Below, piece after piece: positions 1 to 64,000 of a stretch of 64,000 bases of DNA. A program made the position numbers and the translations under genes. The notes below the pieces were generated by a model. It saw only the letters and a list, made by a program, of their open reading frames with translations, did not search any database and was not told where the DNA came from. This stretch comes from Bacteroidaceae bacterium. Lineage in GTDB: Bacteria; Bacteroidota; Bacteroidia; Bacteroidales; Bacteroidaceae. The DNA lies in the NCBI GenBank assembly GCA_017649485.1, contig JAGCGS010000042.1, positions 1 to 64,000 of the forward strand. Reading direction: 5' to 3'. Numbering within the stretch: position 1 is the first letter of the stretch; each line of letters starts with the position of its first letter.

Positions 1-504
1 TATTCTATGGAAGACACCCTGAAGAACCTGCGTATATTGTTCAATAATGCTCCAGATCTGATGGGTACGGTAAGGAAGTATATCGGTGAGCACGATGGTA
101 TGAAGAAGGAGATTGAGAGATTCCAGGCACAATCAGTGGAAACTATGAAAAACCAGCTGGTTGCCCATGCTGAGAACCATAATGGCGTGAAGGTGGTTAA
201 ATCTGTATTGCCTATCTCTGCCAATGCTGCCAAAGATTTGGTATTTAAAGTTCGTGAGGCCATACCTGAGAAGCTGTTCTGCGTGATTGGCTCGGTAGAA
301 GGTGGACGGCCGCTTATCAGTGTGATGATCAGTGAGGACTTGGTGAAGAACCATGAACTGAATGCTGGTACCCTGGTGCGTGAAGCGGGCAAACTGATTC
401 AAGGCGGTGGCGGTGGTCAGCCCCACTATGCTACTGCTGGAGGCAAGAATACCGATGGTCTTCGTGCTGCTGTTGATAAGGTAATCGAACTGGCAAAACT
501 TTAA
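1..504 (+). CDS. alaS: Alanine--tRNA ligase, C-terminal part (cut by window start)
   Basis: This is the 3' end of alanyl-tRNA synthetase, which charges tRNA-Ala in the cytoplasm. The frame is open from base 1 (Tyr-Ser before the first visible Met at base 7), so the gene begins outside the window. The visible 167 codons match the C-terminal DHHA1 oligomerisation and tRNA-binding region: a VVKSVLP strand, a KLFCVIGS segment, and the glycine-rich [14 protein letters not shown] loop that is typical of the end of AlaS. It ends in ELAKL and is followed by an inverted repeat and a degenerate repeat array. The family assignment is secure; nothing can be said about the catalytic domain. Confidence 0.96.
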
Positions 505-525
505 CCTGTGTTAGTAAATAAACTA

Positions 526-559
526 CGAGTCACCGCCATGCTTGCCATGGGGTGACTCG
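526..559. terminator. Inverted repeat after alaS, possible terminator
   Basis: A 9-bp stem CGAGTCACC/GGTGACTCG (526-534 with 551-559) continues inward as CCATG/CATGG around a CTTGC loop, with one bulged G. It lies 22 nt after the alaS stop, where a terminator is expected, but no T-run follows. It also merges into the first unit of the repeat array, so it may be part of that element instead. Confidence 0.4.
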
Positions 560-733
560 AGTGCTTTCTATGGGTCGTCGCAATGCTTTCTACGGGTTAA
601 CGGAAAGCCTCCCATGAGTGAGCGCAGTATCTCCTTTACCCCCATAACAGATACTGCGACGAGTGATAGCAGATATTGGAGTGACCCATAGCAGATATTC
701 TGTTCAAAAAGGGGAAATATTGCCCTGCTAAAT
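537..733. repeat. Degenerate tandem array of about 22-bp units (array 1)
   Basis: The intergenic space between alaS and the convergent helicase gene is made of about eight head-to-tail units, mostly 22 bp long. They can be lined up on a core such as TGCTTTCTATGGGT or TATTGCnATGGGT followed by a spacer ending in GCAGA or GCAA. Clear unit starts are near 561, 583, 605, 627, 651, 673 and 695. Units differ at many positions but keep the spacing. A second array of the same kind lies at about 40459-40655. No ORF fits the array and there are no unique spacers, so it is not a CRISPR. Confidence 0.6.
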
Positions 734-2146
734 CAGTTGCTCTTTGGGATAGTTCACCAAGTAGAGGGTACCTGTAGCACGGGTGAAAGCCGTGTATAGC
801 CATTGGAAGTAATCGGGTGTCAACGACTCTTCCGGCATGTAGCCCTGGTCGAGAAACACATTCTTCCACTGCCCACCCTGTGCCTTATGGCATGTCACGG
901 CATAGGCATATTTTACTTGCAATGCGTTATAGTATGCATCTTCCTTGAGCTTTTTCAATCGATCGTGTTTCTGACTGATGTCTGCATAGTCTTCCAGCAC
1001 TTGGTTGAATAGTCGTTCGTTTTCTTCTTTTGTCAATGCAGGCGCCTCACTGTGCAGCGTATCAAGCAGCACGGTGGCTTCCACTTCTGCATCAGCATAG
1101 TCAGGTAGCAATAGCGATACATCTACAAACCTGAAACCATATAGTTTCCTTTCATTACGTACCCTCCGCACCACAGCCATTTCGCCGTTGGCTATAAAGT
1201 CAGTTTGTGGATGATGCTGTGTCCAGAAATAATTATTCTTCGCTACCATCAGACGATCGCCTCCCTCCAACTCCGATTCACGCCAAAGAATCTGAGCACG
1301 AATTCCTTTATTATATATATTGGCCCGCTTATTAGATCGGCACACCACAATAGTCTCGTCTTCGCCATCACGTTGGTAACATTCCTCTAGCTGAGCAATC
1401 AGATCATAACCAGGAAGCACTTGTATATCGGCAAAGCCAGTAATCTTGATCTTAGGCAACGAGAAGCTATCGCCTGATGCAATCATCTGCCTCAGCACGG
1501 TAGCGTTCCACAATATACCCGACTCTTGCCCCTGGCGTACTACCTGCGTGAGCGTTTCCTCGAATACCTGGAGACCATAGCCTCGTAAGGCATCGGCATA
1601 CAAAGCAGGACTTAACTCTTCGCCCACAGGAGGCAACTGTGCCGTATCGCCCATCAGCATGAGGCGACAATCTTCACCACCATATACATACTTAATCAAG
1701 TCATCCAACAGGCACCCAGAACCAAAAACAGCCCCCGAAAGACCCAGATTTGATATCATCGAAGCCTCATCAACAATGAAGAGTGTATGCTTAGATAGGT
1801 TGTCGTTGAGCGAAAAGTTACCCATATCAGCTGCCACCGTCTGCTGGCGGTATATTCGCTTGTGGATAGTGTATGCCGAATGGCCTGCATAGGATGAAAA
1901 AACCTTGGCTGCCCTACCCGTGGGAGCCAACAACACACACTTCTGCTGAAGCTGGTCAAGTGTCCTAACCAACGCACTGAATAGGGTTGTCTTTCCAGTA
2001 CCTGCATAGCCCTTTAATAGGAATACAGTTCCGTTTTGGGGCAAAATCAAAAAATCCGACAAACTTTTTATCACTTTTTCCTGCTCAAGTGTTGGTTGGT
2101 ACGGAAAATTTTCCTTAATTTGCTGCATCAAATGATTTTTTATCAT
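728..2146 (-). CDS. RecD/PIF1-like ATP-dependent DNA helicase
   Basis: A 472-residue superfamily 1B helicase. Visible motifs in order: Walker A GYAGTGKTT (residues 46-54), motif Ia APTGRAAKV (about 74-82), Walker B DEAS (126-129), motif III MGDTAQLPPVG (165-175), a VVRQ motif, and a UvrD_C_2-type end with AYAVTCHKAQGGQW near residue 435. It lacks the long N-terminal region of true RecD, so it is the short stand-alone form that Bacteroidota genomes often annotate as an AAA ATPase or exonuclease V alpha-like helicase. Its role in repair or recombination is inferred from the family. It is monocistronic on the minus strand, convergent with alaS, and has a TAATTTTG box (2177-2184) upstream. Met7 is an alternative start. 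Confidence 0.88.
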   Translation of the reverse strand: MIKNHLMQQIKENFPYQPTLEQEKVIKSLSDFLILPQNGTVFLLKGYAGTGKTTLFSALVRTLDQLQQKCVLLAPTGRAAKVFSSYAGHSAYTIHKRIYRQQTVAADMGNFSLNDNLSKHTLFIVDEASMISNLGLSGAVFGSGCLLDDLIKYVYGGEDCRLMLMGDTAQLPPVGEELSPALYADALRGYGLQVFEETLTQVVRQGQESGILWNATVLRQMIASGDSFSLPKIKITGFADIQVLPGYDLIAQLEECYQRDGEDETIVVCRSNKRANIYNKGIRAQILWRESELEGGDRLMVAKNNYFWTQHHPQTDFIANGEMAVVRRVRNERKLYGFRFVDVSLLLPDYADAEVEATVLLDTLHSEAPALTKEENERLFNQVLEDYADISQKHDRLKKLKEDAYYNALQVKYAYAVTCHKAQGGQWKNVFLDQGYMPEESLTPDYFQWLYTAFTRATGTLYLVNYPKEQLI

Positions 2147-2238
2147 CTTTTATGAATAAAAATTGTTAGCAATACGCAAAATTAGAATTTTTTTTTTGTA
2201 ATTTTGCAGAGGAATATAATAACTAAAAAAATAATAAC

Positions 2239-2925
2239 ATGAAAACAGTATTAAACATTGTTTTGGCTGCCATCGCAGCACTTCTGATTTACGTTTGCTA
2301 CGAGAGTGTGCAGGGGCCTGTCAGATTTGAGAATGAAAAAGCGATTAGAGACAAAGCCGTTCAGGCACGTTTGCTGGACATCCGTAAGGCACAGGCTGAG
2401 TATAGCAATACTCACGACCGTCAGTACACGGATAACTTTGATTCTCTGATTTACTTTGTGAAGAACCAGAAGCTCCCTCTTGTGTTCAAGAAGGGTGTAC
2501 TGAGTGACGCACAGCTTGAGAGCGGTCTGACAGAAGCAAAGGCAATGGCTATCATTAATAGGGCCAAGAAAACTGGCAAGTACGATGAAGTGAGGAAGAA
2601 TGGTTTGGAGGATTTCTCTCGCGACACCACTTGGGTGGCTGTTATTGACACCATATTCCCGAAGGGCTTCAACGCAGACTCTTTGCGCTATGTACCTTTC
2701 GGCAAGGGCGTACAATTCCAGATGGATACTTTGACCCAGGTAGCTCGCTCTGGTGCTCCTATCTGTCTGCTCGAAGTGAAGACTCCTTATGAAGTTTACC
2801 TTGGCGACCTCGATCAGCAGGAAATCATCAACCTGAAAGATCAGCAGCAGCAGCTGAACAAGTACTGTGGCCTGAAGATTGGTGACCTGGAGACTGCAAA
2901 CAACAATGCAGGTAACTGGGAGTAA
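2239..2925 (+). CDS. Conserved hypothetical single-pass membrane protein
   Basis: A 228-residue protein of unknown function. Residues 4-22 form one hydrophobic segment (VLNIVLAAIAALLIYVC), an uncleaved anchor or signal. The rest is soluble, charged, and ends in a Gln-rich helix followed by GNWE. The N-terminal helix leading into a KAVQARLLDIRKAQ stretch loosely resembles pilin-like proteins, but I see no prepilin cleavage motif and do not claim that role. A TAATTTTG -7 box lies at 2199-2206, about 33 nt before the ATG. It overlaps the next gene, and together with rsmD forms a three-gene plus-strand operon. Confidence 0.75.
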   Translation: MKTVLNIVLAAIAALLIYVCYESVQGPVRFENEKAIRDKAVQARLLDIRKAQAEYSNTHDRQYTDNFDSLIYFVKNQKLPLVFKKGVLSDAQLESGLTEAKAMAIINRAKKTGKYDEVRKNGLEDFSRDTTWVAVIDTIFPKGFNADSLRYVPFGKGVQFQMDTLTQVARSGAPICLLEVKTPYEVYLGDLDQQEIINLKDQQQQLNKYCGLKIGDLETANNNAGNWE

Positions 2926-3679
2926 TTCTTCACAGCACATATTATCCATCCGCTTCTCAGCGGATGGATTTTATTTTGCCATCCTTAACCCTAAAGCTAA
3001 GGAGAAAAGTGATTCGTACACCTATTATATATATAAGGTTGACGAATCACTTTCTTTAACCGCTAACCTCAAGCAAGCCATCAACCAACTCGACTGGCTT
3101 AGCTATACCTACCAGTCCGTTCACATTGTGATAGCCACCAGGCGCTTTACCCTCATACCACTGGATTTCTTTGAAGACGAACAGAAAGAAACCATCTTCT
3201 ACCACAACTTTCATCCAATCGACAATGAAGTTGTGGAGTATAACATTTTACAGAAAAGTAACATGGTTCTGCTGTTCGGCATCGACAAGGCTTTATTGTC
3301 ATTGCTATATGAACAGTTCCCAGAGGCGCAGGTGCAGGTACAGGCCACCCCACTAATAGAATACCTTGCCACACAAAACCGACAAGCCAAGAATAGGCAG
3401 ATGCTATGCTTTGTAACTAACGACAGCATCATCATCACTGCAATGGAACATCGCAACCTCATTTTCGGCAATAGCTTCGCTTGTAACTGCACAGATGACA
3501 GACTCTATTACATTATGTATTGCTGGAAGCAACTTGGTATGGATCAACTCCATGATGAACTGCTTTTAGCCGATAATGCTTCCGATTCATCAACACTTCA
3601 GAAGGAACTGTCCCGCTTCATTCAACATGTTACCGTCCTCCAATCCACCTATTTAGATTTGGAGTCATTCATCTCATGA
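2906..3679 (+). CDS. DUF3822 family protein
   Basis: About 257 residues, matching the DUF3822 family known from Bacteroidota, where it is usually next to rsmD as here. The fold looks like the actin/hexokinase-like ATPase type (strands around LSIRFSADGFYFAIL and MLCFVTNDSIIITA), but no function has been assigned. I place the start at the ATG at 2906 rather than the upstream ATG at 2879: the extra residues are only the out-of-frame tail of the preceding gene, and the shorter form gives a 20-nt overlap. Its stop overlaps the rsmD start by 4 nt (ATGA), which implies translational coupling. Confidence 0.82.
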   Translation: MQVTGSNSSQHILSIRFSADGFYFAILNPKAKEKSDSYTYYIYKVDESLSLTANLKQAINQLDWLSYTYQSVHIVIATRRFTLIPLDFFEDEQKETIFYHNFHPIDNEVVEYNILQKSNMVLLFGIDKALLSLLYEQFPEAQVQVQATPLIEYLATQNRQAKNRQMLCFVTNDSIIITAMEHRNLIFGNSFACNCTDDRLYYIMYCWKQLGMDQLHDELLLADNASDSSTLQKELSRFIQHVTVLQSTYLDLESFIS

Positions 3680-4242
3680 GGGTAGTCAGCGGCATATACA
3701 AAGGTAGGCGTTTTGATGTACCCCACTCTTTCAAGGCACGCCCCACGACAGACTTCGCCAAAGAAAACCTGTTTAATGTGTTGGATAACTTGATAGACTT
3801 CGAGAATAAAGTACATGCCCTCGATCTATTTGCCGGTACTGGCAGTATCAGTTTGGAACTCTTGTCACGTGGCTGTGAGCAGGTGGTCAGCATTGAAAAA
3901 GACAGAGAGCACTATGCCTTTATCTTAAAGGTAATGAAAGAAATAGGCAGTCAAGCTTGGTTGCCTATAAAGGCGGATGTATTTAAGTTTATCAACCGAT
4001 GCAACCAGCAATTCGACTTAGTATTTGCTGACCCGCCATATACCTTATCAGAATTAACTTCATTGCCCGACCTTATCTTTGGACATAACCTGCTAAAACC
4101 CGATGGATTGTTTATCTTAGAACATGGCAAAGACCATCAGTTCGAACAACACCCTCACTTTATGCAACACCGTCGTTATGGTGCTGTGAACTTCACTATC
4201 TTCCAACCAACCTTTAAAGCAAAGGAGACATCAGTCGAATAA
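3676..4242 (+). CDS. rsmD: 16S rRNA (guanine(966)-N(2))-methyltransferase
   Basis: A 188-residue RsmD methyltransferase that modifies G966 of 16S rRNA using S-adenosylmethionine. The N-terminus MRVVSGIYKGR and the RPTTDFAKENLFNVL segment are family hallmarks. The SAM-binding motif is DLFAGTGSIS (50-59) and the N6/N2-amino methyltransferase motif is DPPY (119-122). The length is normal for the family. It starts inside the stop codon of the DUF3822 gene and ends 29 bp inside the convergent cls reading frame, so the two 3' ends overlap. Confidence 0.95.
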   Translation: MRVVSGIYKGRRFDVPHSFKARPTTDFAKENLFNVLDNLIDFENKVHALDLFAGTGSISLELLSRGCEQVVSIEKDREHYAFILKVMKEIGSQAWLPIKADVFKFINRCNQQFDLVFADPPYTLSELTSLPDLIFGHNLLKPDGLFILEHGKDHQFEQHPHFMQHRRYGAVNFTIFQPTFKAKETSVE

Positions 4243-5662
4243 AGCTTTCGATAACCCTGCTCCTACGCGAACGTTTCTGCCACTGCTTTAGGTAAATCTG
4301 ACGACTATCACGTTGATCTGCCAGGAATATCTCTCGTGCCTGCACAGCCACTTGTTCATCATAGATAAAAGCATTTGCCTCGAAATTATGCTCGAAACTG
4401 CGGAAATCCATGTTTGTAGATCCGATAGTGGTAAGAATATCATCGCTCACCATCAGCTTAGAATGCAAGAAACCTTTTTGATAGAAAAACACTTTCACAC
4501 CTGCCTGCAACACATCAGTCACATAAGACCTTGATCCCCACTGCACCAACTTGGTGTCAGCCTGCTCCGGTATCATCAGTCGTACATCCACCCCAGCTAA
4601 CGCAGCTGTTTGCAAAGCATTCAACATTGCCTCATTTGGCAAGAAGTAAGGCGACTGCACATAGAAATAGTGTTTTGCATTACTGATGGCCTTGATCAAT
4701 CCCATTACAATCTCCTGTCCTGGTTGCTCTGGCGAACTGGTAACAACTTGAATCATTGCTGTACCCATATTCTCTGTCACTGGAAAATAATGAGCAGAAG
4801 TCAACAAGGTCCGGTCAGTGAAATACCAGTCTAATAGGAACGAAGTCTGCAAGCCATGAACAGCCTTACCTCTAATCAGCATGTGCGTATCTCGCCAGAT
4901 ACCCCAAGGCACCCCTTTCACATATCGTTCTGCGATGTTCATACCCCCAATAAAACCAGTATGTCCATCAATTACCACCAGTTTTCGATGATTACGATAA
5001 TTTATTTTATGCGTAAACAGCGGAAATCTCACCTTCAAGAAACTTCTCACTTCAATACCCGCCTCCATCATTTTATTGAAGAAAGCACTGGGAGTCTGCC
5101 AACTACCCACATCATCATAAATCACTTTTACGGCTACCCCTTGACTGGCTTTCTCAATCAGCACACTCTGTATCTGCTGGCCTATTACATCATCCGCAAA
5201 AATATAGGATTGCAGATGAATGTGATCCTGTGCTAATTGCAACTCTCTGACCAAAGCTGCTATCCAGTCTGTACCAGTAGTATAAATTTCGGTATAGTTG
5301 TTTGAGAAAGGAAATGCACGGTTGGTATGTTGGAATAACGATATTAACCCTTCAAATTCGGGAAGAACCTCTTCTGAGTCCTGTGAAAGATACTCCGCCT
5401 CAGGACGCTTCAACAGTTTGCTGTAGCTGCGTTTACTAATTATCTGATCACGCCTGTGTGTCCTGCCAAAGAAGAAGTAAAACACTAAACCTAAAACTGG
5501 CATGAAGACCAACACCAGTACCCAGGCGATGGTCTTCACGGGGTTACGATTCTCCAACACCACCACCCAGATGGTGCTGATAATTACCGCCAAGTAAATC
5601 AGGTATACTGACCACGAGGCTACCAACCTAAATATCTCATGCCATGTAAGCATATCATTCAT
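4214..5662 (-). CDS. cls: Cardiolipin synthase
   Basis: A 482-residue phospholipase-D-type cardiolipin synthase, which joins phosphatidyl groups at the cytoplasmic membrane. Two N-terminal membrane helices (about residues 17-36 and 45-66) precede two HKD motifs, HRKLVVID (225-232, followed by GFIGGMN) and HSKLMVSD (400-407, followed by GSTNMD). The frame is open further upstream, but that extension is only the antisense of the Gly-rich tail of the preceding barrel gene, so I start at the ATG at 5662, which overlaps that gene's stop; ATG 5653 is an alternative. Translational coupling to the barrel gene is likely. Its 3' end overlaps rsmD. Confidence 0.93.
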   Translation of the reverse strand: MNDMLTWHEIFRLVASWSVYLIYLAVIISTIWVVVLENRNPVKTIAWVLVLVFMPVLGLVFYFFFGRTHRRDQIISKRSYSKLLKRPEAEYLSQDSEEVLPEFEGLISLFQHTNRAFPFSNNYTEIYTTGTDWIAALVRELQLAQDHIHLQSYIFADDVIGQQIQSVLIEKASQGVAVKVIYDDVGSWQTPSAFFNKMMEAGIEVRSFLKVRFPLFTHKINYRNHRKLVVIDGHTGFIGGMNIAERYVKGVPWGIWRDTHMLIRGKAVHGLQTSFLLDWYFTDRTLLTSAHYFPVTENMGTAMIQVVTSSPEQPGQEIVMGLIKAISNAKHYFYVQSPYFLPNEAMLNALQTAALAGVDVRLMIPEQADTKLVQWGSRSYVTDVLQAGVKVFFYQKGFLHSKLMVSDDILTTIGSTNMDFRSFEHNFEANAFIYDEQVAVQAREIFLADQRDSRQIYLKQWQKRSRRSRVIESFIRLMSPLL

Positions 5663-8609
5663 TGGGTCGGCGACCACCGCCAAAGCCACCACCTCCAGGA
5701 GGGCCTTGGAAACCGCCAGGACGACCACCGCCAAAACCACCAGGTCCACCTGGACGGTTGCCCGGTCCTCTTTCTTGACGGGCATTCTTACCTCCAAAGA
5801 TATTCAGACGGTAGATGAAGTGTACCATCACATAGCTGTTGATAGCATTATATTGGTTCACCGAACGTCCATTGGCTGTAAGTGAGCGCATAATAGTGCT
5901 CTGCTTCTTCAGGATATCATACGCCTCTACACTCAGTGAGGCTGCACCCTTGAACAGCGACTGTGAGATCTGGGCGTTCCAAATCAATTCATCACGGTTC
6001 ATGCTCTTGTCGCTATAGCCGCGACGAGCCTGGTTCGTAATGTTTGTCGAGATAGTCATGTTCCAAGGCAGGATAATTTGCGTGTTTGCACCATAAGAAA
6101 AGGTGTAAGGCTCCTGGTTGTTTTGCGTATTCAGCTTGTTACGCTCAATATTGTAATTGATGGCACCATTTATGCCAAACTCAAACCAGTCGTTTCGGTA
6201 AGCACCATTTACCCTCTCTCCTAATGACAAGTTCGTAGTGGTGTTTTTCTGCTCGATGTGCGTCCTATTGTCGGTCAGATAACCCACATTGTTCGTATAG
6301 CCCACTTGGGTAAACGTATTAATGGTATATTTCTGATTCTTCAATGCTGTATTGTAGTTAAACATACCATTCACATTCCAGTTGCCGTTGATATTCTTCG
6401 GCATCGTAGTCCATCCGCCTGTCGCCTCATTGTAGATGCGGCTATTGCTGACGCTGTTTTGTGAGAGGTTGAAGAACGCATTAGCAGAAATACCACGTTG
6501 TCTTTCAGCATTATAGGTATTATAGAACAAGGTCACTGTATGCGTGAAAGACGGCTTCAGGCCAGGATTACCTACCCGCACATTCAGAGGATTGGTATAG
6601 TCGGTGATAGGCAACAGGTTCTCCATGCTTGGCTGCGAGCTTCTGCCTCGGTACTGGAAGCGCAGCTGGCTCACTTTTGAGAAACGGTATCTGAAATCCA
6701 CATTAGGCGCAAAGTTGAACACATTACGGGTAGTGTCAATCATGTAGTCACCCCGCTTGTAGGACAACACCGTATGCTGAGGTTCCAGGTTGATACCGGC
6801 ACTCAGCTGGTATTTCTCGCGATTAAAGCGCAGGGTCACAGATCCCTCGTGGCTGTAAGTGCGATACTCTGCATATTTGCTCAGGCTATCTACTTCGGCA
6901 TTCATATAACCAATAGGCAAATCATCACCCAACTTCCAGGGGAAGTCATTCAGACTATAAGTTTTGCGGTCGTTCTTGTTCAAGCCATATTCGAACTCAT
7001 AGCTGAACTGCAGGAAAGTATTCTTGCCAAGCGGCTCGCTATAGGTCACTTGGGCTGAATAAGTGGTGTTCTTCGTGGGAGAAGCGATAAACTGGTTACG
7101 TATCAATGTTGAGTCACCGCCCAGCACACTCACCAGCTGATAATAGCGTGTCAGCGACTGAGTATATTGGTCGTTGTCATTGTCACCATAGCGGAACTGC
7201 CCCCTGAAAGTGATATTCCTGCCTGTGTCGCTCAGCTTGCGGTTGATCTGCAGGGAGCTGTTCACTGAAAGGGTGTTCTGCTTGGTCATATTGGCACTTT
7301 CAGTCAAGTTCCTGCGGATAGCCTTTAGCGGGTCGGAGTCATTCAGCAGGTCAAAACTCAGATAGTCATTCGGGTCATCCACTATCTGATAAGGATCACT
7401 GCCGAAGGTACCCGACTGAGAGTCTGAACCGTTGTTAGTCTTACCCCAGTTGATGCTCGGACGGAGCAGGATATTGGTCAACGCATTGGGCTTCCACTCC
7501 AAGCGCATATTGGCGTTCCACTGGTTGTTCTTATTACGGCTCAAGGAGTTGGAGTTCATAAAAGAGCTGTTTCCGTCATAAAGGAAGTTCTCCTGGAAAC
7601 CGATGTTCTTCACATCATTGTCACGCCAGTTATACCTGATGCTACCGCCCAACTCCAGCTTTTCTGTCTCTGTTGCAAAGCTCATGCCAAGGGTCTTGGT
7701 AGCCGTCAGGCCGTTGTTGCCGCCAAAGCGCATACCGCCACCGCCGCCACCGCCTGAGAAGCCTTGGTTGTTCACGTTATTGGCACCGCCCATGAATGTC
7801 AGCTGAGATGATCCACTGAAGTAGTTCATCATAGCACGGCTGGTGTATCGGTGTTCCGTTCCCGCGCCCAGGTCAACATTACCGAACAAACCCTTGTTCA
7901 TATTCTTCTTCACCGTCAGGTCAAGCACTGTTTCCTCATCTCCGTCTTCGATTCCCGTTACACGTGCCATATCCGACTGGCGGTCATAAGTCTTTATGTT
8001 CTCCACCATATCCACAGGCAGATTCTGAAGTCCGGTCTGCACATCGCCTCCGAAGAACTCTTTGCCATTCACCATCAGCTTCTTGACTTCCTTACCATTA
8101 ATCTTGACGTTACCTGAGTCATCCACTTCCGCTCCGGGCAGTTTCTTCACAAGTTCTTGGAGCATGGCTCCTTCAGGAGTTCGGTAAGCACTTGCATTAT
8201 ATAATAAGGTGTCCTCCACCACCTGCACCTGCGAAGCCATAGCAGTCACAACAGCTTCGCGCAAAGCAATGGCGTCCAACTCCAGCTTTTTGGTACCCAC
8301 ATCCACTGTGGTTCGCTGGTTGGTCAGTGTCAATTGCTCATTGATTGTTTTATAACCGATGAAAGATATCTTCATAACGTAATTACCTGCTGCAGCTTTT
8401 GGCAACTCAAAAGAGCCGTCGCCCAATGTAGCAGCTCCATTCACATAAGTACTGTCGGGCAGTGTCAACAACTGAATAGTAGCTTGTACTACAGGATCCC
8501 CTGTATCCTTCTCAACCACCTTACCCTTTACTGTGATATTTCTTGTTTGTGCTATCGCCGGCATCAACACCGTCAAAGACATCAATAGTAATAATAAAAG
8601 CTTTTTCAT
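5655..8609 (-). CDS. Outer-membrane beta-barrel (TonB-receptor-like) protein with carboxypeptidase-regulatory-like domain
   Basis: A 984-residue outer-membrane protein. The signal peptide MKKLLLLLLMSLTVLMPAIAQ is followed by a carboxypeptidase-regulatory-like domain (about residues 25-105, VKGKVVEKDTGDPV ... GYKTI), a plug-like domain (about 125-230, with VKINGKEVKKLMVNGKEFF), then a long barrel of aromatic-rich strands. This is the architecture of Bacteroidota outer-membrane-barrel family receptors that are not paired with SusD. Two low-complexity Gly stretches stand out: one at about residue 275 and a 45-residue Gly/Pro/Arg tail at the C-terminus. The substrate is unknown. It is upstream of, and overlapping, cls. 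The divergent region to aroB carries a TATCTTTG box (8711-8718). Confidence 0.88.
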   Translation of the reverse strand: MKKLLLLLLMSLTVLMPAIAQTRNITVKGKVVEKDTGDPVVQATIQLLTLPDSTYVNGAATLGDGSFELPKAAAGNYVMKISFIGYKTINEQLTLTNQRTTVDVGTKKLELDAIALREAVVTAMASQVQVVEDTLLYNASAYRTPEGAMLQELVKKLPGAEVDDSGNVKINGKEVKKLMVNGKEFFGGDVQTGLQNLPVDMVENIKTYDRQSDMARVTGIEDGDEETVLDLTVKKNMNKGLFGNVDLGAGTEHRYTSRAMMNYFSGSSQLTFMGGANNVNNQGFSGGGGGGGMRFGGNNGLTATKTLGMSFATETEKLELGGSIRYNWRDNDVKNIGFQENFLYDGNSSFMNSNSLSRNKNNQWNANMRLEWKPNALTNILLRPSINWGKTNNGSDSQSGTFGSDPYQIVDDPNDYLSFDLLNDSDPLKAIRRNLTESANMTKQNTLSVNSSLQINRKLSDTGRNITFRGQFRYGDNDNDQYTQSLTRYYQLVSVLGGDSTLIRNQFIASPTKNTTYSAQVTYSEPLGKNTFLQFSYEFEYGLNKNDRKTYSLNDFPWKLGDDLPIGYMNAEVDSLSKYAEYRTYSHEGSVTLRFNREKYQLSAGINLEPQHTVLSYKRGDYMIDTTRNVFNFAPNVDFRYRFSKVSQLRFQYRGRSSQPSMENLLPITDYTNPLNVRVGNPGLKPSFTHTVTLFYNTYNAERQRGISANAFFNLSQNSVSNSRIYNEATGGWTTMPKNINGNWNVNGMFNYNTALKNQKYTINTFTQVGYTNNVGYLTDNRTHIEQKNTTTNLSLGERVNGAYRNDWFEFGINGAINYNIERNKLNTQNNQEPYTFSYGANTQIILPWNMTISTNITNQARRGYSDKSMNRDELIWNAQISQSLFKGAASLSVEAYDILKKQSTIMRSLTANGRSVNQYNAINSYVMVHFIYRLNIFGGKNARQERGPGNRPGGPGGFGGGRPGGFQGPPGGGGFGGGRRPNE

Positions 8610-8710
8610 CTTATCAATTTGTTAACAATTACGGTTCTATGACACCAATATGCCACTTTAGTTTAATGTCTCCGTTCTTTATTTAAAATATTTTAAGTTT
8701 TTTACGCCCG

Positions 8711-8746
8711 CAAAGATACATCTTTTATAGATAAGTTATATCTTTG
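8711..8746. promoter_or_regulatory. Divergent pair of TATCTTTG -7 boxes
   Basis: TATCTTTG occurs on the minus strand at 8711-8718 (reading towards the barrel gene) and on the plus strand at 8739-8746 (reading towards aroB). Both match the Bacteroidota -7 consensus TAnnTTTG, but neither has a good TTTG at the expected -33 distance. The back-to-back placement, 20 bp apart, makes co-regulation of the two genes possible. Confidence 0.5.
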
Positions 8747-8776
8747 CAATCTTAAAGTATCATAAAACAGCCGAAT

Positions 8777-9838
8777 ATGACCAACGAAGGTGTCATTATA
8801 TGTCAGAATTTTCAGCACGACCTCACGAAAGCCGTGAGCCAATGTGCACACGATCAAGTGTATATTCTCACAGATGAAACTACGCATGAGCTTTGTTTGC
8901 CTTTGCTAAGCAACATCTCTGTCTTGTCGGATGCAAAGCATATCGTTATTAATTCAGGTGATGTACACAAGAACCTTGAAACTCTTGCTAATGTGTGGCA
9001 AACGTTGAGCGATGGAGGCGCCACCCGTCATTCGCTATTGATTTGCTTAGGTGGTGGCATGGTAACCGACTTAGGTGGGTTTGCAGCCTCCACATTTAAA
9101 AGAGGCATCCCCTATATTAACATTCCCACCACTCTTTTGGCAATGGTCGATGCAGCTGTTGGTGGTAAGACTGCCATAAACTTCAATGGTTTAAAGAACG
9201 AAGTGGGAGTTTTCCAACCAGCCATAAAGGTGTTGCTGGAAACCGAGTTCCTGCGTACACTCGATTCGTACAACCTATTTTCTGGTTATGCAGAGATGCT
9301 GAAGCATGGACTTATCAGCAACCACGACATACTTAACGAACTATTATCATTCAATACAGCTGATATTGATTATATCCGACTCAAGCAGTTAGTAGCACAG
9401 TCGGTGAGTGTAAAAGAGGGAATAGTGGAAAAAGACCCACGCGAACAAAACATACGCAAAGCTTTAAATTTAGGACATACTGTTGGTCATGCTTTTGAGT
9501 CGTTGGCGATGAAACGACACCGTCCTGTTCTGCATGGTTACGCTGTTGCATGGGGTTTAGTTTGTGAGCTATATCTGTCCCATATCAATGTGCAGTTCCC
9601 ACGTGATGTCATGCGTCGGGTTATTTATTTCATTCATGATAATTATGGGACCTTCCCTTTTACCTGTGATGATTACGAACAGCTCTACAACTATATGACA
9701 CACGACAAGAAGAACCAAGGTGATACAATCAACTTCACTCTTCTAAATGATGTTGGTGAGCTTCGCCTCAACCAAACAGCTTCTCAAAGTCTCATATATG
9801 AAATGTTTGACTTCTATCGAGAATGCATGGGATTGTAG
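8777..9838 (+). CDS. aroB: 3-dehydroquinate synthase
   Basis: A 353-residue AroB, the second step of the shikimate pathway, converting DAHP to 3-dehydroquinate with NAD and a divalent metal. Visible: the NAD-binding GGGMVTDLGGFAAS region (about residues 94-107), IPTTLLAMVDAAVGGKTAIN, the GYAEMLKHGLI helix with a metal-binding Glu, and LGHTVGHAFE with metal-binding His. Length is as expected. It stands alone, 31 nt downstream of a -7 box. The other shikimate gene here, aroA, is 26 kb away. Confidence 0.96.
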   Translation: MTNEGVIICQNFQHDLTKAVSQCAHDQVYILTDETTHELCLPLLSNISVLSDAKHIVINSGDVHKNLETLANVWQTLSDGGATRHSLLICLGGGMVTDLGGFAASTFKRGIPYINIPTTLLAMVDAAVGGKTAINFNGLKNEVGVFQPAIKVLLETEFLRTLDSYNLFSGYAEMLKHGLISNHDILNELLSFNTADIDYIRLKQLVAQSVSVKEGIVEKDPREQNIRKALNLGHTVGHAFESLAMKRHRPVLHGYAVAWGLVCELYLSHINVQFPRDVMRRVIYFIHDNYGTFPFTCDDYEQLYNYMTHDKKNQGDTINFTLLNDVGELRLNQTASQSLIYEMFDFYRECMGL

Positions 9839-10155
9839 TTCGTCAATGATATATGAGTTGGTACTCTGCCAGACTCAATTCTATCATACTGCTTTATATG
9901 GGTTCGAAAGCTCTTCCACTCACAGTATCTTCACAAATTTGACGATGGGTACAATACGGGGATTTGTGTCTTATCAAGAAACCACACAGTTTAAAAGTTA
10001 AGCACCTTTAGCTATAAAAATCTTGATAGAGCATTTTTTTAGGTCCTCAAAGGGAAGAAATGCGCCATTTATGACTTCATCTTAAAGTTTTTTTGTGCCA
10101 GTTGCTATATTTTTGCCTTTTTTTACTCAAAAACGCAAAAAAAAACGAGTAAATA
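9839..10155. other. Intergenic stretch without a recognisable gene
   Basis: After the aroB stop the first 60 nt carry no clear hairpin terminator. Several frames stay open for 60-80 codons but none has a recognisable product, a good ribosome site or coding character. The second half is rich in A and T runs and leads into the sRNA promoter. Confidence 0.5.
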
Positions 10156-10186
10156 TTTGCAGATATAAAAAATTGCATTACCTTTG
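10156..10186 (+). promoter_or_regulatory. Bacteroidota-type promoter for a small RNA
   Basis: TTTG at 10156-10159 and TACCTTTG at 10179-10186 are separated by 19 nt, a full match to the Bacteroidota sigma-ABfr consensus. The expected start is about 10192-10194. No recognisable protein gene follows; instead there is a short transcript ending in a strong terminator. Confidence 0.7.
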
Positions 10187-10192
10187 TCGCAC

Positions 10193-10341
10193 AATAAGAA
10201 AGAGAATGTTGAACCAATTCATTCATAACAATAACTATACCAATGATGTTGGAATGATATGATTCATTCATAACAATCATTGGGTTCATTCAGACAATGC
10301 GATGGGGAGGATGCATAATATATGCATCCTCCCTTAATTTT
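10193..10341 (+). ncRNA. Candidate small RNA (about 145 nt)
   Basis: A short transcription unit is defined by a consensus promoter at 10156-10186 and a perfect terminator at 10305-10341. The body holds two exact copies of ATTCATTCATAACAAT (10217-10232 and 10262-10277) and a weaker third copy near 10285. A possible 18-codon ORF (10206-10262, MLNQFIHNNNYTNDVGMI) has a purine-rich site in front, so it could instead be a micro-peptide or leader message. I know of no family that matches. Confidence 0.5.
10305..10341 (+). terminator. Strong rho-independent terminator of the candidate sRNA
   Basis: A perfect 13-bp stem GGGAGGATGCATA/TATGCATCCTCCC (10305-10317 with 10321-10333) with a 3-nt loop, followed by TTAATTTT. 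Confidence 0.8.
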
Positions 10342-10794
10342 GGGATTGTCATTTAATATTTCAGTATAGATTGACAACGCACGATGGCACAGATAGCAGT
10401 TTGCCGTTTCTTTGTGAGCAGATATATATGGTGAAAAGGAGAAAAGAGCCCTCCAACCAGTCAGGCAGATTGCTTCGGGAAAAGGGGCGGTTTACTTCGG
10501 GAAGACGGTAATGAGTACTTATTTTGCAATCAAGAATTGCAATAACATCCAAGTTGACGGAATCTCATTCATCGAGAAACTGTCATTCAATGCCTTCAAC
10601 GAAGGAAAACGCATTGAAAACTGCATCAAGATGCATAAGTGCCTATTCAAGGTAGACGGGAAGTAAAACCAAGCAAAGGCTGCATAGGAATAACTCAGAC
10701 AATCAAAAAGTGGAGTAACCAGCAGAGAACTCCCTATCAATAGCCAGATAAAGTGGTAAAAATAGTCAAAAGTATAAAAAAGTGGCTACCTATA
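10342..10794. other. Intergenic stretch with one doubtful small ORF
   Basis: About 450 nt without a convincing gene. A 51-codon ORF at 10511-10666 (+, beginning MSTYFAIKNCNNIQVDGISF) has plausible composition and a purine-rich stretch upstream. Its frame is open back to about 10415 without an earlier Met, which is what a decayed gene fragment would look like. I cannot assign a family and do not call it as a gene. Confidence 0.35.
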
Positions 10795-10826
10795 GAAAAA
10801 AAACCTCTAAATCAGCGACTTAGAGG
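10795..10826 (-). terminator. Terminator of the tRNA pair
   Basis: On the minus strand CCTCTAA/TTAGAGG (10820-10826 with 10804-10810) forms a 7-bp stem with a 9-nt loop and is followed by eight T. It lies just after the tRNA-Glu gene. Confidence 0.7.
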
Positions 10827-10836
10827 GAATTTGGAG

Positions 10837-10908
10837 TAGTGGAGCGGGGATTCGAACCCCGATTACATGCGTGAGAGGCATGTGTCCTAGCCCTTAGACG
10901 ATTCCACC
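10837..10908 (-). tRNA. tRNA-Glu (anticodon CTC)
   Basis: A 72-nt cloverleaf: acceptor GGTGGAA, D-arm TCGTCTAAGGGCTAGGAC (typical of tRNA-Glu), anticodon stem CATGC/GCATG with loop CTCTCAC giving anticodon CTC (codon GAG), T-arm CGGGGTTCGAATCCCCG, no encoded CCA. The acceptor stem pairs except for position 7 (A7 with C66), so the last acceptor pair is mismatched. Cotranscribed with tRNA-Lys upstream. Confidence 0.88.
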
Positions 10909-10939
10909 ATTTGGCGATTAAGAATTTCGTTCCCTTTGG

Positions 10940-11012
10940 TACACCCTCAGGGGCTCGAACCCTGGACACCCTGATTAAGAGTCAGGTGCTCTACCAACTG
11001 AGCTAAGGGTGC
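10940..11012 (-). tRNA. tRNA-Lys (anticodon CTT)
   Basis: A 73-nt cloverleaf: acceptor GCACCCT/GGGTGT, D-arm with AGCTCAGTTGGTAGAGC, anticodon stem CCTGA/TCAGG with loop CTCTTAA giving anticodon CTT (codon AAG), T-arm CAGGGTTCGAGCCCCTG, no encoded CCA. It lies 31 nt upstream of tRNA-Glu on the same strand. Confidence 0.95.
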
Positions 11013-11100
11013 ATCATTCTCAATTGCGGATGCAAAGTTAGGAACTTTTTTTATATCTACAAAACTTTGGGACGTTTTTTTTATCTTTTTCTAAGAATGA

Positions 11101-11904
11101 TTACTCAAATGAATATAACTCTGAGGGAGAAGAGCGTTTCAACACGCAAAGCTGAACATCTCTACCTACCAATATATCAGCCTTTTTTAGTCTAAGTTCC
11201 ACAGTTTTATATGCCAAATCAGGGTGATTATTATCTTTACTGAGGTGACATAGCCAGATGTAATGCAAATGAGGCTGCCAATGGGTGGCTAAGAATTCTG
11301 CCGTATGGGCATTACACATATGCCCATTATTACTGGCAATACGTTCTTTCAGATAAGGAGGATAAGGACCCATCTTGAGCATTTCCTCGTCATAGTTGGC
11401 CTCAATAACCAGATAGTTTGCTTTAAGAATGTACTTCTCTACAACAGGGGTTATCTCACCTAAGTCAGTTATAAAGCAGAATGTCTTACCATCAACATTT
11501 ATACAATAACCCACATTATCTGAACCATCGTGAGGAACTTCGAATGCCTCAATAGTGAAGTCACGTAACTTTAGAGGTTGGTATTTATCCAATTTCTTGG
11601 CGCTTATGCCCAACTTCTGAGTCATACAATAGCTTTTGTTAATGCCCACATGTGTTTCTGCTGTAGCATAAATAGGCAAGAAAAGATTTTCGCCTAACAC
11701 CCCCACCGATTTGATGTGATCGGCATGATCATGGGTGATAAATACTGCCAGGATAGACTCTAAGGGGATGCCTACATCCTTCAAGCGTTTTCGGATAGTA
11801 CGAATGCCAATACCCGCATCAATTAGTATGCCATAAGTCTCACAACCCAGATAGTAACAGTTACCACTACTACCACTTGCCAGACTCATAAATTGTATCT
11901 TCAT
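11101..11904 (-). CDS. MBL-fold metallo-hydrolase, YycJ/WalJ type
   Basis: A 267-residue metallo-beta-lactamase-fold protein. The N-terminal MSLASGSSGNCYYL is the signature of the YycJ/WalJ (VicX) group. The metal-binding motif THDHADH is near residues 57-63, with further ligands in FEVPHDGSDNVGY, a DLGE motif and the HLSKDNNH region. The family contains nucleases or phosphodiesterases linked to DNA maintenance and cell-wall control in Firmicutes; the role in Bacteroidota is not established. A full consensus promoter lies 23 nt upstream (11928-11959), so it is transcribed independently of the RNA and ribosomal genes before it. Confidence 0.9.
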   Translation of the reverse strand: MKIQFMSLASGSSGNCYYLGCETYGILIDAGIGIRTIRKRLKDVGIPLESILAVFITHDHADHIKSVGVLGENLFLPIYATAETHVGINKSYCMTQKLGISAKKLDKYQPLKLRDFTIEAFEVPHDGSDNVGYCINVDGKTFCFITDLGEITPVVEKYILKANYLVIEANYDEEMLKMGPYPPYLKERIASNNGHMCNAHTAEFLATHWQPHLHYIWLCHLSKDNNHPDLAYKTVELRLKKADILVGRDVQLCVLKRSSPSELYSFE

Positions 11905-11927
11905 AGTTAGTTTTCTTTATCGGGATG

Positions 11928-11959
11928 CAAAGATAATACTTGAATTAGACTTAAGCAAA
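11928..11959 (-). promoter_or_regulatory. Consensus promoter for the metallo-hydrolase gene
   Basis: Reading the minus strand, TTTG (11959-11956), 20 nt, then TATCTTTG (11935-11928). This is an exact match to TTTG-N20-TAnnTTTG, and sits right after the terminator of the 6S-like RNA. Confidence 0.8.
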
Positions 11960-11960
11960 T

Positions 11961-11997
11961 AAAAAGGTAGGTATCTTTTATTGAAAAGACACCTACC
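11961..11997 (-). terminator. Terminator of the 6S-like RNA
   Basis: On the minus strand GGTAGGTGTCTTTT pairs with AAAAGATACCTACC (14 bp, one G-U) around a CAAT loop, followed by TTTTTATT. Confidence 0.85.
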
Positions 11998-12199
11998 CAT
12001 ATAGGTAGCCGCACTGAAATACTGATGAAGATGAAACTCCGAATGACATGATTTGAGAGCCCGATCCCTTTGTAATCCACCGACTCAAAGTTACCCGTTA
12101 GGGCGTGGCCCGCCATTGGGATACGGAACCTGCCTCGGTATTTCTTTATAATTTGATGAGTTTCCCGATCGCATCAATGCGGCTTAGTTTCTCATCTTC
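11961..12199 (-). ncRNA. ssrS: 6S-like RNA (Bacteroidales-1 RNA candidate)
   Basis: A structured RNA gene on the minus strand, directly downstream of the thrS-infC-rpmI-rplT operon. That is the position described for the Bacteroidales-1 RNA motif, which has been related to 6S RNA, the RNA polymerase-binding regulator. The sequence shows its own consensus promoter (12206-12237), a strong terminator (11961-11997), and long-range complementarity: AGCCGCA near the 5' end with TGCGGCT near the 3' end, and GAAATAC with GTATTTC further in, as in a rod with bulges. The middle holds GAGGCAGGTTCCG and GGCGGGCCACGCCC. No ORF fits. The identification rests on position and architecture from memory, not on a covariance search. 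Confidence 0.72.
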
Positions 12200-12205
12200 T
12201 GTTTA

Positions 12206-12237
12206 CAAATATAGAACATTACTTATTAATTTGCAAA
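12206..12237 (-). promoter_or_regulatory. Consensus promoter of the 6S-like RNA
   Basis: Reading the minus strand, TTTG (12237-12234), 20 nt, TATATTTG (12213-12206). The expected start is about 12199-12201. Confidence 0.8.
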
Positions 12238-12283
12238 TAATAAAAGAAAAATTTTTACTTAAGCACATTTTTCTATATATACG

Positions 12284-12318
12284 AAAAAAAAGAGGCAAGC
12301 TCCCATTAGAGCTTGCCT
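12284..12318 (-). terminator. Terminator of the thrS-infC-rpmI-rplT operon
   Basis: On the minus strand AGGCAAGCTC/GAGCTTGCCT (perfect 10 bp, 12309-12318 with 12293-12302), 6-nt loop, then CTTTTTTTT. It lies 30 nt after the rplT stop. Confidence 0.9.
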
Positions 12319-12348
12319 ATACAACCCAACATTCTTTTTATCAGCTGA

Positions 12349-12699
12349 TTAAGCTGCCTTTGCCTTAGCAACGATAGCCTTGAAAGCCTCAGGATGGTAA
12401 ACTGCTAAGTCTGCCAATACCTTGCGGTTAATTTCAATACCAGCCTTATGCAATGCCCCCATCAGCTTAGAATAAGACAAACCTTCCAAACGTGCGGCAG
12501 CGTTAATACGCTGGATCCACAGGGCACGGAAGTTGCGCTTATTAGCCTTACGGTCGCGGAATGCATATAACAAACCTTTCTCCCAAGTATTCTTGGCAAC
12601 GGTCCACACATTCTTTCTTGCACCAAAGTAACCTCTGGTCAACTTCAAAATTTTCTTTCTCTTTGCTCTAGAAGCAACATGATTTACTGATCTTGGCAT
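12349..12699 (-). CDS. rplT: 50S ribosomal protein L20
   Basis: A 116-residue L20, a primary 23S rRNA-binding protein needed early in 50S assembly. It starts [19 protein letters not shown] and contains [15 protein letters not shown] and [10 protein letters not shown], all standard. The frame extends 12 codons upstream, but MPRS at 12699 is the conserved start. It is last in the thrS-infC-rpmI-rplT operon and is followed by a strong terminator. In other bacteria L20 represses this operon by binding a leader RNA; I did not find an obvious mimic here. Confidence 0.97.
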
Positions 12700-12792
12700 A
12701 GTTTTTTGTTTTTTGAACGTTAGCGCCATAGCCAATCGCCATGGTCTTAGCAGCTAAACATTCGGTTAATAACTAAATTTTTTCTTGCACGG

Positions 12793-12990
12793 TTATCGAA
12801 TGGCCAGAAGCTCACGTACCTGACGGACGTTAGTTGGATCAACAATGGTTGAGTAACACAAGTTTCTCTTCTGCTTCTTAGTCTTCTTAGTCAGAATATG
12901 ACTATGATAAGCATGCTGTCTCTTAATTTTACCTGTTCCGGTAAGAACAAATCTTTTTTTAGAACCGGAGTTAGTTTTAATCTTTGGCAT
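12793..12990 (-). CDS. rpmI: 50S ribosomal protein L35
   Basis: A 65-residue L35: [20 protein letters not shown], the [15 protein letters not shown] core, and a VRELLAIR end. Length and basic composition are as expected. It lies between infC (56 nt upstream) and rplT (93 nt downstream), the usual order. Confidence 0.97.
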
Positions 12991-13046
12991 CTTACTGTAA
13001 AAAATTATTTAATTAATATATATGGTAACGCACTACACCTAAGGCG

Positions 13047-13670
13047 TTACTCACTTTCTTTTTCTATTGCAGGTGCAGGAACTGAAGTAGCCGCTGGCTT
13101 AGAGGGCTTGGGCTGTACATTCTTAGCATCTGCATTCTTTTTCTTGATAATTTCCTTCTTTGGAGCCAATACAATGGTCATCTTTTTCTTCTCCAAAACT
13201 GGCATCATCTCAACCTTTGCATACTCTTCAAGATCATTAGCAAAACGCAGCAACAGCACCTCACCCTGTTCCTTAAAGAGAATAGAACGTCCTTTGAAAT
13301 AGACATAGGCTCGAACCTTGTTACCATCTTTCAAGAATGAAATGGCGTGGTTCTTCTTGAAATTGAAGTCGTGGTCATCAGTCTGAGGGCCAAAACGGAT
13401 TTCCTTCACCTCAGTCCTTACCTGCTTAGCCTTCATTTCCTTCTGACGTTTCTTCAATTGATAGAGGAATTTCGAATACTCTATCACACGGCAGACTGGA
13501 GGCTGAGCGGTAGGAGAAATCTCCACCAAATCTGCATCGTGCTCTTCAGCTATGCGCAAAGCCTGAGCAATAGGATAAACTTTCGATTCGATATTATCTC
13601 CAACGATTCGAACTTCCTTGGCTCTGATTTGGCCGTTCACCCGATATTGATCTTTGTTATCGTCTTTCAT
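13047..13670 (-). CDS. infC: Translation initiation factor IF-3
   Basis: A 207-residue IF-3, which binds the 30S subunit and checks start codons. The N-domain contains [16 protein letters not shown] and [18 protein letters not shown], and the C-domain contains [17 protein letters not shown] and a [14 protein letters not shown] stretch. After about residue 170 there is a Lys/Ala/Pro-rich tail, a Bacteroidota-style extension. The ATG at 13670 is preceded at once by an in-frame TGA, so this gene starts with ATG and not with the rare AUU that many infC genes use for autoregulation. It begins 35 nt after thrS. Confidence 0.96.
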
Positions 13671-13705
13671 TCAAAATAATCTATTTCTAAAAACGCGGCG
13701 CAAAG

Positions 13706-15652
13706 TTACCACTTATTTATCATATTATGAACTTCTTCGCTAATTTTTTTAGCAAAATCCTCAAATTTCATGGTTCCTTGGTCTCCTGAGCCCTGCTTTC
13801 GTACAGAAACCTCACCATTTTCAGCCTCTTTTTCTCCTACAATCAGCATATAAGGGATACGCTTCATCTCATTGTCACGAATCTTACGGCCAATCTTTTC
13901 GTTGCGATCATCCACTAAAGCACGAATGTCAGACTGTTTGAGGTACTTCTGCACCTCAGCAGCATAATCGTTGAATTTCTCACTGATAGGCAAAATAGCT
14001 ACCTGGTCAGGGGTCAGCCACAATGGGAATTTACCTGCAGTGTGCTCTATCAACACTGCCACAAAACGTTCCATAGAGCCAAAAGGCGCACGGTGAATCA
14101 TTACTGGACGATGCTTGAGGTTGTCTGAACCAGTATATTCAAGTTCAAAACGCTCTGGCAGATTGTAATCCACCTGGATAGTGCCCAACTGCCAACGACG
14201 TCCAATTGCATCCTTTACCATAAAGTCGAGCTTGGGACCATAAAACGCAGCCTCACCATATTCTATCTTAGCAGGCAAACCTTTCTCCTGACAAGCCTCG
14301 ACAATGGCACGTTCTGCACGTTCCCAATTCTCGTCAGAGCCAATGTACTTCTCATGGTCATTAGGATCACGGAGGGAAATCTGTGCCTCAAAGTTCTGGA
14401 AGTCCATCGATTTGAATACTATGGAGATGATGTCCATAACACGCAGGAATTCATCTTTCACTTGATCTGGACGACAGAAAATATGTGCATCATCCTGAGT
14501 AAAGCTACGCACACGTGTCAATCCGTGCAACTCACCACTCTGTTCATAACGGCATACTGTACCAAATTCTGCTATTCGTAAAGGCAGATCCTTATATGAT
14601 CGAGGAGAATTTCTGTACATCATGCAGTGGTGAGGGCAATTCATAGGTTTCAAAAAATATTCCTCTCCCTCTTCTGGAGTATGGATAGGCTGGAAGGAAT
14701 CCTTACCATAATGTGCATAATGACCCGAGGTGATATACAACAACTTATTCCCGATTGGAGGAGTGATTACTTCCTGATAATCGTAACGTGCTTGGATACG
14801 ACGCAAGAACTCCTGCAAACGCAGACGCACGGCTGCACCTTTTGGCAACCACATTGGCAAACCTTTACCTACGGTCTCAGAAAACATGAACAAATCCATT
14901 TCCTTACCAATCTTTCGATGGTCACGCTTCTTGGCTTCCTCCAACATCACCAGATACTCATCCAACAGTTTCTTTTTAGGGAAAGAAATGCCGTAGATAC
15001 GAGTCATCTGTTCACGATTAGCATCGCCACGCCAAAAAGCTGCAGATACACTTGTGAGTTTAATGGCTTTGATAGCGCCTGTGTTCATGAGGTGTGGGCC
15101 ACGACACAAGTCTGTAAATGAACCTTGGGTATAGGTAGAGATGGTACCGTCTTCCAGATCTTGATCGATGTGTTCACACTTATAGAGCTGACCATCGGCT
15201 TTAAACTGTAACAATGCATCAGCCTTTGACACCTCACGGCGTATAAGCTGCTCTTTCTTTGCAGCCAATTCCTGCATTTTCTTTTCAATAGCTGGTAAAT
15301 CGCCTTCCTTGATTACCACGCCATCTTTTGGCATCACATCATAAAAGAAGCCGTTTTCAATAGCCGGACCAAATCCGAACTGAATGCCTGGATAAAGCTC
15401 TTGAAGAGCCTCTGCCAACAAATGGGCACTAGTGTGCCAGAAAGTGTGTTTGCCTTCTTCATCATCCCATTTGTACAGTACCACATTAGCATCCTCGTTG
15501 ATTGGACGGCTCAAATCATAGGTCTCACCATTCACGCCACAAGACAACACATCTTGTGCCAGTCGAGAACTGATACTCTCAGCAATCTGCAAACCGGTTA
15601 CTCCGCTTTCATATTCACGCACAGAGCCATCGGGAAATGTAATCTTTATCAT
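13706..15652 (-). CDS. thrS: Threonine--tRNA ligase
   Basis: A 648-residue class II synthetase. Domains: N-terminal TGS (about 1-60, [14 protein letters not shown]), the editing domain (about 65-235, including [11 protein letters not shown] with the HxxxH pair), the catalytic core (about 245-540, with the zinc-site sequence [25 protein letters not shown] and [11 protein letters not shown]), and the anticodon-binding domain (about 545-640, [11 protein letters not shown]). Start chosen at the first ATG of the TGS domain. It is the first gene of the operon with infC, rpmI and rplT; a TAATTTTG box is at 15689-15696. Confidence 0.98.
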
Positions 15653-15688
15653 ATCTCAAATATCATATTATTCAAACAAATTGAAGTG

Positions 15689-15696
15689 CAAAATTA
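15689..15696 (-). promoter_or_regulatory. -7 box upstream of thrS
   Basis: TAATTTTG on the minus strand, 37 nt upstream of the thrS ATG, matches TAnnTTTG. No TTTG is present at the -33 distance, so this is a half-supported promoter. Confidence 0.45.
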
Positions 15697-15764
15697 CTAA
15701 TTTCTTTTGGAAGTATAATCGTTTATGTCAAAAATTATTAGTCATGAAACAAAAAAAAGTGAAA

Positions 15765-17801
15765 CTACTCAGAAAAACGTTTGATGACATTGTATGCTGA
15801 AGCGATACCGAGTTCTCCAGCCTTACTTAAGTCGGCAATGCCCTGGCGGTTATTACCCAAAAAGATGTTGGTTAACCCCCTATTATAATAGGCCTCTGCA
15901 AAATCTGCTTTCATCTCAATAGCCTTATCATAATCGCTGATAGCTGAACGATACTCCTTCATATGAGTAAGCAAGCAAGCGCGATTGTAATAACCATAAA
16001 CAAAGTCAGGAACTAATTCTATTACCTTGTCAAGGTCACGACGTACAAGATTGTAGTCCATAGCATCAGCCTTGTCGATTCTCAATGTACCAGCCAAGGG
16101 ATTGCTAGGTTGCTGAGCTTGGTTCTCTGCAGTTTGATACTCATACTGCTTAAACCTTACCAACGCACGCATGAAATATGCGGGAAAGTATTGATCATCT
16201 ATAAAAATGCATTGTGTGAAATCATCCATAGAATTAGAGAAGTCTTGCACTAAATAAAAATCCAAGCCTCGCTTAAATCGTATTATAGGATCTTGTTCAT
16301 GTGCCACAATGTCAGCACTATGCTGGTCGATAAGTGCAAAATGAACATTTACCTGGTTGGCTTCCAAAGGAGCCTCATTATTTGTTATCAGCAAATCACG
16401 ATAAAATGTCTTTCTGCGGTTAAGATCTTCAATGTAACGATAGTAATGCATGGTTCGCTGGATATCGGATGTACGCTCGTAAAACGAGAACACAAACATA
16501 GGTTCTGGCCTTATGGTCACGTTTCGATTCTGCACCCTACCCCTGTTGTCATTAGCATAGGTACGGTTTGTTTCTGAATCGTCTGCAATTACTAATTTAT
16601 TATAATTCTCCACATTCTTATCACTGCGCTTGCGTGTGGTACTTGCAGCATCCTCCTGATCAGTTTTATCTGATACTTTGTCACCTTGTGACTGGCTGTT
16701 AGGATTCTGGTTTAGTCTGTCTATTTGCATTCGCATAATGGCAAACTCATCCTGCTGTGCTCCTCTTACATCACCTATCTTTTTCCGAGCCTCTGCACGC
16801 TGGTAATAACCAGCCTGAAATTCAGGATAAACTGATAAGACCTTGGAAAAATCCATGATGGCTCCACGATAATCACCTGTTTGTAAACGCAGAAGGCCTC
16901 GATTGTAAGTAGCCATCATATCATCGGGATCAATATTCAAGACGAAGTCGAAATCTTCTATGGCTCTGTTATCATCACCCACTTGGGCTCTAAGCAAACC
17001 ACGATTATAGTGACCCATGAAATTGCCGGGATCAATATCGAGAGCAAGATCGTAATCGCTCATTGCCCCTCGCAAATTATTTTGATGGAATCGTGCCAAT
17101 GCACGGTTAATATAGTTGTTGGCATTTCTGACACTAAGACGGATGGCCTGGTCAAAGTCTTGTTCTGCATCTTGATAATTGCCCTGCTTTAGTTTAACCA
17201 CAGCTCTAGCACTCCAGCCAGCAGGCTCATATTTTTCAAGATCGATGGCCTTGTCAAAATCTGTCAATGCCTGTATGGTATCTTTCTCATTCAGCAATAC
17301 CTCGCCACGCATAAGGTAAGCGGTAGCATAGCGAGGAGAGACTCGAAGTAGATTATCCAAATCTTCCTTGGCTTGATTGTATTCCTTCTGTTGCATATGA
17401 CAGAGGGATAGATTGTGCCATAGTACTACATTTTCAGGATCCAATCGAAGAGCAGCCGTATAATCCTGAATGGCATCAGTATATTTCTGCTGACGTATTC
17501 TTGCCAAGCCTCTAATTTGGTAAGCTCCAACCACAAATGGATTTCTTTCAATAGCTTGATTGCAATCAGACTCGGCACCCACATAATCGTCGAGATAGAA
17601 TTTGGCCATGCCCCTATAAAAATAAGGTTCATAAAGATATGGCTTGGCACTGATAACTTGATTAAAGTACTGTATGGAAAGTACATAATCCTCAAAATAC
17701 AATGCATTCCGGGCGATGGACATCACTCGGTCTGTATTGATTTGAGCCATCAGCAGAGTTGGCACAAAAGATATTAGAAATAGTAGTTTGTGTATTTTCA
17801 T
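15765..17801 (-). CDS. Exported tetratricopeptide-repeat protein
   Basis: A 678-residue TPR protein. A signal peptide (about residues 1-19, ending TLLMAQ) is followed by about nine tandem 34-residue TPR units (about 25-365) with phrases such as YNRGLLRAQVGDDNRAIEDF and YNRGLLRLQTGDYRGAIMDF. A polar linker (about 370-450, rich in Ser, Asp, Lys and Arg) comes next, then a unique segment (YERTSDIQRTMHYYRYIEDL), and further TPR units to the C-terminus (FAEAYYNRGLTNIFLGN). It is presumably a periplasmic or envelope-associated scaffold; the partner is unknown. It follows def by 6 nt, so it is in the ruvX-def-TPR operon. A run of A (T on the coding strand) just downstream may act in termination. Confidence 0.88.
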   Translation of the reverse strand: MKIHKLLFLISFVPTLLMAQINTDRVMSIARNALYFEDYVLSIQYFNQVISAKPYLYEPYFYRGMAKFYLDDYVGAESDCNQAIERNPFVVGAYQIRGLARIRQQKYTDAIQDYTAALRLDPENVVLWHNLSLCHMQQKEYNQAKEDLDNLLRVSPRYATAYLMRGEVLLNEKDTIQALTDFDKAIDLEKYEPAGWSARAVVKLKQGNYQDAEQDFDQAIRLSVRNANNYINRALARFHQNNLRGAMSDYDLALDIDPGNFMGHYNRGLLRAQVGDDNRAIEDFDFVLNIDPDDMMATYNRGLLRLQTGDYRGAIMDFSKVLSVYPEFQAGYYQRAEARKKIGDVRGAQQDEFAIMRMQIDRLNQNPNSQSQGDKVSDKTDQEDAASTTRKRSDKNVENYNKLVIADDSETNRTYANDNRGRVQNRNVTIRPEPMFVFSFYERTSDIQRTMHYYRYIEDLNRRKTFYRDLLITNNEAPLEANQVNVHFALIDQHSADIVAHEQDPIIRFKRGLDFYLVQDFSNSMDDFTQCIFIDDQYFPAYFMRALVRFKQYEYQTAENQAQQPSNPLAGTLRIDKADAMDYNLVRRDLDKVIELVPDFVYGYYNRACLLTHMKEYRSAISDYDKAIEMKADFAEAYYNRGLTNIFLGNNRQGIADLSKAGELGIASAYNVIKRFSE

Positions 17802-17807
17802 GTATTT

Positions 17808-18365
17808 TTAAATTTTGACAGCTTTTACACGATAAGCACAATGGACCTTACCTTTCAACATGCCACTAAGCTTACCGCGAATCATCTGTTTGCGGAAAGC
17901 AGATATATGATCTATGAACATCTTGCCTTCCAGGTGATCGAATTCATGCTGCATGACTCTAGCAAGATAGCCTTCCACAATTTCATCATGTGGTTGTAAA
18001 TCTTCGTCAAGGTACTGCACACGGATCTTACCAGCACGCTTGACATTCTCATGAATGCCAGGTAAACTCAAACAGCCTTCTTCCATATCTTCCAGCTCGC
18101 CACTAGTTTCGAGAATGTGTGCATTAATGAAAGCCTTACGGTAACCTTTGAATTCGGGGAAGTCATCAGAGAGGACATCGAGATTGATGACCACCACCCG
18201 TATGGGTAAACCGACTTGTGGTGCAGCCAAGCCCACTCCTTCTGCATTATCCATAGTCTCATTCATATTGGCTAACAGTTCTTTCAAATTTGGATAATCT
18301 GGAGTTATATCCTCAGCTACCTTTCTCAAAACTGGTTGTCCGTAAACATAAATCGGTAAAATCAT
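17808..18365 (-). CDS. def: Peptide deformylase
   Basis: A 185-residue deformylase, which removes the formyl group from nascent proteins. All three metal motifs are present: GVGLAAPQ (43-50), EGCLSLPG (96-103, Cys98 as ligand) and QHEFDH (139-144, His140 and His144 as ligands, Glu141 catalytic). Length is normal. It is 16 nt after ruvX and 6 nt before the TPR gene. Confidence 0.97.
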
Positions 18366-18381
18366 ATTCGTCTATATATTA

Positions 18382-18801
18382 TTATTTCAAAGTCATTTGT
18401 TCCAAATACGACTGAAGAATAATAGTGGCACTGATCTCATCAACCAATGCCTTATTCTGCCTGTCTTTCTTCTTCAGACCTCCATCAATCAAAGCACGGT
18501 GTGCCAATACCGAGGTGAAGCGTTCATCAACGTACTCTATAGGTATTTCAGGAAACAATTTCTTAAAACGGTTGACAAACGGAGTAATGTACTCCATGCT
18601 TTCGGAATAATCGTTATTCATCTGTTTTGGTAAGCCAACAACTACTCTCTCCACAGACTCTTTAGCAATATAGTCTGTCAAAAAGTTCATCAGTTGGGCA
18701 GTCTGCACAGTTTCAAGTCCGTTAGCAATAATTTGCAACGGATCTGTAACGGCAATTCCCGTACGTTTTCGCCCATAGTCTAAAGCTATAATCCTTCCCA
18801 T
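18382..18801 (-). CDS. ruvX: RuvX/YqgF family RNase H-like nuclease
   Basis: A 139-residue YqgF-family protein with an RNase H fold; family members act in pre-16S rRNA maturation and have been described as putative Holliday-junction resolvases. Visible: ALDYGRKRTGIAVTD with the first catalytic Asp (residues 6-20), VVVGLPKQMN, YVDERFTS with the DE pair, and a late KALVDEISATIIL acidic motif. First gene of the ruvX-def-TPR operon, with a TAATTTTG box at 18815-18822. Confidence 0.94.
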   Translation of the reverse strand: MGRIIALDYGRKRTGIAVTDPLQIIANGLETVQTAQLMNFLTDYIAKESVERVVVGLPKQMNNDYSESMEYITPFVNRFKKLFPEIPIEYVDERFTSVLAHRALIDGGLKKKDRQNKALVDEISATIILQSYLEQMTLK

Positions 18802-18864
18802 AGTGTTTAGACTGCAAAATTAATCAATTAAAATGAATATAGAAGTGAAAAATCCTTATAATAT

Positions 18865-18899
18865 GAAAAAGGGTACTCGATATTCGAATACCCTTTTTC
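18865..18899 (-). terminator. Terminator of the OmpA operon
   Basis: AAAAAGGGTA(T/C)TCGA arms (18866-18880 with 18884-18898) form a 15-bp stem with one G-U pair and a 3-nt loop, with T-run symmetry on both sides. It lies 24 nt downstream of the ompA-like gene. The symmetry means it could work in both directions. Confidence 0.85.
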
Positions 18900-18922
18900 C
18901 ATTATATCAATTAAGTGATTGA

Positions 18923-20095
18923 TTACTCAACACCCATGATTACGACGCGAGTTGTCTCTGGTTCTGAGAACAGATTAGCTACACCACCGTTAGAAACGAT
19001 CTCAAGCTGGTTAGCAGAAACGCCCTCAGCAATCAGAGCATCGTAAACAGCCTTAGCACGAGCATCTGTCAACTTCTGGTTGAAGCTTGCACTACCAGTA
19101 GCCTTGTCAGCATAAGCCTGAACCTTGTAAGTACCACCAGCAGACTTAATGCCTTCAGCAACCAACTTAACAGCAGCCTTAGCATAAACATCCAGCTTAG
19201 AGCTACCAATCTTGAAGAAGATAGGAGTCTTGTTGAACTTAGTCTCTGTAACAGTCTTAGTTTCAGTTACTGTACGTACCTCAGCTGGCTTGTTGCGAGC
19301 CTCAGACAGTTCCTGACGCAGACGGTTGATCTCGTCATTCAGAGCAGAGTTGTCAACAACCTGAGTCATCTTCACGAAATTCTTACCACCGATAGTGTAG
19401 GTAAGGCCAAGACCTGCATAGATAGCACCGATAGAGCTTGCAGTTGACTTAGCACCCAGATAAGAATCTGCAACTTCACCGCGAACTTCAATGTCAACAT
19501 CCAGTTCAGGAGAAACATTAAACTTACCCAGCAAACCAACAGAACCGTTGATATGAGCACGCATCTTCTCGCTCTTGTTTCCAGGAACGATACGCTGGTA
19601 TGTCATAGTCTGACCATCAGCATAGAAAATACCATTAGCTGACTTTGTAAATGTCAAACCAGGACCTGCGAATACAGACAAAGAGAACAAACGATCTGGA
19701 TCGTAACCCATGATAGCATTTGTCAAGTTATAAATACCGTCCAAACGAACAACACCCATGCTCTTGTGGTTCTCCTGCTTGTTGCGAGCCAACTGACCAG
19801 AAGAGGTGATTGTACCAGATGCATGGTTGGTATAGTAATTAGTTCTCCAAAGACCTCCCTGGGCGCGGATACCAATCACTGGATTAAACCACTTACCCAA
19901 TGACAAAGTCACATGGGGAGCGATTTTGCCAAAACCACCCTCTGACTTGCCAGAGTAAGTTGTGGCACCACCAATCGTAGCACTGATAAAGATGTTATCA
20001 GCACCATTGCTTGTATATTTCTCTCTGGTTTGAGCTGATGCAGACATTGCAAAACCAACCACAGCCAAAGATAATAATATTAATTTAGCTTTCAT
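18923..20095 (-). CDS. OmpA-family outer-membrane protein
   Basis: A 390-residue OmpA-like protein. Signal peptide 1-22 (ends MSASAQ), a probable eight-stranded N-terminal barrel (about 30-235), a coiled-coil stretch (about 245-275, LNDEINRLRQELSEARN), then the peptidoglycan-binding OmpA C-domain (about 285-390: PIFFKIGSSKLDVYAK, QAYADKATGS, LTDARAKAVYDALIAEGV). It anchors the outer membrane to the wall. An upstream in-frame ATG at 20122 exists, but the signal peptide begins at 20095. Last gene of the YjbH-DUF3869-YjbH-OmpA operon. Confidence 0.92.
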   Translation of the reverse strand: MKAKLILLSLAVVGFAMSASAQTREKYTSNGADNIFISATIGGATTYSGKSEGGFGKIAPHVTLSLGKWFNPVIGIRAQGGLWRTNYYTNHASGTITSSGQLARNKQENHKSMGVVRLDGIYNLTNAIMGYDPDRLFSLSVFAGPGLTFTKSANGIFYADGQTMTYQRIVPGNKSEKMRAHINGSVGLLGKFNVSPELDVDIEVRGEVADSYLGAKSTASSIGAIYAGLGLTYTIGGKNFVKMTQVVDNSALNDEINRLRQELSEARNKPAEVRTVTETKTVTETKFNKTPIFFKIGSSKLDVYAKAAVKLVAEGIKSAGGTYKVQAYADKATGSASFNQKLTDARAKAVYDALIAEGVSANQLEIVSNGGVANLFSEPETTRVVIMGVE

Positions 20096-20130
20096 CTTGA
20101 TAAATTTATTTATTTCTATCACTCAATTAC

Positions 20131-20883
20131 TTACTTGAGATACATCTTAAAAGCGAGTCCACCAGAAAACCATTTCATCTGCTGCATTTCAAACTGCATA
20201 TGCACATGATTTAACAGCAAGTAAGTAGCTCCTAATGCAAAATCTTTTGAGTCGTATTCAGCTATCACTGTCAAAGGTTTGTGAAAAGAAGGACTATAGG
20301 TAAGACCAACAGCAGGACCGTTCAGTTTATAATCTTTACGCCTATTGAATAAATAGGCAACATGTACACCTACTTCTTCTTTCCCAATCTGGATATGCTT
20401 CGTTGCAGCTATAAAGAAACGACTAAAATAGCCATTACCTTTCTCACCGGCAATTGTTCCACCCCTTGACGTCGTGAAAGGATCAGAAGTCCCTAACACA
20501 ACAGCAGGCATGTATTTCCAGAATTGTCCTTCTTCCAGAGCCCTCAACCTGAACGAGAAATATCTGTCTTGGTTGATAAAGCCGGAATAGCCAAAACGTT
20601 TCAAATTCAAAGACTCTGCGTTAAACAATGTGCAAGTATAAGCTACCTCTAAGAACGGAAATATAGTTACATTAAAGTAATAGTTATACGTGCCAAAGTC
20701 CCACTTAGGTGGTGTTAACGCTTTATTCAGAAAGTTACCTCCGAGCATCACAGTCTTGTCACGTTGCATCTCAGCGGATGGCATGTGAAGCAATCCTGTG
20801 ACGCCGTAGGTCATCTGAGCCGATAGCATAATGGGAAAACTCAACAAAACAATCAAAAGACCTATTTTGTGACGCATACCCAT
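20131..20883 (-). CDS. YjbH-like outer-membrane protein (shorter)
   Basis: About 250 residues. After a signal peptide (ending IMLSAQ) comes YGVTGLLHMPSAEMQRDKT, which is the N-terminal signature of the YjbH family, proteins linked to exopolysaccharide export in Proteobacteria. The remainder alternates aromatic strands (YNYYFNVTIFPFLEVAY, FSRFFIAATKHIQIG) as in a beta-barrel. It is much shorter than typical YjbH and may hold only the first half of the barrel; the longer partner three genes upstream has the other end's signature. Starts at 20895, 20883 and 20877 are all possible; I chose 20883. Confidence 0.7.
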   Translation of the reverse strand: MGMRHKIGLLIVLLSFPIMLSAQMTYGVTGLLHMPSAEMQRDKTVMLGGNFLNKALTPPKWDFGTYNYYFNVTIFPFLEVAYTCTLFNAESLNLKRFGYSGFINQDRYFSFRLRALEEGQFWKYMPAVVLGTSDPFTTSRGGTIAGEKGNGYFSRFFIAATKHIQIGKEEVGVHVAYLFNRRKDYKLNGPAVGLTYSPSFHKPLTVIAEYDSKDFALGATYLLLNHVHMQFEMQQMKWFSGGLAFKMYLK

Positions 20884-20935
20884 TATTTTAAACACAATTC
20901 GTTAAAACTTTAACTTTGAAAATTGGTTGTTTCAA

Positions 20936-21814
20936 TTATGCAGCATCGCTTGAACCACCACCAACGTTCTGGCCATTGTGACCATCGTGAGTATCATGCT
21001 GATCGATTGGAGCAAAAGTAGCATCAGTCTTATACTGTTCGATTACATCCAGATCCTGTGTAAAGTCATCAAGTGTAAACAAAGCTCTAAACACTAATGG
21101 GATGATCTTCAAAGCTACAACCTTTGCACGAGCAGGAATCTTAACTGCGAATGGACCAGAGTATTTACCATAGCCTACAAAAGGATCATTACCAAAGAAG
21201 AACTTAACGTAAGCAATAACATCCTGACTACCAGCCTTTGTTGGAGCAACGACAGCACCATAAGGCAGATCTGAAGCGTCAACAAAGAATACCTGCTCCT
21301 CATCTGAATTATTAACCAATCCTGCCAGTTTTGCAGCAGGAACTTCTACTGCCAAAGCTGCATCTGGAACTGGCTCACCAACAGGAATGAGTTCACCATC
21401 AGGAACTGGAATGCCAGAAGTCATAACCACGTTCATTGCTTCAGAAACAACGCCAGTTGAAGCCTCAGCCATAACGATAGTGCGGTTAACAGTTACATAA
21501 CCATCCTTAGCGAAAGTCAAAACTCCATTGATAGGAGCAGCCTTTGAACCAGAAGTGAAGTAACCGTTAGCATCAGTAGTTGCAGAGATTGCACCACTAA
21601 CATCAACACCCTCAATAGCAGCTGATGTATCAGCATCAGTAACAACGCCATTCACTACATAAGAAGCTGCAGGCCACTTAATATCAACAGTAGTAGAACC
21701 ACCACCACCTGGAGTAGGGATATAAATGTCACCTGCTTCAGAATCAGTGCAGCTTACGAAAGCGCCAGCTGCCAAAACGGCCAAAGCCATCTTTAAACCA
21801 AAAAACTTTTTCAT
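20936..21814 (-). CDS. DUF3869-type lipoprotein
   Basis: A 292-residue lipoprotein. The leader MKKFFGLKMALAVLAAGAFVSC has a lipobox (VSC), and the following TDSEAGD is acid-rich, a feature linked to surface export in Bacteroidota. Residues about 50-130 look like a carboxypeptidase-regulatory or Ig-like domain (VVNGVVTDADTSAAIEGVDV ... DANGYF). The C-terminal end is His/Asp/Gly-rich (HDTHDGHNGQNVGGG), which could bind metal. It resembles the Bacteroidales DUF3869 family as I remember it. It sits between two YjbH-like genes, which suggests an envelope complex. Confidence 0.68.
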   Translation of the reverse strand: MKKFFGLKMALAVLAAGAFVSCTDSEAGDIYIPTPGGGGSTTVDIKWPAASYVVNGVVTDADTSAAIEGVDVSGAISATTDANGYFTSGSKAAPINGVLTFAKDGYVTVNRTIVMAEASTGVVSEAMNVVMTSGIPVPDGELIPVGEPVPDAALAVEVPAAKLAGLVNNSDEEQVFFVDASDLPYGAVVAPTKAGSQDVIAYVKFFFGNDPFVGYGKYSGPFAVKIPARAKVVALKIIPLVFRALFTLDDFTQDLDVIEQYKTDATFAPIDQHDTHDGHNGQNVGGGSSDAA

Positions 21815-21827
21815 TTTCTTTTAAAAT

Positions 21828-23057
21828 TTAATAATTCAACAATTCCGATTTAATAAATATTGGGTTAAAATTACTTTCTGTACCAAAATTCCTATCAGCT
21901 CTCGGAGCAAACGATTTTCCGTATGTCCTTTCATTTCCGGCATTGTAAATAATACCCATGTTCTGCGAAGGCAGTACACGCGGCATATACCCATGCCTTT
22001 TATATTTATAAGGTGGAAGATTTACCGTAAATTGGAATCCTCCATTAAAACCGTGGTTACCCGCATATTGTACCTTTGTTGCATAGAAACCTATGGCTGC
22101 ATGCCTGAAATATCTCACCATAGAGAACCTAACTCCCTTTTCATGCAACAGATACTGTTGTAAATGCAAGTCGAACTTCACATTGTATTGAGGCCAGTAG
22201 AATGAGCCACCAATGCTCCAAGTTAAACGTTTCAAATCACCACGCTTCCATCTCCAGTTAACGAAATGAGACATGCCCGTATAAGCAATTTCACCATCTA
22301 ACATGAATCTTGGATCCTTGAACACATACCTCGCTTGCAAATCACCGCCCCAACGGAAGTTATTAAAAGTTCCAACAGTAGCCGTCAAGAACAAGTCCTT
22401 GAACCTTAGATCTTGCGAGAGAGTAACATATCCTTGCTGCACTTTATCATAATCAGGACCATATTCGTTCAAGACAGGTACAACTATTTGTCCCATAAAC
22501 TTCATGCCATCCCATAGTGAAACTTCTATGGTTGGATTCAGTGTGATCAAGAACGTATAAATCTTGAAAATGGTATAATTCCTAAAGTTCAACTTCGGAT
22601 AAACCACCAAATCAACCTTGTACAAAGAGCGATTTTTCTTTTTCGTCTTGCTGGCAATCTTCCAGGAATCACCTAAATCATAAGTAGCTTCCCAGTCAGC
22701 CCTCTTGACATCTGCGTCACCATCTTCTTCACTTTTCCAATGATAGAGAAGAGAGTATTGAGGAATATTATTATCCAAAACCACAATCCTGCAATTCCTA
22801 TCCTCTGGCATGCCTAATGATTGTATCACATCAACCGCATTAGCCATACCCACGCCTTGAAGACGGTAAGCTGTATTTTGTACTACATAAACGCGTTCAT
22901 CATCCGTTTCTGTGCAACTGACATTCTCAAATCCCATTTTAATCAGCTCTTCAACTGCAGCTTCACCCGTTTGTGACCAGCCCTTAAAGGGGAAAAAGAG
23001 CACAAACAGCAACAATAAAGCAACAGCCTTTACGCTGATTCTTAATTCCTTATCCAT
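21828..23057 (-). CDS. YjbH-like outer-membrane barrel protein (longer)
   Basis: A 409-residue predicted outer-membrane protein. Signal peptide about 1-29 (ends FKGWSQ), a small alpha/beta domain (about 30-110, with VEELIKMGFENVSCTETDDERVYV cut short here to its clear Met-Gly-Phe-Glu-Asn core), then a barrel of regularly spaced aromatic strands. Near the end, RVLPSQNMGIIYNAG resembles the conserved C-terminal part of YjbH proteins. It is the first gene of a four-gene operon with the DUF3869 lipoprotein, a shorter YjbH-like protein and OmpA; a full consensus promoter lies 54 nt upstream of its ATG. Confidence 0.7.
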   Translation of the reverse strand: MDKELRISVKAVALLLLFVLFFPFKGWSQTGEAAVEELIKMGFENVSCTETDDERVYVVQNTAYRLQGVGMANAVDVIQSLGMPEDRNCRIVVLDNNIPQYSLLYHWKSEEDGDADVKRADWEATYDLGDSWKIASKTKKKNRSLYKVDLVVYPKLNFRNYTIFKIYTFLITLNPTIEVSLWDGMKFMGQIVVPVLNEYGPDYDKVQQGYVTLSQDLRFKDLFLTATVGTFNNFRWGGDLQARYVFKDPRFMLDGEIAYTGMSHFVNWRWKRGDLKRLTWSIGGSFYWPQYNVKFDLHLQQYLLHEKGVRFSMVRYFRHAAIGFYATKVQYAGNHGFNGGFQFTVNLPPYKYKRHGYMPRVLPSQNMGIIYNAGNERTYGKSFAPRADRNFGTESNFNPIFIKSELLNY

Positions 23058-23111
23058 GTCAGTTTCTTCAATATACTCCGTAAATCAACCATTTACTTAC
23101 AAAATACCTTG

Positions 23112-23142
23112 CAAAGGTAGACACAATTTTAGAAACCGCAAA
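23112..23142 (-). promoter_or_regulatory. Consensus promoter of the YjbH/DUF3869/OmpA operon
   Basis: Reading the minus strand, TTTG (23142-23139), 19 nt, TACCTTTG (23119-23112). Exact match to the Bacteroidota consensus. Confidence 0.8.
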
Positions 23143-23211
23143 CTTTTTTTTAAGAAAAATTAGTCTCTTTATGATTTTTTTCTCAAAAAGTCCAATAATC
23201 CTTATGTTGCA

Positions 23212-23246
23212 GAAAAAAATAACAGCGGGAAAGTTTACCCGCTGTT
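23212..23246 (-). terminator. Terminator of the SPOR lipoprotein gene
   Basis: On the minus strand AACAGCGGG/CCCGCTGTT (9 bp, 23238-23246 with 23221-23229), 8-nt loop, followed by ATTTTTTTC. Confidence 0.85.
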
Positions 23247-23272
23247 ACACCTTATTTATAAATAGCAGCGTA

Positions 23273-23785
23273 TTAATTCAAGCGATACAGTAACCATGCA
23301 CCCTGGAAGTCAGAACGGTTAGGATACTTAGCCTTAAAAGCATCACGAGCCTCCTGAGCAGCTGCATAATCGGAGTAAGAAGATACAATGACACGATACA
23401 TGTTGTTGTCTGAATTGAACACAACGATGGAGTTGTAACCCTCACCATCAAGGAACTTCTTCAGGTTATCGGCATTGGTCTTCACACCAAAACTACCACA
23501 AACCACACTGTAGTCCTGTAAACCGCTACCAGAAACCAAGGTCACTCTTTCCTGACGGGCACTTCCCTGGGCGGGAGCTGAAGCAGGTGATGGGTTATTG
23601 GTTTGAACAGGAGCAGCAACCACTGGAGTAACATCATTAGCTGTTGGAGTGGTGGTAGCTGGCTGAGTAGTTTCTTGCTGTTTAGCTTTCTCATAAGCCT
23701 TCTTATATGCACTCTCACTGCTCTTGCATGAAGTGAAGGCAAAAGCCACACAAATACCTAATCCTAATACAAATAATTTCTTCAT
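23273..23785 (-). CDS. SPOR-domain lipoprotein
   Basis: A 170-residue lipoprotein. The leader MKKLFVLGLGICVAFAFTSC carries a lipobox. A Pro/Thr/Ala-rich linker (about 40-90) leads to a SPOR domain (about 98-168: YSVVCGSFGVKTNADNLKKF, YRVIVSSYSDYAAAQEARDA), which binds denuded peptidoglycan, often at the division septum. The frame is open 23 codons upstream, but the signal peptide sets the start at 23785. A consensus promoter is at 23824-23855 and a strong terminator follows, so this is a single-gene unit. Confidence 0.92.
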   Translation of the reverse strand: MKKLFVLGLGICVAFAFTSCKSSESAYKKAYEKAKQQETTQPATTTPTANDVTPVVAAPVQTNNPSPASAPAQGSARQERVTLVSGSGLQDYSVVCGSFGVKTNADNLKKFLDGEGYNSIVVFNSDNNMYRVIVSSYSDYAAAQEARDAFKAKYPNRSDFQGAWLLYRLN

Positions 23786-23823
23786 TTTAAAATTGCATTT
23801 AGTGTTATACGATAAAGTTTGTG

Positions 23824-23855
23824 CAAAAATAATAGAAAAAAACGCAGCTTTCAAA
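23824..23855 (-). promoter_or_regulatory. Consensus promoter of the SPOR lipoprotein gene
   Basis: Reading the minus strand, TTTG (23855-23852), 20 nt, TATTTTTG (23831-23824). Confidence 0.75.
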
Positions 23856-23947
23856 AAAAATATGTGAAAAAAGATTATAGATACGATTTTGTTTACTATC
23901 TTTGCTTGAAAAGAAGTTAAAGTTAAATTAAATAGGAGGAATTTATT

Positions 23948-24154
23948 ATGAAAGGACTGAATGTTTTAGTAGCATTTTTATCTGGAGCTGTTATCGGAAC
24001 TGCTGTAGGTTTATTGTTTGCGCCTGAAAGAGGTGAGGATACTCGCACAAAGATTGCTGAGATCCTGCGCAAGAAAGGCATCCGTCTGAGCAAGACAGAG
24101 ATGGAAAATCTGATTGATGAGATTGCTGACGTAAAGCAAGAAGAAGCTGAATAA
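23948..24154 (+). CDS. YtxH-domain small membrane protein
   Basis: A 68-residue YtxH-family protein: one N-terminal membrane helix (LVAFLSGAVIGTAVGLLFAP), then APERGEDTRTKIAE, the family signature, and an amphipathic acidic tail. Function unknown; related proteins respond to envelope or general stress. It has a strong ribosome site (AGGAGG, 8 nt before the ATG) and a TATCTTTG box at 23897-23904. First of three small cotranscribed genes. Confidence 0.9.
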   Translation: MKGLNVLVAFLSGAVIGTAVGLLFAPERGEDTRTKIAEILRKKGIRLSKTEMENLIDEIADVKQEEAE

Positions 24155-24165
24155 AAGCAACTACT

Positions 24166-24570
24166 ATGTTTGGGGCAGAAAAGAGTATAGAGAACCTACA
24201 GCAACTATTTGCAGAATCAAAAAAATATTTGGAACTGCAAACCGAGTATGCAAAGCTGGAATTGACAGAGAAACTAACGATCCTGCTGTCAACCCTCATC
24301 CTGGTATTAGTACTAATCATATTAGGTATGGTGGCTCTATTCTATTTTTCATTCACCATAGCTTACGTGCTGGCTCCTCACATCGGAGGGTTAATGAGCA
24401 GCTTTGCACTCATAACACTGTTTTTGCTGGTTATTATGGGTGTGGTATATTACTACAGGCAAAAACTGATAGTAGCACCAATGGTAAAGTTTTTGGCTAA
24501 CTTATTTCTAAGAGACAATATGAACCAACAACCTAAGGAGGAAGTAAGCGATGAACAACCAGCAGAATAA
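24166..24570 (+). CDS. Phage-holin-family (DUF1469-like) membrane protein
   Basis: A 134-residue protein with an amphipathic N-terminal helix (about 5-35), two long membrane helices (about 38-65 and 75-98), and a polar acidic tail. This is the layout of the 'phage holin family' (PF07332-type) proteins that commonly follow YtxH genes in Bacteroidota chromosomes. Despite the name there is no phage context here. The stop overlaps the next gene by 20 nt. Confidence 0.82.
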   Translation: MFGAEKSIENLQQLFAESKKYLELQTEYAKLELTEKLTILLSTLILVLVLIILGMVALFYFSFTIAYVLAPHIGGLMSSFALITLFLLVIMGVVYYYRQKLIVAPMVKFLANLFLRDNMNQQPKEEVSDEQPAE

Positions 24571-24796
24571 CATTACGTTAGAGGATATTACTCGGCAGAA
24601 AGCAGCCTTACGCAAACGCATCAGTACGCAAAAGGAGAAGATGTCTACCTTGTCGCAAGGATTCATTGCTCCCCTAAAACCAACTGCCAAGAAGAGCTCT
24701 GCTGTGATGGGAGTCTTCAACAAGAGCATGATAGTGTTCGATGGCGTTTTGATTGGTTACAAGCTGTTGCGGAAGTTTAAGAAAATGATCAGGTAA
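24551..24796 (+). CDS. Small conserved hypothetical protein downstream of the holin-like gene
   Basis: An 81-residue basic protein (ITRQKAALRKRISTQKEKM) with one weak hydrophobic segment near the C-terminus (MIVFDGVLIGYKLL). It overlaps the preceding gene by 20 nt, and AAGGAGGAAG just upstream serves as ribosome site. Third gene of the YtxH/holin-like unit, closed by the terminator at 24811-24846. No function known. Confidence 0.72.
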   Translation: MNNQQNNITLEDITRQKAALRKRISTQKEKMSTLSQGFIAPLKPTAKKSSAVMGVFNKSMIVFDGVLIGYKLLRKFKKMIR

Positions 24797-24810
24797 AAGC
24801 TATCTAATGA

Positions 24811-24846
24811 AAAAAACGGCTCTTATGTGAGAGCCGTTTTCTTTTT
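24811..24846 (+). terminator. Terminator of the YtxH/holin-like operon
   Basis: ACGGCTCT/AGAGCCGT (8 bp, 24816-24823 with 24830-24837), 6-nt loop, followed by TTTCTTTTT. A-run on the other side, so it may also stop minus-strand transcription coming from nadD. Confidence 0.85.
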
Positions 24847-24875
24847 ATCCAAAGGCTTTAAAACTAAAAGGACCA

Positions 24876-24941
24876 ATTACTCGGAGTAAAAGGGTCGATT
24901 ACTCGGAGTAAAAAGGTCGATTACTCGGAGTAAAAGGCTGA
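24876..24941. repeat. Three tandem 22-bp copies at the 3' end of nadD
   Basis: Copies start at 24876, 24898 and 24920, with one or two differences between them. Each contains the 13-bp palindrome TTACTCGGAGTAA followed by AAAGGGTCG or a variant. The copy at 24920 contains the last codons and stop of nadD; the other two lie just beyond it. See the finding on nadD. Confidence 0.9.
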
Positions 24942-25514
24942 CCATGCAGAAGGGGGCAGAAAATAGCGAACATCTTTGCCTGCAGCTAAAGATTCCCTGA
25001 TAAAAGTGGAAGAAACATCAAACTGAGGGGCATTGACCAATCGCACATTAGAAGGCAAACTCGCCTCATCTATTTCATACCCAGGTCGGGGATAAATTAT
25101 AATAGAATATTCTTGAATGATCTGCTCACCCTGATACCAAAACTTCAGGTTGGGCCAGTTATCAGCACCCATTAATAAAGAGAATTCATCATTCGGATAT
25201 AACTCCTTCAATTTCTGCAGTGTATGATAAGTGTAGGATGGTCTTGGCAAAGAGAACTCCACATCACAAGCTTGAAACTTGGGATAATCGGCTATAGCCA
25301 AACGCACCAATTGCAAGCGAAAGTCATCGTCCAATAAATCAGCCTGTTGCTTGAAAGGGTTACGAGGGCTCACCACAAACCACAACTCATCTATCCCACC
25401 AAACTCACAGAGATAGTTGGCAAGTGCAAGATGCCCCACATGAATGGGGTTAAAGGAGCCAAAGTACAAAGCAACCTTTTTACGATTGACAACTGACGGT
25501 TGACAATTAACCAT
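24921..25514 (-). CDS. nadD: Nicotinate-nucleotide adenylyltransferase
   Basis: A 197-residue NadD, which makes deamido-NAD from nicotinate mononucleotide and ATP. Visible: the nucleotidyltransferase motif GSFNPIHVGHLAL (about residues 19-31), LWFVVSPRNPFK, a SYTYHTLQKLKELYP segment, LLMGADNW, and the C-terminal SSTFIRE motif (ISSTxIR type). The first 11 residues (MVNCQPSVVNR) are unlike the family and are encoded by heptamer repeat sequence, so the native start may have been replaced. The last codons are inside a tandem repeat. It follows a small membrane-protein gene by 6 nt in the yicC-gmk-orf-nadD operon. Confidence 0.94.
   Translation of the reverse strand: MVNCQPSVVNRKKVALYFGSFNPIHVGHLALANYLCEFGGIDELWFVVSPRNPFKQQADLLDDDFRLQLVRLAIADYPKFQACDVEFSLPRPSYTYHTLQKLKELYPNDEFSLLMGADNWPNLKFWYQGEQIIQEYSIIIYPRPGYEIDEASLPSNVRLVNAPQFDVSSTFIRESLAAGKDVRYFLPPSAWSAFYSE
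25488..25513. repeat. Heptamer repeat at the nadD start
   Basis: ATTGACA, ACTGACG, GTTGACA and ATTAACC follow one another in 7-bp register (variants of the TCAATnn unit seen at 48032-48108). The nadD ATG and its first codons lie in it. Confidence 0.65.
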
Positions 25515-25520
25515 CTCAAG

Positions 25521-25730
25521 TTATTTTAATTCCTGCTTGATGCGACCCCATAGCTTCCAGTTGTTCAAAGCGCTGAGGCAAGAAACTACTATCAACATAA
25601 CGCCGAGGTCGTTGATGCCATAATAGAAGAAAAATATAGCCATGAAGATAAAGCATAACATGGCAAACACATTGATTCCAAACAAGATACGCACCACCTT
25701 GGTCGATAAGTTTTTCCCATTAAAGTCCAT
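25521..25730 (-). CDS. Small two-helix membrane protein
   Basis: A 69-residue protein with two predicted membrane helices (about 13-36, ILFGINVFAMLCFIFMAIFF, and 38-55, GVMLIVVSCLSALN) and a basic C-terminus. It overlaps the 3' end of gmk by 11 nt and precedes nadD by 6 nt, so it is embedded in that operon. No family recognised; the coupling and typical membrane composition argue it is real. Confidence 0.7.
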   Translation of the reverse strand: MDFNGKNLSTKVVRILFGINVFAMLCFIFMAIFFFYYGINDLGVMLIVVSCLSALNNWKLWGRIKQELK

Positions 25731-26304
25731 TTTCTTTCTCGTTTATAAAGTCCTTAATAATATGCAAGGTTTCTGCTTCAGCAATTGCCAAATCATCGTT
25801 AATCACCACCTTGTCGAACTGTTCGGCAAAACCAAGTTCAAATTCTGCACGGGCAATTCGGTCATTAATAACCTCTGGAGTTTCTGTACCCCGAAGCTCC
25901 AAACGACGACGAAGCTCCTCTATAGAAGGAGGTTGGATAAATACACTCAAAGCTCGATCACCATAGTATTTTTTTATATTTATTCCGCCTTTTACATCTA
26001 CATCAAACACGACATTCTGTCCTGCTTCCGATTGTTTCTCCACTTGAGCTTTCAAGGTCCCATAAAAGCGACCTGGATAAACTTCCTCATATTCCAAGAA
26101 CTCTTCGTTATCAATCTTTTGGCGGAAATCCTCTGGGGTTAGGAAGAAATACTCTACCCCATCCTGTTCACTACCACGAGGGACACGACTGGTCGCACTG
26201 ATAGAGAATGTGAGATTCAATTCAGGATGCTCTTGCAGCAAGTAGTTGATAATGGTGGACTTGCCACTGCCCGAAGGGGCACTAAAGATAATCAGTTTTC
26301 CCAT
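25720..26304 (-). CDS. gmk: Guanylate kinase
   Basis: A 194-residue guanylate kinase, phosphorylating GMP to GDP. P-loop SAPSGSGKST (8-17), the GMP-binding SRVPRGSEQDGVEYFF (about 38-53) and EYEEVYPGRFYGT, DVDVKGGINIK, and the lid-region RRRLELRGTET. Normal length. It lies 2 nt after yicC, the common arrangement. Confidence 0.97.
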   Translation of the reverse strand: MGKLIIFSAPSGSGKSTIINYLLQEHPELNLTFSISATSRVPRGSEQDGVEYFFLTPEDFRQKIDNEEFLEYEEVYPGRFYGTLKAQVEKQSEAGQNVVFDVDVKGGINIKKYYGDRALSVFIQPPSIEELRRRLELRGTETPEVINDRIARAEFELGFAEQFDKVVINDDLAIAEAETLHIIKDFINEKENGL

Positions 26305-26306
26305 AA

Positions 26307-27185
26307 TTACATAACATTTAGCACTTGTTCCTTTATCTGCTCCAACTCATCTTTCATCTGCACAACAATCTTCTGCATCTCAGCTTGGTTGCTCTTGCTA
26401 CCAAGAGTATTGATTTCTCTTCCTATCTCTTGGGCAATGAATCCTAACTTTTTACCTTGTCCATACTTACCTTCCATTGTTGAGACAAAGTAAGCTAAGT
26501 GGTTAGAAAGGCGCTGTTTCTCTTCATTGATGTCGAGCTTCTCGATATAATATATGAGTTCCTGTTCCAAACGATTCTTGTCGTAATCCACAGGTAATTT
26601 CTGCAAGGCATCAAGAATGCGCTCCTTGATTTTAGGTACTCTCTCTTTCTCGTATGGCTCAACAGAAACCAACAACTCGCCAATCCGAGCAATATTCATT
26701 CGGAACTTCTTATCCAAAGCTTCTCCCTCTTGCTTGCGAAAATCGAGCAATAGCTGTATCGCTTTCTGAATACCCTCAGCCACTTGATTCCATTCCTCCT
26801 CAGTAAGTTCTACAGCTTCATCTTTTGTAGCCATTACCTCAGGCATACGAAGTAAAGTATTAAACCAATCCTGAGGAGCAGGGATTCCCGTTTCCTCCAC
26901 TATCTCACTCAGTCGCTTATAATAAGCAGACATCGCACCTTGGTTTACAGGCACAGTAACATCAGTAGCATCCTTTTTCTCAATCCACAATGAAAAATCC
27001 ACCTTACCACGCTCCAATTGCTTAGCGATAAGGTTACGAACTTCCATCTCCTTCTCTCTATAAAGGGGAGCTATACGGGTTGAAAGATCCATCGCTTTAC
27101 TGTTCAACGACTTAATCTCAATATTTACTTTCTTCTCGGGCATCTCGACTACCACTTTGCCATAGCCCGTCATTGATAAAATCAT
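26307..27185 (-). CDS. YicC family endoribonuclease
   Basis: A 292-residue YicC-family protein; E. coli YicC is an endoribonuclease involved in sRNA turnover. The N-terminus MILSMTGYGK and SLNSKAMDLSTRI, and the C-terminal DUF1732-type LGFIAQEIGREINTLGSKSN, are characteristic. The central part is a long charged coiled coil. First gene of yicC-gmk-orf-nadD, with a promoter at 27221-27252. Confidence 0.93.
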   Translation of the reverse strand: MILSMTGYGKVVVEMPEKKVNIEIKSLNSKAMDLSTRIAPLYREKEMEVRNLIAKQLERGKVDFSLWIEKKDATDVTVPVNQGAMSAYYKRLSEIVEETGIPAPQDWFNTLLRMPEVMATKDEAVELTEEEWNQVAEGIQKAIQLLLDFRKQEGEALDKKFRMNIARIGELLVSVEPYEKERVPKIKERILDALQKLPVDYDKNRLEQELIYYIEKLDINEEKQRLSNHLAYFVSTMEGKYGQGKKLGFIAQEIGREINTLGSKSNQAEMQKIVVQMKDELEQIKEQVLNVM

Positions 27186-27220
27186 AGTCTTTATTGCAAA
27201 TATTTTACTCTAAACAGATG

Positions 27221-27252
27221 CAAAATTAACGGAATATTTTAAGATGTGGAAA
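27221..27252 (-). promoter_or_regulatory. Promoter of the yicC-gmk-nadD operon
   Basis: Minus strand TTTC (27252-27249), 20 nt, TAATTTTG (27228-27221). The -33 element has one mismatch to TTTG. It overlaps the divergent tsaB promoter. Confidence 0.6.
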
Positions 27253-27268
27253 TAAAAGACTAAATTTG
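27237..27268 (+). promoter_or_regulatory. Promoter of the tsaB operon
   Basis: TTTT (27237-27240), 20 nt, TAAATTTG (27261-27268). The -33 element has one mismatch. Face to face with the yicC promoter, sharing about 15 bp. Confidence 0.6.
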
Positions 27269-27297
27269 TTGGCTGAAATAGAAAAGTATTCTGAAAT

Positions 27298-27996
27298 ATG
27301 TCGTGTATTTTACATATCGAGACCTCTACAGAGGTGTGTTCAGTGGCTGTAAGTGACGAAGGACGCAACATCTGGCATGAGGAGGATTTCAGCGGACCAA
27401 ATCACAACACGCAGTTAGGAGTTTATGTCGATGAAGCCCTGTCATTTGTTGAGAGTCATGCAATTCCATTAGATGCAGTTGCGGTGAGTTGTGGTCCCGG
27501 CTCTTACACAGGATTGCGCATTGGCATATCTATGGCCAAAGGGGTATGCTATGGAAGGGATGTAAAATTAATTGGCATTCCAACACTGAAAGTATTGTGC
27601 GTTCCTGTGTTGCTGAGGCAAGAACTACCTGAGGATGCACTACTTTGTCCCATGATAGATGCTCGCAGGATGGAGGTCTATGCTGTTATTTATGATCGTG
27701 CACTAAAAGAAATCAGACAAACACAAGCCGATATTGTGGATGCTGAAACTTATAAGTCTTATTTGGACAGTCATCCTGTTTATTTCTTCGGCAATGGTGC
27801 ATCTAAATGTAAAGAAGTTTTGGATAATCACCCCAATGCACATTTCATAGACAATATTCACCCCTTAGCTAAATGGATGTTTCCTTTGGCTGAGAAAGCT
27901 ATTGCCCTACAAGATTACAAGGATGTTGCGTATTTCGAACCATTCTATTTGAAAGAGTTTGTGGCAACAGTGGCGAAGAATCCTTTAATTAATTGA
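27298..27996 (+). CDS. tsaB: tRNA threonylcarbamoyladenosine biosynthesis protein TsaB
   Basis: A 232-residue TsaB, the dimerisation partner of TsaD in making t6A at position 37 of ANN-decoding tRNAs. Visible: ILHIETSTEVCSVAV at the N-terminus (actin-like fold strand), the AVSCGPGSYTGLRIGISMAKG motif in two parts (VSCGPGSYTG, LRIGISMAKG), and PMIDARRMEVYAVIYD. It lacks the HxxxH metal site of TsaD, as expected. First gene of the long plus-strand run. Confidence 0.95.
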   Translation: MSCILHIETSTEVCSVAVSDEGRNIWHEEDFSGPNHNTQLGVYVDEALSFVESHAIPLDAVAVSCGPGSYTGLRIGISMAKGVCYGRDVKLIGIPTLKVLCVPVLLRQELPEDALLCPMIDARRMEVYAVIYDRALKEIRQTQADIVDAETYKSYLDSHPVYFFGNGASKCKEVLDNHPNAHFIDNIHPLAKWMFPLAEKAIALQDYKDVAYFEPFYLKEFVATVAKNPLIN

Positions 27997-28009
27997 CAAT
28001 TGACCATTT
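27985..28009. repeat. Heptamer repeat between tsaB and the DUF4290 gene
   Basis: ATTGACA ATTGACC in 7-bp register, overlapping the tsaB stop. The 17-mer ATTGACAATTGACCATT also occurs, reverse complemented, in the heptamer array at 48032-48108. Confidence 0.65.
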
Positions 28010-28027
28010 AGAACAATAATTATAATT

Positions 28028-28651
28028 ATGCAGTATAACACTCAACAAAAGAAGATGGCGCTGCCAGAATATGGTCGCAGCGTACAAAACATGGTAGATT
28101 ATGCACTTACCATAAAAGACCGTGCTGAAAGACAGTGGTGTGCAGAAACAATTATCCATATCATGGAGGGTATGTTTCCTAACTTGAAGAATGTTCCCGA
28201 CTTTGAACATAAGCTTTGGGATCACCTGGCCATCATGTCTGATTTTAAGCTTGACATCGACTATCCGTTTGAAACGGTAAAGCCAGAAAGCCTCAAAGTG
28301 AAGCCTGACCCCATCCCTACTAATGGAAAAAGAATGCGCTATCGCCATTATGGAAGGTTGTTGGAAGAATTAATCAAGAATGCTTGCGAGATTGAAGAAG
28401 GCCCAGAGAAGAACAATCTTATCGCTTTGATATGTAACCACATGCGCAAAGATTACATTGCTTGGAACAAAGATTCCGTGGACGAACAGAAGATAGCTGA
28501 TGACTTGATGGAAATGTCTGATGGCAAGTTGCGTCTGAATGATGAAATACGGGCTTTAATAACTGAACGCATGGAAAAGAATTACGTTAAGCCACGTCCT
28601 AACGTGAAGAACAATCAGAATCAGAACAAGAATAAGAATAAGAAACATTGA
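28028..28651 (+). CDS. DUF4290 domain protein
   Basis: A 207-residue protein of the Bacteroidota DUF4290 family (MQYNTQQKKMALPEYGRSVQ is the family start). Largely helical and soluble, with a C-terminal low-complexity Asn/Lys tail (NNQNQNKNKNKKH). Function unknown; its constant neighbours in this group are murA and rimM, as here. It lies 4 nt before murA. Confidence 0.87.
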   Translation: MQYNTQQKKMALPEYGRSVQNMVDYALTIKDRAERQWCAETIIHIMEGMFPNLKNVPDFEHKLWDHLAIMSDFKLDIDYPFETVKPESLKVKPDPIPTNGKRMRYRHYGRLLEELIKNACEIEEGPEKNNLIALICNHMRKDYIAWNKDSVDEQKIADDLMEMSDGKLRLNDEIRALITERMEKNYVKPRPNVKNNQNQNKNKNKKH

Positions 28652-28655
28652 TGTT

Positions 28656-29960
28656 ATGGCTTCATTCGTTATCGAAGGTGGACACCACTTAGAAGGAGAC
28701 ATTTATCCACAAGGCGCCAAAAATGAGGTACTCCAGATTATTTGTGCTACTCTCCTGACCTCAGAAGAGGTGATTGTGCATCATGTACCTGATATTCTGG
28801 ATGTAAACAACCTCATCCAACTGATGCGTGACATGGGGTCTGTCGTAAATAAAATAGGTGTTGACTCTTATAGTTTTAAAGCTGCAAACATAGACCTAAA
28901 CTATCTACAGAGTGATGAGTTTGTAAAACGTAGTGCATCATTGCGTGGTAGCATCATGCTGGTTGGTCCTATGATTGCCCGCTTTGGTAAGGCCTACACT
29001 CCAAAGCCTGGTGGCGATAAGATAGGCCGTCGCAGATTAGATACACATTTCATTGGCATCCAAAACTTAGGAGCCGATTTTAAGTACAATCCCATTCAAC
29101 GCACATACGAGATTTCCGCTAAGAAACTGAAAGGCACCTACATGCTGCTCGATGAGGCATCTGTTACAGGAACAGCTAACATCGTAATGGCCGCCGTCTT
29201 AGCCGAGGGTACCACTACTATTTACAACGCTGCATGTGAACCTTATTTACAACAGCTTTGCCGTATGCTGAATCGCATGGGAGCTCGCATCAGCGGGATT
29301 GCTTCCAACCTTTTGACCATCGAGGGAGTTAAAGAGCTGCATGGGGCTGATCATACTGTATTGCCAGATATGATTGAGGTAGGTAGTTTCATTGGCATGG
29401 CTGCTATGACGCAAAGCAATCTCACCATCAAGAATGTTTCTTACGATAATTTGGGTATTATACCCAACAGTTTCAGCCGATTGGGCATCCAACTGGAACA
29501 ACGAGGTGATGATATTTTTGTGCCTGCACAAGAAAGTTATCAGATAGAATCGTTTATCGACGGTTCTATCATGACCATAGCCGATGCACCTTGGCCAGGA
29601 TTGACACCCGATTTGCTAAGTGTGATGCTGGTGACTGCCACACAGGCCAAAGGCAGTGTGCTAATTCACCAAAAGATGTTCGAGAGTCGCTTGTTCTTTG
29701 TGGATAAGCTCATTGACATGGGAGCACAGATTATTCTCTGCGATCCTCACCGTGCCGTGGTAATTGGACATAACAGACAATTGAGGCTGAAGGGTGGTAC
29801 TATGACATCTCCTGATATACGTGCTGGTATCGCCCTGCTGATAGCTGCCATGAGTGCTGATGGAATCAGTCGTATTCACAATATTGAGCAAATAGATCGA
29901 GGTTATCAAAACATCGAAGGTCGATTAAATGCACTGGGAGCCAGGATTACGAGAATATGA
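28656..29960 (+). CDS. murA: UDP-N-acetylglucosamine 1-carboxyvinyltransferase (Asp variant)
   Basis: A 434-residue MurA, first committed step of peptidoglycan synthesis (enolpyruvyl transfer to UDP-GlcNAc). Visible: [15 protein letters not shown] near the N-terminus, [32 protein letters not shown] and the late [18 protein letters not shown]. In the active-site loop the residue that is Cys115 in E. coli is Asp here (Asp121). Asp at this place is known to keep activity and to give fosfomycin resistance. The start is 4 nt after the DUF4290 gene, and the stop overlaps rimM by 4 nt. Confidence 0.96.
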
Positions 29961-30475
29961 TTAAGGAAGAGGACGTTTATAGGATAGGCATTATTAACAA
30001 GCCACATGGGGTACATGGAGAATTGTTGTTTACTTTTGACGATGACATCTTCGACCGTGTGGATGCATCCTATATCGTATGCCTGATGGATGGTATTATG
30101 GTGCCATTCTTTTTCGAAAGCTACCGTTTCCGAAGTGATTCGACTGCCCTCATAAAGTTGGAGGGCATTGACACTGAGCAACAAGCCAGACGGATGACCA
30201 ATGTGGAGGTGTTTTTCCCAAAAGAACATGCTGAAGAACTGGAGGATGGCGAGCTAACTTGGAACTACTTCGTTGGTTTCTTAATCAGAGATGTGAATTT
30301 GGGAGAGATAGGCAAAATAACTGATGTGGATGACTCGACCATTAACACCTTATTTATTCTAGAGCGGGATGACAAAGAATTACTGGTACCTGCACAAGAA
30401 GATTTGATTGTGGATTTGAACCGAGATACAAAGGTTATCACAATGAATTTACCAAAAGGATTATTAAGCTTATGA
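29957..30475 (+). CDS. rimM: Ribosome maturation factor RimM
   Basis: A 172-residue RimM, which helps 30S head maturation by binding S19. The N-terminal RimM domain carries [20 protein letters not shown] and the C-terminal PRC-barrel domain is at about 100-170 ([32 protein letters not shown]). It overlaps murA and dxr by 4 nt each (ATGA), implying translational coupling. Confidence 0.95.
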
Positions 30476-31536
30476 AGAAGAGAATAGCGATATTAGGTTC
30501 TACGGGCTCGATAGGTACTCAAGCCTTGGAAGTTATAGAAGAGCATAACGACATTTATGAGGCATATGTCCTGACAGCCAATAACCAGGTGGAAAAGCTA
30601 ATAGAACAAGCCAGGAGATACCAGCCTGAAGCGGTGGTAATTGCCAATGAGCAACACTACAACAAGCTTAAGGAAGCTTTAACAGACTTGCCAATCAAGG
30701 TATATGCAGGAATGAAAGCCTTGGAAGAAGTGGTACAAGATGAGCAAGTTGACATGGTATTGACAGCCTTGGTTGGTTTCTCAGGTTTGCGCCCCACCAT
30801 CAGTGCGATCCGTGCCAAGAAACCTATTGCTCTGGCAAATAAAGAGACAATGGTGGTGGCTGGCGAGCTGGTCAATGAACTTTGCGATGAAAACCGAGTG
30901 CCCTTATTGCCGGTAGATTCTGAGCATTCCGCAATTTTCCAGAGCCTACAAGGCAATGAGTATAACCGCATTGAAAAGATATTGCTCACTGCATCTGGTG
31001 GACCTTTTCGTACTTTCACTCATGAGCAACTGAAGACTGTTACCAAGGAGCAAGCTCTGAAGCACCCCAACTGGAGTATGGGAGCTAAAATCACCATCGA
31101 CTCGGCATCGATGATGAACAAGGGTTTCGAGGTAATGGAAGCTCGTTGGCTTTTCCGTGTTAAGCCTGAGCAAATAGAAGTATTGGTGCACCCACAGAGC
31201 ATCATCCATTCAGCTGTACAATATGAAGATGGTGCCATCATGGCGCAGTTGGGTATGCCTGACATGCGAGTACCAATCCAATATGCTTTTTCCTATCCCT
31301 TACGTTTGAAGTCGTCATTCCCTCGCATAGATTTCAATCAATATGCCCAGCTAACATTCGAGAAGCCCGATACAGAGAAATTCCGCAATCTGGCTCTGGC
31401 ATACGAAGCTATCCGAAGAGGAGGCAATATGCCTTGCATCGTCAATGCTGCGAATGAGATAGTGAATGCAGGTTTCCTACGTGACCAAATATCTTTCTTA
31501 GGGATGAGCGAGGTGATAGAAAAGACTATGGAATAA
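30472..31536 (+). CDS. dxr: 1-deoxy-D-xylulose 5-phosphate reductoisomerase, cut short by an in-frame TAA
   Basis: DXR makes MEP from DXP with NADPH in isoprenoid synthesis. Visible: [17 protein letters not shown] (NADPH site), [40 protein letters not shown] and HPQSIIHS. The visible product is 354 residues; the family usually has about 380-400. After the TAA at 31534-31536 the same frame continues for 29 more sense codons (ASFIAKPTLEDYLVTDNEAR...) to a TAA at 31624-31626, and that segment matches the normal C-terminal end of DXR. So a single nonsense codon removes the last helix region. Whether the shorter enzyme works is unknown. Confidence 0.9.
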
Positions 31537-31626
31537 GCATCATTCATTGCTAAACCTACTTTGGAAGACTACCTGGTTACAGATAACGAAGCAAGAAAGA
31601 TTGCCTCCGAATTAATGAAAATATAA
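31537..31626 (+). pseudogene. dxr: Stranded C-terminal codons of dxr
   Basis: Thirty codons (29 sense plus TAA) in the same frame as dxr directly after its premature stop. The translation FIAKPTLEDYLVTDNEARK looks like the conserved DXR tail. Full length with this part would be 384 residues plus the stop position, the expected size. Confidence 0.8.
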
Positions 31627-31640
31627 ATTATAGATAGACT

Positions 31641-33992
31641 ATGAAAAAGAAACTGATTGTTTTGACTGCAGCCACATTGCTTATTGGTACAGCTCAAGCT
31701 CAAAAGCTGAATCCTAACAACGTGGACGAGATTGTAAAGGCCATGACTCTTGAAGAGAAGGCCGAACTCATTGTTGGTGCCGGCTGGGGTAGCATGACCG
31801 CCGGAGCCATGACTGCTTCATCCGAAGTATTGGTCCCTGGTGCAGCTGGTACTACTAACCCTATCGAACGCTTAGGCATTCCTGCCACCGTACTGTCTGA
31901 CGGTCCTGCAGGCGTTCGCATCAGTCCAACCCGCAGAGGTACAGACAAGACATTCTATGCAACAGGTTTTCCTGTGGGTACTTCATTGGCAAGTACTTGG
32001 AACACTGAGTTGGTAGAACAAGTGGGCAAAGCTATGGGTAATGAAGTGAAAGAGTATGGCATTGACGTTTTGCTCGCTCCAGGCATGAACATTCATCGTA
32101 ACCCACTGAATGGCCGTAACTTTGAGTATTATTCAGAAGATCCGTTCCTGACAGGCAAGATTGCTACGGCTTACACCAAGGGTATCCAAAGTAATGGTGT
32201 GGGTGTCAGCATAAAGCACTATGCTGCCAACTCTCAGGAAACTAACCGTATGGCCGCTGATTCAAGAGTTAATCAACGTGCCCTGCGAGAAATCTACCTC
32301 AAAGCTTTCGAGATGGTGGTGAAGGATGCTGACCCTTGGACAGTGATGTCATCCTATAACAAGATTAACGGCAAATATACCCAGCAGGACCGTGAGTTAC
32401 TGACCGATCTGTTGCGTACTGAGTGGGGATTCAAGGGTATTGTGATGACCGACTGGACAATGGTTAGAGATATTGCAGCTCAGGTACATGCCGGCAACGA
32501 TTTGATGGAGCCTGGTATGCCTCAACAGAAGACCGACCTTATTAAAGCAGTAAATGAGGGAAAAGTCAGCATGGAAGATGTGGATGTCTGCGTTAAGCGC
32601 ATCCTGCAATTCATTGTCCGCACCCCTCGCTTCAACGGATACAAATATTCTGATGCTCCTGACCTGAAAGCTCATGCTCAGGTAACTCGCAACTCTGCTG
32701 CTGAAGGCATGGTGCTACTGAAGAATGAAGGCAACGCCCTGCCCATCAAGGATGCCAAGAAGGTAGCTCTGTTTGGTATCACCTCATATAACTTTATTGC
32801 TGGTGGTACAGGCTCCGGTAACGTTAACAAGGCTTACACCATAGACTTGCTGACTGGCTTGAAGGAAGCTGGATATGAAGTAAATGAAGAGTTGAAGAGT
32901 GTTTATCAAAGCTATACCACTTACGAGCGTGCTCGTCAGGCTGCTGCTCGTCCTGCAGTTGGAGGCATGTTGGCCATGATGAGCTTAGGCGAAGCTGCCC
33001 TGAGCGAGATGCCTCTTGAACGGGCGATCATTGACAAGCAAGTAGCTTCTAACGACATCGCTATTGTTACCATCGGCCGTAATGCTGGTGAGGGTGGCGA
33101 CCGCAATGTGCCTAATGACTTCAACCTCTCTGAGGTAGAGCGTCAGTTGCTGAACGATGTTACTGAGGCATTCCACTTGGCAGGCAAGAAAGTGGTAGTG
33201 GTACTGAATATCGGTGGTGAGATTGAATCAGCTTCTTGGAAGAGCATGCCAGATGCAATCCTCTTGGCTTGGCAACCTGGACAGGAAGGCGGCTATTCTG
33301 TGGCTGATATCCTGAGTGGCAAGGTAACTCCTTCCGGCAAGCTCACCATGACTTGGCTCAACAACTATATGGACGACCCTTCTTCTAAGAACTTCCCATT
33401 CGACCAGAAGTCTGATGGCATGATGGGCATGGGAGCCGCTTTGGGTGGCGCTCAGCGCGAAGTGAAGAATGTGTCCTATGCTAACTACGAAGAAGGTATC
33501 TGGGTTGGCTATCGCTATTTCAACACTACAGGCAAGGCCGTTTCTTATCCATTTGGCTACGGCTTGAGCTATACAACCTTCGAGTACAGTGCCCCAAAGG
33601 TAACTCCTACCAAGGATGGCTTCCGCGCTACTGTAACAGTGAAGAATACGGGCAAGGTGGCAGGTAAGGAAGTGGTTGAGCTCTATGTGTCTGCTCCGGC
33701 AGGTAACCTCGTTAAGCCAGAGCAAGAACTGAAAGGCTTTGCCAAGACAAAGGAGTTGCAGCCTGGAGAGAGCCAGACTGTTACCATTGACGTTAACCTC
33801 TACACTTTGGCGTCATTCAACGAGGTTGTTGACCAGTGGGAAACAGCAGCCGGCAACTATACCGTGAAGTTTGGAGCCAATGTGGAGGACATCCGCTGCA
33901 CCGCTCCTTTCAAAGTTGCAAAAGAGCAGACTTGGAAGGCACTTGATATCCTGAAACCTGAGAAAGAGATTAAGGAAATTGCCGTAAAGTAA
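31641..33992 (+). CDS. GH3 family beta-glycosidase, exported
   Basis: A 783-residue glycoside hydrolase family 3 enzyme, probably a beta-glucosidase or related exo-enzyme in the periplasm. Signal peptide 1-20 (ends GTAQAQ). The GH3 N-domain (about 30-340) has LSDGPAGVR, KHYAANSQE (192-200) and the nucleophile Asp271 in GIVMTDW; the C-domain (about 355-600) follows with GRNAGEGGDR, and a fibronectin-III-like domain ends the protein (about 660-760, VTVKNTGKVAGKEVVELYVS). It starts 14 nt after the natural dxr stop, so it may be cotranscribed with housekeeping genes, an unusual place for a glycosidase. Substrate not deducible. Confidence 0.95.
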   Translation: MKKKLIVLTAATLLIGTAQAQKLNPNNVDEIVKAMTLEEKAELIVGAGWGSMTAGAMTASSEVLVPGAAGTTNPIERLGIPATVLSDGPAGVRISPTRRGTDKTFYATGFPVGTSLASTWNTELVEQVGKAMGNEVKEYGIDVLLAPGMNIHRNPLNGRNFEYYSEDPFLTGKIATAYTKGIQSNGVGVSIKHYAANSQETNRMAADSRVNQRALREIYLKAFEMVVKDADPWTVMSSYNKINGKYTQQDRELLTDLLRTEWGFKGIVMTDWTMVRDIAAQVHAGNDLMEPGMPQQKTDLIKAVNEGKVSMEDVDVCVKRILQFIVRTPRFNGYKYSDAPDLKAHAQVTRNSAAEGMVLLKNEGNALPIKDAKKVALFGITSYNFIAGGTGSGNVNKAYTIDLLTGLKEAGYEVNEELKSVYQSYTTYERARQAAARPAVGGMLAMMSLGEAALSEMPLERAIIDKQVASNDIAIVTIGRNAGEGGDRNVPNDFNLSEVERQLLNDVTEAFHLAGKKVVVVLNIGGEIESASWKSMPDAILLAWQPGQEGGYSVADILSGKVTPSGKLTMTWLNNYMDDPSSKNFPFDQKSDGMMGMGAALGGAQREVKNVSYANYEEGIWVGYRYFNTTGKAVSYPFGYGLSYTTFEYSAPKVTPTKDGFRATVTVKNTGKVAGKEVVELYVSAPAGNLVKPEQELKGFAKTKELQPGESQTVTIDVNLYTLASFNEVVDQWETAAGNYTVKFGANVEDIRCTAPFKVAKEQTWKALDILKPEKEIKEIAVK

Positions 33993-34009
33993 ATATTGAG
34001 CATTGAACG
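33993..34009. repeat. Heptamer repeat at the symporter start
   Basis: ATTGAGC ATTGAAC in 7-bp register, a variant of the TCAATnn unit. The TTG used as start of the symporter gene lies in it. Confidence 0.45.
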
Positions 34010-35364
34010 AGCTGAATGACATATTAGCCAATATTAGTGGCTGGCTTTGGGGCTGGCCAATGATTATCATGTTGTTGGGAACGCACCTGTACCTTACGCT
34101 CAGGTTGCGCTTCCCTCAACGTATGATCTTCACTGCCATCCGTCTCTCGGTCAAAAAAGACCCGGGTGCCTCTGGCGATGTGTCGCAGTTCCATTCATTG
34201 GCCACTGCCCTCGCAGCTACCATTGGTACAGGCAACATTGTGGGTATGGCGACTGCTATTGCCTTGGGCGGTCCAGGGGCAGTACTGTGGTGCTGGCTCA
34301 CTGGCGTGTTTGGCATCTCTACCAAATATGCCGAAGGCTTGCTGGCCATCAAATACCGTATCAAAGGCACTGACGGCAAGATGCAAGGTGGTCCTATGTA
34401 TGCGTTAGAGCGTGGCTTGGGCTGGAAATGGTTGGCAGTTCTCTTCGCCTTGTTCACAGCCATCGCCTCATTTGGCATCGGCAATATGGTACAGGCCAAT
34501 GCTATTTCTACCGTTACCGAAGAGTCTTATCAGGTATCTCCCTACATTACAGGGGCAGTTATCAGTATCCTGGTAGCATTGGTTGTCATCGGCGGTGTAA
34601 AAAGCATCGCTAAAGTTTGTGGCATGCTGGTGCCCTTTATGGCTTTCTTCTATGTTATCGGCTGCATCACTATCTTGGTTTTCAACGCATCTTACATTTG
34701 GCCGGCCATCAAACTGATTTGTATTTCAGCTTTTACCCCAACGGCTGCTGGAGGTGGTTTCATTGGAGCCTCGGTAATGACAGCAGCACGATTTGGTATA
34801 GCACGAGGCTTGTTCTCTAACGAGTCGGGTATGGGTTCTGCCCCTATTGTAGCAGCTGCTGCACAAACCCGCAATCCTGTGCGTCAAGCGTTGGTTTCAT
34901 CATCTGGCACTTTCTGGGATACAGTAGTTATCTGTGCCTTGACAGGCATAGTGATTGTCAGCAGTGTACTGGCTTATCCCGACATCAGCTTCGATAATGG
35001 AGCCACACTCACCAAGATGGCTTTCGCCAAGATTCCATATATCGGCACTCCGCTACTTACATTTGGCCTGATGACTTTTGCCTTCTCAACCATACTGGGG
35101 TGGTGTTATTATGGTGAACGTGCCGTGGAATATCTTAAAGGCAAGCGTTGGGTTACCATCTATCGCATTCTTTTCATCATCGGTGCGTTCTTAGGAAGCG
35201 TGGCCAACCTGGCCATCGTGTGGAACTTGGCTGACTGTATGAATGCCTTGATGGCTATTCCCAACCTGATTTCATTGATCTGTCTCAGTGGCATCATCGT
35301 ACAGGAAACCCGCAAATACCTTTGGAATGGGCAACTGGACAAAGAGATGGAGGAAGACTTTTGA
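34003..35364 (+). CDS. AGCS-family amino acid:cation symporter
   Basis: A 453-residue sodium:alanine/glycine symporter (AGCS family) with about 11 membrane helices. Visible: GTHLYLTLRLRFPQ near the N-terminus, the conserved TALAATIGTGNIVGMATAI, GPGAVLWCWLTGVFG, MQGGPMYALERGLG and RGLFSNESGMGSAPI. It has no ATG at the expected place: the frame begins with TTG at 34003, 11 nt after the GH3 stop, giving the N-terminus NELNDILANISGWLWGWP that fits the family; CTG 34012 is another option. The start lies in a heptamer repeat that may have replaced the original start region. Confidence 0.92.
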   Translation: MNELNDILANISGWLWGWPMIIMLLGTHLYLTLRLRFPQRMIFTAIRLSVKKDPGASGDVSQFHSLATALAATIGTGNIVGMATAIALGGPGAVLWCWLTGVFGISTKYAEGLLAIKYRIKGTDGKMQGGPMYALERGLGWKWLAVLFALFTAIASFGIGNMVQANAISTVTEESYQVSPYITGAVISILVALVVIGGVKSIAKVCGMLVPFMAFFYVIGCITILVFNASYIWPAIKLICISAFTPTAAGGGFIGASVMTAARFGIARGLFSNESGMGSAPIVAAAAQTRNPVRQALVSSSGTFWDTVVICALTGIVIVSSVLAYPDISFDNGATLTKMAFAKIPYIGTPLLTFGLMTFAFSTILGWCYYGERAVEYLKGKRWVTIYRILFIIGAFLGSVANLAIVWNLADCMNALMAIPNLISLICLSGIIVQETRKYLWNGQLDKEMEEDF

Positions 35365-35371
35365 TGTAGAT

Positions 35372-35920
35372 ATGAAGAAAACAATGATTTATATTGCAGT
35401 AATTGTTCTATTGTTGACTGTAGTATTGTCTCTTGTATATGAATCAAATAGAATCGTGATCTTGTTTTCTTTAGCAATAACAATGGGCACAATAGCCTAT
35501 CATATATGGATGAGGTTACTTGTGGGATTAGCTTTTGATTCCTTGATGTGCAACAAAGCTGACATTTCCAATAGATGGTATCAAATCAGAACTTGGGAGA
35601 AAAAGTTATATAAGACTTTAGGTGTAAAGAAGTGGAAAACTAAGATGCCAACCTTTGTTCCTGATTATTTTAGTCATAACACACACAGCTGGGATGAAAT
35701 AGCGCAAGCCATGTGCCAGTCAGAATTGGTACATGAAGTAATAGTGATATTGAGTTTTGTTCCAATCATTACATCTATTTGGTTTGGTGCACTACCTGTA
35801 TTTATTATCACTTCCACTTTAGCAGCCCTTTTTGATTTGATATTCGTAATCATTCAGAGATACAATAGAACCAAAATTATCATGTTGATGAGGAGACAAA
35901 GGAATGAAAGAGGCATTTAG
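35372..35920 (+). CDS. CrtO-like (glycosyl-diaponeurosporenoate acyltransferase family) membrane protein
   Basis: A 182-residue membrane protein with about four helices (about 5-22, 26-48, 125-142, 144-165). The central YQIRTWEKKLYKTLGVKKWK, then PTFVPDYFSHNTHSW, follows the pattern RxWExxLYxxLGVKxWKxxxP of the CrtO family, known from staphyloxanthin synthesis but widespread in bacteria without that pigment. The real role here is unknown. I start at MKKTM (35372), 8 nt after the symporter; the longer frame is a shadow of it. It overlaps aroA by 17 nt. Confidence 0.72.
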   Translation: MKKTMIYIAVIVLLLTVVLSLVYESNRIVILFSLAITMGTIAYHIWMRLLVGLAFDSLMCNKADISNRWYQIRTWEKKLYKTLGVKKWKTKMPTFVPDYFSHNTHSWDEIAQAMCQSELVHEVIVILSFVPIITSIWFGALPVFIITSTLAALFDLIFVIIQRYNRTKIIMLMRRQRNERGI

Positions 35921-37148
35921 CATAACGGCACCCAAAACATTACAGGCAACTATTGATTTGCCAGCGTCGAAGAGTATTAGCAACAGAGCGTTGGTTTTTC
36001 GTGCCTTGGCGAAAGGAGATTCACCTATAGAGAACCTTGCTGATTGCGATGATACGATGGTAATCATCAAAGCTTTCCAGGAAGATGGTGAGTTAATTGA
36101 CATCAAGGCCGCAGGTACAGCTATGCGGTTCTTAACGGCCTATTATAGTTCCATTCCAGGCACTCACACGATTACAGGTACCGATCGAATGAAGCAACGT
36201 CCTATCAGTATCTTGGTGGATGCCTTGCGGGAGTTGGGAGCCCAAATCGACTATGTGGAACAGGAAGGTTATCCCCCACTTCGCATCATTGGCCATCAAC
36301 TCCAAAGTGCAGAGCTGACCTTGCCAGGCGATGTGAGTTCACAATATATCTCTGCCTTGCTGATGATTGGTGCCACCTTGCCTCAAGGATTGACATTGCA
36401 ATTGACGAACAATGTCACCTCCCTGCCTTACATAGATATGACTTTGCAGTTGATGAATGACTTTGGTGCAACTGCAAGCAGAGACAACAATATAAACCCA
36501 ATGACGATATCCGTTCAGGCAGGTGGCTATCAGGATATCCCTTATATCGTTGAAAACGACTGGAGTGCCGCATCCTATTGGTATGAGATGGTAGTCTTAA
36601 GCCATGACCTTCAGGCAAAAGTGACTTTACCTCACCTAAAGGAAACGAGTACTCAGGGTGACAGTAAAGGAGCAGAACTATTTAAGTTATTGGGAGTACA
36701 AACTGAATATACTGACAAAGGTATATGCATTTATAAACAAGGAAAGTTACCTCAACAACTGGATGCCGATTTGCGGGATATGCCAGACTTAGCCCAAACT
36801 TTCATTGTGACTTGTTGCCTTTTGGGTATTCCTTTCCGCTTTACTGGTTTGCATACACTCCGCATCAAGGAGACAGATCGCATCAGCGCCCTTATCAGCG
36901 AACTACATAAGTTAGGTTTCATACTTCATTCTGAAGGAGACGGGATAATGCTCTGGAACGGAGAACGATGTGAACCTGTCGATCATCCCATCATTGCCAC
37001 CTATGATGACCACAGAATGGCAATGGCCTTTGCCCCAGCTTCCCTTAGATTTCCTCATATCACAATCGAACATCCGGAAGTAGTGAGTAAATCCTATCCT
37101 CACTATTGGGAAGATCTGAAGAAAGTTGGATTTAGAATAGACCAATAA
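35904..37148 (+). CDS. aroA: 3-phosphoshikimate 1-carboxyvinyltransferase (EPSP synthase)
   Basis: A 414-residue EPSP synthase, the sixth shikimate step. Visible: DLPASKSISNRALVFRALA (19 residues, substrate loop), AAGTAMRFLTAYYSS, GTDRMKQRPI, DVSSQYISALLMIGA, NDWSAASYWYEM, RIKETDRI and YDDHRMAMAFA. The sequence is of the divergent Bacteroidota type (about 410 residues), shorter than the E. coli enzyme. Last gene of the plus-strand run; its 3' end overlaps the convergent DUF4112 gene by 17 bp. Confidence 0.94.
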   Translation: MKEAFSITAPKTLQATIDLPASKSISNRALVFRALAKGDSPIENLADCDDTMVIIKAFQEDGELIDIKAAGTAMRFLTAYYSSIPGTHTITGTDRMKQRPISILVDALRELGAQIDYVEQEGYPPLRIIGHQLQSAELTLPGDVSSQYISALLMIGATLPQGLTLQLTNNVTSLPYIDMTLQLMNDFGATASRDNNINPMTISVQAGGYQDIPYIVENDWSAASYWYEMVVLSHDLQAKVTLPHLKETSTQGDSKGAELFKLLGVQTEYTDKGICIYKQGKLPQQLDADLRDMPDLAQTFIVTCCLLGIPFRFTGLHTLRIKETDRISALISELHKLGFILHSEGDGIMLWNGERCEPVDHPIIATYDDHRMAMAFAPASLRFPHITIEHPEVVSKSYPHYWEDLKKVGFRIDQ

Positions 37149-37584
37149 GCCAATCCCAAGCCCATACAGCAAACTTGATGAGTAACCAGATGAGTAAGCA
37201 TAAAACGGCTATCATTACGGCCATCCACCAAGCTCGCCTATCAACGCTTTTTATCATCTCCTCGTCACCTTCAACATATCCAGTTATCAGCCTGTAATTC
37301 TTAATATAACTGTGATTGAAGAAGTCCAGAATATCCCCTATCCAAAAAGGTATAACTCCCATAGCAAGGTCTATTAGCATATTGCAAAGCAATGCCAAGG
37401 TCAGAGGGATAGAACGAAGCTTGAAAACACTGAAATACAGATATGGAAGAGTCAGTAACGAAGTCACAGCATCGCCCAACGTTGGCACTAAACCCAATAG
37501 TGGGTCAACGTAATATTTGTCCATCACCTTCGCAATGGCTTCTATTAGCTTGTAAGACTTCAATTCCTTAACGTCCTTCTCCAT
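37132..37584 (-). CDS. DUF4112 domain membrane protein
   Basis: A 150-residue membrane protein with three helices. The DUF4112 signature is visible: MDKYYVDPLLGLVPTLGDAV, LALLCNMLIDLAMGVIPFWIG in two parts, and the GDILDFFNHSYIKNYRL end. Function unknown. It is 14 nt downstream of the transglutaminase-like gene and convergent with aroA, overlapping it by 17 bp. Confidence 0.88.
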   Translation of the reverse strand: MEKDVKELKSYKLIEAIAKVMDKYYVDPLLGLVPTLGDAVTSLLTLPYLYFSVFKLRSIPLTLALLCNMLIDLAMGVIPFWIGDILDFFNHSYIKNYRLITGYVEGDEEMIKSVDRRAWWMAVMIAVLCLLIWLLIKFAVWAWDWLIGLF

Positions 37585-37598
37585 ATCTTTATACTACC

Positions 37599-40262
37599 CT
37601 ACTCCAACTTCCTAATCACCTGCATCAGCTGTTCACCCAATCCAATCGTATAACCTTGAGAGACAAACACCACACGATTAAAAGTATCGCCAATGATAAA
37701 CAAAGGCAACTGGTTGGGATCATCCAGATGCATATTCTCAACAATCTGACGCTGAACTACATGATTCATATCCATCCCATAAGAGACAGTCGTTGGCAAA
37801 GCGCCAAACTCATTGCCATTGAACTTGCCTTGCTGAGCCTCATCAGGAAAGAGCAATACCATTGCTCTACCCCAAGCCTCAAAGTCAGCTTTCAACTTGG
37901 CAATGTCCCGCAAGGCATGATTAGTGGGCTCTTGTCCCACTCCTAACACACCTATAATATAATAACCTCTGTCAGTTGTGGCGAGCACACTCGTCTCATC
38001 ACCCTCTTTCAGGTACTTGCTTTCAGAATCAAAAGAGCCAATCACCTCAACATCCTGCCCTTGTGGTTCGCGAAGATGCATATCCAAAGACGTTGTCTTG
38101 CCCTCCACAATCTCAAACCTTTGCACAGATGCCAACACCTTACCACTTGCCATTCGCCTTCCACAAGTAAGCAGATAGGTACCCACATCAAGCTTTGTGC
38201 CTTTCTTAAACACATTCGCCCAACTCACACCACCTCCCATATCCACCTGTCCTTCATCAAAGCTCAACAAGCTCACTATCCCATCTTCCTGGATACGACT
38301 CAAGGTGAAATGACTATAGTATGCAGGATTCTCCAACGAGAGAGTTGGCTGATAATTAAGCACTAACATGCCAACAGGAGTTGAAACCTGCTCTGACTGT
38401 TCAAAGTTCACATCATACCATAGTCCATTCCGCTTTCGATACTGTACCTTGCCTGTTACCCCATCCTTATGGGCTTCTATGCCGAGACTCCAAGCCACGT
38501 TCACGAAAAAGATGTCACGAGAGCGAGAGTCTGCCACACGAGATTTCCATACCCCAGGTGAAGACATTGCTACACGAGTTGCATAGGGTCCATCTACCAT
38601 CTTCAGGCTCTGCCTACACCATTCCACCAGCAAAGCAGGGTCATCACGATATTTATCTTGGTCAGCTTTGGGAATCTGCTCTTGGAAGAAACGCTTATAT
38701 GGCACCAGCATCTCATCCTCCACCCTCATACTCATTATGGTACCTTGAGTCACCTGATCTTCTAACACCTCCATGCTCACATCACGCAAGTCTTTATCGC
38801 TTAACAACATCAGATAGCCGAGAGGATTCAGTATCACAGGCCTACCCAACCCAGGCTTAGGCATAGGTATCACCATATTATTATACTTCACCAAAAACTG
38901 TTTGATGGTTTCATGGTTGCCACTCGACTTTACCAAAAATTCTGAAGCCTCGATAGGCAAACCATGCTCCTCTACAAAAGCATCGGCTGAAGCCTCATCC
39001 ATGAAAGTATCCATGTACGCCATTCGAATGGCATCCTCTTTCGCCTTTCGGTCTTCATTCTCAGCTCGTTGTGCTTCTGATACCTCAGGCAAGGTATAAT
39101 GTTCCACAGGAGGCACCACATCAATCTCTTCCATGAGAGACAAATCTACAGGATTGGTCTTGTCTAATACAATATCCACTTTATTATCAGTGCCAAACGA
39201 TGCCTTGCTATAGCCATATCGTCCATTAGCAGAAGCCCAAACCAGCATATCCCCCTTACCTGCTGTCAAGAATGTATGTCCATTAGCATCAGCATATTTA
39301 GTCACTACAGGACAAAACTCCGCATAGTTGTAAATCATGAAATCCACTCGCGCATCAGCCACAGGTCTCCCTTGGGCATCCACTACGTTGAAATCTATGC
39401 GAGCCGTTGATGCATAGTTGTCTATCAGATTGATTTCCGTAAAGGTATCAGACACCAGCATCTTCTCCTCAGGGCCATTGTATTTGCCAAACACGCGAGT
39501 GTGCATGAGCATAGCCCTACTTGCCGCACTGTTGAACCAACCCAGGTTCAGCACAGCTTCTGGCTCACAGGCTCCCATGAACCACCACTGACCATCTGCC
39601 CAGGCCTCGACCCAAGCATGGTTGTCGTCTGTATGTGCCCATCTGGGCGTATAAACCTGACGGGCAGGGATGCCAATAGTTCTTAAAGCCGACACAGTAA
39701 AGGTAGATTCCTCACCACATCTTCCATAAGCGGCACTGATGGTGGCAAGGGGTGAGGTAGTTCGCGCATCAGAGGGGCGATAGGTCACTCGCTCATGGCA
39801 CCAGTGGTTCACCTCCAAGATGGCCTCCTTCATGGAAAGTCCCTTTACCCTTTCCTTCAGTTCGTCATAGCAGAACATACGGAAAGTATCGAGGTTCTCA
39901 TTATTCACACGAATAGGCAGGACAAAATGCCGAAACAGCAATTCAGGCACTTGCTTCCCCCAAGGCATCTCTTGCCTGGCCTTCAGCGACATGCGTATAT
40001 TGTCCACGTAATAATCTGTGGCATAGTCAGTCATGTCAGCAATGGGCATATAGGCATAGAGAAACTGCAAAGCCTCTTGCTCCTCTATTGTCATTCCCTC
40101 AGTAGGTGTATAGAACTGACTTCCCACCAACTCCAACTTAGTTTCAAAGTCTTTCATCACTTGCTCCTTATATGCATTTTCAGTAATGAAATGTAGATGG
40201 GCAGAACTACTTCCAGACAACATCACTAATAACAAACACCATATATAATTCAGCTTAGTCAT
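37599..40262 (-). CDS. Exported transglutaminase-like protein with C-terminal thioredoxin-like domain
   Basis: An 887-residue exported protein. Signal peptide about 1-21. The transglutaminase core (about 130-235) has Cys182 in YGRCGEESTF and His215 in DDNHAWVEAW. The third position, usually Asp, falls in FMGACEPEAV, so an acidic partner is present as Glu233 rather than Asp, as in several Bacteroidota homologues. After an Ig/carboxypeptidase-regulatory-like section (about 290-370) come a long unique part, a second beta-rich part, and a thioredoxin-like C-terminus (about 770-887, AWGRAMVLLFPDE). It is probably a periplasmic peptidase-like or amidase-like enzyme. Consensus promoter at 40309-40340. 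Confidence 0.86.
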   Translation of the reverse strand: MTKLNYIWCLLLVMLSGSSSAHLHFITENAYKEQVMKDFETKLELVGSQFYTPTEGMTIEEQEALQFLYAYMPIADMTDYATDYYVDNIRMSLKARQEMPWGKQVPELLFRHFVLPIRVNNENLDTFRMFCYDELKERVKGLSMKEAILEVNHWCHERVTYRPSDARTTSPLATISAAYGRCGEESTFTVSALRTIGIPARQVYTPRWAHTDDNHAWVEAWADGQWWFMGACEPEAVLNLGWFNSAASRAMLMHTRVFGKYNGPEEKMLVSDTFTEINLIDNYASTARIDFNVVDAQGRPVADARVDFMIYNYAEFCPVVTKYADANGHTFLTAGKGDMLVWASANGRYGYSKASFGTDNKVDIVLDKTNPVDLSLMEEIDVVPPVEHYTLPEVSEAQRAENEDRKAKEDAIRMAYMDTFMDEASADAFVEEHGLPIEASEFLVKSSGNHETIKQFLVKYNNMVIPMPKPGLGRPVILNPLGYLMLLSDKDLRDVSMEVLEDQVTQGTIMSMRVEDEMLVPYKRFFQEQIPKADQDKYRDDPALLVEWCRQSLKMVDGPYATRVAMSSPGVWKSRVADSRSRDIFFVNVAWSLGIEAHKDGVTGKVQYRKRNGLWYDVNFEQSEQVSTPVGMLVLNYQPTLSLENPAYYSHFTLSRIQEDGIVSLLSFDEGQVDMGGGVSWANVFKKGTKLDVGTYLLTCGRRMASGKVLASVQRFEIVEGKTTSLDMHLREPQGQDVEVIGSFDSESKYLKEGDETSVLATTDRGYYIIGVLGVGQEPTNHALRDIAKLKADFEAWGRAMVLLFPDEAQQGKFNGNEFGALPTTVSYGMDMNHVVQRQIVENMHLDDPNQLPLFIIGDTFNRVVFVSQGYTIGLGEQLMQVIRKLE

Positions 40263-40308
40263 TTTCCAATGTTCTTAAAAGCAATAAATCGCCAATAATA
40301 CATGGCCA

Positions 40309-40340
40309 CAAAGATATATAAATGAAAGTAAAATAGCAAA
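40309..40340 (-). promoter_or_regulatory. Consensus promoter of the transglutaminase-like gene
   Basis: Minus strand TTTG (40340-40337), 20 nt, TATCTTTG (40316-40309). Exact consensus. Confidence 0.8.
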
Positions 40341-40458
40341 CACACGATGTATTTTCTTGTGGAGACTTTCACGCATACAAGTCTTAGGCTTGACCAAAGA
40401 GCAGATAGAAGTTTTGTAAGCATTAGCCATCAACATTATTAATCAATCGACAGTGAAA
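40341..40458. other. Intergenic sequence before repeat array 2
   Basis: About 120 nt between the transglutaminase promoter and the repeat array. No ORF or site recognised. Confidence 0.4.
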
Positions 40459-40655
40459 CTATTGCCGAAGTCGGACGGAGATATTGCTATGGGTTGTTGC
40501 AGTATCTGCTATGACTGACGGGAGATATTTCTATTAGGGTAAAGGAGATACTGCGATGACCCGCGGCAGGCATTGCCGTCACCCACGCCAATGCTTTCAA
40601 TGAGTGAGAAAGATATCTACTACGGGTAATAGGAGATATTGTGCTACGCCATAGT
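40459..40655. repeat. Degenerate tandem array of about 22-bp units (array 2)
   Basis: About nine head-to-tail units of 21-24 bp, in the form TATTGCTATGGGT + spacer + GCAG, TATCTGCTATGACT + GGGAGA, TATTTCTATTAGGGT + GGAGA, TACTGCGATGACCC + GGCAGG, CATTGCCGTCACCC + GCCAA, TGCTTTCAATGAGT and TATCTACTACGGGT + GGAGA. Clear starts are near 40459, 40482, 40503, 40526, 40549, 40571, 40591, 40613 and 40636. The units share core and spacing with array 1 at 537-733. It lies in the divergent region between the transglutaminase and GH106 genes. Confidence 0.65.
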
Positions 40656-40683
40656 AACTCTCCTTATTTTATAAAGGGAATTG

Positions 40684-40714
40684 TTGGTGGAATGATAAAT
40701 AATTGCTACTTTTA
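40684..40714 (+). promoter_or_regulatory. Possible promoter of the GH106-GH2 pair
   Basis: TTGG (40684-40687), 19 nt, TACTTTTA (40707-40714); one mismatch in each element against TTTG and TAnnTTTG. About 33 nt upstream of the GH106 ATG. Confidence 0.45.
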
Positions 40715-40747
40715 CACGCAAAAGAAATAACTAAAAACTTGAGCTAT

Positions 40748-43700
40748 ATGAAAAGATTTATTTGGGGAGCAGCTGCAAGCCTGATGCTGGTTTTAGGTAG
40801 CTGTGGCACACCATCTGCTGACGAGACATTGTATGGTGAGTTTCAGAACCCTCCAGCTGAGGCAAGACCTCGTGTATGGTGGCACTGGATGGATGGCAAT
40901 GTAACCAAGGATGGTATCTATAAGGACCTGACTTGGATGAAGCGTTCTGGCATTGCCGGCTTCATGAACTTCGATGCAGGATTTAGAACCCCATTGCTGA
41001 TAGACAAGAAAGTGGCTTACATGACAGATGAGTGGAAAGATGCCTTTGCTTACACTGTGCATCTGGCTGATTCTCTGGGATTAGAGATGTCTGTGGCGGC
41101 TTCACCGGGTTGGAGCTTTACAGGCGGTCCCTGGGTGGAGCCTAAAGACGGCATGAAGAAACTGGTGTGGCGAGAGATGCGAGTAATGGGTGGCACCACC
41201 TATGACGGTTTGTTGCCTATGCCTTACAGAACAATAGGAGCATTCCAGAATGTGCCACGCTCTAACGCAAATAATATCAATGCTGGGGGTGCCAACCCAG
41301 GTGAAGGCTATTATGCTGACATCGCTGTATTAGCGTTTAAGTTGCCTGAAGCTGACAAGAATCTGGCTAACCTGAATCCGCGAATCAGTTCCAGTGGTGG
41401 TGTATTCTCTTTGTTGAACCTTACTGATGGCGACCTTACAAACTCCGAACTGCTGCCTCCAGGGTCAGGTGGAGCTAATGGCAAAGCTTGGATACAGTAT
41501 GAGTTTGCTACTCCGCAGACAGTGAAGGCATTAACCATCGTGGACGGAAGGATTCGTGGCCAATGGGGCGCTCCAGTGCAAGAAATTAACAAAGTATTAC
41601 AAGCAAGCGATGATGGCGTTAATTTCCGCGAGGTTTGCAAGATACCTAACAGTTCGGCTCCTCAGGGCACAGTTGATATCCCTACTACTACGGCAAGGTA
41701 TTTCCGCTTGGTAATAGATAATGTAGTGACTGTCAATCCTTATGCAGCTTTGATGGGGGTAAGCGCTGAACCACAGGCTCAGCCAACTCCTATTGCAGAG
41801 TTTGTGTTGCACAGTGTGAGTCGCATCAATCATGCTGAGGAGAAAGCCGGCTTTGCCGCTCCTGCAGACCTTGCGTTATATGATACCCCTGATGAAAGTG
41901 CAGTTGTTTCATTGGAGGATGTAATCGACATTACCGATAAGGTACATGAAGGGCGTTTGGTTTGGGATGTACCTGAAGGAACTTGGAAGATTGTACGTTA
42001 TGGCTATTCACAGACAGGGCATCAGAACAACCCTGCTCCTCCAGAAGCTACAGGCTTCGAAGTGGATAAGATGGATCCCATTGCCTTCCGGGCTTATATG
42101 GATCACTACTTAGGTATGTACAAAGATGCTTCCAAAGACCAACTGGGTAAGGTAATAAAATACATCATGACAGACAGTTATGAGTCTGAGCAAGAGAACT
42201 GGACACCAGCTATGGAACAGGAGTTCGAAAATCGCAACGGCTATAGCCTGCGCCCTTGGATGCCTGTGCTGATGGGACAGATCGTGAACAGCTCGGAAGA
42301 AAGCGAGAAGTTCCTCCATGATTGGCGTCGCACCTTAGGTAGTTTGGTGACTGATTATTGCTACAATTTGCTGACTGACATCCTGAACGAGCGTGGCATG
42401 GGACGTTATACTGAGTCACATGAGAACGGACGCGTCTATCTGGTAGATGGTATGGAAGTGAAAGGCAAGGCAGATGTGCCTATGGCAGCTGCCTGGATGC
42501 CAAACAACACTGGTTCTTCCACCCCAGCCATGAGCCGTGCGGATATCCGAGAAGCTGCTTCTGTGGCTCATATCTACGGACAAAACCTGGTGGCAGGCGA
42601 GTCGCTCACCGCTCCTGGTGGCGAGGGTCAGTCTTATGCTTATCACCCAGGCAATCTGAAGTTCATTGCCGATATGGAAATGGCGAGTGGATTGAATCGT
42701 TTTGTGATTCATACCTCAGTGCACCAACCTCTTGACGAACTCAAGCCTGGCTTGGGCTTAGGTCCTATCGGACAGTGGTTCAACCGTCTTGACAACTGGT
42801 CAGGTTCTGCATGGGCTTGGATGGATTATATGGCCCGCAGTTGCTATCTGTTGCAAAAAGGCAAGTTTGTAGCAGACATCCTATATTATTATGGTGAGGA
42901 CAACAACATCACAGGCATGTTTGGTGCCGAGGAACCTGCTTTCCCTGCCGGATATAACTACGACTATATCAATAGCGATGCTTTGCTTAACTTGGTGTCT
43001 TATGAGTTTAACCGTCTGAAAACTGAGAGTGGCATGAGCTATCGTATGTTGGTACTCGATCCTAACGTGAAGCGTCTGCCTCTTGATGTGCTGAAGAAGA
43101 TTGCCGAACTGGCTAAGGCAGGTGCCGTGATTTGTGGAGCTAAGCCCGAATTGCCTGGTCGCCTGACGGATGATGTGGAGGAATTCAATGCTTTAGTCAA
43201 CGAGATCTGGGGTGGAGAGCTCAAGAATGTGTATCTGACCAACGACATGAAGAGTGTGCTCGACAAACTGGGTGTGAAGGCTGATGTGAACATTGGCAAC
43301 GACTTGCGCTTCGTTCATCGCCACACCAGCCGTGCAGACATCTATTGGATCAACAACCCCGAAGGGCCTGCCAAAACCGTTGAGCTTTCGTTCCGCGTTA
43401 AGGGCAAGAAGCCTGAGATCTGGCATCCAGAAACTGGTAAGCGTGAAGAGGTGACTTATCGCACGGAAGGTGGACGCACAGTTGTGAAGGTAAAGTTGGT
43501 GGAGAACGATGCCCTGTTTGTGGTGTTCAATGGTCCTGCGGAGCAAGAGGCTGTCACCCTGCCCGAGCTGAAAGAGAATACCCTGCTCACCATCAACACT
43601 CCTTGGAACGTAACTTTCCAGGAAAAACGCGGCGCACCGTCATCGGCTCAGTTCGACCAACTTATCAACCTGGTAGATAGCGATGTAGATGGCATCAAGT

Positions 43701-44062
43701 ACTTCAGTGGTGTGGCTACCTATACCAACAGCATCGAACTTACCGACGAGCAGCTGAATGCCGAGCAACTGGTACTCGATTTGGGCAACGTAGGTGTGAT
43801 GGCCGAGGTTATCATCAACGGCACCAACTTGGGCGTTTATTGGAAAGCCCCTTACCGTCTGGACATCAAGGAAGCGCTTCATGCTGGCAAGAACGACATT
43901 GAGGTGAAGGTTACCAATCTGTGGATCAACCGACTGATTGGTGACTCTATGCCCGATGTGACGGAAAAAGTGACGTGGTCGCAATATCCGTTCTACAATC
44001 CTCGGTCGCCGATGTCGCCATCCGGACTTATGGGACCTGTAAAAGTAATTGCTTTAAAATAA
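40748..44062 (+). CDS. GH106-like glycoside hydrolase (putative alpha-L-rhamnosidase), lipoprotein
   Basis: About 1104 residues. The leader MKRFIWGAAASLMLVLGSC has a lipobox, so it is probably outer-membrane anchored. FQNPPAEARPRVWWHWMDG and GIYKDLTWMKRSGIAGFMNF are typical of the GH106 family, known for alpha-L-rhamnosidases acting on pectic polymers. Also visible: TDSYESEQENWTP (about 475-490), YTESHENGRVYLVDGMEVKG, HTSVHQP, and a discoidin-like section at about 240-340 (KALTIVDGRIRGQWG). The C-terminal part (about 960-1104) is a GH2-like beta-sandwich. The frame starts earlier at 40703, but the signal peptide sets the start at 40748. It is 4 nt upstream of a GH2 gene. Confidence 0.87.
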   Translation: MKRFIWGAAASLMLVLGSCGTPSADETLYGEFQNPPAEARPRVWWHWMDGNVTKDGIYKDLTWMKRSGIAGFMNFDAGFRTPLLIDKKVAYMTDEWKDAFAYTVHLADSLGLEMSVAASPGWSFTGGPWVEPKDGMKKLVWREMRVMGGTTYDGLLPMPYRTIGAFQNVPRSNANNINAGGANPGEGYYADIAVLAFKLPEADKNLANLNPRISSSGGVFSLLNLTDGDLTNSELLPPGSGGANGKAWIQYEFATPQTVKALTIVDGRIRGQWGAPVQEINKVLQASDDGVNFREVCKIPNSSAPQGTVDIPTTTARYFRLVIDNVVTVNPYAALMGVSAEPQAQPTPIAEFVLHSVSRINHAEEKAGFAAPADLALYDTPDESAVVSLEDVIDITDKVHEGRLVWDVPEGTWKIVRYGYSQTGHQNNPAPPEATGFEVDKMDPIAFRAYMDHYLGMYKDASKDQLGKVIKYIMTDSYESEQENWTPAMEQEFENRNGYSLRPWMPVLMGQIVNSSEESEKFLHDWRRTLGSLVTDYCYNLLTDILNERGMGRYTESHENGRVYLVDGMEVKGKADVPMAAAWMPNNTGSSTPAMSRADIREAASVAHIYGQNLVAGESLTAPGGEGQSYAYHPGNLKFIADMEMASGLNRFVIHTSVHQPLDELKPGLGLGPIGQWFNRLDNWSGSAWAWMDYMARSCYLLQKGKFVADILYYYGEDNNITGMFGAEEPAFPAGYNYDYINSDALLNLVSYEFNRLKTESGMSYRMLVLDPNVKRLPLDVLKKIAELAKAGAVICGAKPELPGRLTDDVEEFNALVNEIWGGELKNVYLTNDMKSVLDKLGVKADVNIGNDLRFVHRHTSRADIYWINNPEGPAKTVELSFRVKGKKPEIWHPETGKREEVTYRTEGGRTVVKVKLVENDALFVVFNGPAEQEAVTLPELKENTLLTINTPWNVTFQEKRGAPSSAQFDQLINLVDSDVDGIKYFSGVATYTNSIELTDEQLNAEQLVLDLGNVGVMAEVIINGTNLGVYWKAPYRLDIKEALHAGKNDIEVKVTNLWINRLIGDSMPDVTEKVTWSQYPFYNPRSPMSPSGLMGPVKVIALK

Positions 44063-44066
44063 AGAT

Positions 44067-46538
44067 ATGAAAACTCTCAAACTGTTGGCAGTGGCTTTGC
44101 TGCTGCCAACTCTTTTACATGCACAGCGCCAAGAGGTGCTGTTGGAAAAAGGGTGGCAGTTCATCCACAAGGACGTAACCGATGCTTGGCGCACTGACTA
44201 TAACGACAGTGACTGGCAAACCGTGACGGTACCACACGATTGGGCCGTCTATGGTCCGTTCGACGGCAACAATGACCGTCAGATGGTAGCCATTGAGCAG
44301 GATGGCGAGTCCGAAGCTTCACAGAAGTCGGGTCGCACAGGTGGCCTACCTTTTGTAGGTGTGGGCTGGTATCGCAATAGCTTCGATGTGCCAACTGGGA
44401 AACAGACAGCCTTGATCTTCGATGGTGCTATGAGCGAGGCCCGCGTCTATATCAACGGCCACGAAGCCATTTTCTGGCCCTATGGCTACAACTCGTTCTA
44501 CTGCGATGTTACCCAGTATATTAATGCCGATGGCAAGCATAATGTGGTGGCTGTGCGTTTGGAAAACCACCCCTCGTCCTCGCGCTGGTACCCTGGAGCC
44601 GGACTCTACCGCAATGTACATGTGGTGACCTCCGAAAAGGTACATGTACCTGTGTGGGGCACTCACATCATTACCCCACATGTCGATAACGACTATGCTG
44701 CCATTAGCCTGCGCATCTCATTGGCCAACACTGAACACCAGCAAATGGTGCGCCTCGTGACTGACATCATCGCCCCCGACGGCCGCACCGTTTCCACCAA
44801 GGACGACACCAAGATGGCTGTTCACGATATCGCTTTCGGGCAGAACTTCATTGTGCAGCATCCACAACTGTGGTCGCCCGAGACACCTTATTTATATATA
44901 GCTCGCACGAAAGTATATGTTGACGGCAAGCAAGTGGACGAATACAACACCCGTTTCGGCATCCGAAGTATCGAGTATGTGACAGAGAAAGGGTTCTTCC
45001 TTAACGGCCAACTGCGTAAGTTCCAGGGTGTGTGCAACCACCACGACCTGGGCCCATTGGGAGCAGCCATCAACAAGGCAGCCCTGCGCCGCCAGCTCAC
45101 CTTGCTCAAGGACATGGGGTGCGATGCTATCCGCACCTCGCACAACATGCCAGCTCCCGAACTGGTGGAGCTTTGCGACGAGATGGGCTTTATGATGATG
45201 ATCGAGCCTTTCGACGAGTGGGATATGGGCAAGGTGGACAATGGCTACAACCGTTTCTTCCGCGAATGGGCAGAGCGCGATGTAACCAATATGGTAATGC
45301 ACTATCGCAACAACCCATCGGTAGTAATGTGGAGCATAGGCAACGAGGTGCCCAATCAGCGTGACCCCGAGGGCTATAAAGTGGTGGCTTTCTTGCAGGA
45401 CATCTGCCACAGGCTCGACCCTACCCGTCCTGTCACTATGGGCATCGACCAAGCAGAGAATACCCTGCACAACGGCTTTGCATCCACTCTCGACATACCA
45501 GGCTTTACCTATCGCCTACCTTTCTACCAGGAGGCCTACGACATCCTGCCCCAAGGTTTGGTGTTAGGCTCTGAAACCGCCTCCACCGTCAGCTCACGAG
45601 GCGTTTATAAGTTCCCTGTCGAATTGAAAGAAGGTGCCACCTACGACGACCTGCAGTCGTCCAGCTACGACACCGAGGCCTGCTGGTGGTCAAATATCCC
45701 CGACCTTGATTTTGCGATGGCGGATGACTACGAATGGGAAATCGGTCAGTTCGTATGGACGGGATTCGACTACTTGGGCGAGCCAACACCCTATTACGAC
45801 AACTGGCCTTCTCACAGCTCCTACTTCGGCATCATCGACCTGGCCTCCATTCCCAAAGACCGCTATTACCTCTATCGCAGCATTTGGAACAAAAAGGAGA
45901 GCACTTTGCACATCCTGCCCCACTGGACCTGGAAGAACCGCAAGGGGCAAGTAACTCCTGTATATGTTTATACAAGCTATCCAGAGGCAGAGCTGTTCAT
46001 CAACGGCAAGAGTCAGGGACGCCAGCACAAATGGACGGCAGCCGAGGCTAAGGCTCAAGAAGCGGCTTTAGGCAAGAAAGCCGTCATGCATCGCTATCGC
46101 CTGATGTGGGAGGATGTCCGTTATGAGCCAGGCGAGATAAAGGTAGTGGCTTATGATGCCCACGGAAACAAGACCGAAGAGAAGACTATCCGCACAGCTG
46201 GCAAGCCCGATCATCTGCAATTAACAGTTGACAGAACTCAGCTCGATGCCGATGGGCACGACTTGGCATATATCACTGTGGATGTGGTGGATAAGGATGG
46301 TAATCTTTGTCCAGATGACAATAGGTTGGTAAACTTTGAAGTCAGTGGAGCAGGCACTTTCCGTGCTTCTGCCAATGGCGACCCCACCTGCCTCGACCTG
46401 TTCCATCAGCCCAAGATGCATGCTTTTGCCGGACAGCTGACAGCTATCATTCAAAGCAGTGAGCAGGCTGGCAATATCACCCTGAAAGCTTCTGCCAAAG
46501 GACTTAAGCCAGCAAGTATCACTGTTTCTGCAAGATAA
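44067..46538 (+). CDS. GH2 family glycoside hydrolase (putative beta-galactosidase), exported
   Basis: An 823-residue GH2 enzyme with signal peptide 1-19 (ends LLHAQ). Order: sugar-binding jelly roll (about 22-190, WQTVTVPHDWAV), Ig-like domain (about 195-300), TIM barrel (about 300-590) with acid/base Glu427 in MWSIGNEVPN and nucleophile Glu503 in LGSETAS, then a DUF4982-type domain (about 625-710) and an invasin/Big-like domain (about 720-823, DLAYITVDVVDKDGNLCPD). Probably periplasmic beta-galactosidase or a related activity. It pairs with the GH106 enzyme, so the two may act on one pectin side chain (inference). No SusC/SusD pair is adjacent. Confidence 0.93.
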   Translation: MKTLKLLAVALLLPTLLHAQRQEVLLEKGWQFIHKDVTDAWRTDYNDSDWQTVTVPHDWAVYGPFDGNNDRQMVAIEQDGESEASQKSGRTGGLPFVGVGWYRNSFDVPTGKQTALIFDGAMSEARVYINGHEAIFWPYGYNSFYCDVTQYINADGKHNVVAVRLENHPSSSRWYPGAGLYRNVHVVTSEKVHVPVWGTHIITPHVDNDYAAISLRISLANTEHQQMVRLVTDIIAPDGRTVSTKDDTKMAVHDIAFGQNFIVQHPQLWSPETPYLYIARTKVYVDGKQVDEYNTRFGIRSIEYVTEKGFFLNGQLRKFQGVCNHHDLGPLGAAINKAALRRQLTLLKDMGCDAIRTSHNMPAPELVELCDEMGFMMMIEPFDEWDMGKVDNGYNRFFREWAERDVTNMVMHYRNNPSVVMWSIGNEVPNQRDPEGYKVVAFLQDICHRLDPTRPVTMGIDQAENTLHNGFASTLDIPGFTYRLPFYQEAYDILPQGLVLGSETASTVSSRGVYKFPVELKEGATYDDLQSSSYDTEACWWSNIPDLDFAMADDYEWEIGQFVWTGFDYLGEPTPYYDNWPSHSSYFGIIDLASIPKDRYYLYRSIWNKKESTLHILPHWTWKNRKGQVTPVYVYTSYPEAELFINGKSQGRQHKWTAAEAKAQEAALGKKAVMHRYRLMWEDVRYEPGEIKVVAYDAHGNKTEEKTIRTAGKPDHLQLTVDRTQLDADGHDLAYITVDVVDKDGNLCPDDNRLVNFEVSGAGTFRASANGDPTCLDLFHQPKMHAFAGQLTAIIQSSEQAGNITLKASAKGLKPASITVSAR

Positions 46539-46542
46539 AAAC

Positions 46543-46572
46543 TGGGGGTGTGTCAGAATAGGCACACCCCCA
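46543..46572. terminator. Shared terminator between GH2 and the aldo/keto reductase gene
   Basis: TGGGGGTGTG/CACACCCCCA (perfect 10 bp, 46543-46552 with 46563-46572), 10-nt loop. On the minus strand it is followed by AGTTTTTATC; on the plus strand by a weaker ATAATCTAT. Likely bidirectional, stronger for the minus-strand gene. Confidence 0.75.
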
Positions 46573-46592
46573 ATAATCTATATGCTGAATAC

Positions 46593-48026
46593 TTACAACG
46601 TATTCTGTTTCAACGCCTCCACATAATTATCTATGCGCTGCATCTCCTGCGGGATGTCGATGCGTTGCGGACAGTTAGGTGTACACTGGCTGCATCCTGT
46701 ACAATGAGCAGCCTGACGGAGCTTAGGCACTGAACGGTCGTAACCCACCAGGAATGCCTGACGCATCTTGCGATACTCTGGGTCGCCCTGACTCTCTGGC
46801 AGATTGCCCTCATTCACACATTTATTATAGTGCAACAGTGTTCCAGGGATATCAAGACCATAAGGACAAGGCATGCAGTACTGGCAGTTGTTACACTGAA
46901 TGATGGGGTACTTGATGAGCAACTTGGTGGTTTCTTCAAGGAACTCGTTTTCTTCATCTGTAAGTGGAACCAATGGTGAGAACGAACGGATATTGTCTTC
47001 CAGATGCTCCATGTAGGTCATACCGCTCAGCACACTTACCACTTGGGGATGAGTACCTACCCAACGGAAAGCCCATGAAGCAACGCTGTTCTCAGGATTA
47101 CGTTCTTTGAGGCGATACACCAAATGCTGAGGCAAATTAGAAAGACGTCCACCCAGTAATGGCTCCATAATGACGATAGGAATATTGCGCTCAGCCAGCA
47201 TGTTGTACATAATCTCGCCCTGCACAGCATTCAGTCCCTGAGGAAAATGCCAGTCCTGATAGTTCATCTGAATCTGTGCAAAGTCCCAGTGAGCCTCTCC
47301 GCTATCGTGCATCTTCATCAGGTATTCCAGCACATCGATGTCACCATGATAAGAGAAACCCATGTTGCGGATGCGCCCGGCTTCTTTTTCCTGCATGAGG
47401 AACTCGTGCATGCCGATGTCAAGGTAGTTGGAGTGGAACTTCTGCATACCCGTTACTCCACCAGGTCCGAAGCCTCCAAGACCCGCACCGTGAATGAGGT
47501 AATAATCCAGGTAATCAACCTGCAGCTCTTCGAAAGAACGATGATATCCTGCCAACGCAACATTGCGGTCGTTACCGTTGCCATCCAAGAAAGTGGATAG
47601 TTTGGTAGCGATGTAATAGCTATCACGCGGATGACGCTTCAAGGCAATGCCAGTAGCACGTTCCGACTGTCCGCGACCATAGTGGGGAGATGTGTCGAAA
47701 TAGTTAACGCCATGCTCAATTGCGTAATCCACTAATCTATTCACTTGCTCTTGGTCGATGATCTCACCTTGTCCGTTGGGATTAGGAATCATAGGCCAGC
47801 GCATGCAGCCATAGCCCAAAAGTGAAATCTTATCACCGGTATTATGGTTAGTCCGATAGGTCATCTGCCCTGTTGGCACTGGGGTAGAATAATGACCTGC
47901 TGGGTCATACGCAGCATTCTTCTTGGGTCCGCAGCTTGCCAATGCCGCACCAGCAGCTACTGTAGCCCCTGCACCCATTACTTTGAGAAAATCTCTACGA
48001 TTTATATTATGCTTATTCTCTTCCAT
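46593..48026 (-). CDS. Aldo/keto reductase with 2[4Fe-4S] tail and Tat-lipoprotein leader
   Basis: About 477 residues. N-terminus: NINRRDFLKVMG (twin-arginine motif) and then AAGAALASCG, a lipobox, so it is probably exported folded and lipid-anchored. The barrel (about 50-350) shows LLGYGCMRWP, YFDTSPHYGRGQSE, a YLDYYLIH strand and VVSVLSGM. Two cluster motifs follow: CNNCQYCMPCP near 385 and CTGCSQCTPNCP near 445. A cytoplasmic NADPH enzyme would not need such a leader, so electrons may come through the iron-sulfur clusters (inference). It is last in an SDR-flavodoxin-polyferredoxin-AKR operon. The frame opens 3 codons earlier at 48035. Confidence 0.9.
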   Translation of the reverse strand: MEENKHNINRRDFLKVMGAGATVAAGAALASCGPKKNAAYDPAGHYSTPVPTGQMTYRTNHNTGDKISLLGYGCMRWPMIPNPNGQGEIIDQEQVNRLVDYAIEHGVNYFDTSPHYGRGQSERATGIALKRHPRDSYYIATKLSTFLDGNGNDRNVALAGYHRSFEELQVDYLDYYLIHGAGLGGFGPGGVTGMQKFHSNYLDIGMHEFLMQEKEAGRIRNMGFSYHGDIDVLEYLMKMHDSGEAHWDFAQIQMNYQDWHFPQGLNAVQGEIMYNMLAERNIPIVIMEPLLGGRLSNLPQHLVYRLKERNPENSVASWAFRWVGTHPQVVSVLSGMTYMEHLEDNIRSFSPLVPLTDEENEFLEETTKLLIKYPIIQCNNCQYCMPCPYGLDIPGTLLHYNKCVNEGNLPESQGDPEYRKMRQAFLVGYDRSVPKLRQAAHCTGCSQCTPNCPQRIDIPQEMQRIDNYVEALKQNTL

Positions 48027-48031
48027 AATTA

Positions 48032-48108
48032 TCAATCTTCAATAGTTAATGGTCAATTGTCAATGTTCAATTGTCAATCTTCAATCTTCAATCTTCAATC
48101 TTCAATTA
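48032..48108. repeat. Heptamer tandem array (TCAATnn)11
   Basis: Eleven 7-bp units in register, among them TCAATCT (five times or more), TCAATTG and TCAATGT, with variants TTAATGG and TCAATAG. The array fills the whole gap between the AKR gene and the stop codon of the polyferredoxin gene (48106-48108). Shorter arrays of the same unit are at 25488-25513, 27985-28009 and 33993-34009. Confidence 0.85.
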
Positions 48109-49662
48109 AATGACTCTATGCACCTCATGCCCCTCAACATGTATAGCACTAAGAGGACGCGACGGACAAAGATTCTCGCAAGCACCGCAACCGATGCAGA
48201 GCTCCTCGTTCACCACAGGAATCTTCTTCGACTGCGGGTCGCCCGGATCAGACAGCACCATCTGGATGGCAGAAGTAGGACAGTGACGCTCACAGTTGCC
48301 GCAATCCTGACCGTCACGTATAGGGATACACAGCTCGCGGGTCCATACAGCATGACCCACCTGAATAGACGACTTCTCGGCCACGTCAATCAGCTTGATG
48401 GCTCCGGCAGGACAAACCTCAGAGCAGCGAACGCACTCAGGACGGCAATAGCCAACCTCGAAGCTCGATTCCGGCTGCATCAGTGTCATCAGGTCGGTAC
48501 TTGGACGCAGCACGCCATTCGGACAAGCCGACACGCAGAGCTGGCAGCCCGTGCAATGACTTGCCAAGTTCTTCAGGCTCACTGCACCGGGAGGCACAAT
48601 CTTCGTAGCACGGTTGGGCTTCACCTTGTCGGCAATGTCAGCCAAGCCGCCATCCACTTTCTTATCGGTAGCCTCGGGTATAATCTGTGCCTTGGCTGCA
48701 GCGGCAGCACCTACGGCGATAGTGGTCAGGAAAGTACGCAAGCCCGGATCCTTCACATCCGTCTTAGCTTCAGCCTTTGGAGCAGGCTTCTCCACGACTA
48801 TCGGCTTCGGGAAAGCAGTTGCCATAGAAGGCACGGCAAACTTATAGCTCAATGCCCCAAACTTACACTTCTCCAAGCAGTTGCCGCAAGTCACACAGCG
48901 GCTGTAGTCAACGGTATGCGTCTTGAAGTCAATGCAGGAAGCCTTGCAGTTGCGTGAGCACATGCTGCAGCTCTTGCACTTCTCAGCATCGAAGGTGATG
49001 TGGAAGAATGAGAAGCGTGAGACGAATCCCAGCACGGTGCCCACAGGACAGATGGTGTTGCAATAGGTTCGCCCGTTCCTCCAAGCCAGCACGAAGATAA
49101 TCACCAGCGTCACCACAGCGATGATGAGGGTAGGCATCGACTTCACCCACACATCCACATCGTAGATGGCATAGCTCTCATATTTCTCGGCAATGGATGC
49201 CAGCACATTGTTGCCCAACCTGTAGATGGGCTGGAAGATGTTGCTGGCAATGCGGCCGTATGAGCTGTACGGAGCAAGCAGTGCCACAAACGAGCCTATG
49301 CCAGCGATGAGTGCCACGATGAACACGCCCAGCACAGAGTAGCGCAGTACGCTCTTTGCTTTGGAATAAGTGTAAGGGATCTTGCGCTCCTTCTTGGAAC
49401 GCGCCTGCTTGCCGAACCATGCGATGATGTCCTGGAAAACACCCATCGGACAGATGACCGAGCAGTAGATACGCCCGAAGATCAGGGTCAGGGCGATAAG
49501 CAGAATAATCACTCCTGCGTTGAGTGCCAGCACGGCAGGCAGGAACTGTAGTTTCGCCATCCAGGAGAACCATGCGTGTGTCACTCCAGTGAAATCCAGG
49601 AACATCAAAGTGATGCACACATAGAAGATGATGGCCAGCGTTAGTCTAATTTTACGTAACAT
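48106..49662 (-). CDS. Membrane polyferredoxin (NapH/RnfB-like mosaic)
   Basis: A 518-residue integral membrane iron-sulfur protein. The N-terminal half has about five helices (about 5-25, 45-65, 108-130, 180-200) with CSVICPMG and CNTICPVG loops typical of the NapH/YccM family. Soluble clusters follow: CKSCSMCSRNC and CVTCGNCLEKC (about 230-270), then after an Ala/Lys/Pro linker CTGCQLCVSACP, CVRCSEVCP, CGNCERHCP and CIGCGACENLCP. That is six [4Fe-4S] motif groups, enough for an electron wire across or along the membrane. It is 20 nt after the flavodoxin gene. Base composition looks more GC-rich than its surroundings. Confidence 0.9.
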   Translation of the reverse strand: MLRKIRLTLAIIFYVCITLMFLDFTGVTHAWFSWMAKLQFLPAVLALNAGVIILLIALTLIFGRIYCSVICPMGVFQDIIAWFGKQARSKKERKIPYTYSKAKSVLRYSVLGVFIVALIAGIGSFVALLAPYSSYGRIASNIFQPIYRLGNNVLASIAEKYESYAIYDVDVWVKSMPTLIIAVVTLVIIFVLAWRNGRTYCNTICPVGTVLGFVSRFSFFHITFDAEKCKSCSMCSRNCKASCIDFKTHTVDYSRCVTCGNCLEKCKFGALSYKFAVPSMATAFPKPIVVEKPAPKAEAKTDVKDPGLRTFLTTIAVGAAAAAKAQIIPEATDKKVDGGLADIADKVKPNRATKIVPPGAVSLKNLASHCTGCQLCVSACPNGVLRPSTDLMTLMQPESSFEVGYCRPECVRCSEVCPAGAIKLIDVAEKSSIQVGHAVWTRELCIPIRDGQDCGNCERHCPTSAIQMVLSDPGDPQSKKIPVVNEELCIGCGACENLCPSRPLSAIHVEGHEVHRVI

Positions 49663-49682
49663 ATCTCAAATTATAGTTAGAT

Positions 49683-50321
49683 TTAGAATCCCAATTCTTT
49701 CAGCCACTTCTCTACTCTATCCCTACTTGAACGTACCTCAGTTCCCTTGTTTGCCAAAGCCTTTTCAAATTTGGCGTTAGGGTATAGTTTCTTGAGGTCG
49801 TTCACTACACTGCCAAGTCCGCTTCCTTCGTGAGTAGTGAAAGGAATGATAGTTTTATCATTCAAGTCGTACTTGTCGAAGAAGCTGAACATCACCTGTG
49901 GGAATGTACCCCACCAGATAGGGGTACCAACAAAAATGATGTCATAATCAGCAAGGTTATCAACACTACCCTTAAAGGCTGGCTTCTCGCCTGTGCGTTG
50001 CTCTTCCTGCGCCACCTTGATCAATTCGCTATAGGGCATGTCATAGCTCTTCTCAGCCACCACCTCAAACTGGTCGGCTCCTGTGTAGTCTTTGATATAG
50101 TCAGCTACAACCTTTGTATTACCTACAGTGATATTCCCCACCGCATAGTTTTCGCCGGCATGAGAGAAAAAAACAATCAGTGCTTTCCCCTCTCGGTTAT
50201 TCTCAAGGGTTTCTTTCACAGGCTCACTGCTGTTGTTCTCTGCGTTAGCCTTGGGTGTTGCATTGCATGATGCACCCAGTAACATGCCAAAAGCTGTAAT
50301 CATGAATGTCTTTATGCTCAT
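49683..50321 (-). CDS. Lipoprotein flavodoxin
   Basis: A 212-residue flavodoxin-fold protein. Leader MSIKTFMITAFGMLLGASC with a lipobox, then a polar linker (about 20-45), then the flavodoxin core: ALIVFFSHAGENYAVG (FMN phosphate loop region), TKVVADYIKDYTGAD, DIIFVGTPIWWGTFPQ, TIIPFTTHEGSGLGS. Flavodoxins are normally cytoplasmic, so an exported copy next to a membrane polyferredoxin is notable. Second gene of the SDR-flavodoxin-polyferredoxin-AKR operon. Confidence 0.9.
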   Translation of the reverse strand: MSIKTFMITAFGMLLGASCNATPKANAENNSSEPVKETLENNREGKALIVFFSHAGENYAVGNITVGNTKVVADYIKDYTGADQFEVVAEKSYDMPYSELIKVAQEEQRTGEKPAFKGSVDNLADYDIIFVGTPIWWGTFPQVMFSFFDKYDLNDKTIIPFTTHEGSGLGSVVNDLKKLYPNAKFEKALANKGTEVRSSRDRVEKWLKELGF

Positions 50322-50353
50322 ATTTCAATTAGTATTAGAAAGTTGGAAATATA

Positions 50354-51190
50354 TCAATGTGTTTGTTTTAAGTACTGCAAATCGCCATACCAGTAGCTGG
50401 CTGTAGTGCCTCCATCAATAAGGAAGTCGGCACCAGAGATAAAACGTCCGCGACTGCTCATGAGGAATTCTGCCAAGTCGCCCACTTCATCGGGTGTGCC
50501 TGCCCTGCCGGCCGGACTTGCCTGCAGCATCTTGCGGTAGCCTTCGCCACGAGGCCCGTGCAGCTCATCGTTGGCTAAAGGTGTGATGATGATGCCAGGA
50601 CTGATACTGTTGATGGTGGCTCCTCGTTTGCCCCAGCGAGTAGCTTCATACATCACGCGCAATACGTTGCATCGCTTGGAGTACTGATAGGCTTTCAGCG
50701 TGTCGGTAATCTCTGTAAGGAACGGAAGCTGCAGCAGTTCGTCCACAGGAGTGGTGGCCAACAAGTCGCTCTGCTCTTGTGGCAGACTGCCCAGACGATG
50801 ACCTGACTGTGAAGAGATAACAATGCCTGAGCCTCCCTCAGCGATGACCTTGCCGAACTCTTCCAGCAAAACAGAAGTACCATATAAATCTACTTGCAGG
50901 ATATGCTCAACGCTTGCCTGAGATGGCGAGACCCCAGCGGCATTCACCACGTTCATCACCTCACCCTTGCTCTGCGCAAACTCCACCAGTTCCAGAATAG
51001 ACTCCTTTAAGCCTAAGTCTGTTTTAATCTGACTGCATTCAAAGCCTGCATCACCCAGAATCTTGGCAGCCGCCAACGAATTCTGTACGTTATAATCTGC
51101 TATGACAATATGCTTGCCTGCTCCAACACGGCGAATAATCGCCTGTCCGATGGAGCCAGCCCCTAATATTACTGCAACTTGTTTCTTCAT
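50354..51190 (-). CDS. SDR-family oxidoreductase
   Basis: A 278-residue short-chain dehydrogenase/reductase, cytoplasmic. NAD(P)-binding GAGSIGQAI (9-17), NAAGVSPSQ, IVISSQSGHRLGS with the catalytic Ser, YQYSK (YxxxK motif), SPGIIITPL and FISGADFLIDGG near the C-terminus. Substrate unknown. A TAACTTTG box at 51216-51223 suggests its own promoter, making it first in the operon with the flavodoxin, polyferredoxin and AKR. Confidence 0.92.
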   Translation of the reverse strand: MKKQVAVILGAGSIGQAIIRRVGAGKHIVIADYNVQNSLAAAKILGDAGFECSQIKTDLGLKESILELVEFAQSKGEVMNVVNAAGVSPSQASVEHILQVDLYGTSVLLEEFGKVIAEGGSGIVISSQSGHRLGSLPQEQSDLLATTPVDELLQLPFLTEITDTLKAYQYSKRCNVLRVMYEATRWGKRGATINSISPGIIITPLANDELHGPRGEGYRKMLQASPAGRAGTPDEVGDLAEFLMSSRGRFISGADFLIDGGTTASYWYGDLQYLKQTH

Positions 51191-51215
51191 AAGTCTGTTA
51201 TCTGTTGTTTTTTTG

Positions 51216-51223
51216 CAAAGTTA
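51216..51223 (-). promoter_or_regulatory. -7 box of the SDR-flavodoxin-polyferredoxin-AKR operon
   Basis: TAACTTTG on the minus strand, 25 nt upstream of the SDR ATG. It fits TAnnTTTG, but no TTTG lies at the -33 distance; the element may depend on an activator. Confidence 0.45.
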
Positions 51224-51326
51224 CAAATAACAGTTTATGAAGTTATATCCAAATTTGCTGTTCCTTTTTCACATTTTTCAGATTCTTAATGTGTCTGGAT
51301 AGAAACAGTACGAATCAAACGCCAAA

Positions 51327-51881
51327 TTACTCAATGCGTTTGATGAGTTTGGCAGGATTGCCGCCAACCACAGTATGCGGTTCCACGTCTTTGGTAACTA
51401 CGGCACCTGCGGCTACTACGGCTCCCTCTCCAATGGTCACGCCCGGACATACCACAACCCTTGCACCCAACCATGCCCCTTTGCAGATGCGCACTGGTTT
51501 GGGAATAAGCGTCCAAAGGTTATGGAACTCATGATTGATAGTCAGCACATTCACATCAGGACCTATCATCACATCATCTTCTATGGTAATGCCAGCCGAT
51601 GAGGTGGTGTGGAACCCATAGTTGATAAGCACCCGCTCACCAATGCTTATCTGGCAGGCATAGTCAATGCGTAGTGGCACACCGATGTTGGATGTAGCAG
51701 GCAAGCGATGCAGGAACAGCTCGTCCATCAGCTCACGTACTTTAGGGTCAAAGGGCTCTAACTGGTTAATCTGATGACACAACCTGGCACATCTTGCAGA
51801 CTCAGGGCGAAACTCAGCTGCCTGTGGATCAGTCTGCAGATTGATATGCTCTCCGTTCTTAAATCTTTCAAATACTGTCAT
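51327..51881 (-). CDS. Sugar O-acetyltransferase (left-handed beta-helix)
   Basis: A 184-residue hexapeptide-repeat acetyltransferase of the maltose/galactoside O-acetyltransferase group, using acetyl-CoA. N-terminal helical cap (about 1-60), then the beta-helix: [36 protein letters not shown] with the catalytic His, [20 protein letters not shown] and [12 protein letters not shown]. It starts 12 nt after the first receptor-like gene, so it is cotranscribed with it. Confidence 0.92.
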
Positions 51882-51893
51882 AATATATCGTTT

Positions 51894-54146
51894 TCAAAAA
51901 TTAATACTGGTGGTCAGTTCTACAGTGAACGGACGGATAAAGGTGCCAGCCATCACGTAGTTCTTATAAGGTGTGGGGTCAGTTACCAGGTCGGCTGATC
52001 CGATGGAGCCGCTTGCTCCCTTTTGATTGAGGATGTTCACCACATTGGCAGAAAAACGTACATGCCTGTTGAGCGTATAATCCACACCTCCGAAGGTTTC
52101 CCAACGCCCATTGAAATAAAGCGAATTGGTTTTGTTGATGTACTGCCTGCTGTAATACCGGGCACTGAGCCACACACGCCATTTGTCGAAACGATAGCTG
52201 GGCTCAATCTCCATCTCCAACTTCGAGATACCTGTCAAGGTGTTATTCGTAAAACTGTGAACTTCTGTCACCCCGTCGCTGAAGGTGGGCGATACGTCAA
52301 AGTTCTTGTATTGAGGATTACGGAAGGTGACCAGTGCATGAATACTCAATCCGCTGACGGGAGTAATAACAGCATCGGTAGTCCACCCTAAAGCTGCCTG
52401 ATCATAGTAAACCACAGGATATACCGTTTCATTCTGCCCAGCTTTCATGCCTCCGGCATCCTTCGTCAACACATGGTCGAAAGTAGCACGCAACTGTTCG
52501 TTGTTCTGCCTGATCCAGGTGATTTGTGAAGTAAGGTCAATCCAGTTGTTTTTCCAATAGATGCCCCCACGCAGATAGTTTGAGGTGATGCCCTTCTGCG
52601 AAGGGGTGTTATAGGTTCCGTAGTTGAATATCTGTGAGTGAAGCGTGGTACTCATATACTCGGCTTGCAGTCCAAATCCTCTCAACAACTCAAAACGTCC
52701 ACTCAAGATGTAGGCATTGTTGAAGTTGTTTTTATTGAAGTGATTAATGATTACTCCTGGCTCTTTCAAGTTGAATCCAGCACGACGCCTGTTGGCTTCT
52801 GTCACGTCATTGGCAGCATCGCCATTCACGTTAAGGTATTCCAAACGTAAGCCTGCTTTGAGCCAGAGGCGGTTGTTTACTGTCCACTCATCAGCGATGA
52901 AGCCGAATACTTTGTGCTCATGACCGTTGTAATACTCAGCGTATGAGTTGTAGGAGTAGCCTTCCTGCCCGTTATAAAGCAGCAATTTTGGGTCAGCCTT
53001 CACTTCGTGGGCAAACATATAGGCAGAGGTCTTTGTACCTCCGTGATTAAGCCAGTAATCCACCTCTGCCGTCCAGTGATGACGCTTGTTGCGACTGTAG
53101 CCGGAAAGCTGTGCGTTTGTCATCCACGAATGCTCGAAAGCATCGAAGTAGAGTTGTCGTCGGGTTTGTGCCCTACCCACGAACTCCGTACCATCTTCAT
53201 AAGTAAAGCCACCACCAGCCTCTGCGTTGGTCATACCCATCACCGAGGGGTTGGCACGATAAGAATGACCATGCTTCAGTTTACTGTTGACAGAAAGCTT
53301 AGTGCCATTGTCCCACTGATAATCTAAGGTGAAGTTCACATTATGTATCTTGTCTGTATTGGCATTGTTGATATTCATAGCCATCATCTGTCCTGTATAG
53401 ACATCCAGAAACTTAATGGTGTTGTTGGTTGGCAGATATTGGTCATAGCCCAGTTTAAAACCGTTATATTCTTTTACACTACCATCGCCCACGAAAACAA
53501 AGGGACCATAGTTCTCAGTAAGGTTCATGAAACGGGAATACTGATAAGTGAGGCCCATTTTTCCTCTTCCGTCAGCAAAAGTCTTAGAAAGAGAACCTTT
53601 GTAGAACTGCGTACGTTCCTTGAGATAACTCATTGCAAGCTGATTGCTTCCCGGGTCAAAGTTCTGATAGGTGCCCACACTGAAGCCCCAACCTCCACCA
53701 ATAGGAGTAGCGATATTGGCATCAACGGCCTGACGGCCAAACTGATTGAGCGTGTAGTTCACCCGTCCTTCAAAACTGTCGCCAGTCAGACGCGACTTAC
53801 TGTCAACACTATAGCTGATAACGCCATATTTCATCACCATATCCGAAGGTGACATCGTGGAAGTGCTCTCATGACTCACTCCGCTGTGCCACGACTTATA
53901 AGGATAAAGCTGGTAATTATAATAGGATACAGGAAGACCATCTTCATAGATATAGGCGTTGCCGCTAATGGGCAAACCCAAAGAAATCTGTCGGGGCTGA
54001 CTGGCAGAGGCAGCATTGAGCAGCATATTGCGGTTACTTCCTTCACCTTTAGCTTGCACACTGTCGTTTTTTTGAACCTGTGCAGTGATATTGGTACAAG
54101 CGAGAAGGCTTGCAGCAATGGCTAATAATCTTGGGGTATTCTTCAT
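51894..54146 (-). CDS. TonB-receptor-like outer-membrane barrel, paralogue 1
   Basis: A 750-residue outer-membrane protein. Signal peptide about 1-22 (ends NITAQ), then directly a plug-like segment (NRNMLLNAASASQPRQISLG, then IYEDGLPVSYYN) without the carboxypeptidase-regulatory domain usual in SusC-type receptors, then a long barrel ending FTVELTTSINF. I see no clear TonB box. Two more members of the same family lie at 55598-57847 and 60518-62764; this one is the most divergent. It leads an operon with the acetyltransferase. Its 3' end (about 63 bp) is found again at 59137-59200, and its upstream region at 59200-59439. Confidence 0.85.
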   Translation of the reverse strand: MKNTPRLLAIAASLLACTNITAQVQKNDSVQAKGEGSNRNMLLNAASASQPRQISLGLPISGNAYIYEDGLPVSYYNYQLYPYKSWHSGVSHESTSTMSPSDMVMKYGVISYSVDSKSRLTGDSFEGRVNYTLNQFGRQAVDANIATPIGGGWGFSVGTYQNFDPGSNQLAMSYLKERTQFYKGSLSKTFADGRGKMGLTYQYSRFMNLTENYGPFVFVGDGSVKEYNGFKLGYDQYLPTNNTIKFLDVYTGQMMAMNINNANTDKIHNVNFTLDYQWDNGTKLSVNSKLKHGHSYRANPSVMGMTNAEAGGGFTYEDGTEFVGRAQTRRQLYFDAFEHSWMTNAQLSGYSRNKRHHWTAEVDYWLNHGGTKTSAYMFAHEVKADPKLLLYNGQEGYSYNSYAEYYNGHEHKVFGFIADEWTVNNRLWLKAGLRLEYLNVNGDAANDVTEANRRRAGFNLKEPGVIINHFNKNNFNNAYILSGRFELLRGFGLQAEYMSTTLHSQIFNYGTYNTPSQKGITSNYLRGGIYWKNNWIDLTSQITWIRQNNEQLRATFDHVLTKDAGGMKAGQNETVYPVVYYDQAALGWTTDAVITPVSGLSIHALVTFRNPQYKNFDVSPTFSDGVTEVHSFTNNTLTGISKLEMEIEPSYRFDKWRVWLSARYYSRQYINKTNSLYFNGRWETFGGVDYTLNRHVRFSANVVNILNQKGASGSIGSADLVTDPTPYKNYVMAGTFIRPFTVELTTSINF

Positions 54147-54152
54147 AAATGA

Positions 54153-54400
54153 TACATGTTTAATTCGTTTACAAATTTACGGCTTTTCACCAAAAAAACA
54201 ATTACCATAAATTCGGGTAGAGTTATCAATAATTCCTTTTCTTGCATCTTTAGAAAGAAATACACCGACAAAAGGTGTTTTTGACAAATTCGCCAGCACA
54301 TTATGTAAGCATACTCTTGAAGAAATTTTGTGTCTTTGTGCCGATAAACTTTATTATAGAATCATGAAAGCATTGTTGATTAATGGAAGCCCCGCATGCC
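54153..54400 (+). repeat. Duplicated upstream region, copy 1
   Basis: About 245 bp (from the receptor 1 upstream region into the first 37 bp of a flavoprotein gene) is repeated nearly unchanged at 59200-59439. In this copy the plus-strand -7 box is TGTCTTTG instead of TATCTTTG, so the promoter is also damaged. Confidence 0.9.
54364..54400 (+). pseudogene. 5' stub of an FMN-reductase-like gene
   Basis: ATGAAAGCATTGTTGATTAA and the next bases match the start of the intact gene at 59404 (MKALLINGSP). One inserted C shifts the frame after about nine codons, and similarity stops at about 54400, where the terminator of the neighbouring reductase begins. Only the stub remains. Confidence 0.85.
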
Positions 54401-54416
54401 CAACCCAGATGACAGG

Positions 54417-54454
54417 AAAAGAGGGATGCGCCCCAATGATGGCACATCCCTCTT
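54417..54454 (-). terminator. Terminator of the Dabb-AraC-receptor-AKR operon
   Basis: On the minus strand AAGAGGGATGTGCC pairs with GGGCGCATCCCTCTT (10-bp outer stem plus inner pairs), followed by TTC; T-content after the stem is weak (CTCTTTTCC). Confidence 0.7.
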
Positions 54455-54467
54455 GTTTCAAAAGTAG

Positions 54468-55580
54468 TTACTCAAATGTCTTGGCTACCTCTTTCATGAC
54501 CTCACTAATCTGGATGTGCTGCGGGCAAATCTTCTCGCATTTACGACATTGGATGCAATCGGAGGCCTTGCCGTGCGTTAGAATAAGATTGGCATAGTAG
54601 GTGGCCTCTGAGGTCATAGCTTCCTTGAAACGTTTCTTTGAGTTGTAAAGAGAGAAATATTCAGGGATGGCTATTTGTTTCGGACATCCCTTCACACAAT
54701 AGCGACAGGCTGTGCAGGGTACGGCAATGCTGCCATTGATGATGCTGGCCGCACTATGCGTGAGGGCAAGTTGCTCATCAGTTAGCGGTATGAATTCCTG
54801 CATATAAGAGGTGTTATCATCCAGTTGTTCATAGTTGCTCATTCCCGAAAGAACCATCATCACCTGTGACTGTGAAGCAGCAAAACGGATGGCCCAAGAG
54901 GGGATGGACAACTTTGGCTCTGACTGCTTGAACATGGTGCTGACCTCGTCGGGAACATCTACCAATGTTCCTCCTTTAACAGGCTCCATCACTACCACAG
55001 GCTTCTGGTGCTTGCAGATAACTTCATAGCATTTGCGCGATTGGATGCGGTCGCTCTCCCAGTCAACGTAATTCAGCTGGATCTGCACCAGTTCTATTTC
55101 GGGATGTTCCGTGAGGATATGGTCAAGCAACTCTGCATTATCATGAAAAGATATGCCTACGTGCTTGATTTTCCCTTCTGCTTTCTGCTGTAGTAAGAAG
55201 TCGAAGCTTTTCAGTTTTAGGGCGTTCTTGTAGTTCGCCTCGTTTAACGAGTGCAGCAAATAGTAGTCGAAATAGCTCACGCCTACTTTTTGCAACTGTT
55301 TTTGAAAGACTTCACGTTGTTGTTCTTCTGAACGAAGCATGACGAGCGGTAGTTTTGAAGTCACGGTGAACCTGTTGCGCGGATAGCGTTCTACCAGCAC
55401 TTCTCGCAGCACCTCTTCGCTCTTGAAGTTATGATACATCCAGGCGGTGTCGAAATAGGTGAATCCGCGTTCAATGAATGTATCTACCATTTTCTTCAGT
55501 TGTTCCTTGTCAAAACTCGTCTGATCTGAAGGGTCAAGCAAGGGTAATCTCATAAAACCAAAACCAAGTTTCTTTGCCAT
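54468..55580 (-). CDS. Aldo/keto reductase with 2[4Fe-4S] tail, cytoplasmic type
   Basis: A 370-residue aldo/keto reductase fused to a ferredoxin-like tail. Barrel: LGFGFMRLPLLD, YFDTAWMYHNFKSEEV, YFDYYLLHSLN, KHVGISFHD, VMEPVKGGTLVD, MMVLSGMSNY. Tail: CTACRYCVKGCP (about 288-299) and CIQCRKCEKICP (about 343-354). Unlike the homologue at 46593 it has no leader, so it is probably cytoplasmic. It is 17 nt after receptor 2 and last in the Dabb-AraC-receptor-AKR operon. Confidence 0.93.
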   Translation of the reverse strand: MAKKLGFGFMRLPLLDPSDQTSFDKEQLKKMVDTFIERGFTYFDTAWMYHNFKSEEVLREVLVERYPRNRFTVTSKLPLVMLRSEEQQREVFQKQLQKVGVSYFDYYLLHSLNEANYKNALKLKSFDFLLQQKAEGKIKHVGISFHDNAELLDHILTEHPEIELVQIQLNYVDWESDRIQSRKCYEVICKHQKPVVVMEPVKGGTLVDVPDEVSTMFKQSEPKLSIPSWAIRFAASQSQVMMVLSGMSNYEQLDDNTSYMQEFIPLTDEQLALTHSAASIINGSIAVPCTACRYCVKGCPKQIAIPEYFSLYNSKKRFKEAMTSEATYYANLILTHGKASDCIQCRKCEKICPQHIQISEVMKEVAKTFE

Positions 55581-55597
55581 AGTGATAAGATGTTAAT

Positions 55598-57847
55598 TTA
55601 TAATCTGATTCGAGTGCTAAACTCTAACGTAAATGGGCGAATATAAGTGCCGGATGTCAGGTAGTTCTTGAACGGGGTTGGGTCGGTGGCAAGACTTGCT
55701 GCCTGTATGCCGGCACTTGCTCCCTTTTGGTTCAAGAAGTTTATCACGTTCACTGCAAATGATACCTTATCGGTCCAATTGAAGTCGATGCCTCCGAAAG
55801 TCTCCCAGCGAGGGTTGAAATACAGTGTGTTGGTTCTGTTGATATATTGTCTGCTGTAGTATCTTGCACTGGCCCACACTCTCCATTTCCCTACTGTATA
55901 AGAGGGCTCAAACTCAATCTCAACACTGCTGATGCCCGTAACTTTCTTATTGCTGAAATCGTATGCTTCTTTATAACCGTCACTGAAGGTTGGCTCAAAC
56001 ATATAGTTCTTGTAGCGAGGTGCACGCATGTTTATCAGTCCGTGGAATGAAAAACCTCTGAAAGGGGTGAGGATAAAGTCGGTTACCCATCCAAAGGCAT
56101 TAATGCTGTAGAAGGAAGGTATATATACCGTTTCTTGATATCCTTCCGGATACCCACCAGCTGCTTTTGTCAAAGTGTGTGTCCATAGTGAAGAAGAAAA
56201 ATTGTTTTTTTGAATAATATAAGTCAGTAGAGACTGAAGGTCGAGCCAGCTATTGCGATAATTAAAACCAGCCCGAAACATATAGTTACTTTTTATATCG
56301 GTAACAGGTGCTTGTGCTTCGCTGTATTCTGTCAGTTCTGGACGACGGAATGTAGCAAAGGCATCTGCTTGCAAGGCAAAACTATTGCTGAAACGATAAT
56401 ATGAAGTTAAAGTAGCCGATGTGTTAATCCAGTCTTCTTTGATGTCATTAAGCTTCACCTGCGGCATAAGGATGTTCCATCCCGCCATACGTGTGTTATT
56501 CGTTTCACCGTTTATGTTGTTGGCTGCTTTTCCCCTTATTCGCATATACTCAACTCTTGCGCCCGCAGCCAGAGACAGTCTTTTGTTGGGCTTCCACTGG
56601 TTCCTCCCATAAAAAGCTATCTTTGTCTCATCCCCTTTGAAATAGCCAGCGCCAGTGTTAAACACATAAAACTGTTGCTTGTTAAACAGAAGTGATTCTG
56701 GGTCTTTTTTAGCTTCATGCGCCATGTTGCCTGTTGCATTGGCAAAATCAGTATGGTCGAACCAGATGTTGGTTGCTACAAACCAATCGTGCTTTCCATC
56801 ACTACTTTTACCTTTTAGTTCCACAGTATTCATCCAGTTGGTTTCAGAGGTATTGCCTGTGTTGAAAAACCTGTTCTGCACTGCTCCTTCATATTTTGTG
56901 CCGTCAACATAGGTATATTGACTGTCACCTGAAGGCGTATCAATGGCTCCAAGATTAAGATGAGCTATGTCTGTGTGTATATGCTTGAATCTTGATATAA
57001 ACTCTAAATCAAGTCGTTCTCTCAAATTATATTTCAAGTTAAAGGTGACCATGTGTGATTTGGTCACAGCATCGTCAGTGAGGCTTTTCTTCTTCATTTC
57101 ACCAGTCCTGACATCCATAAACGAAATGGTGCTTACTGAAGGCAGATACTGGTCGTGTCCCAAATCAAATCCCTGGTATGTCTTCACATTTCCATCACCT
57201 ACGAAGATAAAAGGACCATATACATCATTGATGCTAAGCGTATTCATGTAATTGTATGTAAGAGCCAAGCGTCCTTTGCCATTGTCAAATGCTTTAGATA
57301 TCGCCAACTTATAGAATTGAATTCGCTCTTGCAAATAACTTAAGTCAAGATGATTTGATCCGCGATCAAAATCTTGATAGGTATTCAGGTTGAATCCCCA
57401 TCCATTGCCTAACGGGGCACCCACATTCAAGTCAACCTGATGTTGTCCGTATTGGCTGATTGAGTAATTGATGCCAGCCTCCAGTTTATTAGCTGTAACC
57501 TTTGACGTAGTGCTGGGAAAATACCCAATGATACCAACGCGCAATGCTGACTCATCTAACGTTGAAAGGTTCATCGATTCTGTGTTTAATCCGCTATGCC
57601 ACGACCAGTGTCCAGGGAAGAAACCTAAAAAGAATGTCACAGGGGCGCCATCCTCAAAGATGGCCGAACCGCTGCTTGGGATGCCTAATGATATGGTTCT
57701 CGGTTCTGTAGCCGATGATGCGTTGAGCATCACGTTCTGGTTGCTGCGACGAGTTTCCTGTAAGCTGTCATTCACTGCTTCTTGCGCATGAATAGATGTG
57801 ACAAAGGCGAATGCCCCAGAAATCAGGAGCATACATTTTTTATTCAT
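55598..57847 (-). CDS. TonB-receptor-like outer-membrane barrel, paralogue 2
   Basis: A 749-residue outer-membrane protein. Signal peptide 1-21 (ends SIHAQ), then NQNVMLNASSATEPRTISLG and IFEDGAPVTFFLGF, a plug-like segment, and a barrel ending FTLEFSTRIRL. It is closely similar to paralogue 3 (60518-62764) over the full length and less so to paralogue 1. No carboxypeptidase-regulatory domain, no SusD partner. It sits between an AraC regulator (13 nt upstream) and an AKR (17 nt downstream), so receptor, regulator and reductase form one unit. Ligand unknown. Confidence 0.87.
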   Translation of the reverse strand: MNKKCMLLISGAFAFVTSIHAQEAVNDSLQETRRSNQNVMLNASSATEPRTISLGIPSSGSAIFEDGAPVTFFLGFFPGHWSWHSGLNTESMNLSTLDESALRVGIIGYFPSTTSKVTANKLEAGINYSISQYGQHQVDLNVGAPLGNGWGFNLNTYQDFDRGSNHLDLSYLQERIQFYKLAISKAFDNGKGRLALTYNYMNTLSINDVYGPFIFVGDGNVKTYQGFDLGHDQYLPSVSTISFMDVRTGEMKKKSLTDDAVTKSHMVTFNLKYNLRERLDLEFISRFKHIHTDIAHLNLGAIDTPSGDSQYTYVDGTKYEGAVQNRFFNTGNTSETNWMNTVELKGKSSDGKHDWFVATNIWFDHTDFANATGNMAHEAKKDPESLLFNKQQFYVFNTGAGYFKGDETKIAFYGRNQWKPNKRLSLAAGARVEYMRIRGKAANNINGETNNTRMAGWNILMPQVKLNDIKEDWINTSATLTSYYRFSNSFALQADAFATFRRPELTEYSEAQAPVTDIKSNYMFRAGFNYRNSWLDLQSLLTYIIQKNNFSSSLWTHTLTKAAGGYPEGYQETVYIPSFYSINAFGWVTDFILTPFRGFSFHGLINMRAPRYKNYMFEPTFSDGYKEAYDFSNKKVTGISSVEIEFEPSYTVGKWRVWASARYYSRQYINRTNTLYFNPRWETFGGIDFNWTDKVSFAVNVINFLNQKGASAGIQAASLATDPTPFKNYLTSGTYIRPFTLEFSTRIRL

Positions 57848-57860
57848 ATATTCAATGTGA

Positions 57861-58700
57861 TTATTTTTTTGGTTTTAATAACACTTCAGTAGGAGAAACA
57901 CCATATTTCTCTTTAAATACTTTTGTAAAATGGGAACGGTTTTTGAATCCCACTTCATAAGCAACGTCGGTTACTCCCTTGCCTCCATCTTCCAATAAGC
58001 TGTATGCCATTTCCAAACGTTTATTAACTATCCATCTTTCAGGTGGCAACTTGCTTATTTTGGCAAAATCACGTTTGAAAGTAGCAAGCGATCTTCCTGT
58101 GTAATTGGCTATCTCGCTCACTGAAAGATTATACATGTAGTTTTCATTCATGAAATCCAGAATATCAATCTTCCATGATTCGGCAAAATCGAACAATGTG
58201 GGGAAGAAACGCTCATCAATTGACAATAAGGCCAAAATGCCTTCTTCCAACTTCAGATTCATCAGAGCTTCACTGGGATTCAAAACAGAAGATGTGTAAG
58301 GCATCATGGAAAGGAACAAACTCTCTAACTGAGGATGTCCCTTCAGCAGAACAATAGACTCCTCTATTCTATCCAAACGACTTTCGGGTACTTCAAAAAC
58401 ATCTTGGTGAAAGCATTTTCGTAAGAAGTCCCTATGAAACTCTAATGTAATACACTGGAAGTCTTCATCTTTTAACGGATATTTCCGCAGGCTTACACGG
58501 TGATCTCTACGTATAAACACGCACTCGCCAGCTTTAACAAGGTGTTTATTCTTGCCATCGTCAATTTCCATCTCTCCTTTTAGCACATATTTCAGGCTAT
58601 GTGCTTTCATACGTTCAACATGATGCTCGTCACCTTGCTGTATATAGATGAAGAATACATCTGAAAACTGGCGGACGCTTTGTTTTTGCTGATCAATCAT
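57861..58700 (-). CDS. AraC-family transcriptional regulator 1
   Basis: A 279-residue AraC regulator. N-terminal cupin-like sensor part (about 25-110, MKAHSLKYVLKGEMEIDDGK, GECVFIRRDHRVSLRKY) and a C-terminal double helix-turn-helix (about 180-275: LSVSEIANYTGRSLATFKRD, VTDVAYEVGFKNRSHFTKVF, KEKYGVSPTEV). It is inside the operon it probably controls, 13 nt before receptor 2 and 35 nt after the Dabb gene. Confidence 0.93.
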   Translation of the reverse strand: MIDQQKQSVRQFSDVFFIYIQQGDEHHVERMKAHSLKYVLKGEMEIDDGKNKHLVKAGECVFIRRDHRVSLRKYPLKDEDFQCITLEFHRDFLRKCFHQDVFEVPESRLDRIEESIVLLKGHPQLESLFLSMMPYTSSVLNPSEALMNLKLEEGILALLSIDERFFPTLFDFAESWKIDILDFMNENYMYNLSVSEIANYTGRSLATFKRDFAKISKLPPERWIVNKRLEMAYSLLEDGGKGVTDVAYEVGFKNRSHFTKVFKEKYGVSPTEVLLKPKK

Positions 58701-58735
58701 TAGTTGTATCTTGATTTGTGGCTAAAATGCCTTTG

Positions 58736-59032
58736 CTATATTTTAATTTGAAAAGCCATAGAAGCTTCCATGTCGAATACTTCGCCTGCAACGGCTCCAA
58801 CCTTCTGATGAGCATCACAGTCAATAAACGCCTGGAGATCTTCCCTACTATTAAAGTTGAAAGTCAGAATTATTGCATCCTTAGGCATCAGCCATCCTAA
58901 GTTTCTGCCTACAGCAAATCCTATCACCTGAGGAACATCTTCCTTGATAGCCCTCATCATCTCGATTCTCTCATTAACTTTGGCGTCATCTACTCCTTCT
59001 TTAATAACGCCAATAAACACATGTTTATACAT
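58736..59032 (-). CDS. Dabb (stress-responsive A/B barrel) protein
   Basis: A 98-residue single-domain Dabb protein (dimeric alpha+beta barrel): MYKHVFIGVIKEGVDDAKV, VIGFAVGRNLGWLMP, LTFNFNSREDLQAFIDCDAH. Members include small-molecule-binding proteins and ring-modifying enzymes; no activity can be assigned. First gene of the Dabb-AraC-receptor-AKR operon, with a TATTTTTG box at 59057-59064. Confidence 0.88.
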   Translation of the reverse strand: MYKHVFIGVIKEGVDDAKVNERIEMMRAIKEDVPQVIGFAVGRNLGWLMPKDAIILTFNFNSREDLQAFIDCDAHQKVGAVAGEVFDMEASMAFQIKI

Positions 59033-59136
59033 AATTCTCTAATTTTGATTTCGTTGCAAAAATACTTCTTTTTTCTTAATCTGACGTTTCCCTGTGGCTC
59101 AAAGGCATGTTGCTATGTGGTCCACAGCTACATCCT

Positions 59137-59200
59137 TAAAAATTAATACTGGTGGTCAGTTCAACAGTGAACGGACGGATAAAGGTGCCAGCCATCACGT
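59137..59200 (-). pseudogene. 3' stub of a receptor paralogue (copy of receptor 1 end)
   Basis: About 63 bp matching the last codons of receptor 1 (51896-51958) almost base for base (one or two differences), ending at GCCATCACGT. The match is to receptor 1 and not to the receptor 2 or 3 ends. At 59200 it joins sequence equal to the receptor 1 upstream region, so the whole receptor body (about 2.2 kb) is missing. Confidence 0.85.
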
Positions 59201-59439
59201 CATATCTATTCGGCTGCAAAATTACGGCTTTTTACCATAATAACAATTACCATAAGGTAGAGTTATCAATAATTCCTTTTCTTGCATATTTAGAAAGAAA
59301 CAAACCGACAAAAGGTGTTTTTGACAAATTCGCCAGCACATTATGTAAGCATACTCTTGAAGATAATTTGTATCTTTGTGCCGTTAAACATTATTTTAGA
59401 ATTATGAAAGCATTGTTGATTAACGGAAGTCCGCATGCT
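59200..59439 (+). repeat. Duplicated upstream region, copy 2
   Basis: The partner of 54153-54400. It contains the plus-strand -7 box TATCTTTG about 35 nt before the intact FMN-reductase-like gene. The gap 59033-59403 between genes is thus explained by the Dabb upstream region, a receptor stub and this duplicated segment. Confidence 0.9.
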
Positions 59440-60027
59440 CATGGCTGTACCTATACGGCCTTAAGCGTGGTGGCAGAAGAATTAGTTAAGGCTGGCGTAG
59501 AGGCAGAAATTGTACACGTCGGCCATAAGGACATCCGAGGCTGCATCGGATGCTATAAGTGCCGTGAGTTAGGCAAGTGTGTGTTTGATAAGGACCTTGT
59601 TAATGAGGTGGCAAAGAAGTTCGAAGAGGCTGACGGGCTGGTTATTGGCTCGCCTGTCTATTATGCCGGGCCTAACGGAACGCTAATATCGTTCCTGGAT
59701 CGTCTGTTCTTCTCGGCGAAGTTTGAGAAACGTTTCAAAGTGGGAGCGGCAGTGGTGTCGGCTCGCCGCATGGGAACAACAGCTACACTCGACACACTGA
59801 ACAAGTATTTCCTACACGGCGAGATGCCTGTGGCTGCCAGCCGCTACTGGAATGCCGTTCATGGTAACACAGCAGAGGAGGTTTTGAAAGATGAAGAAGG
59901 ACTTCAGACAATGCGTGTGCTGGGTCGCAATATGGCTTTCCTTATCCGTGCTATACGTGCTGAACGTGAGCGCGGCGGACTGCCAGAGCAGGAATCCCAG
60001 CGCATTGCAACAAACTTTATCAGATAG
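59404..60027 (+). CDS. Flavodoxin-family NAD(P)H:FMN/quinone reductase
   Basis: A 207-residue flavoprotein. Starts MKALLINGSPHAHGCTYTAL (FMN phosphate-binding loop GSPHAHG), then GCIGCYKCRELGKC with Cys at 47, 50, 53 and 59, DGLVIGSPVYYAGPNGTL and FLDRLFFSA. The CxxCxxC pattern is common in iron-sulfur flavoprotein-like and azoreductase-like members of the family. The frame is open further upstream, but the duplicated stub at 54364 and the family start both point to 59404. Coupled to the following gene (4-nt gap). Confidence 0.92.
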   Translation: MKALLINGSPHAHGCTYTALSVVAEELVKAGVEAEIVHVGHKDIRGCIGCYKCRELGKCVFDKDLVNEVAKKFEEADGLVIGSPVYYAGPNGTLISFLDRLFFSAKFEKRFKVGAAVVSARRMGTTATLDTLNKYFLHGEMPVAASRYWNAVHGNTAEEVLKDEEGLQTMRVLGRNMAFLIRAIRAERERGGLPEQESQRIATNFIR

Positions 60028-60031
60028 GTCT

Positions 60032-60400
60032 ATGGCTGACAAGGAACAGATTGAAGCCCTGTACCGCGAGATGTACCATGCGATGATTGCCAAAGATACT
60101 ATAACGCTGAACCGTATTCATGCTGATAATTTCGTGCTGACCCACATGACGGGGATGCACCAATCCAAACGTGAATATGTCAATGCTATTGCCAACGGTA
60201 CGCTGAACTATTATTCAGCAGAGCACGAGCAGATGGATATTAAGATTGATGGCAATTACGCCACCTTGACAGGACGCAGCCGCGTGAATGCCGCAGTTTT
60301 TGGAGGTGGCCGTCACACCTGGCGACTGCAACTATCCTTTACAGTCCGCAAAGAGAATGGACATTGGCTATTAGCATCCGCCAAAGCCTCAACTTATTAG
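60032..60400 (+). CDS. NTF2-like / DUF4440-type small protein
   Basis: A 122-residue single-domain protein of the SnoaL/NTF2-like fold: IEALYREMYHAMIAKDTITL, LTHMTGMHQSKREYVNAIAN, TGRSRVNAAVFGGGRHTWRL, LQLSFTVRKENGHWLLASA. It may bind or isomerise a small molecule. I start at MADKEQ (60032), 4 nt after the flavoprotein gene; a longer frame from 59891 only shadows that gene. Confidence 0.85.
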   Translation: MADKEQIEALYREMYHAMIAKDTITLNRIHADNFVLTHMTGMHQSKREYVNAIANGTLNYYSAEHEQMDIKIDGNYATLTGRSRVNAAVFGGGRHTWRLQLSFTVRKENGHWLLASAKASTY

Positions 60401-60460
60401 ACTTTGTCGTATTTTTTAGCGTATTCTTGCAATTATAATTTTTCTGCAATTAGAGGTATA

Positions 60461-60496
60461 AAAAACAGGCCACAAGGTATTAGATACTTTGTGGCC
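60461..60496 (-). terminator. Terminator of receptor paralogue 3
   Basis: On the minus strand GGCCACAAAGTAT/ATACCTTGTGGCC (13 bp with one G-U, 60484-60496 with 60468-60480), 3-nt loop, followed by TGTTTTTTATACC. Confidence 0.88.
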
Positions 60497-60517
60497 ATTA
60501 TTATGCTTACCTCTTTA

Positions 60518-62764
60518 TTATAGTCTGATTCGAGTGCTAAACTCCAACGTAAATGGACGGATATAAGTACCAGATGTCAGGTAGTTCTTAAACGGAGTGG
60601 CATCTGTGGCAAGACTGGCAGCCTGAATACCGGCACTGGCTCCCTTCTGGTTGAGGAAATTCACTACATTGACACTGAAAGCTACATTCGGACTGAAATT
60701 GAAATCTATACCGCCAAATGTTTCCCAGCGCGGATTGAAATACAGTGTGTTGGTGATGTTGATATACTGACGGCTGTAATAACGTGCACTTGCCCAGAAA
60801 CGCCATTTGCCTGTGGTGTAAGAAGGTTCCAGCTCTAATTCTACACTTGAAATGCCCGTCACCTTTTTGTCGCTGAAGTCGTAGGTCTCACGATAGCCGT
60901 CACTAAATACAGGATCAAACTTGTAATCACGGTATCTTGGCGCACGGAGATTCAGCAGTCCGTGAAAGCTAAAGCCCTTGAATGGCGTAAGCACAACATC
61001 CGTTGTCCAACCTATTGCATCAATGTTATAGAATGAAGGGATATATACACTTTCCTGATAACCTTCGGGATAGCCTCCTGCTGCTTGGGTAAGCTTATGC
61101 GTCCAGAGTGAATTGGTAAAGTTGTTCTTCTGTACCAGATAGGTAAGCAGAGATTGAAGGTCTATCCATGAGTTGCGGAAGTTGATGCCAGCACGGAACA
61201 TATAGTTGCTCTTCACATCGGTGACAGGCGACATGGCCGTACCATACTCTGTGATTTCAGGACGGCGATAAGTAGCCAAAGCGTCTGCTTGCAAAGCAAA
61301 ACCTGGGGTCAGGCGATAATAGCCGGTGAAAGTGGCAGCCGTGTTTATCCAACTTTCGCTGATTTTGTTTCTCACCACGCCAGGTGTCAGCAGCGACCAG
61401 CCCGGTGTACGGCTATTGTTGGTCTGCCCGTCAACATTGTTGGCAGCCTTGCCGCTCACGTTCATATATTCCAATCGTATGCCTCCTGTCAGCGTCAGTC
61501 GCGGTGTTGGCGTCCATTGGTCTCGGCCATAAACAGCGATTTTCGTTTCATTGCCTTTGAAATAGTTGGAGCCTGTATTGAACACATAGTACTCTTGCCC
61601 GTTGAACAACAGCTGCTTGGGGTCTTTCTTTACCTCGTGGGCAAAGTTGCCGGTGAAGGTTGACTGGCTGGTATGGTCAAACCAGGCATCAGCTGCCACA
61701 AACCAGTTGTGCTACTTGTTTTTGCCTCGCAGCTCAACTGTGTTCATCCAGTCGGTATCGGTGGTGTCATAGTTGCTGTAGAAACGGCTCTGCACGTTAC
61801 CAGCAAACGGTGTTCCATCCTTGTAGGTGTATCCGTCTTCCAGTTCTACCTGACTAATAGAACCCAACATCAGGTTGGCGATATCGGTGTGAATGGTCTT
61901 GAAACGGCTGCGGAAGTCCAGCTCATTCCCGTTATTAAACCTGTATATGAGGTTAAAAGTAGCCATGTGCGACAGAGTCAAACCATCATCTGTGAGGTTG
62001 CGACTCTTGGTAAGTCCGTCCTTAGGGTCTATATAGGTATAGGAGTCCAGGTTGGGCAGATACTGGTCATGTCCTAAGTCAAAGTCCTCAAACTGCTTCA
62101 CGCTGCCGTCGCCCACAAAGATAAACGGTCCGTAGTTTTCGGCCAAGCTCATGGTACTCATATAATTATAGGTGAGTGACGCACGTCCTTTGTCGTTAGC
62201 AAAAGACTTCGAAATAGCTGCCTTGTAGAACTGTATGCGGTCTTGCAGGTAACTCATGTCGAGATGATTAGAGCCACGATCGAAATTCTGGTAGGTATTC
62301 AGATTGAAGCCCCATCCGTTGCCCAACGGTGCCCCTACATTGAGGTCAATCTGATGCTGCCCATATTGGTTAAGGGAGTAATTGATGCCAGCTTCCAGCT
62401 TATTGGCTGTGACCTTCGATGTGGTACTTGGGAAATAGCCGATGATACCCACGCGCAATGCCGACTCGTCGAGAGTGGATAAGCTCATGCTTTCGGTATT
62501 CAGTCCGTTGTGCCAAGACCAGAACCCGGGAAAGAAACCCAGATAGAAGGACACAGGCAATCCATCCTCGAAGATGGCTGATCCGCTACTGGGTATGCCC
62601 AAAGAAATAGTACGCGGCTGTGTGGCAGATGACGCGTTCAGCATCACGTTCTGGTTACTGCGTCTGTTCTCTTGAATACTGTCGTTCTGGTTGCTTTGTG
62701 CCTGCAGAGACAAAGTTGCAAAGCAGAAAGAAATGGCAAGCAAATGTTTCAATCTATAGTCCAT
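60518..62764 (-). pseudogene. TonB-receptor-like barrel, paralogue 3, interrupted by one amber codon
   Basis: One continuous 749-codon frame matches paralogue 2 end to end (signal peptide ending LSLQAQ; NQNVMLNASSATQPRTISLG; final FTLEFSTRIRL). It is broken only by TAG at 61712-61714 (codon 351). There paralogue 2 has Gly-Lys-His and this gene has Lys-stop-His-Asn-Trp-Phe, consistent with AAG to TAG. The upstream piece ends ...ELRGKNK; the downstream piece resumes at once in the same frame. The rest looks undamaged, so the mutation is recent, a sequencing error, or suppressed. A TAATTTTG box (62803-62810) and a strong terminator are intact. Confidence 0.85.
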
Positions 62765-62877
62765 AATTCTTATATTTTTAGCGTTTTTATTCTTTTCCGC
62801 TGCAAAATTAGGTATTCACCGACCGCTGCATGTAATATTTTTTGCCACTTTTGTTACCATATTTGCAGAAAAAACTA

Positions 62878-62885
62878 TACCTTTG
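62878..62885 (+). promoter_or_regulatory. -7 box near the start of AraC regulator 2
   Basis: TACCTTTG matches TAnnTTTG. If used, transcription starts at about 62892, downstream of the first possible ATG (62883), so translation must start at a later Met. No TTTG at the -33 distance. Confidence 0.45.
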
Positions 62886-62891
62886 CCTTTG

Positions 62892-63701
62892 ATGAGTACC
62901 ATGCAAGACATAATATTAGATGATACGCTCGCGCACATGGGCGAGGAACGGTTTAACGGCTATCTGTTCCATGCTTTTTGCCGTAGCGGCTATTGCACCT
63001 TCGAGAAGAATGGCCGTAAGTTCCGCTTCGAGGAGGGAAACTGCATGATTGTGCCACGCAGAGGAGACACCGTGAAACACATATTAGAGAGCGCTGACTT
63101 CAAGGCGGATGTGATTTATGTCACCCAGGAGTTTATCGAGATCTCCACCCCGCAGAGTAATTATGGCATGAAGGGACATCTCGCTCTCTTCGAGAACCCC
63201 ATCATGAAACTGCTGCCTCCGCAGCAAGAGATTTGCGGACGTAACTTTGATGCTATCAAGTTCAGGCTTGCCCAGACGAATCACTGTTTCCGCCACGATG
63301 CGCTGATCAATGCCGTGCAGTGCATGATTATTGATTTCTTTGACTTCCACGCTGTGCTCTATGGGGTGGATAAGATTAGCTCACAGCAGCATCAGTTGAT
63401 GAACCAGTTTGTTGAGATGCTGGAGCGTGGCGATTTCCGCGAGAACCGTGATATCGGTTACTATGCAGATAAATTATGTGTCACCCCCAAGTATCTGTCG
63501 GAGGTATCGAAGAAAGTGAGCGGACTGCCTGCCGCCTATTGGATTACACGCTATGCATCGCTCGACATCAGCCGCCTGCTTCGTGACCGCAGTCTCTCAT
63601 TCACAGAAATCAGCGACATGTTCGACTTCTCATCACTCTCCCACTTCAGCCGTTATGTGCAGAACAACCTGGGGGTGAAACCCAGCGACTTCAGGGAGTG
63701 A
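62892..63701 (+). CDS. AraC-family transcriptional regulator 2
   Basis: About 269 residues. The N-terminal sensor part (about 15-130: FNGYLFHAFCRSGYCTFEKN, GNCMIVPRRGDTVKH) is cupin-like; the C-terminal AraC domain (about 180-269) has DIGYYADKLCVTPKYLSEVS, LSFTEISDMFDFSSLSHFSR and a VKPSDFRE end. It is divergent from receptor 3 and upstream of a flavodoxin gene, so it probably controls both (inference). Start uncertain: ATG 62883, 62892, 62901 and 62937 are in frame, and the putative -7 box at 62878 disfavours the first. Confidence 0.9.
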   Translation: MSTMQDIILDDTLAHMGEERFNGYLFHAFCRSGYCTFEKNGRKFRFEEGNCMIVPRRGDTVKHILESADFKADVIYVTQEFIEISTPQSNYGMKGHLALFENPIMKLLPPQQEICGRNFDAIKFRLAQTNHCFRHDALINAVQCMIIDFFDFHAVLYGVDKISSQQHQLMNQFVEMLERGDFRENRDIGYYADKLCVTPKYLSEVSKKVSGLPAAYWITRYASLDISRLLRDRSLSFTEISDMFDFSSLSHFSRYVQNNLGVKPSDFRE

Positions 63702-63770
63702 GCAAGCCGATTCTTCTTTTTGTGCAAATCAAACAGCAAATCATGTTATTCACAGGTGCCTGATAGTTCC

Positions 63771-63778
63771 TAACTTTG
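63771..63778 (+). promoter_or_regulatory. -7 box of the last flavodoxin gene
   Basis: TAACTTTG, 30 nt upstream of the ATG at 63809. No TTTG at -33, again fitting an activator-dependent promoter next to an AraC gene. Confidence 0.45.
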
Positions 63779-63808
63779 CACCGTGAAACTTAAAAACTAA
63801 TATAAGAT

Positions 63809-64000
63809 ATGGGAAAGACATTAATCGCTTTTTACTCCCGTAGAGGGGAGAATTATGTGAACGGCAGCCTCAGAAACCTGGCATTAGGCAACACCGAAAT
63901 TGTGGCTGGCAAGATTCAGGCTTTGCTGCCCGATGCAGACATGTTCCAGATTGAGACGGTGAAGAAGTACTCACCCGACTATATGACTTGCATCGAGGAA
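63809..64000 (+). CDS. Flavodoxin, N-terminal part (cut by window end)
   Basis: The first 64 codons of a flavodoxin: MGKTLIAFYSRRGENYVNGS (FMN loop region), then GNTEIVAGKIQALLPDADMF. It resembles the exported flavodoxin at 49683 (HAGENYAVGNITVGNTKVVA) but has no leader, so it is cytoplasmic. The gene runs out of the window. Confidence 0.9.
   Translation, partial: MGKTLIAFYSRRGENYVNGSLRNLALGNTEIVAGKIQALLPDADMFQIETVKKYSPDYMTCIEE

Follow-up and report, generated by a model that had tools for sequence, protein, structure and literature searches.

A membrane polyferredoxin (PFD) and a putatively exported aldo/keto reductase (AKR) are encoded side by side in the window, the 64,000 nucleotides of Bacteroidaceae DNA analysed here. 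The pair is carried by many gut-type Bacteroidales, and it is this pair, not a four-gene system, that is the conserved core of the locus. The domains, motifs, export signals, conserved pairing and presence of a Tat system that we report were all computed. We lean, though not heavily, towards reading the two proteins as a Tat-dependent transmembrane electron-transfer module in which the reductive direction is the more likely.

The locus

The four genes named in the sequence-only reading, for an SDR, a flavodoxin, a polyferredoxin and an AKR, are neighbours on the minus strand (Table 1). All four reading frames are open at the coordinates given, and the domains are of the types proposed. The genes are separated by 32 nt (SDR to flavodoxin), 20 nt (flavodoxin to PFD) and 79 nt (PFD to the AKR ATG), the last gap being made up mostly of a 7-bp tandem repeat. 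We place the AKR start at the ATG at 48026, which seems preferable to the TTG at 48035. On the other strand, beside the pair, are genes for a GH106 rhamnosidase and a GH2 enzyme. At one other locus (L124) the PFD and AKR genes are likewise preceded by an SDR and a HEX-like gene.

Table 1. Features of the locus, with positions in the window
Feature	Position	Strand	Basis
AKR: Tat-lipoprotein aldo/keto reductase, C-terminal 2[4Fe-4S] domain	46593..48026	-	Pfam Aldo_ket_red and Fer4_9; Tat motif and lipobox by eye
AKR reading frame as opened from TTG	46593..48035	-	
7-bp tandem repeat array, 10.7 copies, in the PFD-AKR gap	48032..48106	none	Tandem Repeats Finder
PFD: membrane polyferredoxin, NapH-type N-terminal half and NapG-type C-terminal half	48106..49662	-	NCBIfam, below cut-off; six cluster motifs; hydrophobic peaks
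Degenerate Tat site LRTFL and weakly hydrophobic fifth segment within PFD (residues 308-328)	48679..48741	-	Homologue alignment
Flavodoxin_4 with export leader and loose lipobox; loosely linked addition	49683..50321	-	Pfam; locus counts
SDR, PRK06940 subfamily, leaderless; rarely linked	50354..51190	-	NCBIfam; locus counts
Hexapeptide acetyltransferase (HEX), membership doubtful	51327..51881	-	Pfam Hexapep

The predicted exported aldo/keto reductase

In textbooks, aldo/keto reductases are NAD(P)H enzymes of the cytosol. The AKR matches Aldo_ket_red (PF00248) at 128.5 bits against a cut-off of 24, and its tail matches Fer4_9 at 30.3 bits, above the Pfam cut-off. Its N-terminus reads NINRRDFLK...ALASC, a twin arginine followed by a lipobox cysteine, so the RRDFLK motif, lipobox and 2[4Fe-4S] tail first noticed in the sequence are all in place, and the protein is a predicted Tat lipoprotein by its signal and lipobox. 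By a simple pattern, the Tat motif is found in 129 of the 130 assessable AKRs (133 N-termini in all) and is joined by a lipobox in 123. The earlier suggestion to look for a Tat system was also answered: TatC (194.8 bits) and an adjoining TatA (55.1 bits) were found. TatC occurs in 49/49 AKR-bearing genomes compared with 195/246 others (Fisher p = 4.8e-5, ignoring relatedness), and tatC lies within 10 kb of the AKR gene in 31 of 80 loci, on the same strand in all 31.

The catalytic tetrad D111/Y116/K142/H179, at positions that we assign from the Asp-Tyr-Lys-His motif, is invariant in 25 aligned sequences, as are the eight cluster cysteines of the tail. The C-terminal stretch can be aligned, by sequence alignment only, with that of L-galactose dehydrogenases, and the solved structures closest by sequence (8scc and 7smi) are L-galactose dehydrogenases too. 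Given the invariant tetrad and this alignment, an AKR that works without NADPH can be no more than a proposal.

The membrane polyferredoxin

About six [4Fe-4S] groups had been suggested for the membrane protein, and six cysteine groups of this type were counted, starting at residues 229, 256, 370, 410, 454 and 489; there are 30 cysteines overall, including two CX3C(P) motifs at 67/71 and 201/205. Helices were judged by hydropathy alone, which gives four strong peaks (2.17-2.78) and a weak fifth (1.42, residues 310-328). The four peaks, the two CX3C(P) motifs and the clusters at 229 and 256 make the N-terminal half a NapH-like membrane module by its features, and Fer4_5 scores above the Pfam cut-off. 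The NCBIfam scores are below cut-off for the NapH/MauN equivalogs TIGR02163 and PRK09477 (75.5 bits against 213.05, and 68.2 against 234) and for NapG (57.9 against 269). No FMN_bind domain was found by Pfam in PFD or the other proteins of the window between 46593 and 58700, nine in total.

The weakly hydrophobic fifth segment, followed by four [4Fe-4S] motifs, fits a dual Sec-Tat polyferredoxin. Among 144 homologues the internal Tat position is RR, KR or RK in 141 and LR in three, these being the window PFD, its paralogue and the PFD of locus L111. As LR stands in place of the twin arginine before the fifth segment of the window PFD, one arginine has been lost there, which makes export of the C-terminal half of this protein uncertain.

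Conservation of the pair

A set of 295 Bacteroidales genomes gave 57 AKR matches; 49 of these have a same-strand PFD no more than 300 nt away, and three more have one within 5 kb. The remaining five have no PFD nearby, one of them being the third copy in the window's own genome. Seen from the other side, 48 of 52 PFDs of this type in these genomes adjoin an AKR, and the adjacent pair is present in 45 of the 49 AKR-bearing genomes. When the AKR was used to retrieve 80 loci, 66 had PFD directly upstream and 72 had it no more than 7 kb away. The adjacency is more than chance, because the neighbourhood recurs across the order.

One alternative is that the AKR acts alone, exported via Tat with a tightly bound NAD(P), its Fe-S tail being structural or regulatory and PFD serving another step; the Tat-exported glucose-fructose oxidoreductase of Zymomonas would be the parallel. 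The invariant tetrad, the C-terminal stretch shared with L-galactose dehydrogenases and the five AKR matches lacking a neighbouring PFD are consistent with this. We think it improbable, however, as it leaves unexplained both the near-fixed PFD neighbour and the eight invariant cluster cysteines.

The partner of the PFD is not always an AKR. For 134 PFDs the partner, either an AKR or a Tat-DUF362 protein, splits perfectly on the PFD tree with a single change. Pfam finds no Fe-S family in the DUF362 partner. The window's genome encodes two PFDs that are 95% identical (dN/dS 0.029) and three AKRs that are only 62-68% identical, with the lowest likeness around residues 161-280; the other two AKR copies sit near esterase genes. 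The single partner change, together with two near-identical PFDs set against three diverged AKRs, we read as one conserved wire with swapped heads.

A unit for maturation or repair, in which PFD would keep the Fe-S clusters of the AKR or some other cofactor reduced or assembled, off the catalytic path, is a very remote prospect. Relatives of this membrane module offer precedents in parts of PMC5928378, where NosR acts in NosZ activation and NapH in NapF attachment, besides electron transfer, and tatC is often near the AKR (31/80 loci). Nevertheless, six cluster motifs in PFD and two in the AKR fit a conducting chain better, and the PFD family also pairs with the unrelated DUF362 protein, in which no Fe-S family is seen.

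Flavodoxin, SDR and receptors

The flavodoxin (Flavodoxin_4, PF12682, 87.2 bits, cut-off 24) and the SDR (PRK06940, 410.7 bits, cut-off 280) are loose additions to the PFD-AKR core. Of 166 loci, 11, the window among them, have a flavodoxin within 2.2 kb, and four have an SDR; both are present only in the window and at L042. At L138 an SDR is present, and a flavodoxin without visible leader lies ~5 kb away. Of the four-gene linkage expected in relatives, the part joining PFD to the AKR therefore stood (49/57 and 66/80), but linkage was weak for the flavodoxin and rare for the SDR, and the four genes as one unit were rejected on these counts.

The SDR shows no leader at its N-terminus, in keeping with the cytoplasmic protein first proposed. 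The lipobox leader claimed for the flavodoxin held in part: a hydrophobic leader ending in LGASC is there, but the lipobox is plausible and loose. Export is in any case no special feature of this flavodoxin. In a control of 30 loci, with L213, L218 and L224 left out of the count, 16 of 20 unlinked Flavodoxin_4 proteins had a hydrophobic leader and four had none; the flavodoxins at L213 and L218 carry leaders. Exported homologues are thus common in these genomes, and an exported flavodoxin was rejected as a hallmark of the locus. Nor was a match to the window's two receptors found at the other loci scored against them, which leaves their proposed link to the pair as substrate importers unsupported.

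Proposed direction and mechanism of electron transfer

For the module that we favour, the topology, the contact between PFD and AKR, the direction, the donor and the substrate are inferred. PFD would be a NapH-NapG-type fusion whose membrane part, of four helices and two CX3CP motifs, carries two [4Fe-4S] clusters on the cytoplasmic side, and would continue through a Tat-type fifth segment to four periplasmic [4Fe-4S] clusters. The AKR would fold and load its cofactors in the cytoplasm, be exported by Tat and become lipid-anchored on the periplasmic side. Electrons may then pass between the outer clusters of PFD and the 2[4Fe-4S] tail of the AKR, and thence to or from the active site of the barrel, where a periplasmic carbonyl or similar electrophile would be reduced.

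Three observations count against this module, namely the AKR copies without a nearby PFD (5/57), the LR site of the window PFD and the lack of a conserved substrate gene near the pair (80 loci). A further difficulty is chemical. The [4Fe-4S] clusters are one-electron carriers while AKR chemistry involves a hydride, and the mismatch tells against the module because the pair has no conserved flavin-protein neighbour (80 loci, or 166 for the flavodoxin). An exported flavodoxin, where present, may bridge one- and two-electron steps.

The choice of donor bears on direction. Electron flow from quinol to carbonyl is uphill by roughly 0.1 V, which puts ordinary carbonyls beyond the reducing power of menaquinol, so that either the oxidative direction or a cytoplasmic donor of low potential has to be considered. 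The quinol proposed by the sequence-only reading is kept as a proposal for a high-potential substrate; otherwise the donor to the wire could be low-potential and cytoplasmic, e.g. a ferredoxin.

The same wiring may run in reverse, with the periplasmic AKR acting as an alcohol or sugar dehydrogenase that hands electrons on to menaquinone, by way of its Fe-S tail and PFD, in anaerobic respiration. We regard this as rather unlikely but the most serious of the alternatives. Transfer from alcohol to menaquinone is downhill, the nearest solved relatives are the L-galactose dehydrogenases 8scc and 7smi, the window pair lies beside the GH106 and GH2 genes, and the other two AKR copies are near esterase genes; NapH-like clusters are also found with the alcohol oxidase ExaA (parts of PMC8238504). 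Against reversal, genes of sugar or alcohol pathways are not conserved around the pair across the 80 loci, and the exported redox proteins occasionally encoded nearby (flavodoxin, nitroreductase and DUF362) fit reductive chemistry at least equally well.

More broadly, and tentatively, the locus may represent NAD(P)H-independent AKR chemistry in the Bacteroidales periplasm: a swappable module of one conserved transmembrane Fe-S wire and diverging exported heads, which are AKRs in one of two lineages and DUF362 proteins in the second, the AKR being coupled to the membrane and serving either as a respiratory dehydrogenase or as a terminal reductase. If the module is real, the membrane of gut anaerobes supplies electrons for redox reactions of carbonyls or alcohols beyond the cytoplasm, and this would bear on how these bacteria deal with dietary or host compounds.

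Comparison with known systems

No published description of the PFD-AKR pair was found in the open-licence literature, a scope that makes the absence weak. Like PFD, the NapGH quinol dehydrogenase has a membrane half of four helices that bears two CX3CP motifs and 2[4Fe-4S], and another half with four [4Fe-4S] motifs. PFD differs in being a single fused polypeptide whose scores fall far short of both the NapH and the NapG cut-off, and in having an AKR as its partner where NapGH has nitrate reductase.

The glucose-fructose oxidoreductase of Zymomonas is a Tat-exported oxidoreductase carrying a nicotinamide cofactor but, unlike the AKR, has no Fe-S domain or membrane partner and belongs to another fold family. 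In MsrPQ, as in our proposal, a membrane electron donor feeds a Tat-exported periplasmic reductase. The MsrPQ components are, however, a haem b membrane protein and a molybdoenzyme, and the substrate in methionine sulfoxide repair is a much better acceptor than a carbonyl. MsrPQ is mentioned in PMC5449189.

NapH-like proteins serve assorted reductases and oxidases, as described in parts of Meheust et al. 2021 (PMC8238504). In the ApbE-flavinylated systems covered there, including PceC/RdhC and NosR, a NapH-like membrane Fe-S protein is the module for varied extracytosolic oxidoreductases; PFD differs in having no FMN_bind domain by Pfam, and 'aldo' is absent from the main text of that paper. 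We read the PFD-AKR pair as a variant of this NapH-like extracytosolic electron transfer.

Tooke et al. 2017 (PMC5449189) used reporter fusions to identify the NapH-NapG-type fusion polyferredoxin of MLMS-1 (Q1NSB0) as a Sec-Tat protein. By its description in parts of that paper, which name no AKR partner, it shares the layout of PFD: a membrane half, an internal Tat site before the fifth transmembrane segment and four outer clusters. It is reported to have seven clusters, as against six motifs in the window PFD, and has RR at the internal site where the window PFD has LR. Such fusion polyferredoxins, which we found described for Sec-Tat biogenesis, would gain in the AKR a testable catalytic partner.

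The conserved pair

Domain and motif evidence bore out the four adjacent same-strand genes that had been read from sequence alone as a short-chain dehydrogenase/reductase (SDR), a flavodoxin, a membrane polyferredoxin (PFD) and an aldo/keto reductase (AKR). The flavodoxin has an export leader, and the AKR a Tat signal, a lipobox and a 2[4Fe-4S] tail. The PFD contains six [4Fe-4S]-type and two CX3C(P) motifs, and its hydropathy profile has four strong peaks followed by a weak fifth. Its N-terminal half resembles NapH/MauN and its C-terminal half NapG, both with scores below the curated cut-offs, so that it is likened to NapGH in its working without being an equivalog. From this layout, it is predicted to join the periplasmic and cytoplasmic sides.

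The conserved unit is the pair PFD and AKR. Among 295 Bacteroidales genomes, 137 have a relative of the PFD (E <= 1e-20) and 49 a relative of the AKR (E <= 1e-80). Judged from coordinates, a PFD lies on the same strand within 300 nt of 49 of the 57 AKR matches and within 5 kb of a further three, the other five having none nearby; of the 52 high-scoring PFDs, 48 stand next to an AKR. The second sample, the best 80 loci fetched with the AKR as query, partly overlaps the first (loci L160 and L072 hold the same AKR). Here 66 loci have the PFD as the gene immediately upstream of the AKR, and 72 have one within 7 kb; of the 14 loci in which it does not directly precede the AKR, L185 and L195 are truncated where the contig or stretch begins, and L155, L190 and L194 have the PFD downstream instead. 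Some AKR frames extend into a longer open frame of 616-648 aa. Of 395 Bacteroidota genomes drawn, only four had the AKR, and each of these belongs to the same order or family as the window. By bin label, the best 80 loci include three of Chitinivibrionia or Chitinispirillia type, one of Kapaibacterium and one of Deltaproteobacteria.

Short arrays similar to the repeat in the PFD-AKR gap occur in L035, a locus of the window's genome; the same pattern, applied to 2.55 Mb of sequence at loci of other genomes, found none.

Features and their coordinates (window positions unless a locus is named)
Feature	Position	Strand	Remarks
SDR, flavodoxin, PFD, AKR	46593-51190	minus	Four genes, in transcription order
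7-bp tandem repeat TCAATCT	48032-48106		10.7 copies; occupies PFD-AKR gap
GH106 alpha-L-rhamnosidase and GH2 enzyme genes	40703-46538	opposite	Converge on AKR gene
Second AKR with ferredoxin tail	54468-55580		No visible leader; flanked by two large receptor-like proteins without Pfam matches
AraC-type regulator	57861-58700		Near second AKR
Further Flavodoxin_4 gene	G000:C50:63884-64273 (window 63884-64000)		Crosses right end; no leader
TatC of window's genome	L001 1474-3378		ORF of 634 aa, continuing in frame into a long tail that is charged and rich in alanine
PFD of other group, downstream of Tat-signal DUF362 protein	L036 6597-9051		Same arrangement in 25 other loci; a second widespread pair
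AKR directly preceded by two exported flavodoxin genes	L143 7663-10398		No PFD within 7 kb
DUF1893 (TM1506) gene near pair	L102 8072-8620		
DUF1893 (TM1506) gene near pair	L099 4122-4565		

Loose neighbours

The expected co-occurrence of all four genes in Bacteroidales stands for PFD and AKR but is loose for the other two: of 166 loci, 11 have a Flavodoxin_4-type gene within 2.2 kb and four have the SDR. By eye, the linked flavodoxins carry leaders; among unlinked Flavodoxin_4-type proteins, 16 of the 20 parsed (15 genomes) carry one too. Counting the flavodoxin and the SDR as parts of the system was wrong or is unproven.

Other genes near the pair, in the same 166 loci, are ECF-S-like (28), DUF1893 (22) and DUF362 lipoprotein-type (eight). 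The one ECF-S-like neighbour scanned scored 27.8 bits against Pfam ECF, below the cut-off of 30.7. An ECF-type exporter serves flavin export in Listeria (PMC9973259), which offers a lead for the ECF-S-like neighbour. Exported CMD and exported nitroreductase proteins are occasional neighbours (one of each scanned).

Predicted dependence on Tat

The essential and surprising part of the sequence-only reading, an AKR predicted to lie outside the cytoplasm next to a membrane iron-sulfur wire, was right. A twin-arginine motif is present in 129 of 130 assessable AKRs (133 sequences, three not judgeable). By a simple pattern, 123 of the 130 have both this motif and a lipobox. TatC is encoded in all 49 AKR-bearing genomes versus 195 of 246 others, and tatC lies within 10 kb on the same strand in 31 of the best 80 loci. 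The Tat system looked for in the window's genome is there, as TatC and TatA. The internal Tat site of the PFD (n = 144) reads RR in 115, KR in 23, RK in three and LR in three; as LR occurs in the window PFD and in its paralogue in the same genome, export of the outer half of the window PFD is uncertain.

Two PFD groups and a proposed shared wire

PFDs form two groups, one beside an AKR and the other downstream of a Tat-signal DUF362 protein. The neighbours of 144 distinct PFDs are AKR (108), DUF362 (26), both (one) or neither (nine), proportions biased to AKR because 63 came from AKR-fetched loci (60 AKR, two neither, one both) and 81, from the window and other genomes, were hand-picked from PFD matches (48 AKR, 26 DUF362, seven neither). 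The split itself is independent of these proportions: in a FastTree tree, one branch (support label 97) perfectly separates the 134 single-neighbour PFDs into AKR and DUF362, with one change.

The window's genome encodes two PFDs and three AKRs. The PFDs share 94.6% identity with a dN/dS of 0.029; the AKRs share 62-68%, with the lowest similarity around residues 161-280 and a dN/dS of 0.089 for the one pair with unsaturated dS. As the PFDs are near-identical at low dN/dS and the AKRs are not, we read the PFD as a constrained wire and the AKRs as heads that may be diverging in substrate.

Direction of electron flow

The potential of menaquinone is about -0.07 V, of carbonyl/alcohol couples about -0.2 V and of ferredoxin about -0.4 to -0.5 V. 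On these values, ordinary carbonyl reduction by menaquinol would be uphill, and the proposed flow from quinol to a carbonyl was wrong or is unproven; reduction without NADPH is graded likewise. With cytoplasmic ferredoxin as donor, carbonyl reduction would run downhill, and Rnf/Nqr-type genes in the window's genome make ferredoxin-type carriers plausible. The chain may instead run in reverse, as an oxidation, which would likewise be downhill; since the occasional neighbours of the pair are reductive in character, reduction seems the probable direction and oxidation a serious but less likely one. In the AKR, the catalytic tetrad and the eight cluster cysteines are invariant in 25 sequences, which indicates that barrel and tail are both under selection. 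Among solved structures, its best relatives include L-galactose dehydrogenases together with 1ynp, an oxidoreductase.

Relation to known systems

No published description of the PFD-AKR pair was found in the open-licence literature, judged by titles, and PMC13404670, in its available portion, deals with other proteins. Precedents for the parts exist in three reports: reporter fusions showed Tat use by a NapH-NapG fusion polyferredoxin of strain MLMS-1 (PMC5449189), CX3CP motifs are required in NapH and NosR (PMC5928378), and NapH-like proteins are modules serving varied extracytosolic reductases and oxidases (PMC8238504). The PFD-AKR pair would be a variation on this known NapH-like extracytosolic electron transfer.
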